DNA of 32,836 nucleotides from Candidatus Poseidoniaceae archaeon (GTDB taxonomy: Archaea; Thermoplasmatota; Poseidoniia; Poseidoniales; Poseidoniaceae): positions 1 through 32,836 of the forward strand of contig JAOMOG010000017.1 in assembly GCA_028353405.1 (NCBI GenBank), in the 5' to 3' direction. How positions within the stretch are numbered: the stretch's first letter is position 1; each line of letters starts with the position of its first letter. The translations under genes and the position numbers were made by a program. Positions 1 to 32,836 of the stretch are shown here, piece after piece. The notes beneath the pieces are model-generated. The model was not told the DNA's origin, did not search any database, and was given only the letters and a program-made list of their open reading frames with translations.

Positions 1-10
1 CAATTGTAGA

Positions 11-271
11 TTGACCAAGAAACCCGATCAGGTTTTAGGTGCAATTCACTACTTAAGAGAAGTTGAATCATTGAACGATGCACCTCCGAGAATAATAAAT
101 GGGTTATTTGAAGACGCTGGCTTTGAACCGCCAGGGAATTTGTCTCTTTACCTAAATAGGCTAAGAGAACGTGGTTTCTTAGAAATTCCAGAAAAAACAG
201 AAGATAAGAATAGATTTGCTATTTTAACTACTGAAGGCAGAGAACACTTGAACAAACGATCATCCAATTGA
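11..271 (+). CDS. winged-helix-like small protein, 5' end uncertain
   Basis: An 86-residue reading frame starting at a TTG and ending in TGA. The frame is also open leftward to the window edge, so the true start may lie outside and this may be the C-terminal part of a longer protein. Helical segments are followed by a pattern typical of a winged helix: a recognition-helix-like stretch (LSLYLNRLRERGFL), then a short beta-wing (DKNRFAILTTEGREHL). The ending resembles the 'LT..G...L' tail of MarR/PadR-like domains. The pentapeptide-repeat gene starts 9 nt downstream on the same strand, so the two are probably co-transcribed. DNA binding is inferred from the fold-like pattern only, and no target is known. 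Confidence 0.6.
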   Translation: MTKKPDQVLGAIHYLREVESLNDAPPRIINGLFEDAGFEPPGNLSLYLNRLRERGFLEIPEKTEDKNRFAILTTEGREHLNKRSSN

Positions 272-280
272 GGCTTTAGC

Positions 281-721
281 ATGGTTATGTCTGGTGGTGG
301 AAACACGGACTCAAACGACCCTGATAAGGAGGCTGAAGTCTTAGACTGGTCATACCAAAATCATGCAGATGGCTTGTTACGCGGTGGAAAGCATTGTGGT
401 TCAAGTTTCAAAAGAGCGATTTTAGATAATGCTGATTTAACTGAAGGCGATTTTACTAATTGTGATTTCAGTAAGGCCTCAATGGTTGGAGCCGACCTAA
501 TGAAATCGGCTTTTGATGGGGCTGATTTTAGAAATGCCGACCTACGTAAAGCACGCTTAAATTTATCCAATTTTCGCAATTGCAAAATGAGTGGAGCCGA
601 CCTCAGAGGAATACGAGGAAGGTATGCGATTTGGCAGGGTTCTGATTGGTGGAATGCTAAATTAAATGAAGACTTAGAGAAGGTTTTAGCAAAAAAATGG
701 CCTCGACCAAAGAGTGAATAG
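281..721 (+). CDS. pentapeptide-repeat protein
   Basis: A 146-residue protein. Residues about 40-115 consist of A(D/N)LXX-type pentapeptides (for example ADLTE, ADLMK, ADFRN, ADLRK, ADLRG), which fold as a right-handed quadrilateral beta-helix. The N-terminus is short and polar (Gly/Asp/Asn-rich), and the C-terminus is a basic helix ending in PRPKSE. There is no signal peptide or membrane segment, so it is probably cytosolic. Some family members bind DNA gyrase as DNA mimics, but most have no known role and nothing here decides between them. A second Met lies two codons in (287) and could be the start. The stop is 3 nt from the convergent stop of the membrane protein gene on the other strand. 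Confidence 0.85.
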   Translation: MVMSGGGNTDSNDPDKEAEVLDWSYQNHADGLLRGGKHCGSSFKRAILDNADLTEGDFTNCDFSKASMVGADLMKSAFDGADFRNADLRKARLNLSNFRNCKMSGADLRGIRGRYAIWQGSDWWNAKLNEDLEKVLAKKWPRPKSE

Positions 722-724
722 TTT

Positions 725-1375
725 TCATTCTTGCTCTTGGATTAAAGCTACTTTGTCTTCTCCGTACAAAGCCATTCTTGCTGCAACATTGAATAGTGGC
801 ATTACTGCTAATGCGATACATGCAGCCATACAAACACCACACAGATACATCATTAATTCATATGCAAATGAGAGTGGTCCATGCAATGTTTCCATCGCTG
901 CTTGATTTAATTGGTAACTTCCTGCAACTCCGCCGAGGAAACCGATCGATGCTCCTGATATTGACAACTTAGCGCCAAGGGGGTTTAATTTGAACAATAA
1001 TGGTGCGCCAATAAAAATCAAAACCGCCGCTAATCCTAGTCCGGAGGCACGTAATAGATATCCGCCTGAATCTCTTCCAGCATCATGAAACTCTTGGTAC
1101 TCTTCAATGGATAATTTTTCTCCGCCTTGTGAGTTCAAGGTGACAAGAATCTCTTCGACTTCAGCATCGCTTAGATCTTGGGCTGAATTTAATTGCCAGT
1201 CGCCATATGCTTGACCTGCGATTAGTATTGCACCTATTATCAACAAAATTGCAACCGTTTGCGGCCCTTTTTTATCTGCTCTAACCGCTAAAATATCAGA
1301 GGGGTATTGTGGTTCTTCGGGGATGGAATCTTCCTTCCCCATCATAATAGAAATACCTAATTCATCACCCATCAT
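725..1375 (-). CDS. four-helix integral membrane protein, unknown function
   Basis: A 216-residue protein with an acidic cytosolic-like N-terminus and hydrophobic segments near residues 40-57, 106-128, 133-153 and 172-196. The roughly 45-residue polar loop between the first two segments is rich in Glu and Asp. I recognise no family motif. Its ATG overlaps the stop of the upstream thioesterase gene (ATGA, 4 nt), so the two are translationally coupled and one operon. A second ATG directly follows the first. Confidence 0.75.
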   Translation of the reverse strand: MMGDELGISIMMGKEDSIPEEPQYPSDILAVRADKKGPQTVAILLIIGAILIAGQAYGDWQLNSAQDLSDAEVEEILVTLNSQGGEKLSIEEYQEFHDAGRDSGGYLLRASGLGLAAVLIFIGAPLLFKLNPLGAKLSISGASIGFLGGVAGSYQLNQAAMETLHGPLSFAYELMMYLCGVCMAACIALAVMPLFNVAARMALYGEDKVALIQEQE

Positions 1376-1791
1376 ATCTCCTCACTGAGATGTTTTTGTA
1401 AGCCTGCCTGCAAGTATTGTGGAATTATTTGTGAGGTTAATGAATCTATATCAACGCAAACTGTTACTTGTTTACTAGTCCATAACAAATCACCATTTTG
1501 GTTATGAAATAAATAATTCCAAGTCAGGGATTTTGTTCCAATATTATCTATCCAAATAGTTGCTGTGATCTCATCTCCAAATCTCATTGGTGCAGTAAAA
1601 TCAGATTCTACGTGAACTACTGTAAATCCAATCCTATTGTTATTGATTAAATCAGAATAACTAATTCCGCACATTTCCAACCAACATTGCTCAAAGAATT
1701 TATGCGATAAATCATAGATTCTCGGATAATAAGCAATATTTGCTCCATCGATCATCGAATAGTCAACTGGTCTGGAGAAGGTTACCGCCAT
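1372..1791 (-). CDS. acyl-CoA thioesterase, 4HBT (hotdog) family
   Basis: About 139 residues from the chosen ATG. The N-terminal pattern D-G-A-N-I-A-Y-Y-P-R-I-Y-D matches the 4-hydroxybenzoyl-CoA thioesterase type D..G.v.y..Y..., where the Asp and the start of the long helix form the active site. It is followed by the expected alternating strands (FTVVHVESDFTAPMRFGDEITATIWI). Family members hydrolyse acyl-CoA thioesters as dimers or tetramers in the cytosol; the substrate cannot be read from sequence. The frame extends upstream to a TTG at 1842, but a stop lies directly before that TTG and family proteins begin near the ATG at 1791, so 1791 is preferred. It overlaps the downstream membrane protein gene by 4 nt. 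Confidence 0.8.
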   Translation of the reverse strand: MAVTFSRPVDYSMIDGANIAYYPRIYDLSHKFFEQCWLEMCGISYSDLINNNRIGFTVVHVESDFTAPMRFGDEITATIWIDNIGTKSLTWNYLFHNQNGDLLWTSKQVTVCVDIDSLTSQIIPQYLQAGLQKHLSEEI

Positions 1792-1872
1792 ATCCCGCCC
1801 ACAGAGCGATGTAAAAAGAACTCTCGGTTTGAATTTTATCAATTAGATTGCCCATCCCTAACAATTCCGTCG

Positions 1873-1881
1873 TTATTAAAA
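1873..1881 (+). promoter_or_regulatory. TATA-like box of the tRNA-Arg gene
   Basis: An A/T-only stretch, TTATTAAAA, lies about 33 nt before the first base of the tRNA. This fits an archaeal TATA box with transcription starting a few bases upstream of the mature tRNA. The surrounding sequence is GC-rich, so the box stands out. Confidence 0.45.
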
Positions 1882-1909
1882 AGGAGTCGCGGGTGGCTCG
1901 GATTACCAA

Positions 1910-1983
1910 GGCCCCATAGTGTAGCTTGGATATCACAGTGGCTTGCGGAGCCACGAACCCGTGTTCGAATCGCGGTGGGGCCG
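1910..1983 (+). tRNA. tRNA-Arg (anticodon GCG)
   Basis: The cloverleaf folds completely by eye. The acceptor stem GGCCCCA pairs with TGGGGCC (1976-1982) and 1983 is the discriminator G. The D arm begins at 1919. The anticodon stem GTGGC/GCCAC encloses the loop TTGCGGA, with anticodon GCG at 1945-1947 reading CGC. The variable loop is 4 nt, and the T arm CCGTG/CGCGG encloses TTCGAAT. There is no intron and CCA is not encoded. It lies on the plus strand between two minus-strand genes. An alternative register giving tRNA-His was considered, but the loop shows GCG, not GTG. Confidence 0.95.
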
Positions 1984-2004
1984 CTCAAATAATGCTATTT
2001 GACT

Positions 2005-2937
2005 TCAAGCGGAAGCAAGTTTAGCGATTTTTCTGTCTAGTTGCACAAATGTTTGATGAAATGATTCTGGATGGTGTAGGTGTCCTTGGTCTTCTTCATC
2101 AAGGTTTTCCGTATGAATTTGAGTCGCAAGAGGTTTGTAATATTGCCCCACAATTCTACGTACCAGTGGGAATGAACTCCATTCGTCTTCAATTAATGAT
2201 TTAGGAAATTCTGAGATTAAAGCTGCGGCGTCAAGGAGATTGCCAAAACGGTAACTAGATGGAAGTTGGCGTGTATCTTCGGAAATTAACTGCCAATTCT
2301 TTTGACGAGGCTTTTTCATCTCTAATGTGAATCCATAGACAAGCGGATTACCAAAGCCGATACGCCAAATGAATCCATTTGTTCCAGCCAAATTTAGATA
2401 CCCTCTTTTGATATCCATTGTTGCTCCGTGAGTGTCTTGAAGATACTTTACCAGAGGTTCGGTCAAGGGACTGAGAGTAAGCCCGTAAGTTTGTATTAGC
2501 GCATCGCGCAGCGGACTCATGTTTGGTTTAGTCCAAGTGGCTAAATCATTTGAGAGGCCTAAAAGATAGGATGCGATTATATCTCCAGAGGGGATTTCAT
2601 CTGATGCATCGACTTGGATACAGGCTCTACTTTCGTTGCTGACAAAGTGGTCCTTGGGATGTACTTCTACTGTGTCAAAGCCTGAATCGCTGTTAGAGAA
2701 TGGTGATTTCATCCTATTCAATATGGGTTCAATTGGAACACAATATGTGGCAAGGTCTCCGCGTATAACGATATTCTCTTTACCCATCAGCATTCTTTTT
2801 GGGTTATTAGAAATTATTTGCATCAATAGTTCGATTGCTTTACCATTTGCTGAAATTATTTCATCGAGAGATTGTTTCAACTCATTCAATCTCTTACTCT
2901 GCATTTTCCTGTTAATATCTGCAATATTTTCATCCAT
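2005..2937 (-). CDS. hypothetical cytosolic protein, about 310 residues
   Basis: I do not recognise this protein. It starts with a helical, probably coiled-coil region (residues about 1-45, Lys/Glu/Gln-rich with regular Leu/Ile). A mixed alpha/beta body follows, with the motifs RIGFGNPLVYGF and FPLVRRIVGQYYKP. It has no signal peptide, membrane helix or Cys cluster. The ATG at 2937 is preferred over the TTG three bases upstream because a good TATA box (2960-2967) is centred 26-27 nt before it, the spacing expected of a leaderless transcript. It sits between the tRNA-Arg and a HAD phosphatase gene, which gives no clear functional hint. Confidence 0.75.
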   Translation of the reverse strand: MDENIADINRKMQSKRLNELKQSLDEIISANGKAIELLMQIISNNPKRMLMGKENIVIRGDLATYCVPIEPILNRMKSPFSNSDSGFDTVEVHPKDHFVSNESRACIQVDASDEIPSGDIIASYLLGLSNDLATWTKPNMSPLRDALIQTYGLTLSPLTEPLVKYLQDTHGATMDIKRGYLNLAGTNGFIWRIGFGNPLVYGFTLEMKKPRQKNWQLISEDTRQLPSSYRFGNLLDAAALISEFPKSLIEDEWSSFPLVRRIVGQYYKPLATQIHTENLDEEDQGHLHHPESFHQTFVQLDRKIAKLASA

Positions 2938-2959
2938 CAACCTATCTTTAATTCAACTT

Positions 2960-2967
2960 ACTATAAA
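2960..2967 (-). promoter_or_regulatory. TATA box, leaderless promoter
   Basis: TTTATAGT on the minus strand, centred 26.5 nt from the ATG at 2937. The same spacing is seen before the genes starting at 9983 and 15304. It implies that transcription begins at or within a base or two of the start codon. Confidence 0.6.
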
Positions 2968-2987
2968 GGTGAGATAGAGATAGTCAA

Positions 2988-3680
2988 TCAAACCTTCCAA
3001 GAATAAATGGTCCACTCCTTCTGCTCGGCTAATTTACGCAGAGGCTTTTCGGGATTGATCGCTACTGGATTTCCGCACAGTTTCATAAACCAAGAATCTG
3101 CTAAAGTATTTCCATAAGCCCAGCACTGTGAAAGGTCATGATCGTTTTGTTGGGCATCCTTTTCGACTATCGGAACCTTGCCCTTTCTTCTTGGAACCGA
3201 CCAACCCTTTTCTGAACCTGATAGTCGACCTTGGCGATTCTCTGGACCACAGCCATATACGCAATCCATTGCTAATTCGTTGGCCATCGCCTCCGCCATT
3301 GGCAGGACTGTTGCAGTAACAAGAACCAACCTATGCCCCTGCTCTCGATGCCAATCCAGCCTTTGCCTTGCTTGAGGAGAAACACATTGTGATAATTTGG
3401 TGGCAACTAATTCCAATGAGATTTCATCAAGGCTTTCCCAACTAGCCATGGTAAAATGTCCTCGATTTCTTGCAGAATCATAAACAGATTTTCCAGTCAC
3501 TAAGGAGCCGATGAACCTTAGACTCCAAGCACCAATTGACAATGGTATTCGCCAAGGTCTTCGTTTGGATAAAGTAGACGCCAAACTCTTCTCACTTGAA
3601 GCATCTAACAATGTGCCATCAAGGTCGAAGTAGGCCGCAACCTGCTTACTCATATCATGGGCTGGCAATCCGACATACAT
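2988..3680 (-). CDS. HAD superfamily (subfamily IB) phosphatase
   Basis: A 230-residue protein. HAD motif I is FDLDGTLL with nucleophile Asp19 and acid/base Asp21. Motif II is the Thr pair in LVTAT (about 122-124). The motif III Lys lies near 166-174, and motif IV is AYGNTLADSWF with Asp195. An all-helical cap follows motif I, as in phosphoserine phosphatase-like (subfamily IB) enzymes. The G-N-T/S-x-x-D form of motif IV is common in the IB group related to CicA and SerB. It removes phosphate from a small, unidentified metabolite in the cytosol. The start at 3680 has a weak TATA-like stretch about 27 nt upstream. The ATG at 3653, ten codons in and just before the first strand, is a reasonable alternative. 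Confidence 0.85.
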   Translation of the reverse strand: MYVGLPAHDMSKQVAAYFDLDGTLLDASSEKSLASTLSKRRPWRIPLSIGAWSLRFIGSLVTGKSVYDSARNRGHFTMASWESLDEISLELVATKLSQCVSPQARQRLDWHREQGHRLVLVTATVLPMAEAMANELAMDCVYGCGPENRQGRLSGSEKGWSVPRRKGKVPIVEKDAQQNDHDLSQCWAYGNTLADSWFMKLCGNPVAINPEKPLRKLAEQKEWTIYSWKV

Positions 3681-3718
3681 GAGGCCATGCCCCGTCCAGA
3701 TGACAAAAATACCAATTA

Positions 3719-4009
3719 TTACAGATTATTATCTCTTGGTTCAGCTTCACAGCCGATTTCCCCATAGACTCTTCGCCCTGCTCTATGATCTTGCCACCAA
3801 ACTAAAGATTTTGCAAGGTGTCTTGGAATAAAGAAACCAACTTTCCTTGGAGTTAGCCCGTGATTACGCATTGCTCTATCATGTTGTAAACAAGCAACTA
3901 TGGATTGGGCTGAACAACCTGGATTGGCTGTTACAAAATTCATGATTTCAATCTTTAATCTATCAAAGCGAGCCTTCTTCTGACTTCCTTTACCCTCTCT
4001 TCTTGGCAT
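3719..4009 (-). CDS. small winged-helix DNA-binding-like protein
   Basis: About 96 residues from the ATG at 4009. The frame extends to a TTG at 4039, which cannot be excluded. The N-terminus is strongly basic (PRREGKGSQKKAR). The core has a helix ending in NFVTANPG, then CSAQSIVACL, then a likely recognition helix (LTPRKVGFFIPRHLAKSL) and a short beta-wing (VWWQDHRAGRRVYGE). This is the order of a winged helix. The function is inferred from the pattern only. A 15-bp palindrome (4046-4060) lies just upstream, which would fit autoregulation. Confidence 0.7.
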   Translation of the reverse strand: MPRREGKGSQKKARFDRLKIEIMNFVTANPGCSAQSIVACLQHDRAMRNHGLTPRKVGFFIPRHLAKSLVWWQDHRAGRRVYGEIGCEAEPRDNNL

Positions 4010-4045
4010 AGGCTGAAATTTGGCTCCTACCCTTATCAAAGAAAT

Positions 4046-4060
4046 GATGGGAATCCCATC
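4046..4060. promoter_or_regulatory. perfect 15-bp palindrome, candidate operator
   Basis: GATGGGA-A-TCCCATC, with seven-base arms and a central A. It lies in the short gap between the stop at 4081 and the start of the winged-helix gene (4009 or 4039). The position suits an operator for a dimeric regulator, possibly the adjacent gene's own product. This is inference. Confidence 0.4.
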
Positions 4061-4080
4061 TAAATCAACCCAAACAAACC

Positions 4081-4443
4081 TTATTCAAAGGTTACTGGTT
4101 GTTGTGTCTTCCAATTTGCAGTTGCTAATTTCTTTGCTTTACCATCTGCAATTATTGGGTGTATGTCCTTCAGTCTACCGTGCATACCGTGGACTTGGAA
4201 TTTGACTCGCAATTCTGCTGATCTGTCGCGTTGTACTGCTTCAAGTTGCTCACCATCTAATTCAATGGATGCTAGTGCTGCACCAGTTTCTTTGCTGCTC
4301 ACAGTGAAGGTGTTTCCTGCAACGGATAGTGTTGGTTGGAACTGCCAATCGTCTGGATGGTGCATCCAAACCGAAAGGTCAACTGACAGTGAGTCTCGGA
4401 TGTTAACGCGACTGATTTCTACTGTGTCTACCATGTTGACCAT
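4081..4443 (-). CDS. hypothetical protein, beta-rich, about 120 residues
   Basis: I do not recognise this gene. From the ATG at 4443 it encodes about 120 residues with predominantly beta-like alternation (NTFTVSSKETGAALASIELDG, ELRVKFQVHGMHG) and no signal peptide or membrane segment. A later ATG at 4434 and an upstream TTG at 4467 are alternative starts. A weak box (GGTATTGA) lies 24-25 nt before 4443 and favours that start. It is followed on the same strand by the small winged-helix gene after a gap that holds the palindrome. Confidence 0.65.
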   Translation of the reverse strand: MVNMVDTVEISRVNIRDSLSVDLSVWMHHPDDWQFQPTLSVAGNTFTVSSKETGAALASIELDGEQLEAVQRDRSAELRVKFQVHGMHGRLKDIHPIIADGKAKKLATANWKTQQPVTFE

Positions 4444-4495
4444 TCCTTCGCAGTGGGTGCTACTCAATACCTTTTTCTGTGAACCACTTTGTTAT

Positions 4496-5680
4496 CTAAT
4501 AAGCAATTTCTACTAATTTCGGAATCAGAACAATGATTTTAATTGTTAATTGCCAATCATTCCCAGGGTCTGGGTCTGGTAACCCTTCAATCAATGGATC
4601 CGGTTCTGCTTGTTGGGCAATGACCGTCAAAGTCCAGTTACCTTGGCCTTTTCTTGCACCTGATTGCGAAAGTAATATCTCTAATAATTGCTCTTTTGAA
4701 TCGGCTTCTATTGTCCCATTCTCGCCAAGAGGATTTATGTCTTCACCTTCAATCATTGCTGAAGTGGATTCATTATTTGTCAGATTTCCCCCCTCGGTAT
4801 TTGCACTCTTACGATATCCATCATCTGTTATTGCTAATATCAAAGTAAAATTATCTTGAGGTGCGACCAAATCAGGATCTAACTCAAGGAGTGCCTCAAA
4901 TGAAAGAATTCTGCCATCATCACCAGGCGTAATATTGCCTTGCCATTCCCCTCCCTGCTCAAGATATTCCTCCCAACTATATTCTATTTCTTGGGTCATC
5001 CAAGTCACTTCAAATCTTCTTGTTGTAATTTCAAGAGTAAATATTTCTGTTACTGACGCACCCTGCATATCGGTGATTGTTAAACTACAGGAAATATTTC
5101 CAGACTTATTTGTTGGAGCTAGGACTGTGGCTTCACTAGCATCGATATCGTTGCGAGTATTTGTGTCTCCATCACTATCATTGTTCAAATTTAAATCCCA
5201 TGCAAAGTCAAGTTCTCCCCCTTCGGGGTCAATACTATTGCTAGCATCAAGGAATACACTATCCCCTGCCCTAATTACTTCCGGAATTGAGAGATTCGCC
5301 TTTGGTGCGCCATTGACGCTGATTGTTGCGGTGGAGTCATCTTCTCCGCCTTGGTCGTTGATGACGGTTAGACGGACCGTGTAAACACCGAATACCGGAT
5401 ATGCATGTGATGTAAACCCAACAACTGTTTCTACTAAATTGCCATCACCGAAATCCCACTTGTAGTTGGTGATGAGCCCTTCGACTGGAGAGGAGTCTCT
5501 TGCATCAAAGGTTACCATTTCGCCTTCTTGGATTTGCAGTGGGTAGGCTTGCAGGCTTGCTCTTGGATCAACTGTTGAATCAAGAGCATTGATGCATCCG
5601 GATAATCCTGAAGTCAATATCATCAAGGCTGTTAGAACTAGTAAAGATGGGGCCCCCCTCATCTTTTTCGCCACCAACAT
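4496..5680 (-). CDS. PKD-domain secreted lipoprotein
   Basis: A 394-residue protein. The N-terminus has basic residues, a hydrophobic stretch (about 12-25) and a lipobox LSGC with Cys29, predicting export and lipid attachment outside the membrane. Residues about 41-122 form a PKD domain with the diagnostic WDFGDG (75-80) and the YTVRLTV strand. A second PKD-like domain follows (about 127-215; DASNSIDPEGG, FAWDLN). The remaining roughly 180 residues are beta-rich with several N-X-S/T sequons and no recognised domain. The ATG at 5680 is the only start before the signal peptide apart from Met7. The likely ribosome-binding sequence and the A of this ATG lie in a hairpin (5680-5696). Confidence 0.85.
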   Translation of the reverse strand: MLVAKKMRGAPSLLVLTALMILTSGLSGCINALDSTVDPRASLQAYPLQIQEGEMVTFDARDSSPVEGLITNYKWDFGDGNLVETVVGFTSHAYPVFGVYTVRLTVINDQGGEDDSTATISVNGAPKANLSIPEVIRAGDSVFLDASNSIDPEGGELDFAWDLNLNNDSDGDTNTRNDIDASEATVLAPTNKSGNISCSLTITDMQGASVTEIFTLEITTRRFEVTWMTQEIEYSWEEYLEQGGEWQGNITPGDDGRILSFEALLELDPDLVAPQDNFTLILAITDDGYRKSANTEGGNLTNNESTSAMIEGEDINPLGENGTIEADSKEQLLEILLSQSGARKGQGNWTLTVIAQQAEPDPLIEGLPDPDPGNDWQLTIKIIVLIPKLVEIAY

Positions 5681-5696
5681 AACCCCTTCGGGGTTA
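5680..5696 (-). promoter_or_regulatory. hairpin that covers the start region of the lipoprotein gene
   Basis: On the minus strand TAACCCC-GAA-GGGGTTA forms a 7-bp stem with a three-base loop. The last A of the stem is the first base of the start codon, and the GGGG run that could pair with 16S rRNA is inside the stem. AT-rich boxes at 5733-5748 would give a leader of about 30-40 nt, so the hairpin would be in the mRNA. A role in limiting translation is inference. Confidence 0.45.
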
Positions 5697-5812
5697 GTTC
5701 TTGTTTCTAATGCTGTTGGGTATGAGTGTAGTAATATTATGATTATAACTTCAAAATAGATTAGTCAAAGTAAGGACATTGGTTAAGAAGCCTCGGTGAC
5801 AGGTTTGATGGT

Positions 5813-6631
5813 ATGGCGCAAGACTTACTCAGTGGTGAGCGGGTTTTGGCATTTGATTTGGAGACCACTGGCATCTCAACTAATAATGATAGAATTGTTC
5901 AATTGGCATTGATAGGAGTTGATGTTGATGAGCTGCCAATTCATTTTGAAACCTTGGTCAATCCAAGAATACCAATTCCCTATGGCGCGACTAATGTTCA
6001 TGGCATTTATGATTCAGATGTTAAAGGAGAAGGGGACTTTTCAACTATAGCTGATAAAGCATTTGAATTGATAGAGGGTTCTGTTATCATTGGCCACAAT
6101 GCTAGAAATTTCGATATGAAATTAATTAATTCAGAATTTCTGCGCTTAGGAAAATTGCCCCCGAAGCCAAAGGTTGTTTTGGATACTCTTGAGGTTGTTA
6201 GGAGACTAAAACTTGCCCGGCCTCATAATTTAGGAGCACTCTGCAAACGTTATGGAATATCATTAGAAAACGCTCACACCGCCGCTGCTGATGCTGCTGC
6301 TGCAATGTTGTTATTTTGGCGACTTACCGTCGATCACCCCTCTTCGTTTAGAAGGAGTATTACCGAAGTTGAACGCTGGTTAGTCAATGGAGAAATAAAA
6401 TCTGATGCTTCTGTTATTGGACGGGGAATCGATGATTTAGGTTTAGTAGATCCACAAGGAAGAATAAGAAAAGATGGTGAACAATATGTCGTTGCTTTCG
6501 GAAGACATAAGGGTAAAGAAATCAGTCAAATCATCAGCGAAGACCCTGGTTATCTAAATTGGTTATTATCTCCAAAGGGAATCGAAGATGATGCCACGAG
6601 AGAATTGATTAGAAATCAATATTCTCTATGA
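5813..6631 (+). CDS. DEDDh 3'-5' exonuclease (DnaQ-like) with DUF3820-like C-terminal domain
   Basis: A 272-residue protein. Residues about 9-170 carry the full DEDDh exonuclease set: Asp15 and Glu17 in FDLETTG, Asp101 in HNARNFD, then His155 and Asp160 in HTAAADA. Two metal ions would be bound by these acids. This is the fold of DNA polymerase III epsilon, which removes 3'-terminal nucleotides. Residues about 225-255 (AFGRHKGKEI ... PGYLNWLL) match the pattern of the small DUF3820 domain often found behind DnaQ-like nucleases. A role in DNA repair or turnover is inferred. Its last 16 nt overlap the 3' end of the Fe-S nuclease gene on the other strand. A weak TTAAGAAG lies about 26 nt before the ATG. 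Confidence 0.9.
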   Translation: MAQDLLSGERVLAFDLETTGISTNNDRIVQLALIGVDVDELPIHFETLVNPRIPIPYGATNVHGIYDSDVKGEGDFSTIADKAFELIEGSVIIGHNARNFDMKLINSEFLRLGKLPPKPKVVLDTLEVVRRLKLARPHNLGALCKRYGISLENAHTAAADAAAAMLLFWRLTVDHPSSFRRSITEVERWLVNGEIKSDASVIGRGIDDLGLVDPQGRIRKDGEQYVVAFGRHKGKEISQIISEDPGYLNWLLSPKGIEDDATRELIRNQYSL

Positions 6632-7797
6632 TATTCTGTATCGTCTGGAATTGGATTCCATGGCAATACATCACACCAATGCCCAATTCTCCACGCTCTT
6701 CCTTGAGTCATTACAGAACCGACAAAGATGGGCCCTTGATGCCCTGTATCCAATAATTCCTTCAACGCTTCTAAGCCCCTTCCATCGAATTTTGCACTAG
6801 TACGAGCGCCGCTTGGCAATACGCGGCCGCTATCATCTAGTGGCTCGCATAGTTCAATTGCAGCCGCACCAGATTCCAAATCAATGTCATGTAACAAGAT
6901 TACTGCGTCGGCGAAATCCGCCTTGTGAAGTGTACCGTTATCGCTACGCCATTTCCACCAATGTGGGCACCAAGCTTTCCAGTCACAAAACCCACCACAG
7001 GATTCGTCACCAATTTGAGGTGCCATCGGTAAAGGAGTTGGTTGTGTTTTCTGCCATGCATCAAATGCCTGTTCCAATACATTCTCTCCTTTGGCTTCCC
7101 ATTTCGCTGAAGTCTTAGTGTACCAACCCTCTGCTACCACTGGTGGTGCATTTGGATTGTTTGATAATAATATGTCTCGGTACATCAGTAATTGGCGATT
7201 GACTTCACTCTTCAGTGTACCTTCAGGCGCCCTTCCTGTTTTGAAATCTGCAACTACCCACCCACTGAGTTTACCTTCATCATCAACATCGGCGAGTAGT
7301 AAATCCAATCTTCCCATCAAACGACCATCGCTTGTTTTCAATTCACCTTCAACTGCGATAACCAATGATTGTATTTTCCTCCACAGTGCAGCAGTAACTT
7401 TCTCATGAGGTAAACCGCGTACACCAATGTGATCTAATAACAAAATAATGCCACCTTTTTGTTGACGTAGGGCCTCGCTCCACTTGTCTTCCTTCCATTG
7501 AGGATGCCTTGGTGTAGCAAAGAATAATGCTTTTTCTTCTTCCCATCTTGCCCGAAGAAGAATCTCTCCCTCTTCCTTTAACCAACCTGCATCAATATCG
7601 TTTTTTGCAGATAGGTCCATGTTTAGAAGGTCTTCCAGAGATGCGTGAACTGCAGTTCCTATCGATGCTGCCATACCTGCTTTACGTGGTAATCCTTGAC
7701 GACTTAACCAATACATACGCGGGCAAGTTTCGTAACGATTCCATGCTGATGGAGAGAGTTGGTGCGGCCGTGCTGTCTTGTTTGCTTCGCCGCTCAT
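6616..7797 (-). CDS. PD-(D/E)XK nuclease with Fe-S cluster, Cas4/RecB/AddB-like
   Basis: A 393-residue protein. The nuclease motifs are His51 in GTAVHASLEDLL, Asp165 in GRLDLLL, Asp184 and Lys186 in VVADFKTG, and Gln202/Tyr206 in RQLLMYRD. This is the RecB/Cas4 order. Four Cys, Cys25 (YETCPRMYW) plus Cys267, Cys271 and Cys277 (ESCGGFCDWKAWCPHW), are spaced as in the 4Fe-4S nucleases Cas4 and AddB. The enzyme is expected to degrade DNA ends. The last 100 residues form an extra C-terminal domain with beta-like pattern (QGPIFVGSVM, AWRIGHW) that is not part of Cas4. No cas gene or CRISPR array is nearby, so a repair role is more likely than spacer acquisition. The gene is convergent with, and overlaps, the DEDDh exonuclease. 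Confidence 0.85.
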   Translation of the reverse strand: MSGEANKTARPHQLSPSAWNRYETCPRMYWLSRQGLPRKAGMAASIGTAVHASLEDLLNMDLSAKNDIDAGWLKEEGEILLRARWEEEKALFFATPRHPQWKEDKWSEALRQQKGGIILLLDHIGVRGLPHEKVTAALWRKIQSLVIAVEGELKTSDGRLMGRLDLLLADVDDEGKLSGWVVADFKTGRAPEGTLKSEVNRQLLMYRDILLSNNPNAPPVVAEGWYTKTSAKWEAKGENVLEQAFDAWQKTQPTPLPMAPQIGDESCGGFCDWKAWCPHWWKWRSDNGTLHKADFADAVILLHDIDLESGAAAIELCEPLDDSGRVLPSGARTSAKFDGRGLEALKELLDTGHQGPIFVGSVMTQGRAWRIGHWCDVLPWNPIPDDTEYHREY

Positions 7798-7886
7798 GAC
7801 ATGTCGTTTACCTCTCTAATGATGAAGGCTTTGTCGTGACCTTGCCCGCCAATGGTTTGATACATTAACCATGATGTGGCAGATTC

Positions 7887-8690
7887 ATGGAAGGACCAAT
7901 GCTTCGTTTGAATGCTGATGTAAAAACCGATAATGCCATGGTAATAACCTGTTTCCCAACAGTAGGGATGGTATCGAGTATTGTTGGCCATTATTTGATT
8001 GACCACTTGGAACTTGAATATGTGGGTGGCTTAGTAGACCCTCGTCTACCATCTATCTCACTCATCCAAAAGGGTGTACCATTGCCTCCTATTCGCGCCT
8101 ATGCGGGTGAACCAACATGTACCCTTGAAGGTTGTACTCAAATCATTTTATTGATGAGCGAATTAGTAGTTCCTGAACAACTAGTACATGAGATTGTTTG
8201 GAAGTTATTTGAATGGTCAAAAGAAAAGGAAATCAAGGCTGGAGTAGTAATTGATGCATTTGCTAAGACTGGAATGAAGGCAAATCTGAATGGTTCTGAA
8301 CCTATGGTTGATTATGACGATACCGAGGGTGTTGATTTAGTTGGTATTGGAGCAAATGAAGAAATGCGCGACAAACTGGTTGAAATGGGAATACCTCTGC
8401 TTGAACAGGGCGTTATCAAAGGAATAAATGCTGCAATATTGGGTGAGGCTCATCGCCGCGGTCTTGGTTTGATGTCAATAATGGTCGAAGCTGACCCTCG
8501 ATTCCCTGACGCTCGAGCTGCTGCTGTGTTGATTGAAACACTAAATGCACTATTACCATCTATTGAATTAGATCATGCTCCTCTGATAAAGGAGGCCGAA
8601 CAATTAGAACTTCAGTTGAAGGAAATGATGGAAGGTGCTGCTTCGATTAGCGAAGGTCAAGGAACTCCTAATTCCATGTTGTATGGTTAA
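7887..8690 (+). CDS. PAC2 family protein (proteasome assembly chaperone 2 homologue)
   Basis: A 267-residue protein with the PAC2-family course. A hydrophobic strand and turn occur near the start (MVITCFPTVGMVSSIVGHYLI), followed by LEYVGGLVDPRLP, PIRAYAGEP, and later LLEQGVIKGINAAILGEAHRRGL with a terminal region of acidic helices. Archaeal members of this COG2047-type family form multimers and have been linked to proteasome assembly or unfolding through a C-terminal tail. The tail here ends in SMLYG, an HbYX-like position (hydrophobic-Tyr-X) that could dock on the proteasome; that last point is inference. It is divergent from the Fe-S nuclease gene across an 89-bp gap. An AT-rich stretch (7859-7868) lies about 23 nt before the ATG; an ATG at 7899 is a second possible start. 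Confidence 0.85.
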   Translation: MEGPMLRLNADVKTDNAMVITCFPTVGMVSSIVGHYLIDHLELEYVGGLVDPRLPSISLIQKGVPLPPIRAYAGEPTCTLEGCTQIILLMSELVVPEQLVHEIVWKLFEWSKEKEIKAGVVIDAFAKTGMKANLNGSEPMVDYDDTEGVDLVGIGANEEMRDKLVEMGIPLLEQGVIKGINAAILGEAHRRGLGLMSIMVEADPRFPDARAAAVLIETLNALLPSIELDHAPLIKEAEQLELQLKEMMEGAASISEGQGTPNSMLYG

Positions 8691-8822
8691 TTGCGATTTG
8701 TATTCTGCAAGTATACATCGGAAACAGGGTGTCAACAATCCTTGCGTGAGATGTTTATTGTAACGGTAGCGTGCCACACACCATTTACACATTCTTTTTG
8801 ATATGGCTTACTTTGGTGTAAA

Positions 8823-9044
8823 TCAATCTAATGCCCAAGAACCGTCCCGGCCATATTCACTTTCTTCTTGTCCAGGACCGGGGTTTTCGCTTCTATAACT
8901 CCTATGACATTGGATACTACAAAAGGAAGAATGACTCTCACAAAGCAACCGGGTTTCGCCACACTGGCCACATTTTTTCAAAAAACCCATATTTTTACAA
9001 TTCCCTGAATAACCGCAGGCACTGGAATCTTTGTCATTAGTCAT
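8823..9044 (-). CDS. small Cys-rich zinc-binding-like protein
   Basis: A 73-residue protein. Cys10, Cys16, Cys25, Cys28, Cys35, His38, Cys42, Cys46 and His47 are packed into 38 residues (C-X5-C-X8-C-X2-C-X6-C-X2-H-X3-C-X3-C-H). That is enough for two zinc sites in a cross-brace, as in AN1, MYND and similar fingers, but I cannot assign a named family. A charged acidic tail of 25 residues follows. There is no signal peptide. A box TTGAATAG (9065-9072) lies 24-25 nt before the ATG and supports both the start and a leaderless transcript. Confidence 0.65.
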   Translation of the reverse strand: MTNDKDSSACGYSGNCKNMGFLKKCGQCGETRLLCESHSSFCSIQCHRSYRSENPGPGQEESEYGRDGSWALD

Positions 9045-9064
9045 GATTTGCTGCTGGGATACTT

Positions 9065-9072
9065 CTATTCAA
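9065..9072 (-). promoter_or_regulatory. TATA-like box for the Cys-rich gene
   Basis: TTGAATAG on the minus strand, centred 24.5 nt before the ATG at 9044. The divergent gene at 9148 has TTGAATAT at the same distance, which strengthens both calls, though each box alone is weak. Confidence 0.4.
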
Positions 9073-9119
9073 TGATGCCGGACACTGGCAAAACTTTGAA
9101 ACGGTCTGCATAGAAATCG

Positions 9120-9127
9120 TTGAATAT
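9120..9127 (+). promoter_or_regulatory. TATA-like box for the acidic-tail gene
   Basis: TTGAATAT on the plus strand, centred 24.5 nt before the ATG at 9148. It mirrors the box of the divergent Cys-rich gene. Confidence 0.4.
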
Positions 9128-9147
9128 GGCAATACCTACTGCACACC

Positions 9148-9663
9148 ATGCTGACAGAAGATGAACTATGGAGTGGAGTTGAAAATTTATTTTCCGAATC
9201 AACTGTGATAGAATCTCTAAAAAAGAAATCCAATCACACAATCATCGCAACAAATCCTGCGACCAGAGAATACACGATCAAATACGGGGAATCTGGAAAC
9301 CCCGTTGTCGTAAAGTTCTGGAAGGTCTGCAAGATGTATTCAATGCTCTGTGATGCTGGAAGGTTGTTTAATTCTGATATGGAGAATGGTGGGCACAACG
9401 AGGTTGACATGTCAACTTGGCACAAACCTGGTTCCGCTATGCTAGCAGTAATTCCACTTCTTGATTCTGAAGTTTCCATCAATGAAGATGGTCCCGAAGC
9501 AGGCCTATATCGTAATTTACCTAGCAATGCCGTCGATGATGATGATGATGATTACTATTATGATGACGATTACTATGACGACAGTGGTTCAGGGAGAACC
9601 CCAAATGACGACCGTTCTGATTCAATGAATCCGAACAGTCACCGATATAACCCTGGTCGCTAA
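9148..9663 (+). CDS. hypothetical protein with an Asp/Tyr-rich acidic tail
   Basis: A 171-residue protein not recognised as any family. Residues about 1-125 look like a small mixed alpha/beta domain (LWSGVENLF, HTIIATNPATREYTIKYG, VVVKFWKVCKMY). It is followed by a run of Asp and Tyr (about 129-144, DDDDDD-YYY-DDD-YY-DD) and a polar Ser/Asn/Arg tail. The tail would be disordered and could bind cations or basic proteins. No signal peptide is present, so it is probably cytosolic. It stands alone on the plus strand between two Cys-rich genes on the minus strand. Confidence 0.65.
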   Translation: MLTEDELWSGVENLFSESTVIESLKKKSNHTIIATNPATREYTIKYGESGNPVVVKFWKVCKMYSMLCDAGRLFNSDMENGGHNEVDMSTWHKPGSAMLAVIPLLDSEVSINEDGPEAGLYRNLPSNAVDDDDDDYYYDDDYYDDSGSGRTPNDDRSDSMNPNSHRYNPGR

Positions 9664-9686
9664 TTTAATTCAATCGATTCAAACGG

Positions 9687-9983
9687 TCAGTAAATACCCT
9701 CAATCCCCGGAGGTCGCTCACAAGATTTGCAGAGTTCATCACAAGAATTACAATTGTCACTTCGGCCGCAGTTGTCGCGTTCACAAGACCAGTGGTTTGA
9801 ATCACAATTGTCGCAGTATTCACACCCACAATCATTCACGCTACACTCATAGCTCCATTCGTAGCATTTACCACAGCACTCAGCATTGGGGTGCGCTCCA
9901 TTGATGTGATCCGAAACACGATCTTCAGCCGACCGAACTTCCCCGTCTTCGGCTTCAAAATCACAAAACGGACAATTGGACAT
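9687..9983 (-). CDS. small protein with C2H2-like finger and multiple CXXC pairs
   Basis: About 98 residues from the ATG at 9983. It begins with a C2H2-like unit (CPFCDFEAEDG ... DHINGAH), followed by more than a dozen Cys in about 55 residues, mostly as C-X2-C or C-X4-C pairs (CCGKC, CEYCDNC, CNSCDELCKSC). It should bind several zinc ions; nucleic-acid or protein binding is inferred. An upstream frame extension to 10073 would add a hydrophobic stretch with no start signal. The TATA box at 10006-10013 fits a leaderless start at 9983 instead. Its 3' end faces the acidic-tail gene (23 nt apart). Confidence 0.7.
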   Translation of the reverse strand: MSNCPFCDFEAEDGEVRSAEDRVSDHINGAHPNAECCGKCYEWSYECSVNDCGCEYCDNCDSNHWSCERDNCGRSDNCNSCDELCKSCERPPGIEGIY

Positions 9984-10005
9984 GATTATAGTGCAGTGTA
10001 TCTTT

Positions 10006-10013
10006 ATTATAAA
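10006..10013 (-). promoter_or_regulatory. TATA box, leaderless promoter of the multi-Cys gene
   Basis: TTTATAAT on the minus strand, centred 26.5 nt before the ATG at 9983. It is one of the clearest boxes in the window and decides between the start at 9983 and a longer frame. Confidence 0.6.
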
Positions 10014-10144
10014 TAATTCTATCAGAAATATACAGTGTAGGGCATTGATTCCAAGCCTAAACTTACATTCCACAACTCAGTTTTTACCGGTTTAGAAGCC
10101 ACATTATTTTTGGTTGAAAGTCTTTGATTAACTTGGTGAGTTTT

Positions 10145-10714
10145 TCATTGACTACTATTTGCTCTTATTCCGATTACCAAATTTGTTAATCCAGAAAGTA
10201 ACAATAGGACGCTCAACCAAATCGGCATTAGTAAAACCAAATCATATGGTAAATGAAGCATATCCAATAGTGATTCTCCCCTGGCGAATCTACCACCTGC
10301 ACTTGCAGTTAGTAAAATTGCACCACAAGCTGCCATTCCGAAACTGGACTGGATCAATGAAGTTTTTGATTCATCCCAAATGCTACTACCAATCTTCCAT
10401 CTGCTAATAAGAACTCCAATCGCAAGTCCAAAACCGGCAAAGGAAAGCCATAATTTGTTGACTAAAATTGCGCTGATGAATCCGCCGTCATTAGCTCCGG
10501 CTGAATTTATTCCAGATAAAATTGCAAATGGTAAACTAAGTAATCCGAATAATAATGCTCCGTGTGCAATACTATCAAGTGCTTCGTTTGCTTTATCATT
10601 TGATAGAATTTTAAAACTATACAATAGTTTGAGACCAAAACAGAGTCCTGCTAATGCAAAAGTCCCTACTACTAATTCTGTAGTGACTACGTGGAATGTT
10701 GCTGCTGAAACCAT
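10145..10714 (-). CDS. five-helix membrane protein in a putative heme/redox operon
   Basis: About 189 residues, mostly hydrophobic, with membrane helices near residues 10-32, 48-70, 82-104, 120-140 and 158-187. His9, His52 and His155 sit at or near helix ends, which would suit heme or metal ligands, but I cannot assign a family. The ATG at 10714 overlaps the stop of the upstream secreted-protein gene (TGATG), and a strong Shine-Dalgarno (AAGGAGGTG) lies 9 nt before it. A GTG one codon earlier is an alternative start. It is the last gene of a three-gene operon whose first two products carry unusual Cys/His motifs, so a shared electron-transfer or metal role is plausible. Confidence 0.75.
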   Translation of the reverse strand: MVSAATFHVVTTELVVGTFALAGLCFGLKLLYSFKILSNDKANEALDSIAHGALLFGLLSLPFAILSGINSAGANDGGFISAILVNKLWLSFAGFGLAIGVLISRWKIGSSIWDESKTSLIQSSFGMAACGAILLTASAGGRFARGESLLDMLHLPYDLVLLMPIWLSVLLLLSGLTNLVIGIRANSSQ

Positions 10715-11691
10715 CACAACGCACCTCCTTGGAGCGGTGGTTGAATTTCGCTAAGTGTTTTTTCTGTTTTGTTATTGGAAGTTGGTTTATTTCTAGTTTG
10801 AAGTAATACTGTTAATCCTGCAAAGAATAGTAACACACTTATTGCTTGTAGATAGACTGCTGTTGTATCAATGCTGAATCCCTGTTCATTGCTAACCAGG
10901 GTGAACCAGGGTGTGGTTTGCTGTGGACCTTCACCGTCTAAAATAGCCCGCCATTGCATAGTGGAAGGTTGGTTGGCTGTTGGTAACTCAACCATGAAAC
11001 CATTAACAGAATCACCAGTAACGTTTGCTTGGTTAGCAATGCCGCCATCAATTCTCCATTCAACAGCAACAGCATCTGTATCATCAACCAATAATTGGAA
11101 ATTGCTTTGTTGCCCTACTTCACGTGAAACAACCGGTATGAAGTCGGTGGATAATCGCGGTAAATTATCTGGAATTGGTAGAACTTCGACATTGTAAGCC
11201 TGACTTATGCCGAAGTGAGGAGCGCCATTACCGCCATGTTGAATTGATGCGAAAAATGTGTAATTACCAACTTCAGGGGCTCTTAATACCCACTCAGTTG
11301 TATCTCCATTAGTAAATCCTGTTACTTCAATATAATTGTTGACCGCTCCATTGGAATCAGACAGAATTTGCCAACCGATATCTTGTGGAGTATCGCGATA
11401 CCCTGTTGTATCACTCAATAAGAATAAGCCAATTGGAACATAAATTGAAGTTGTCAGTTGGTCAACTTGAAGCGTGAAAGTTGTTGCTTGACCTGCATAG
11501 ATATTCGATTCTGTTACAAGCATTAGTGATGCGGATGAGGTCGCATTTTGATCCGAATCTCCATGGCAGGCACCACCGCATTGCATGTCATAGATTCCAT
11601 CACCAACGCCACCAGGTTCAGCCGCTCCTAGATTGGTAGAGAGCAATAATAGACAAAGGACTAATGTGGCTTTTATTCGCATTAAACTCAT
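10714..11691 (-). CDS. secreted, membrane-anchored protein with a CX3CH motif
   Basis: A 325-residue protein. It has a signal peptide (residues about 5-24), then within 20 residues of the predicted cleavage site a CGGACHG motif (Cys38, Cys42, His43), and a beta-rich extracellular region with two Ig-like blocks. A C-terminal membrane helix (about 276-296) and a short Lys/Thr-rich cytoplasmic tail complete it. Canonical c-type heme attachment is CXXCH; this one has one extra residue between the Cys. The start directly follows the stop of the upstream gene (no gap), and its stop overlaps the downstream membrane protein start. It could be an outward-facing cytochrome-like or copper/heme-binding protein; this is inference. 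Confidence 0.75.
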   Translation of the reverse strand: MSLMRIKATLVLCLLLLSTNLGAAEPGGVGDGIYDMQCGGACHGDSDQNATSSASLMLVTESNIYAGQATTFTLQVDQLTTSIYVPIGLFLLSDTTGYRDTPQDIGWQILSDSNGAVNNYIEVTGFTNGDTTEWVLRAPEVGNYTFFASIQHGGNGAPHFGISQAYNVEVLPIPDNLPRLSTDFIPVVSREVGQQSNFQLLVDDTDAVAVEWRIDGGIANQANVTGDSVNGFMVELPTANQPSTMQWRAILDGEGPQQTTPWFTLVSNEQGFSIDTTAVYLQAISVLLFFAGLTVLLQTRNKPTSNNKTEKTLSEIQPPLQGGAL

Positions 11692-13062
11692 TTATTCACC
11701 CCTGTTTAGATATCCCATAGCAACTGTAATCAGACTTAAAATAAGCATTATAAATCCAAGAATCATTCCTGCAAAATCGTTAGTACTTTGTATTTCTTTA
11801 AACGAAGATTCTACTGTAATGGGTGATGATTCACTACCTGCATCCAAGTGCCTTCCATTGACTATTGGTTGAATAGAATATGAGGTATCGCCTGAAAATG
11901 TTGGTGTGTCGGTGAAACTTGTTTGATTGGTTGTAGCGATGACATTGCCATTGCGGATTACTGAGAATTGACTTTGCGGCCCGTCCCATTGCCATGATAA
12001 CTCAACTTGTTGTCCGTTCTGAATTGAAGTTATATCGCTGACATGTGGCCCGTTTACAACTTCAATTGTTTTAGTTGCTAATCCAATTCCGCCCAAATCA
12101 TCTACTACTTGTAAAGTCAATGTAACTTGAGAATATGCAGTGAAGGTGAATGATTGCATTGAGTAGGCTGAACCTGAATTCCCACTACTATCTGTCCATG
12201 ACCAAATTGAGTTGACTACTTCACCATCACTATCACTGGACATCTGAGAAGTTACTGTTATGGTTTCTCCAATCCATACCGGATTGGTGACGATGTTAAT
12301 CAATGCGGTTGGGGGACTATTGCTTATCGTTGTAGAAGCTATTACCTCTTGACTATTTTCAATACCATCATTGCCAATCACTTTGCAAGTCCAAACTTGA
12401 CCTGGTCCAAGCATAGTTGCAGGTACTGTTTGCAAATTGTCAAGTGAGCCTTCTCTGAATCCATTTCGTAGCCACTGGATGCTGATGGTAACTGGATCAT
12501 CATCAGCATCTGAAGAAGAAATATTAGCCACTAAGTCAGTGGATGAATCTACACTCTGTGGTAATGAGAGTGACACTTGTGGAGCGACGTTGGGGCTTAC
12601 TTCGGCAATCTGAACAGAAAATACCCCTGATGAATCGCCTTCAGTATCGATGTTTCCATCCGCTGCGAGAACTGCAAGAGAGAATGTTACCATGCCACTT
12701 CCAGAACTTGGTGCTGTCCAAGTAACAGTCCATGATGTACTGTCAGGTGAAGAGTGTGTTGCTGAAAGTTGAAGAGAGTCTACTTGGGCATTGACGCTAG
12801 GATTGGAAAGGGTGCCTTTGTCAATATCTAAAGAAAAGCCACCTGCAGGGGCTGAAATACTCATGCCGATGGCCAAAACATATTGCTCTCCTGCTTCATA
12901 TGTGCTGGGATAACCAGATAGTTGGGCGTTTATTGCAGAGTTACTATGGCAACTACAACCATCTGATGTATTGAATTTCCCAGTAGGATGGCCGTCTATG
13001 GCAGGAGCTGATACAACCAGCAGCAGCAACACCGCCAACGCCAGCGTACTAAAGCGACCCAT
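11692..13062 (-). CDS. secreted protein with choice-of-anchor-V-like CXCH region and Ig/PKD-like repeats
   Basis: A 456-residue protein with a signal peptide (about 1-22). The sequence GHPTGKFNTSDGCSCHS (His25, Cys36, Cys38, His39) then resembles the start of the choice-of-anchor V/Reelin-like domain, in which bacterial relatives have CxxCHS after a TG-rich turn. Here only one residue separates the Cys. The domain continues with YPSTYEAGEQYVLAIGM. Two or three beta-sandwich repeats follow (about 158-250, 250-337 and 338-425). A C-terminal membrane helix (about 432-452) ends in RGE. It heads the operon. A 13-bp palindrome (13104-13116) and an AT-rich TATGAAAT stretch lie upstream. Confidence 0.75.
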   Translation of the reverse strand: MGRFSTLALAVLLLLVVSAPAIDGHPTGKFNTSDGCSCHSNSAINAQLSGYPSTYEAGEQYVLAIGMSISAPAGGFSLDIDKGTLSNPSVNAQVDSLQLSATHSSPDSTSWTVTWTAPSSGSGMVTFSLAVLAADGNIDTEGDSSGVFSVQIAEVSPNVAPQVSLSLPQSVDSSTDLVANISSSDADDDPVTISIQWLRNGFREGSLDNLQTVPATMLGPGQVWTCKVIGNDGIENSQEVIASTTISNSPPTALINIVTNPVWIGETITVTSQMSSDSDGEVVNSIWSWTDSSGNSGSAYSMQSFTFTAYSQVTLTLQVVDDLGGIGLATKTIEVVNGPHVSDITSIQNGQQVELSWQWDGPQSQFSVIRNGNVIATTNQTSFTDTPTFSGDTSYSIQPIVNGRHLDAGSESSPITVESSFKEIQSTNDFAGMILGFIMLILSLITVAMGYLNRGE

Positions 13063-13103
13063 GGCAACGCTTTACAGCATCTGCATTTCATACTTCGGCT
13101 TTT

Positions 13104-13116
13104 ATTTACAGTAAAT
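13104..13116. promoter_or_regulatory. 13-bp palindrome upstream of the CXCH operon
   Basis: ATTTAC-A-GTAAAT, six-base arms with a central A, about 42-54 nt before the ATG at 13062. It also lies just past the LigA stop (13124). It may be an operator for the operon; an AT-rich chance palindrome cannot be ruled out. Confidence 0.25.
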
Positions 13117-13123
13117 GCTCGGT

Positions 13124-15304
13124 TTAGAATTCAAATAATGACTTCTGGCTATCACTTTTTTCTTCTATTTGAGGAGGTTTCGGTTGCTCTGTAGTCGATG
13201 AATCTATTTGCGAAAATAATTCTTCTTCGCTCCATATCAAGACTTGTAGAGATTCTGCTTTGGCTAATTTTGTGCCTGCCTTTTCCCCAGCCACCAAGAC
13301 ATCTAACTTGGCTGAAACACTGCCAACTACTTTTCCTCCAGCATTTTTTATTGATAATTGAACTTCTTTTCTCGGACGAGACAATGAACCTGTTAAGCAG
13401 AAAGTTTTGCCGGATAGGCTGCCACTGTCTATCGCTTTTGGCTGATCTTCCACATCTATCAAGGATGCTAAATCGAGTAACATTTCTCTTCTTGAAGCAA
13501 GGCCATCTCTTACTTGTCTAGCCACTATCATTCCTATTCCATCTATTTCAACAAGGTCGCTTAATGCCTCGTTTTCCTGCTCTTGTTGCTCCTCTGCATC
13601 AGCAACCCACTGCATTAAATTATCAAATGATGTTGCAAATTGGGCTACTAATATTGCTAATTCTGGGCCGATTTTTGCAATACCGAGAGCATGTAAAAAT
13701 TTTCCAAGAGGCATTTTCTTAGTTTTGGATAATTCACTGAGAACATTTACTGCTGATTTTTCCCCCATCCGTTCGAGATTTTCTATCTCGGTTTGTTTTA
13801 GGCGGTAGAGACCTGGGATATTTACAATCAACTTCTCTTCCAATAATTGCTCAACTAATTTCTCTCCGATTCCATCCATTTCCAATGCTCGGCACCAATA
13901 CAGAATTGAACGGCTTGTTCTTTCTGTACACATCATATCTTCACAGCGCAACAAAGCCCCATCAACGACCAATATTGCTTGACAAGCCGGACATAAAGTT
14001 GGTATTTCAATCTCCATTGGCTTTGGCAATTCTAACTCAAAGGCACTCCCATCAGCATGGAATCGATCTTTCATATCATTAATTGAGGCTGGCCCCAATC
14101 CATTCTCGATTTTAGGAATAACATCACCACGGCGAACGATTAAAACTCTATCCCCAATTTTGACGCCTAATCTTTGCACTTCTCCAACATTGTGCAGTGT
14201 TGTATTTTCAACTGTTACACCGCCAACCATTTGTGGTGCAATTTTGGCAACCGGGGTGACTGCTCCTGTTCTGCCAGTTTGCCATGTAACTCCGAGTAAT
14301 ACTGAAACTGCTTCTTCGGGTGGAAATTTCCAGGCTAATGCCCAGCGTGGGTGATGGGCGGTTTTACCGAGTAATTGTCTTCTTTCCAAAGTATCAACTT
14401 TGAAGACAAGTCCATCGATTTCAAATTGATAATCATCACGTTGTTGTGCCCATTTGCTAGTCTCTGCACACATTGACTGAATCGCTTTAGCAGAAGCATC
14501 AAAATCATGGACATGCCATGGTGCAGGTTCAATGCCGGCTGTTTCCCTTAACCAAAGCAGAACTTCGGAATCCTGCTTGAAATCTTGAGGAGTAATACTT
14601 TCAGGGTGGCGGTTATTGGCATCTGGAAATTTAGCATCATATGCTTGGAACACCAAATCCTCTGCCTTTGCTTTACCCTCTGCTCTCTTTTGGCGCAATG
14701 CTCCAGCAGCTAAGTTGCGAGGATTAGGAGAAATATCACGATATTTTGCCTCGAACATAATTTTTCGCATTACAACTTCACCGCGAACATGGACATCAAT
14801 CTCCACTCCCAGTGATTCAGGGACATTTTCTATTCTGCGAGCATTGCGAGTGACATCTTCTCCCCGTGCGCCGCTACCGCGTGTTGCAGCCCTAACCAAG
14901 CGTCCTTTACGATATTCTAGGGAAAGGGCAGAGCCATCCAATTTAGGCTGAGAAATGAATCTACTAGCACCTAATGCGGTTTCGTTAACGAAATGATTGA
15001 TTTCTTCATCGCTAGTAGCCTTATCAAGACTGCTCATGGGAAACATATGGTCTACTTTTACAGTGCCTGGATCTACATCTGAACCTACAATGTTGAGTTG
15101 CACGTTATTTGGGTCAAGCGCTTTCAGTTCGTCCCATAATCTATCAAACTCTACATCTGTAATCTGTGTCTGTGCTTGATTGTAATAGAGATCTGAATGG
15201 AAGGCTATCCGTTGCGATAGCCAAGCGATTCGCTCCGCTTCATCCTGTGGATTTGGACCGACCTCCGCCATAATACGAACAGGATGGCGAGCCTTCTTGA
15301 ACAC
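13124..15304 (-). CDS. ligA: NAD+-dependent DNA ligase LigA with C-terminal PIP-box-like tail
   Basis: A 726-residue protein that seals DNA nicks using NAD+. It shows the Ia domain (YYNQAQTQITDVEFDRL), the adenylated lysine Lys121 in KLDGSAL, EIDGLVFKVD (295-304) and AWKFPPE. It also has the OB fold, a four-Cys zinc finger (Cys438, Cys441, Cys454, Cys459), helix-hairpin-helix repeats and a C-terminal BRCT domain (about 635-705). Bacterial LigA is about 670 residues. The excess includes a polar linker after BRCT and the terminal heptapeptide QKSLFEF, which matches PCNA-interacting peptides of archaeal replication proteins. A GTG start at 15304 is preferred because a TATA box (15327-15334) is centred 26.5 nt upstream; an ATG at 15271 is an alternative. 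Most archaea use an ATP-dependent ligase, so lateral origin is likely. Confidence 0.95.
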   Translation of the reverse strand: MFKKARHPVRIMAEVGPNPQDEAERIAWLSQRIAFHSDLYYNQAQTQITDVEFDRLWDELKALDPNNVQLNIVGSDVDPGTVKVDHMFPMSSLDKATSDEEINHFVNETALGASRFISQPKLDGSALSLEYRKGRLVRAATRGSGARGEDVTRNARRIENVPESLGVEIDVHVRGEVVMRKIMFEAKYRDISPNPRNLAAGALRQKRAEGKAKAEDLVFQAYDAKFPDANNRHPESITPQDFKQDSEVLLWLRETAGIEPAPWHVHDFDASAKAIQSMCAETSKWAQQRDDYQFEIDGLVFKVDTLERRQLLGKTAHHPRWALAWKFPPEEAVSVLLGVTWQTGRTGAVTPVAKIAPQMVGGVTVENTTLHNVGEVQRLGVKIGDRVLIVRRGDVIPKIENGLGPASINDMKDRFHADGSAFELELPKPMEIEIPTLCPACQAILVVDGALLRCEDMMCTERTSRSILYWCRALEMDGIGEKLVEQLLEEKLIVNIPGLYRLKQTEIENLERMGEKSAVNVLSELSKTKKMPLGKFLHALGIAKIGPELAILVAQFATSFDNLMQWVADAEEQQEQENEALSDLVEIDGIGMIVARQVRDGLASRREMLLDLASLIDVEDQPKAIDSGSLSGKTFCLTGSLSRPRKEVQLSIKNAGGKVVGSVSAKLDVLVAGEKAGTKLAKAESLQVLIWSEEELFSQIDSSTTEQPKPPQIEEKSDSQKSLFEF

Positions 15305-15326
15305 TCGCTTTAGATGGCAAGAAAAG

Positions 15327-15334
15327 TAAATTTA
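15327..15334 (-). promoter_or_regulatory. TATA box, leaderless promoter of ligA
   Basis: TAAATTTA, centred 26.5 nt before the GTG at 15304. The spacing equals that of the boxes at 2960-2967 and 10006-10013, and it favours the GTG over the ATG at 15271. Confidence 0.5.
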
Positions 15335-15376
15335 GTATCTTATTATTAGCGGAGTAAGGCTCACTGAAAGTGGATT

Positions 15377-15736
15377 TTAAGATTTTATTTCAGATTGCTC
15401 AGCATCTTCAACCAAAATGAATTCAAAGGCCCCTGTTGCACTATCATAATCTATACTTGAGAATACCACTTTCATTTGGCGCTCTTCGAACGGGTCGTGG
15501 AAATAAGGCTGACCGGTTCGGAAAATTTCTAGAATTTCCTTGTAAATTGTCATAGTCATTTTTCCAGTAACCGTGTAGACTGCTGATTCCGCACCCTCAT
15601 CCATGAGATCATCGCCCTCGCTACCGCGGATTACAGTTCGCTGTAATCGGCGTTTAACATTCATGTGAACGTTACACCCGTCAATCTTTGTCCAATCTTG
15701 GCCTTTGGTTGCAATGAAGCATTCGCTAACTTCCAT
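15377..15736 (-). CDS. hypothetical protein, 119 residues
   Basis: No family recognised. The protein is beta-rich with an even mix of charged residues. A segment about 50-75 (AVYTVTGKMTMTIYKEILEIF) is followed by GQPYFHDPFEERQMKVVFSSIDYD, which looks like a compact, conserved-type domain, and the C-terminus is acidic. There is no signal peptide or membrane segment. It lies between ligA and the PPC-domain gene on the same strand with gaps of about 50-70 nt, so it may be co-transcribed with either. The start ATG has only a weak AT-rich stretch upstream. Confidence 0.65.
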   Translation of the reverse strand: MEVSECFIATKGQDWTKIDGCNVHMNVKRRLQRTVIRGSEGDDLMDEGAESAVYTVTGKMTMTIYKEILEIFRTGQPYFHDPFEERQMKVVFSSIDYDSATGAFEFILVEDAEQSEIKS

Positions 15737-15790
15737 GACTACCCAATAGGGGAGGGCTTTGATAGTGTTTTTGCAAGGTCAGCTGTATTA

Positions 15791-16219
15791 TCACTCAAAG
15801 GATAGAGCAACAAATTCGCTATCTGCCATTGGACATCTTGTCATAATGGCTTTGCTCATTACTCGCATATGAATCTCTGCAACGACTTCCACTGTTGCAT
15901 GGAACATGTGTCCTGCATGCACTTCGACATCATCATTAGTGAATGTGGCATGTAAATGAGTGAATCCGCTGCCATCTTTCAGTCTAGCAAAATTACCCTG
16001 TAGTGTGACTAATTCACATGGATCTTCTAATGTCCAGCGCTGATAAATATGTTTGTCATTCATGAAACCATAGGCATTATCGCGAGTGCGACCAATTCCA
16101 CTTGTTATTGCTGCTGCATTTACATTTTCTTTTTCTGCAACTTCCCTAATACCCGCATGTATTTCTTCACCAGGGTCTAGCCGGATGAAGATGTCATCGC
16201 CGCTTCTTGTCCAATCCAT
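15791..16219 (-). CDS. PPC/DUF296 domain protein
   Basis: About 142 residues from the ATG at 16219. It follows the PPC (plants and prokaryotes conserved, DUF296) pattern: GDDIFIRLDPGEEI at the start, NAAAITSGIGRTRDNAYGF in the middle, then GFTHLHATFTNDDVEVHAGHMFHATV. The last stretch holds the cluster of His residues that in this family binds a metal ion in the trimer. Plant members are tied to AT-hook DNA binding; prokaryotic ones are free-standing and their substrate is unknown. A longer frame to 16291 would start at a TTG and overlap the upstream gene, so 16219 is preferred. Confidence 0.8.
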   Translation of the reverse strand: MDWTRSGDDIFIRLDPGEEIHAGIREVAEKENVNAAAITSGIGRTRDNAYGFMNDKHIYQRWTLEDPCELVTLQGNFARLKDGSGFTHLHATFTNDDVEVHAGHMFHATVEVVAEIHMRVMSKAIMTRCPMADSEFVALSFE

Positions 16220-16262
16220 GTACCGGCTAAAACAATGGGGGTTTTGATTGTAGTGCTGCCCA

Positions 16263-16841
16263 TTATTCAGATTCGCCGATATTGGATTCAAAATTAGCGC
16301 TTGGATATTGCTTTGTAGAAATCACATTTTCAATCTGTAATCTAGCAATCGACAAATCATGGTGTTCTCCTCCCAACGGTAAAGGGCCAAAAATGCCCCA
16401 TCCTTTTCTCAATAACATGATTCGCCGCTTTGGTTGCTTTTTTGCTAGCTTTAACATCGACCATGGATACCTTTGTCCATCGGCAAATAGATGAGTTTTT
16501 GTTATTGCATAACGCTTAGGAACCAATAAAGAAATCAAATGAAGAGCCAGTAAAATATCCCAGATTATCACATAGGTGGGTGAAGTGTTGGAGAGTTGTA
16601 CTAACGCCCATGGTAGTGCCATCATCGCAGCCATTGAACCAAGATTGCCCCATTGTCTTATCACTTCTTGAACCCCTTCACTTTTCCAAGCAAAATTACC
16701 ATTGTCCTGTTTTCCAAGAGTAGGTACGTCCGTGCGTTGTTTTGTCAACCAATAAGCATCCCATGCAATTATTATTGCAAGAATTGAAACTGCTACAAAG
16801 GCGATGTTGTTCGCATTTGGTAAGGCGCTAGATGTCACCAT
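16263..16841 (-). CDS. membrane protein with PH-like cytoplasmic domain
   Basis: A 192-residue protein with membrane helices near residues 12-32, 66-84 and 88-107. A domain of about 70 residues follows whose pattern (RYAITKTHLFADGQRYPWSMLKLAK) resembles the bacterial PH-like domains found behind two membrane helices, for example in YdbS-type or DUF5673-type proteins. It ends in a polar tail. It begins 9 nt after the stop of the large beta-helix gene and may share its transcript. The function is unknown, and the PH-like call is by pattern only. Confidence 0.65.
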   Translation of the reverse strand: MVTSSALPNANNIAFVAVSILAIIIAWDAYWLTKQRTDVPTLGKQDNGNFAWKSEGVQEVIRQWGNLGSMAAMMALPWALVQLSNTSPTYVIIWDILLALHLISLLVPKRYAITKTHLFADGQRYPWSMLKLAKKQPKRRIMLLRKGWGIFGPLPLGGEHHDLSIARLQIENVISTKQYPSANFESNIGESE

Positions 16842-16850
16842 GATATCACT

Positions 16851-19800
16851 TCAAAGAAGACGTTCGTCAAATAATTTCATCTCGGTGTCGCCACCGCCTC
16901 GCCTGGAACGCACTACCAACATTACTGCTAATATGATCAACCCGATAACAAGAAGTAAACCTGTGTTTGAAATCACAGAATCCTCTTTAGTGGAAATACC
17001 TTCTAAGATATCAGGCGTTCCATCATTGTCATCATCTTGGTCTTCGAATAACCATGTTGACATCCCATCGGGGCAATTGATAGTGTCAGGCATTCCATCA
17101 TCGTCACTATCTAAATATGCACAGGCATCTAGTGGGAAATTGTCTTTGATATCCGTGAATCCATCGTTATCGTCGTCCTCGTCGTAGACATCTGGGCCAC
17201 AAGAACGTGATATTGTGTTGTCAAACCAATCAGTATCATCGCATGTTGCTGTCCAATCCCCATCAGAGTCGAGTGCTGTCACTTCAAAATCAACACTTGC
17301 TGATGACATTTTTCCAAATGAATCTGTCACTTGTAATTCCAATACATAGAGTCCTTGTGGAATATCTGTCAAATTATATTGCAATTCGCTTGGGCCGGTG
17401 AGAACCTCGTTTCCAGATGAGTCGGTAACTATCCACAGCAGAGTTAATTCTTCGGCTGAATCATAATCGTCCGAGACTTGTGCAATCGCCGTTAGATGTG
17501 TTGTCTCCATGAACCTTTGACCTGAATATGGAGCGCTAATAGTGGCTGTTGGTTGACCGTTTACAGTCATGTTAACGATTAGATGATTATTGCCATTCAA
17601 TGGTAAATCAAAGTTAGCTTCAGAATCAATAACACCTTCTGCACTAGCCATTAGAGAGATTGAGGTCGCTTCATATGTTGTGGTTGAGGATATCCATTTC
17701 AGCAATAACCTTGCTTCTGCACCTTGCCCGCTATAACTCATAGATTGACTATCTATGCCCAAAACTGATACTTGGTAATCGGCATCAAGTGATTGATTAT
17801 TCATTTTAGCATCTAGGATAAAAGTCTCGAGGATATAGACATCAGATTGTAATAAGGAAACGGTTGTTGACTGGCTGTCAACATCGACTAAGGTGATTTC
17901 TGCTGAAGAGGATTCTATCTCTCCTACGATGCTGCCTTCTTCGATAATACAACCAAAGCCTTCCGCAGATATTGCTGTGCTTGCCCACAAATCAGTATTT
18001 CGCATCATTAGATTTGCTGGGTTTTCTCCTGCATCGGCATGCAGGTCTATTGCAACTGCATAATTTGCAATGTCTGCATCTTCGATTACTAGGGAAGAAG
18101 ATGATTTTCCATGATGTACTGTCAAACCAGTACCGATTCCTTGTCCAGTCAAATTTAATCCCGAAATAATTCCGGCTGTATCATCAAAGTCTATTGCAGG
18201 AGCGCCGATTATCTCAATATTTGATAATATGATTTCTCTATTGGTGGTTCCTGCTATAGCTGCAGTTCCAGAGACTGTTGCACTAAACCCTTCAACTGAA
18301 AATTCTCCATCGATTGATTCAAGCCACAACACATTACCGTCACCGTTGAATGAGTTAGCATCAATATCTTTGACACTACCAGTAACCCCAGCAAGTTCCA
18401 TGCCTGAAGAAATATTTTCTCCAATTTTCAAACCATCTATCTGTAGGTCAACTTGTCTTGCCCAAATACCCGGTCCATTACATGAATCTAATTCAACGCC
18501 TGACAACGTTACAACTGATTGAGAAGGATATGCGAAAATACAACCTGAACCTCCGTCATAGAATTCAGAATTTTTAACATTCACTTCTGCTGAACTACCT
18601 GGAGAAATCTGTATTAGGGGATCAGAACCACTAGAACGAGCGAATAATGCTGAACTCGCATCTACAGTACCAAGGCTAGGAATTGTAATTGCACTACTCG
18701 CTTCTACGACATGAGTCCCTGACAAATCAATAAGAGAACTGGTGTAATCTCCCAATACTAATCCACCCCAACGAGCGCCAAAGCCAGTACTTGAGAGTGT
18801 AGCGATTCCAGCATCTAGAGCCCCGTTTACTGTTATCGTTGAATCTTCTGTGGAACGAATGGCGACTCCGTCGTGAATTGTTAAAGTTGTGAATTGTCCA
18901 ACTTCTAAATTACCATCCAAGAAATACGGACTCCATTGAGCCTCTAATATCAACCATGAATTGACTACTCCTGTTGGGAGAGTTGATGCCATAAATGTAT
19001 GAGTTAAACTGGTGGATGAATCCCATGCGGTCATGTCGGTGAAAGATCCTATTTGCAAAGCGACTGTTTTCATTCCACCCGTTGTATCGCTAGAATCGTC
19101 GACATTTCGGGCGATTGCTGAAGTTGAAACTTTGCCATCATTATCGGTTTGAGACGTTGCCCCATCCACAGAAACTATTGCACCTACTACCGGTTCTCCT
19201 TTGTCCAATACCGTGATATCGAGTTCAGATAATAATGTAAATTCACCACCCGTTAGGACGGTTATACTTCCTTCTACATCTCCTCCAGTCATTTCAACTT
19301 CACATCCTGGTTGCAGTGTTAGACTACCTTTGATAGTTAAACTAGAAACTTCACGAAGTGTTTGGCATGACCAAAATAGATTGGCATCTATAGTTAAAGA
19401 ATTATCAGCATCTGCTGTAACTGTTGCAGATGTTCCTGCATAAATATTAGGCACTGAGATTGTTGCACCTTGGCCACTTAGAATACCTGAGCCTTGAATA
19501 TCTATTTCCGCAGTTTGCGGCAATTGTAAATCAACGCCAACCAAAGAAAGGCCAGCATTATTTGAAATCGTCAAATCTCCAGTTAGAATATGTGCTGTTC
19601 CATCGACCTTTGGATTAAGGACTACAAATTGCCCACTAGGAATCGCCCAATCTCCTGAAGGAATGACTGGTATTTGCACTGATTGGCCAATCTGGCCACC
19701 GGTAAGGGAAATCTTTACCCCAGCACCATCGAGTGTAACTGAGACCATAGAACCTGAAGACAATAGAGGTAAGTCAGCAGCGCCATTAACATCACTGATT

Positions 19801-21545
19801 AATTCAAAACCATGAACATTGATATTAGCTTCAACTGGATTACCTAATAAATCTGTGAAAGTTACTGCTGTTTCGATAAACTTATCAGATGATGATGTGG
19901 CAATTATTTGTGAAGTTGAAGAACCATAAAGGAAATATCCATCACCCAGTGCTTGAGATGACCCTGCAGAATTTTGAGGTTGGAAGTTACGAACTGTTGC
20001 ATCGGCACCGTCTGACAAGGATAGTGGCGTTGAGTGAAATGCTGCTACCCATTGGCTTAGATGAAGTGATGATTGACCGATTAGATTCGCCCCTGTGTTT
20101 TGAGCGGTGGTTTGAAGAGATTCTGCCTTAAGTGTAGAGTCTGATAAATCAATACCAACCTCTTCACCATACTCTAGAACAATATCTGTTGCTACGATTG
20201 TACTTTGCTCTGCATTGATAGAAGTAGCAAAATTATTTACTTCAAAATTACCTAATTGAATATCCGAATACCAAATGTTTAGGGCTTCGGATTCACTATC
20301 AAAAGAACTGTATGTTTTTTCAATTATTACATTATTCCAATCGTGAGTGCCGCCCAAAATATTGGCTGCGCGTGAAATACTTCCAAGGTGTTGAATCTCA
20401 AGATTTTGAATTTCAGAATCTGGTCCTGAAATTATTAGTGCGTTTTGTTGTGTTGTGATATTGGTTGATTGTATTGTCAAAGATCCTTGCCCTGATGCCG
20501 AGATACCGCTATCTTGGCCAGTGAAATCTGATGCTGAAAATTGGTGCTCACCGATTCCAGATAGGCTGGCAATATGGTTACTATCCCAAACCTCAAGTTG
20601 ATCAAATTGGCAAATACCTGCACAATTTGAATCAATGGTCGCTCTATTTGCATTGGTTGATGATTGGAATCTTACATCATTCAATTGATATTGTGTTGCT
20701 CCATTAGCGCTGAGTAGTCTCTGTCCTGCTACCGCTGCAGTATTGATCTGTAAGTCATCACTATCTGCTGCATCAATGAGTAATGCCACCTCCGTGCCTG
20801 TAATGTTTGAAACTTCTACCGAAGCCCCAGATACTGAAGAAATACCTACTGTTGCTTGACTAATACTGATTCGATTGGCAACTAAATTACCATTGCTTGC
20901 ACTAATCGCGACTCCTGCTGATGAGATGGTGATGTCTTGACCGAAGAAATTACCACTATTAGAAACTCCAATTGCAATATCGTCAAAAGTTGCTCCATCG
21001 AGTTCTATGTCTCCACTATTCCTAATAGTGTCAAAGTCGATGTGGTTTGCTGATAGATCTGTAATGTGTGAACTACCGATTGAATTGATAGCCATATATG
21101 AGTCATTGACTACGAGGTGGGTCGCTTGCAGTGTTCCTTCAACGAGAACTCCAATTTCAGCATTTTCAATAACTACGTTTTGTAAATTAGCATGACCATT
21201 TGCTGCTACTTCAAGTCCAACCCAAAGTCCGGCGCCATGCGAACCTTGGGAAATGGACGGAATGCTTGAATTGAAGAATACGCCGTTTGCATTCAAAGTT
21301 CCTTCGACTGATATCCAATACTCTTTGGCGTCGATTGTCGTTCCAGGTTGAATGTCCAAGGTCGTGCCATTGGCTACTGTAACATTTCCACTAAGAATAA
21401 TTTCTCCACTCCAATCGGTGTCGGAATTGATGACGCTATCTGCAGAGGATGGGGTTATGAAACAAGTCATTGGTGCAATAAGTAGCAACAAGACGAGGAG
21501 AAGGGTGCGCGTGCTTGCCATGCCTATGCCTCTTTGATTATCCAT
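16851..21545 (-). CDS. large surface protein: right-handed beta-helix, TSP3 repeats and C-terminal membrane anchor
   Basis: A 1564-residue secreted protein. The signal peptide is about residues 9-36 (a hydrophobic run of Leu/Val); Met9 (21521) is an alternative start. The next roughly 1200 residues are short beta-strand repeats with Asn/Ser/Ala turns (such as NGTTLDIQPGTTI, ANLQNVVIENAEIGVLVEG), typical of right-handed parallel beta-helix (pectate-lyase-like) surface proteins. A PKD/cadherin-like domain follows (about 1335-1420). Two to four DxDxDG calcium-binding TSP3-type repeats lie near 1423-1520, interrupted by Cys residues. A membrane helix (about 1528-1548) and a short basic/acidic tail end the protein. 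The architecture suggests a cell-wall-length adhesin or glycan-active stalk; no catalytic residues could be picked out. Confidence 0.8.
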   Translation of the reverse strand: MDNQRGIGMASTRTLLLVLLLLIAPMTCFITPSSADSVINSDTDWSGEIILSGNVTVANGTTLDIQPGTTIDAKEYWISVEGTLNANGVFFNSSIPSISQGSHGAGLWVGLEVAANGHANLQNVVIENAEIGVLVEGTLQATHLVVNDSYMAINSIGSSHITDLSANHIDFDTIRNSGDIELDGATFDDIAIGVSNSGNFFGQDITISSAGVAISASNGNLVANRISISQATVGISSVSGASVEVSNITGTEVALLIDAADSDDLQINTAAVAGQRLLSANGATQYQLNDVRFQSSTNANRATIDSNCAGICQFDQLEVWDSNHIASLSGIGEHQFSASDFTGQDSGISASGQGSLTIQSTNITTQQNALIISGPDSEIQNLEIQHLGSISRAANILGGTHDWNNVIIEKTYSSFDSESEALNIWYSDIQLGNFEVNNFATSINAEQSTIVATDIVLEYGEEVGIDLSDSTLKAESLQTTAQNTGANLIGQSSLHLSQWVAAFHSTPLSLSDGADATVRNFQPQNSAGSSQALGDGYFLYGSSTSQIIATSSSDKFIETAVTFTDLLGNPVEANINVHGFELISDVNGAADLPLLSSGSMVSVTLDGAGVKISLTGGQIGQSVQIPVIPSGDWAIPSGQFVVLNPKVDGTAHILTGDLTISNNAGLSLVGVDLQLPQTAEIDIQGSGILSGQGATISVPNIYAGTSATVTADADNSLTIDANLFWSCQTLREVSSLTIKGSLTLQPGCEVEMTGGDVEGSITVLTGGEFTLLSELDITVLDKGEPVVGAIVSVDGATSQTDNDGKVSTSAIARNVDDSSDTTGGMKTVALQIGSFTDMTAWDSSTSLTHTFMASTLPTGVVNSWLILEAQWSPYFLDGNLEVGQFTTLTIHDGVAIRSTEDSTITVNGALDAGIATLSSTGFGARWGGLVLGDYTSSLIDLSGTHVVEASSAITIPSLGTVDASSALFARSSGSDPLIQISPGSSAEVNVKNSEFYDGGSGCIFAYPSQSVVTLSGVELDSCNGPGIWARQVDLQIDGLKIGENISSGMELAGVTGSVKDIDANSFNGDGNVLWLESIDGEFSVEGFSATVSGTAAIAGTTNREIILSNIEIIGAPAIDFDDTAGIISGLNLTGQGIGTGLTVHHGKSSSSLVIEDADIANYAVAIDLHADAGENPANLMMRNTDLWASTAISAEGFGCIIEEGSIVGEIESSSAEITLVDVDSQSTTVSLLQSDVYILETFILDAKMNNQSLDADYQVSVLGIDSQSMSYSGQGAEARLLLKWISSTTTYEATSISLMASAEGVIDSEANFDLPLNGNNHLIVNMTVNGQPTATISAPYSGQRFMETTHLTAIAQVSDDYDSAEELTLLWIVTDSSGNEVLTGPSELQYNLTDIPQGLYVLELQVTDSFGKMSSASVDFEVTALDSDGDWTATCDDTDWFDNTISRSCGPDVYDEDDDNDGFTDIKDNFPLDACAYLDSDDDGMPDTINCPDGMSTWLFEDQDDDNDGTPDILEGISTKEDSVISNTGLLLVIGLIILAVMLVVRSRRGGGDTEMKLFDERLL

Positions 21546-21648
21546 AAGAACCCAAAGGCTTCGCGTCAGAATGATTGTATTGTATTGGAGGCTATTATTG
21601 TCGAGTCTTACGACCCTGCAATGATTTACAATATCTGGTCAGAGTTGT

Positions 21649-21852
21649 TCACTTTAGAGATGAGCTGAACGGTGCGATTTCTTCAATGAGATCGTGGTGT
21701 CCAACATACATTCTGCGGCAGCAGTAACGGGTTAGCCCGATTTGATCGAGGGCGTCTGCCATTTCGATACCAGCTGTAATTTTCTCTTTGTACTCTTCCC
21801 ACTTGTGGGCAATTAAGCCTCCACAACTGAAACAACGGATTGGAATTATCAT
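21649..21852 (-). CDS. rpoN: DNA-directed RNA polymerase subunit N (RpoN/Rpb10)
   Basis: A 67-residue protein with the zinc-binding set CX2C near the start (IRCFSCGGLI) and CC later (RYCCRRM), plus the conserved IPIRCFSCG N-terminus. It is the archaeal counterpart of eukaryotic Rpb10, needed for assembly of the RpoD-RpoL-RpoN-RpoP platform. It is the last gene of the eL18-uL13-uS9-RpoN operon, 11 nt behind uS9, with a Shine-Dalgarno GAGGTGA before its ATG. RpoK, enolase and uS2, which often follow it in archaea, are absent here. Confidence 0.97.
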   Translation of the reverse strand: MIIPIRCFSCGGLIAHKWEEYKEKITAGIEMADALDQIGLTRYCCRRMYVGHHDLIEEIAPFSSSLK

Positions 21853-21863
21853 AATTAATCACC

Positions 21864-22301
21864 TCATCTATACGACTTCTGCTTCTTTTTACGAGCACCG
21901 CGACCAAGTTGATGCTTAGCCTCCTTGCGGCGAGGATCGTTGACCAAGAGGCTACGGTCGAATCTCAAGTATTCGTTACGTAGTTCTTCATCAATTCCAG
22001 CTTTGCCACCATTGTAGTGGACAAGTCCACGTGCAATAGCAGTACGAATAGCATCGCTTTGTCCCATAATACCGCCACCTTCTGTAGTGATATTAATGTC
22101 TACCTTGCTAAGGCGATTCATAGCGTCAGCAATAATTAGTGGTTCCATAGCCTTACGACGTGCAAGAGATGGGGAAAGGATTTCAATTGGCTCACTGTTA
22201 ACGCGAACTCTTCCCTTACCGACGATAACGCTTGCACGAGCAATTGCTGTCTTACGCTTTCCTGATGATTCAACTGATTTCTTCTTCTTGCCTGCCATCA
22301 T
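21864..22301 (-). CDS. rps9: small ribosomal subunit protein uS9
   Basis: A 145-residue protein with GKRKTAIARA at the start, GKGRVRVN, the GGGIMGQSDAIRTAIARGLV core and the C-terminal basic tail ending in KKQKSYR that reaches the P-site tRNA in the ribosome. These features are diagnostic. It overlaps the uL13 stop by 4 nt (ATGA) and has a clear Shine-Dalgarno (GGAGGTGA) inside the uL13 coding end. A second ATG directly follows the first, so the start could be 3 nt later. Confidence 0.97.
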   Translation of the reverse strand: MMAGKKKKSVESSGKRKTAIARASVIVGKGRVRVNSEPIEILSPSLARRKAMEPLIIADAMNRLSKVDINITTEGGGIMGQSDAIRTAIARGLVHYNGGKAGIDEELRNEYLRFDRSLLVNDPRRKEAKHQLGRGARKKKQKSYR

Positions 22302-22783
22302 TGTTCACCTCCAGTCCATCGGTGGGTTGGTGCACCAAGATTAGCTGAAATCTCTCCAAGGAGAATAAAGCGATCTGGTAGTGCTCTTCTAATCTTGCTA
22401 TCATCGCCAGATTCGTGGCCTTCAGGAAGTTCAGATTCTAGATGAGATGGGCAGCCGATTTCAACACGTAGGTTACGTAGTGCACGGCGTCCACTGCTCT
22501 TCTTTTGGTAAGGAAGCATTCCACGGATAGTACGCTTCATAATCATGTCCGGCATACGTGGGAAGAATGGACCCTTACGTGGATGATTCAACTTATACTT
22601 TGCTTGGTATGTAGTTAATACCGAGCGTGGTCGTCCAGATACGATTGCTTTCTCAGAGTTGATAATGATAACTTTGTCATCACGATCATCCCGTGCAGCC
22701 TTTAGGAGAAGTTCAGCAACAGTAGATGCTAATCGTCCCATGATGAGACCATCTGCGTTGAATACGTAGGTGGTTTCAGGCAA
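22298..22783 (-). CDS. rpl13: large ribosomal subunit protein uL13
   Basis: A 161-residue protein with NADGLIMGRLASTVAELLL, VIIINSEKAIVSGRP and the MIMKRTIRGMLPYQKKSSGR region, as in archaeal L13. It has the extra acidic, Gly-containing C-terminus common in archaea. Its start overlaps the eL18 end by 8 nt, and its stop overlaps the uS9 start, giving a tightly coupled operon. Confidence 0.97.
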   Translation of the reverse strand: MPETTYVFNADGLIMGRLASTVAELLLKAARDDRDDKVIIINSEKAIVSGRPRSVLTTYQAKYKLNHPRKGPFFPRMPDMIMKRTIRGMLPYQKKSSGRRALRNLRVEIGCPSHLESELPEGHESGDDSKIRRALPDRFILLGEISANLGAPTHRWTGGEQ

Positions 22784-23141
22784 GGATTACTACCCCCTTT
22801 CCGGTTGGGTTTTCGTTCATCAGCTCGTTGTAGGTCAAAAATCGACCTCCAGCGGCTTCTATTTTCTCCCGAGCGCCATTACTTACACTGTATGCTGCGA
22901 TAGTGTGGTTACTGACCAACTCACCTGAGCCAAGAAGCTTGCCTGGTATGAGGATTGTTGCACCCTCAGGGGCGTAGCGACTTACACGGCTAAGGTTAGG
23001 TTGGGCCCAGTTCTTGCGACTTCTTGATAATCGCATGGCCACATCTCGCCAAACAGCAGATCCGGTCTCACGAGACTGTGCCTTCAATACGCCGATCATG
23101 TCGACTAACTGAGTATTTGTCTTGTTTGTTGGATTGCTCAT
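22776..23141 (-). CDS. rpl18e: large ribosomal subunit protein eL18
   Basis: A 121-residue protein resembling archaeal/eukaryotic eL18. It has the N-terminal VWRDVAMRLSRSRKNWAQPNLSR region, ILIPGKLLGSGEL and the C-terminal GGRFLTYNELMNENPTGKGVVIL. It is the first gene of the four-gene operon. A Shine-Dalgarno GAGGGAG lies just before the ATG, so translation is not leaderless here. In many archaea rpoD precedes it; here the gene upstream is an unrelated helical protein. A hairpin (23212-23236) lies 70-95 nt upstream. Confidence 0.95.
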   Translation of the reverse strand: MSNPTNKTNTQLVDMIGVLKAQSRETGSAVWRDVAMRLSRSRKNWAQPNLSRVSRYAPEGATILIPGKLLGSGELVSNHTIAAYSVSNGAREKIEAAGGRFLTYNELMNENPTGKGVVILA

Positions 23142-23211
23142 TTAACTCCCTCGATGCTTTGAAGCAGCCCGCCGTCTCGCCAACCCATTATCAAACCACC
23201 GACGCGGTAGG

Positions 23212-23236
23212 GCTGTACTGCGCGTCGCAGTACAGC
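23212..23236. promoter_or_regulatory. 11-bp perfect hairpin upstream of the eL18 operon
   Basis: GCTGTACTGCG-CGT-CGCAGTACAGC on the plus strand: eleven paired bases around a three-base loop. It sits in the gap between the stop of the helical-protein gene (23286) and the eL18 start (23141), both minus. There is no T-run directly behind it on the minus strand, so it is not a textbook terminator. A stretch resembling TTTGATAA lies between it and the eL18 start. It could terminate the upstream transcript or act on the ribosomal operon. Confidence 0.5.
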
Positions 23237-23285
23237 GTTTGAGGCAAGCACTCTGTTTCAAGTGATGAGCGCCAAAAGCACCTTC

Positions 23286-23729
23286 TCATTCGAATAGAAT
23301 ATCGCCTTTTGCGTCTAGTAATTCAATGGTCAATCCCGCTGCCCTGCCTTGAATAATGATCTCTTCATGTAATGCATCTGAAAAGCTATCCAGTGCATCG
23401 AGTGCGGTTATTCCAGCAACATCGGTTAATTGATCGATTAGGTGATTCAGTACGCAACTGACCCCATAGGCTTGTCCAGCCCTAAATGCATGGTCAACGC
23501 CACCGATTTCTGGATCTTCTGCTTTCATACGTAGCATTACTTGTTGAGAATATGCGACTAAAGCCCCATATATTGTTTCAATTATCTGTGCTGCTTCCAA
23601 ATCTCCAAGCAATGTTTGTGATTTTGCTAATGCGGCCTGAACCGCTTTTCCATAAGTTCCATGTGCACCAATAGTGTCGTTTGTCTCTTGCTGCATGGCT
23701 TGGTCTATGAGCTGCTTCCAGTCGTCCAT
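23286..23729 (-). CDS. hypothetical all-helical protein, about 147 residues
   Basis: No family recognised. From the ATG at 23729 the product is almost entirely helical, with many Ala/Gln/Leu residues (for example AVQAALAKSQTLLGDLEAAQIIETIYGAL), and ends in a short strand-like DAKGDILFE. It has no signal peptide or membrane helix. A longer frame to 23759 would start at a TTG. A TATA-like GCATATTTATC lies near 23775, which would give a leader of about 20 nt for 23729. It lies immediately upstream of the eL18 operon, separated by a hairpin. Confidence 0.65.
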   Translation of the reverse strand: MDDWKQLIDQAMQQETNDTIGAHGTYGKAVQAALAKSQTLLGDLEAAQIIETIYGALVAYSQQVMLRMKAEDPEIGGVDHAFRAGQAYGVSCVLNHLIDQLTDVAGITALDALDSFSDALHEEIIIQGRAAGLTIELLDAKGDILFE

Positions 23730-23892
23730 ATGGTTAGCACGATGAAACCGCCCCTTCAATGTTAAGGCGATAAATATGCAAATTATGCAATCATCCTAAC
23801 TATTTTCAAATCCGAGGACCTTCATACAAAGCAATGGCTAGGTGGGCGCAACGCATTACGCCACACCTATGCCGCACTATTCAAACTCGAAG

Positions 23893-26800
23893 TTAGAATC
23901 CTGAATCTTCGTCACCATCATCAAGTCCTGCTTGACGTAGTGAACCATCAGCTGCTACGAATTCACCGGCTTTGGTTTGGACATCGTAAAGATTAACCAA
24001 ATCCTTTCTTCCAATCATTCCGTCCTCACCTAATGCAAGGGTTAGAGAACTAGAGATTGCATTTAGTGTCATCAATGCCTTATCGCGGTGTTCAACGCCG
24101 ATATTGTGATCGGAGTATCTTGCTTCTTCAAAGATTGTTAAGAATCCATCAAGTTGCTCGCTTGGCACCATGCTGAAGGCAGCACGAACTGCTGTTTCAA
24201 ATTCACGAGTTGTTTCGTAAACCTTCTTCATAAATCCATGCTTTCTGAAGTGCTTAACCAAATTCTTGTAGCAATCGAAAATTACAGCAATATACTCGTT
24301 ACTTGCTTCCAGTTGCATCATTGTATCAGTCAATATACCCTTTAGAGCATGTACCTGGCGACGCTCTTGTACGCGTTGCCAATACATGAAGCCTGCAATG
24401 ATTGCAGCCATCAAAACGATTGCAAATGCCATCATAGATTCAGGAGTGAACAATGATGATTGAGCATTGACATCGCTTAGTTCAGCCCATACAACTTCGT
24501 GGGTAATGTTATCCTGGGATTCTGAGAAGTAAGTAGAACCTGGGTAATATGCAATAATACGCCATCTTCCTTCACAATCAACACCATTACAAGTCCTACC
24601 ATCGAAAGCCCACTCGAAGCTTGCGTGTCCTTGTTCATTGGTCTTGGTCTTGTTGACTCCTTCCTTGACCCACTCATTATCTTCAGAGTAGAATTGGCGT
24701 ACGAACCATACTTCTTCGTTTTCAACCGCCAAGTCAAGGCGGTCGCGCAATAGTGCTATTTCACCTATAATCGCAGTTCCTTCTGGAACTCCGTTACTAC
24801 CTGAATGACTCCATGTTTGCTTAACTTGAAGGTCAACGCGGGAACGAACTAAGAGTTCTATATCCATGCTCGAACCATTCAATACATTGGATGAATCCTT
24901 ATCACAACCTCCAGCAACACGTAAATCTGGTTCAAATGCAACTCTTAGTGTTCTGAATCCTTCCAACTTGCCACCGGTTGTTTCAACACCCTTTAGCGAC
25001 GGATTCTGCAGTTGATCTCCACTGAACCATTCCACCGTACCATCTAATTCGTTAGTACGAATTGTTGCGATTGGGCGAACATTTTGCTCAGGGTCAAGAT
25101 AGATGTTCAAACACTTTCCACCAACGTATTGGCCATTGGATTGCGTTAGTTTAGCATCTATGTGGAACGACTCCTTCAGGTAAAGTACAGGATATGTACT
25201 TCCATTAGGCGCCATCCATGATTCAACACTGGACTTGAAAGGTCCAACTTCCATTATTGAAAGTGTAGAGTTAGAGAATACGTCAAACTCAGTTTGTACT
25301 GTTTTGTTTTCATAGCGGTATGCATCGTTGTTATCATATGATGAATAGATAACAGATACCTTGGCCTTTCCAGCCATTACGTCGCTAAGAGGACAAGTAA
25401 TAGCGTAGAAACCATCAGAATCAGTTGTCGATGTAGGACAAGCAATAGGGCCGGATTGGCCGTTAACCATCTCGTAATTAACACGAATAATTCTGTTCGT
25501 TAAGTTAGTTCCGAGTTCATCTGACAACTGTCCTGTAACAACCATTGGTTTAGGAACGATTTCACCGGTCATAGGGTCAACTTCGCTTGTGTAAACAATT
25601 TGATCATCAACGTCTAAATTAGTACGGCCGATTAAACTGAATCCATTTGCATTGTGAGTCATTATCACACGATAGTGATCGTTACCAGGCGTACTTACAC
25701 ATGGATCCCATGCACCTTGTATTCCTAGGTAAGAAGCTTCTAATGGAGCACATCCTTCATTTGGAAGTGTTTCTTCGAAGCGAACAATTACATTGACTGG
25801 TCCGAATCCATCTGGTAAGAAAGACTCAGGGTCTTCGCGTAATAGTTGCGGATTCAAAGGACTGATATTAGATTTCAAACATCCAATTGTCTCATTTCGA
25901 TCTAAGTCACCGTCTTGGTTGGCATCTCTGTCTGCGAAACCATCACCATTACCATCATAGAAACATAGATGAGAACCATCAGGTTGTGGCTCTGGCAAAG
26001 AAATCAATCCAGCTTGTGGTGCAACTGTTGCAACGACTTGTCGGTGGCTGATTCCGTCAAAGGCCTTACCTTCAAAGATAATATCAACCAATCCACCATC
26101 AGGTGCTTCAGGACCATCAAGAGCTGCTCCACCGGAGTCGCGCTCTAGGGTCTTATTGTCATCAACAAGTTGTGCTGTGAAATCCCAACGGTCTCCATTT
26201 TGGCGTAAATTAGGATCTGCTGTTGTAACTGATAAGTAAGACCTTGAAACAACCCACACTTCTTGTGTTGCTGTATTACCCTTCATTAATGGAGTTCCTG
26301 CGTATTCAAATTGCAAGGTGAAGTCACCTAGTTCATCTTGTGCTGAAACATTGAAAGGAATCTCAAAGAATCCGTTGTCATCTGTGTAATTAACACCCGT
26401 TCTTCCATCGAATGACCAAGTGTAATTGACTGGGGCATTGCGCACTGGTTGTAGAGAATTGTCAACTAATTTCGCTTGAATTGTAGTGTTAGTATTACGA
26501 TAAAGGCGAGGCAGGGAGGTCGTTTGGAAATCCGTAGTACCTACAACTGTTACATTGATGTATGCACCAGTGTGTGAAAGTGTTGTCGAGTTTCCTGTGA
26601 AATAGTATGCTGAGTTAGTGAAATCAACTCTTACACCATATGTTCCTGCACTGTATTGACTGTACCAAGACCAGTTGTAATCGTATGCTGCATCTCCGTC
26701 CTTCATTATTGGGCGCTGAGCATATGCTGTCTCTTGTGCCCCCATAAATTGTCCATTCTTGTCAACGTCAATTTGCAAAGCGACCGGGTCTGCATCCCAT

Positions 26801-29800
26801 GCATCATTGGTCCTATTTGTGACAGTACCAATGATTTGGAAACCTTCTCCAGTATTCATTTCTGGAACAATTTCACAACGTACTGGACTTTGTGGGTCTG
26901 TTGGATCAACAGCACCACAAGGCGGTAAGTTAGAATCTCCTCCATTGACTAAATTGATGTACCAATGTGTTGTATTAACAGATATGAAATTGCGTAGTCT
27001 TGCTGATTCACCCAAGAGTGTTGCAGGGTTTCCATCCCAATTTGTAGCGTATGGTTTGTAGTTTGCAACATCATTGAAGTTAATTCCTGCTGCAGTCAAA
27101 GCCTGTGCATGGAATAGAGTTGCCCAGTCACCAAAGGTACCATCACCGTTGTTGATAGTCGCATCAAAGTAGTAAACCGGATTTACTCCGTTTGCAATCA
27201 TTTGTCCTTCAATATTCATGCGATGCATAATACGAACTTGGAATGGGAGCGATTCATCGCCATGTAGCCAAGGGAATGGCCATTCACTTGCTAATTCTGG
27301 TGAGACTCTTGCAATAATTTCAATATCTCCAGAAGGTAAACTTGTATTAGAATAATCATATCTTACTGGCACACCGAGGCTGTCTAGAACTACGTTGTGG
27401 TTTAAAGTCAATGAATCCCAAACAATTTCTTCATATCCACCTGGAATCTGGCCAATGCCATTATCCATGGTTGAGTTCCAACGAACTTGTTTCCAAGTTC
27501 CTGAAATACCCAAATCTTGGATGAAGGTCAAAGAAGCCCAACCCGAAGAATCTGTTCGGTATCCCTCTCCACCAAATCCAGTGAAGTTCGTTGGGTGGGT
27601 CGTGTTACCGAAAATTCCACCAAAGATAGAGAATGTAATAGGTGCGTTCTTAACACGGTTATCGAAGAGTCCTCTCTCCCAATCAGCTGCGTAGTGTGCC
27701 TTGAAATCAAGCCAGAACGGTTGTTCATCACTGCGGAAATATTCCCATGCCGAATAATCAACTGTTAGGTTTGCTTCTACACCAACATTGTAAGATTGTG
27801 AAGTGTTTCCATTGAATGCGAACATTTCTGTTACTTCTGCATACACGATATATGTTGAACTATCACCTACTGATATGTCTTCAGGGTATAGGAATTGTCC
27901 GACACTGAAGTTTCCACCAGCATTTGTCAAAACATCAGTTGTTTCAACTGCTTTGGTTCCGTTTGCAGTCCACTCAATGGTAACTTGAACAGGTAATCCA
28001 ACCGCGTTCTCCATCTGGCCAGAAATTGGATTCACCCAATCTACATGCCCACTGAAAATCGATGGTGAACGTGCATCGATCCAAAGATTATTTGGAACGT
28101 TCATAGTGATGAAAGTTGGAGCTTTATCATCCTCGTCGAGAACACAATCATTGTCATGATCCCAGTCACTTGATTCAGCACCCGCATAGCATGCATCGCT
28201 GGTGAAGGAGTTTTCCAAATGGTCGAAATCAGGATCTTCACGTGTGTCATTGTCATCATCCATGTCTACTGCGTCCGGACCTGTTCCATTATCAAGAGGA
28301 TTAGCGATACCTTCGCCATCTCCAAAGTCATCGTGATCCCAAGGGTTGGTTGAGTTTCGGTCAAAACGGGTAGGCCAAAGTAGAACTTCGTCCACATCTT
28401 GCATTCCATCTTGGTCATCATCCAAATCAAGGTCATCGCGTGTACCATCGTTGTCGTGATCGAAGGCTTGAGTTAGACTGATTGCAAGTTCTAAGGTATT
28501 AGAAATTCCATCTGCGTCCCAATCATCATCCATCCAGTCAACAATTCCATCATTGTCATTGTCAAATGGCATTTGTTCTTCTCCCCAGAAACAATTTGGC
28601 ATTTGTTCTTGGAGAATATCGCTGATTCCATTATTGTCATCATCGAAATCCTCTGCATCAGGAACACCGTCATTATCATTGTCAACGTCGTAATACTTTG
28701 GTGCGCGTAGGCCTTGCGACATGACACCTTGATCCCAAACTGCTTGGAACCAACCATCTTCGTCAACGTCGGCATCATTACCATCGTCATCATTGTCTTC
28801 ACAATTAGTTCCGGTGAAGAATGCGCCATCGTATATTTGGCCTGCATCGTCATCTAAATCATCATTTGAATCAACTTCAAAGTAATCCCATATTCCATCG
28901 TTATCATCATCGACATCATACCAATCATAAACCGAGTCATAATCATCATCTAAATCGACTGTATCATTTGTGAAATCGCCATCCAGGTCGCCATCAACAT
29001 CGTTCTTCATCAAGTCTGCACCGAGTTCATCAGGGAACTCATCCAGGTGCTTTGGACCCATTCCGTCAACGTTCCACTGCCATAGCCCAGTAAATAGACC
29101 GAACCAAGCGATGAATGAATCTCTGTTATCTGTCATGTCAACATTGGAAAGTGCAGCGCTCTTTTGTCCATTGAACTCGTAATGGTAACAGCCACCTGCT
29201 GCTCCAGGGGTGCAGCTCCAATTTCCAGTGCTAGGACCGCCGGCGAAAGCGCCTTCGTTCCAGTTTTCATCAGGGCGAACAGAATAAGGTGAGCCCATTT
29301 GAGCATTTACTCCGTTCAGTGGCATATGGAACGCGAGAGCATAAGCATAACCACACACGAAACCTTGACCCAGATTTCCAACTGTCCAACCACACGTAGT
29401 TAGGTCGTACGAACCACCCATGCGGATATCATTGACATCGAGTACACCATCATTAGCTTCGTCTTGATCCCACCAATCTGGCAGACCGTCCGCGTCTTGA
29501 TCCATGTCCAGACCGTTGATTAGAGAATCTCCATCACTGTCAATATCCCAATCGTTTCCACCATTATATGGAGACCAGCGAGCGAATAAGAACCAATAAA
29601 ATTCTGGAACTGTACCTGGAGTAACTGGATTTGTAGTTGTATCATATCCATTGTAGTTTAGAACTACATCTTGGAAAGGATTGTGCAAGTAAACCATGTT
29701 CCAGTGGTCAGAGGTGTTATCTGAGTATGTTTGAGAATCTCCACTCCCATCCAAAGCACCACCGTCATCTACAGGGTAAAATGGTCTAGCAAATGAATCG

Positions 29801-31770
29801 CCTAGATCAAAATCAAGAACACCGCAGTTTCCGTCATCTGGATCGTATAAGTCTGAAATACCGTCGTTATCATCATCCCAATCGATGTCGTTTTCAAGTC
29901 CATCACCATCAATATCAGAATCAACTGAGTTTGGCCCGTCGTCGCGATAAAGTGCACCGTTGATAGTATGTAAATCTGCATCATTATCCAAATCACAATC
30001 CCAATCAATATCCAATGCATCCATTATGCCGTCGTTATCGTCATCTACATCTTCCCAGTTGTTGATTCCGTCGCCATCCCAATCGTTGAATTGTGAATGA
30101 GAAGCACGTTGTGATACACAGCGAGAATCTGGATTTGTAGGATTCGGATTAGCAATTGTAGGACAATTCCATGTTGCTACATCTGAAGACTTGTCCAATG
30201 GGAACGAATCGTTCTCATTTTGTATTTGGTCATCATCAAGGTCGTATTCGAAATTTAGCGCATCTCCGCTAACTAGGATGTTGTCAAGATTATCTGGTGA
30301 AGTGGTACCACCCATATCTGCATCCAACCAATCTGGGATTGCGTTATAGTTTTGATCAATGAATCTAAGGCGGTCGTCATCTTGGTCGTAGTCATAATCA
30401 AGTTCACAATCGATTCCAGGAATTGAGTCTGTATCTCCACCAGGAGTTTGGAATGGCGCTGTTAGATTGCTTCTTGTATAATCATTCAATCCGTCTCCGT
30501 TGGTGTCAATGTTGATACAGACATCGAGGATTCCGTCATTGTCATCATCTGGATCGGACATATCGAGTATTCCATCATTATCGTCATCATTATCTGCACT
30601 ATCTGGTGTTCCATCATTGTCGTTATCAGGATCGAGGAAGTTAGGTACTCCATCTAAATCTAAATCTCCATCAACAATTGCTGAAAATGAAGGAGTTCCT
30701 TCTGCGCCCATTGCACCGTGACCGGAGGTTGTGCTGTGAGTTCCTGCTGCTGCAACGCGTGCTGCCTCGTATGCAACATAGTCAACACCACCAGAGAAGG
30801 TTCTGTATTCGTTGAAAGTCCATGTACGATATGCTTCAAACATATTCCCAGCTTGTGTGTGAGATGTCGTTATTGAAGCATCGTAAGGATGTGAATCATC
30901 AACATCAGAAACGCCATCATCGTCGTCATCATCATCGAAATAATCTTGGACACCGTCGCTGTCTAAATCGCAAGGCCACTTAAATTGGTCAATTCGTGCA
31001 TCGTTATCATCGTCTTCATCATAACGCCCTGCGCCTGAACCATCACTATCCTCATCAGGAACGCCATCGTTATCGTGGTCAAATGGATTTTGGTCTGCAA
31101 GGTAGAATGCTCCGACTGGTAGATTTGTCCAAGGATGAATAATCGTGCTGTCTAGGTAACGGTCTGTTGTTACATTAATCGGGTCAAGTCCTAATCCTTT
31201 AAGAGCCTCATAATCAAGTGGGCCTTCGATAATACCATCATTATCATCATCCCAATCTAGGTGGTCGAGAATTCCGTCATTGTCATGATCGTATGGATCT
31301 GTTCCATAACATCCGTCAAAACGTTCTAACAAATCATAAATTCCGTCATTATCATCATCTAAATCATCGAGGTCGTTTATTCCATCGTTGTCGTGGTCCT
31401 CTTTGCTAGATTCTTCCAAGAAAGTAGAATAAGATGGAATTACTGATTCCAAAGCAGCAAGGTCTAGTATGACTCCAGATGATATCCCAGCATCACTCCA
31501 CATAAGATTGGTTAGAGCAGGGTGCCCATTTGGACCGATGTATTCCTGGTGACCAACCCAGCCGCCTTGGCCGCCTTGGTCAGTAGACTGTGCAGGTGAT
31601 TGTCCAATCGGCTGTCCTTTGACAAGCGCTGTTTCGGACGTTCCTTGTTCACCATCATCTGGTTGTACCAAAGCTAGTAATGGACTTGATATCATCAAAA
31701 AGACGATTGTCAAAGACATTGACAAAATTTGGCGTCGGCGTATTGTTTCATTTTTTGTGTTTGAGAGCAT
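23893..31770 (-). CDS. giant calcium-binding-repeat surface protein, 2625 residues
   Basis: A single-pass surface protein. The N-terminus has basic residues (RRRQ) and a hydrophobic signal segment (about 16-36). Residues about 125-1220 hold many DxDxDG repeats (TSP3-type, alternating DHDNDG and DDDNDG units) that should bind calcium in a stiff rod. They are interrupted by unrelated islands of about 50-140 residues (near 320, 700 and 790-910). Residues about 1220-2440 are beta-sandwich Ig-like domains with many N-X-S/T sequons and a DGNGDG-type site near 1950. A membrane helix lies near 2443-2464. The cytosolic tail of about 160 residues contains TREFETAVR ... FEEARYSDH, resembling the DUF4129 domain. 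A Shine-Dalgarno (GAGGTGG) precedes the ATG. Adhesion or S-layer function is inferred. Confidence 0.85.
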   Translation of the reverse strand: MLSNTKNETIRRRQILSMSLTIVFLMISSPLLALVQPDDGEQGTSETALVKGQPIGQSPAQSTDQGGQGGWVGHQEYIGPNGHPALTNLMWSDAGISSGVILDLAALESVIPSYSTFLEESSKEDHDNDGINDLDDLDDDNDGIYDLLERFDGCYGTDPYDHDNDGILDHLDWDDDNDGIIEGPLDYEALKGLGLDPINVTTDRYLDSTIIHPWTNLPVGAFYLADQNPFDHDNDGVPDEDSDGSGAGRYDEDDDNDARIDQFKWPCDLDSDGVQDYFDDDDDDDGVSDVDDSHPYDASITTSHTQAGNMFEAYRTWTFNEYRTFSGGVDYVAYEAARVAAAGTHSTTSGHGAMGAEGTPSFSAIVDGDLDLDGVPNFLDPDNDNDGTPDSADNDDDNDGILDMSDPDDDNDGILDVCINIDTNGDGLNDYTRSNLTAPFQTPGGDTDSIPGIDCELDYDYDQDDDRLRFIDQNYNAIPDWLDADMGGTTSPDNLDNILVSGDALNFEYDLDDDQIQNENDSFPLDKSSDVATWNCPTIANPNPTNPDSRCVSQRASHSQFNDWDGDGINNWEDVDDDNDGIMDALDIDWDCDLDNDADLHTINGALYRDDGPNSVDSDIDGDGLENDIDWDDDNDGISDLYDPDDGNCGVLDFDLGDSFARPFYPVDDGGALDGSGDSQTYSDNTSDHWNMVYLHNPFQDVVLNYNGYDTTTNPVTPGTVPEFYWFLFARWSPYNGGNDWDIDSDGDSLINGLDMDQDADGLPDWWDQDEANDGVLDVNDIRMGGSYDLTTCGWTVGNLGQGFVCGYAYALAFHMPLNGVNAQMGSPYSVRPDENWNEGAFAGGPSTGNWSCTPGAAGGCYHYEFNGQKSAALSNVDMTDNRDSFIAWFGLFTGLWQWNVDGMGPKHLDEFPDELGADLMKNDVDGDLDGDFTNDTVDLDDDYDSVYDWYDVDDDNDGIWDYFEVDSNDDLDDDAGQIYDGAFFTGTNCEDNDDDGNDADVDEDGWFQAVWDQGVMSQGLRAPKYYDVDNDNDGVPDAEDFDDDNNGISDILQEQMPNCFWGEEQMPFDNDNDGIVDWMDDDWDADGISNTLELAISLTQAFDHDNDGTRDDLDLDDDQDGMQDVDEVLLWPTRFDRNSTNPWDHDDFGDGEGIANPLDNGTGPDAVDMDDDNDTREDPDFDHLENSFTSDACYAGAESSDWDHDNDCVLDEDDKAPTFITMNVPNNLWIDARSPSIFSGHVDWVNPISGQMENAVGLPVQVTIEWTANGTKAVETTDVLTNAGGNFSVGQFLYPEDISVGDSSTYIVYAEVTEMFAFNGNTSQSYNVGVEANLTVDYSAWEYFRSDEQPFWLDFKAHYAADWERGLFDNRVKNAPITFSIFGGIFGNTTHPTNFTGFGGEGYRTDSSGWASLTFIQDLGISGTWKQVRWNSTMDNGIGQIPGGYEEIVWDSLTLNHNVVLDSLGVPVRYDYSNTSLPSGDIEIIARVSPELASEWPFPWLHGDESLPFQVRIMHRMNIEGQMIANGVNPVYYFDATINNGDGTFGDWATLFHAQALTAAGINFNDVANYKPYATNWDGNPATLLGESARLRNFISVNTTHWYINLVNGGDSNLPPCGAVDPTDPQSPVRCEIVPEMNTGEGFQIIGTVTNRTNDAWDADPVALQIDVDKNGQFMGAQETAYAQRPIMKDGDAAYDYNWSWYSQYSAGTYGVRVDFTNSAYYFTGNSTTLSHTGAYINVTVVGTTDFQTTSLPRLYRNTNTTIQAKLVDNSLQPVRNAPVNYTWSFDGRTGVNYTDDNGFFEIPFNVSAQDELGDFTLQFEYAGTPLMKGNTATQEVWVVSRSYLSVTTADPNLRQNGDRWDFTAQLVDDNKTLERDSGGAALDGPEAPDGGLVDIIFEGKAFDGISHRQVVATVAPQAGLISLPEPQPDGSHLCFYDGNGDGFADRDANQDGDLDRNETIGCLKSNISPLNPQLLREDPESFLPDGFGPVNVIVRFEETLPNEGCAPLEASYLGIQGAWDPCVSTPGNDHYRVIMTHNANGFSLIGRTNLDVDDQIVYTSEVDPMTGEIVPKPMVVTGQLSDELGTNLTNRIIRVNYEMVNGQSGPIACPTSTTDSDGFYAITCPLSDVMAGKAKVSVIYSSYDNNDAYRYENKTVQTEFDVFSNSTLSIMEVGPFKSSVESWMAPNGSTYPVLYLKESFHIDAKLTQSNGQYVGGKCLNIYLDPEQNVRPIATIRTNELDGTVEWFSGDQLQNPSLKGVETTGGKLEGFRTLRVAFEPDLRVAGGCDKDSSNVLNGSSMDIELLVRSRVDLQVKQTWSHSGSNGVPEGTAIIGEIALLRDRLDLAVENEEVWFVRQFYSEDNEWVKEGVNKTKTNEQGHASFEWAFDGRTCNGVDCEGRWRIIAYYPGSTYFSESQDNITHEVVWAELSDVNAQSSLFTPESMMAFAIVLMAAIIAGFMYWQRVQERRQVHALKGILTDTMMQLEASNEYIAVIFDCYKNLVKHFRKHGFMKKVYETTREFETAVRAAFSMVPSEQLDGFLTIFEEARYSDHNIGVEHRDKALMTLNAISSSLTLALGEDGMIGRKDLVNLYDVQTKAGEFVAADGSLRQAGLDDGDEDSGF
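28121..31398 (-). repeat. DxDxDG (TSP3-type) repeat array inside the giant gene
   Basis: Dozens of short units encoding D-x-D-N-D-G-hydrophobic-x-D. At the DNA level this appears on the plus strand as recurrent 'cc(a/g)tc(a/g)tt(a/g)tc(a/g)tc' blocks. The repeats are at the protein level; codons vary between units, so they are not an identical-copy satellite. The last unit (DHDNDCVLDEDDK) replaces the Gly by Cys. Confidence 0.8.
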
Positions 31771-31840
31771 GTGGCCACCTCGTAATTATTCTGTGACCGA
31801 GGTACCCTATTTGAAGAGAATGGCGCGACCGTGCACTTGT

Positions 31841-31866
31841 GTATCATGACGCCGTTCGCGTATCAT
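31841..31866. promoter_or_regulatory. direct repeat GTATCAT x2 upstream of the giant gene
   Basis: GTATCAT occurs at 31841-31847 and 31860-31866, 19 nt apart start to start, about two helical turns. Both copies lie 70-100 nt upstream of the giant gene's ATG on its promoter side. They could be paired regulator sites; chance is not excluded. Confidence 0.25.
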
Positions 31867-31876
31867 CTGCAGTAAT

Positions 31877-31897
31877 TATTTTCAATATTTGAAAATA
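31877..31897. promoter_or_regulatory. 21-bp AT-rich dyad between the two repeat-protein genes
   Basis: TATTTTCAA-TAT-TTGAAAATA, nine-base arms around three bases, about 110-130 nt upstream of the giant gene's ATG. The minus strand then runs into T-rich sequence on the far side (31898-31906). It may be an operator for the giant gene or a second transcript-end structure for the upstream gene. Confidence 0.4.
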
Positions 31898-31936
31898 TAA
31901 AAAAAGAATCACATAGTTAGTGATAGAAAAAGGAGA

Positions 31937-31968
31937 GGACTACTGAAGGCCTCAGCCCCCAGTAGTCC
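31937..31968 (-). terminator. hairpin plus T-run behind the partial repeat-protein gene
   Basis: On the minus strand GGACTACTG pairs with CAGTAGTCC (nine bases) around a GC-rich loop. It is followed by TCTCCTTTTTC and, 20 nt later, a longer T-run. It lies about 55 nt past the stop of the gene at 32023, so it should end that transcript before the giant gene's promoter. Archaeal termination mainly needs the T-run, so the hairpin may mark the 3' end. Confidence 0.55.
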
Positions 31969-32022
31969 GACTATTCAATATCCGCAGATATTGATGATAT
32001 TGATTTGTTTAACAGATTAAAC

Positions 32023-32836
32023 TCAAGCTTCCAAGATATCTTCGATGCCGTCGTTATCGTCGTCGTCATCTTCGTTGTCTTGCAAGCCGTCGTTATCATG
32101 ATCAAATTGACCTGTTAGGGAGTTTCCGTCATTGACTTCGAACCAGTCGGATAATCCGTCATTGTCGTCATCGTTGTCTGAAAGGTCCCAAATGCCGTCG
32201 TTGTCATGGTCGTAGCGGTATGTACCGGTAGCGCCATCAGCTTCGTCAACGTCGAGAATATCGTCGTTGTCGTCATCGTCGTCAACACCATCATCCATGC
32301 CATCATTATCATGGTCACGGGATAGGTCTTCGCCAGATGTGCCTACGTCATTGTAGTTGTCTATTCCATCATTGTCGCGATCTAAGTCAACAGCGTCGGA
32401 GATTCCGTCGTTGTCGTGGTCGTAGATGTTGGTATTCGGGTCACCGTCTTCAACTTCTTCGCGGTCGTCGATTCCATCACCGTCATCATCGTCATCTTCA
32501 GCATCAGTGATGCCGTCGTTGTCGTGATCCATTGGGAATTCATCAACTGAGTCCGGAATACCGTCATTGTCATCGTCGTTGTCTACATCGTTAGGGATGC
32601 CGTCACCGTCGTTGTCATTTTCGCCATTCTGTTCCTGGTTGTCGAGCTGCTGACCTTGTTGTTGGTCGGTCTGTTGACCCTGTTGGCCTTGTTGACCGTT
32701 TTGGGTTTGACCTTGTTGCTGCTCGTTCTGTCCATTCTGGTTCTCACCGTTTTGGTCTTGACTGGTTTGTTCGCCTTGCTGGCCGCCTTGTTCGCCGCCT
32801 TGCTGTTGTTGACCTTGTCCATTGTCTTGTTGTTGA
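32023..32836 (-). CDS. Gln/Gly/Asn-rich protein with TSP3 calcium-binding repeats (5' end off-window)
   Basis: A partial gene: the frame is open from 32835 to a TGA at 32023 (about 270 residues) with no plausible start inside, so the N-terminus lies to the right. The visible N-terminal 80 residues are a Gln/Gly/Asn-rich, likely disordered linker (QQGQ, GQNG, GEQG motifs). They are followed by about 12 calcium-binding units that alternate DHDNDG and DDDDNDG with the linkers shown by NDVD, DAED, DAVD, DLSD and DNED. The protein ends in GIEDILEA right after the last repeat. No membrane helix or sorting signal follows, unlike the giant neighbour. A start at the internal ATG near 32532 would cut the repeat array and is rejected. 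Confidence 0.85.
   Translation of the reverse strand, partial: QQQDNGQGQQQQGGEQGGQQGEQTSQDQNGENQNGQNEQQQGQTQNGQQGQQGQQTDQQQGQQLDNQEQNGENDNDGDGIPNDVDNDDDNDGIPDSVDEFPMDHDNDGITDAEDDDDDGDGIDDREEVEDGDPNTNIYDHDNDGISDAVDLDRDNDGIDNYNDVGTSGEDLSRDHDNDGMDDGVDDDDDNDDILDVDEADGATGTYRYDHDNDGIWDLSDNDDDNDGLSDWFEVNDGNSLTGQFDHDNDGLQDNEDDDDDNDGIEDILEA

Follow-up and report, generated by a model that had tools for sequence, protein, structure and literature searches.

The window, meaning the whole stretch of 32,836 nucleotides analysed here, comes from a genome (1.38 Mb, 66% complete) of Marine Group II (MGII, Ca. Poseidoniales) and encodes a complete NAD+-type DNA ligase, LigA, the features of which are collected in Table 1. 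The adenylation (PF01653), OB-fold (PF03120) and BRCT (PF00533) domains are matched with 182, 82.3 and 41.3 bits, all above the cut-offs, the Pfam match of the HhH domain lies barely above its cut-off, and the N-terminal NAD+-binding domain Ia (PF22745) reaches 25.5 bits at a cut-off of 27. The catalytic KxDG motif, here K110-L-D-G, and the zinc-finger cysteines C427, C430, C443 and C448 are invariant in an alignment of 26 LigA sequences. The list of open reading frames also offers a GTG start at 15304, but the ATG at 15271 is the likelier one, since relatives begin with MAEVGP or MAQTGP. Genes for the ribosomal proteins S9, L13 and L18e stand on the same contig (21864-23141), which places ligA in archaeal DNA.

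Table 1. Features of the ligase gene and its product, in positions of the window.
Feature	Position	Strand	Basis
ligA, NAD+-dependent DNA ligase, 715 aa (ATG start)	13124..15271	minus	ORF, Pfam, start from relatives
Adenylation domain PF01653	14315..15058	minus	Pfam
KxDG lysine, K110	14942-14944	minus	K110-L-D-G invariant in alignment
OB-fold domain PF03120	14102..14302	minus	Pfam
Four-cysteine zinc-finger region (C427, C430, C443, C448)	13928..13993	minus	Invariant cysteines
BRCT domain PF00533	13214..13417	minus	Pfam
Polar linker, 22 residues, rich in E/S/Q/K/P/T	13148..13213	minus	Sequence and length vary among relatives
Predicted C-terminal PIP box QKSLFEF	13127..13147	minus	Motif, conservation, FEN1-profile score
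Stop codon	13124-13126	minus	Directly after QKSLFEF

According to the first-pass annotation, the last seven residues of the protein are QKSLFEF, match the PCNA-binding (PIP) pattern and follow a polar linker behind the BRCT domain. The codons indeed read so, the linker is as described, and in an AlphaFold2 model built from 26 sequences (mean pLDDT 86.5, pTM 0.59) the end of the chain is predicted to be disordered from residue 693, with pLDDT under 50 for residues 693-715 (13127-13195). The arrangement Q-x-x-hydrophobic-x-x-aromatic is therefore found within a part that the model renders as flexible. The second aromatic residue of the canonical form, at position 8, is absent, as the chain stops at position 7; this residue is not treated as defining in archaea, because it is also missing from 16 of the 17 FEN1 tails examined within the order, and an archaeal PCNA client without it is on record (PMC3504372).

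The ending is kept across Marine Group II, in the alignment of LigA tails that the first pass had proposed as a check. The 150 MGII LigA C-termini read were reduced to 128 distinct ones by dropping rows identical over the last 300 residues; two loci at contig ends (L011, L068) and three from outside MGII (L163, L187, L220) are left out of the counts. An [LMI]xx[FYW] pattern followed by at most two residues closes 116 of these 128 sequences, [ST]Lxx[FYW] closes 113, and the strict Qxx[LMI]xx[FYW] closes 92. When each tail is shuffled 1000 times, the corresponding means are 4.3, 0.5 and 0.3 per 128, and the strict motif never exceeds 3 of 128. The other open frames of the same loci (mechanically called on both strands, at least 150 codons long and not all of them genes) carry the three endings in 14, 1 and 1 of 606 cases. 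The motif is only seven residues long, and a chance ending, or an assembly artefact in one genome, might be suspected; the 128 distinct sequences, the shuffles and a background of 621 C-termini rule this out, and its probability is practically negligible.

Aligned on the motif, the 117 tails with at most four residues after it have L at position 4 without exception (117/117), S or T at position 3 and D or E at position 6 in 114 each, and Q at position 1 in 92. The twelve columns that precede the motif have an entropy of 3.1-3.7 bits in the same tails, that is, the linkers are variable. Two relatives (L002, L004) retain QKSLFEF behind a linker unlike that of the window, and a third (L003) ends in QKSLLEY. 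Since the seven QKSLFEF codons of L001, L002 and L004, which are the closest relatives, are identical even at third positions, these three sequences provide no test of selection.

Judged by its letters, the tail belongs to the order's own type of PIP box. All 17 FEN1 proteins found among 23 genomes of the order end in [QK]x[ST]L[FS][DSE][FY], 15 of them with Q and two with K. The large subunit of RFC, read in 20 of the 23 genomes (in G016, G066 and G069 the best locus is not a large subunit), has a PIP-like extreme C-terminus in all 20, of the form QxxLF in 11 and QxxLxxF in nine, some with one residue beyond the motif; that of the window's own genome ends in GQTKLF. Among other Thermoplasmatota, QxxLxx[FY] stands at the end of 12 of the 14 FEN1 tails read, and the FEN1 of a sister lineage (G393) ends in GQKSLFEF, and so has the seven letters of the window's LigA. 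PCNA binding by archaeal FEN1 tails is well established (PMC3504372), and these tails share with LigA the QxxLxxF at the extreme C-terminus; the protein that carries them, however, is an archaeal-type nuclease, and LigA is of bacterial type.

A profile trained on 29 of 31 FEN1 tails, one of which has the window's own seven letters, gives the tail of the window's LigA 24.1 bits, and at 4 bits or more it recognises 109 of the 128 MGII LigA ends versus 0 of the 621 background C-termini. Of the 19 that score under 4 bits, nine end in TLDDW or TLDRW, which are PIP variants in our judgement, and the remainder are tail-less or frameshifted. Short hydrophobic C-terminal peptides can also bind other proteins or mark a protein for degradation, in which case the likeness to a PIP box would be convergent. 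That another partner of this kind accounts for the tail is very improbable, given that the same seven letters end the FEN1 of G393 and that the LigA tail is recognised by a profile of FEN1 tails, whose ligand is PCNA.

The clamp for which such a tail would be suited was found in 23 of 26 MGII genomes, in 22 of them by PF00705 and in G002 in two pieces; G030, G069 and the genome of the window, which is 66% complete, gave no PCNA. In G002, a nearly complete genome on a single contig, PCNA is split into adjacent matches (L348 and L350), perhaps by a frameshift, and is missed by PF00705 alone. The bacterial beta clamp (PF00712) was found in none of the 26 genomes.

The first-pass statement that LigA of bacteria normally terminates with the BRCT domain or close to it holds for a small sample. 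No clamp-like end is seen in 15 of the 16 bacterial LigA read, a sample biased by the 14 that come from a plasmid collection. The best match in the PDB, 2owo, which we take to be the LigA of E. coli, aligns up to query residue 687 of 715 with chain residue 667 of 671. It shares with the window's LigA the order of adenylation, OB, zinc-finger, HhH and BRCT domains, the KxDG motif and the four cysteines, but is without the linker and the PIP box. The LigA of the Azospira plasmid pAZI09 (L273, annotated end 2364) has a long linker that ends in QPSLF, likely a beta-clamp site, and groups with other bacteria in the tree.

Named relatives of LigA, of which 80 were kept from 532 candidates, stand in 77 cases under the names Poseidoniales, Poseidonia, Poseidoniaceae, Thalassarchaeum, Thalassarchaeaceae, Marine Group II, Euryarchaeota archaeon or uncultured euryarchaeote, the exceptions being ETNP2_MAG_1, Allochromatium and a bacterial MAG. 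ETNP2_MAG_1 (G329; L147/L163), a Thermoplasmatota MAG that is alone in its order among the sampled genomes, has the nearest LigA outside the Poseidoniales, which shares the BRCT signature FCITGSLSxPRK but lacks the tail, and may preserve the state of the enzyme from which the tailed form arose. In a tree of 73 LigA rows obtained by a quick search, the MGII sequences form one set with support of 100, and together with ETNP2_MAG_1 and a very long viral row (L300) a set with support of 96; apart from that of ETNP2_MAG_1, the NAD ligases examined from other Thermoplasmatota group with bacteria. The tree singles out no bacterial donor of MGII LigA; its sample contains no spirochaetes, the group to which the tree in PMC1684257 points. 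A viral source finds no support, since the LigA of 31 viral contigs match at 28-35% and have no PIP end (29 ends are visible, L294 and L304 running off their contigs). An aoguangvirid magrovirus is described as having a PCNA of its own along with a ligase of the ATP-dependent kind (PMC10768690). Three viral rows (L300, L301 and L310) have a BRCT signature, FCITGTL[ST]KDR, that resembles that of MGII, L300 being a very long branch. Outside the order, the tail is absent from 15 of 16 bacterial LigA, from 29 viral ends and from ETNP2_MAG_1, and within it the tail is present in 116 of 128 MGII sequences. This is the opposite of the refuting outcomes that the first pass had listed for these comparisons and supports its proposal that a laterally acquired NAD+ ligase probably gained a clamp-binding tail.

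The tail could instead be a beta-clamp motif of the QLxLF type that came with the enzyme from its donor and is now without a partner. QKSLF fits the loose beta-clamp pattern too, the Azospira plasmid provides a bacterial LigA with a comparable end, and the donor enzyme may have had such a tail. In Helicobacter pylori, a short peptide of LigA likewise binds the sliding clamp, but the clamp is the bacterial one and the peptide (QEFIRSLF, residues 554-561) lies near the BRCT domain (PMC4976356). However, the MGII genomes searched hold no beta clamp, the conserved residues run on to an acidic and aromatic end as in the FEN1 of the order, the nearest relative and nearly all bacterial LigA read are without the tail, and a motif without a partner would hardly have retained its leucine in every aligned tail. 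A relic of this kind is highly improbable, by a shade even more so than a tail for some other partner.

An MGII-type LigA is present in 270 of the 292 genomes of the order and in all 35 of the most complete ones, one of which (G008) has it as a fragment only. None of 89 genomes in the order, namely 88 at least 85% complete and the window's own, has a match to the ATP-dependent ligase family (PF01068). In the phylum sample, PF01068 is matched in 186 of 389 genomes, six of which belong to family f3 of the same class and 180 to others; four of the six f3 matches are weak (E about 1e-12), and one further genome of f3 (G359) is without a match. The NAD+ ligase is hence the only DNA ligase found in the order, and of the two possibilities left by the first pass, that LigA replaces or that it supplements the ATP-dependent ligase, the former fits.

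On a tree of the 128 MGII LigA built without the tail, the presence of the tail changes four times, two of the changes being marginal: in L038 the frame is lost before QKSLMDF, which stands in the +1 frame, and L043 ends in QTSLYDH. The tail is lost in L052 (G019) and in one MGIIb clade of eight rows (L048, L049, L162, L206, L210, L216, L231 and L232), where LigA stops directly after the BRCT domain with ...EWEAMLQP or alike. No remnant was found past the stop codon in two members of the clade, and no internal Qxx[LIM]xx[FWY] site in five tail-less LigA that were scanned. Since the tail is found on all deep branches, it was probably present in the common ancestor of the MGII LigA family. Two nearly full-length ligA copies occur within one MAG (L170 and L171, PAUH01; G160 contigs C63 and C122), owing to a mixed bin or a duplication.

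The tail appears dispensable in these tail-less lineages, because no ATP-dependent ligase was found in four genomes there, three of the MGIIb clade's genus (G007, G015 and G038) and G019; the tail-less ends themselves were read from G108, G131, G065 and G019. Of the 23 LigA read in family f16, all but one have no PIP-like end and the other ends in KQSTLL, and G433 is the only f16 genome among the ATP-ligase matches. ETNP2_MAG_1, too, combines a tail-less NAD ligase with no ATP-ligase match. The tail is therefore not a strict condition for the replacement or for living on an NAD+ ligase, and we read it as an improvement in coordination and not as an absolute need. These tail-less enzymes, apparently sole ligases in one MGIIb clade, in ETNP2_MAG_1 and in f16, would also suit a history in which an enzyme without a tail had already taken over replication and the PIP box was gained for, and mainly serves, repair. 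Such a course is unlikely, as the only ligase found should do both and a FEN1-type tail favours Okazaki-fragment maturation, but the present data do not separate a role of the tail in replication from one in repair.

With high confidence, we hold that an ancestor of MGII acquired a bacterial-type LigA that replaced the ATP-dependent ligase, gained a PIP-box tail early and is predicted to dock on PCNA. In the course of events that we infer from the sequences, the incoming NAD+ ligase would have supplanted the archaeal enzyme, and early in the MGII lineage a disordered linker with a PIP box at its end would have been added to it. Like the tails of archaeal FEN1, the peptide would fit into the hydrophobic pocket of PCNA, and the clamp-held ligase could then take over nicks from FEN1, both when Okazaki fragments mature and in repair. 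LigA of MGII would be a concrete example of an essential machine that has taken in a component from a different domain of life, the body remaining bacterial and a seven-residue address tag of host type being added. It also makes testable whether tethering to the clamp helps a foreign ligase to displace the native one, for which natural controls exist within the order (the clade that lost the tail and the lineages with an exchanged body and a host tail, described below) and beside it (the tail-less NAD ligases).

Parts of this picture are known. HF70, an NAD+ ligase encoded by a fosmid from an uncultured marine euryarchaeon, has been attributed to a lateral transfer apart from that of haloarchaeal LigN (Poidevin and MacNeill 2006; PMC1684257); likened by its description, it is probably a member of the MGII LigA family, and the words PCNA and PIP do not occur in the text of that paper. 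For MG-II, Table 3 of PMC4153887 lists the ATP ligase as absent or unavailable and gives bacteria as the source from which the NAD ligase was transferred, if the fourth column of the flattened table is taken as MG-II. The LigN of Haloferax volcanii is comparable as a laterally acquired NAD+ ligase with a share in the essential function of ligation (PMC7776575), but it stands beside an ATP ligase and stems from a separate transfer according to PMC1684257. The acquisition of LigA and the absence of the ATP ligase in MG-II are therefore known, published for less material. In the accessible portions of the open-licence literature on NAD+ ligases, PIP and PCNA, and Marine Group II, no description of the MGII LigA tail was found, and the PIP tail on MGII LigA appears to be new, as a combination of known parts.

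Ligase bodies have also been exchanged within the order. Five LigA from MGIIb genomes group inside the MGIIa LigA, one from genus g13 (L045), two of the g19 type (L059 and L234) and two named Thalassarchaeaceae (L199 and L211); L045/L182 and L059/L213 are paired locus rows. For the most part they are closer to MGIIa, for example with 74-86% in columns 61-240 versus 49-72% for MGIIb, and their BRCT part shows no preference. The tail of L045, QQMSLSDY, corresponds to QQMSLGDY of g13, the last columns agreeing to 72% with the MGIIb lineage versus 29% with MGIIa, and the other four end in GTLDDWI or GTLDDWL, as g19 does (54-65% versus 28-29% for MGIIa). The flanks of the exchanged genes are on the whole of MGIIb. 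Around L045 (locus L182), every matched flank frame is best in MGIIb loci, and flank genes found in both groups reach 64-83% with MGIIb versus 39-45% with MGIIa; in L234 and L199, a few frames are best in MGIIa loci and overlap ligA itself. A binning error is rejected, as the flanking genes are MGIIb.

With bodies of MGIIa type, flanks of MGIIb and tails of the host lineage, it follows that the bodies were exchanged in place and that the type of tail is the host's. The host tail on an exchanged body may reflect selection for it, or a crossover that by chance fell before it. Because the exchanged bodies carry QMSLxDY in one lineage and GTLDDW in another, each as its host, the clamp tail could be regarded as a module of the host and not of the enzyme, regained or kept after the exchange of the body; this is a tentative reading, to which we assign somewhat less than an even chance. 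On that reading, MGII grafted a FEN1-type PIP box on a bacterial LigA, and other Thermoplasmatota with a LigA of separate origin gained ends of their own, described below. If true, selection would time and again have favoured docking to the clamp, whichever ligase an archaeon came to use. The FEN1 and RFC tails of these genomes differ in subtype from that of LigA, as in G030, where they end in KPTLFDF and QFSLNDF, respectively, so that the data do not demonstrate a simple match of the tail to the clamp.

Possible parallel tails occur in other Thermoplasmatota. The NAD ligase of family f5 belongs to a clade other than the MGII LigA, and 10 of its 16 ends (L124-L127 and L328-L333) consist of a charged linker and [TP]LD[EK]F[IFVM], one is RLSEFI, and five have none; the LigA of G393 ends in QKTLF. 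The [TP]LD[EK]F end of f5 is, by its sequence, a possible candidate for a second clamp-binding tail. The FEN1-tail profile gives at most 2.3 bits to four f5 LigA, 6.4 to L129 and -0.9 to G393, and the FEN1 of f5 ends in KQ[KR][SN]LFD[FY]; because of these low scores and the different FEN1 ends, the f5 and G393 tails are the weaker PIP candidates. Should they be real, clamp docking would have been gained more than once.

Elsewhere in the window, an exonuclease gene (RNase_T, with an ExoX-like C-terminus) overlaps tail to tail with a PD-(D/E)XK nuclease gene at 5813-7797, both products possibly having a role in DNA repair. A small protein encoded at 9148-9663 has an Asp/Tyr run near its C-terminus (DDDDDDYYYDDDYYDD). 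The first half of a very long predicted protein of 2625 aa (23893-31770) contains many D-x-D-x-D-G repeats rich in Asp, and another Asp-rich frame (32023-32532) is similar to it.
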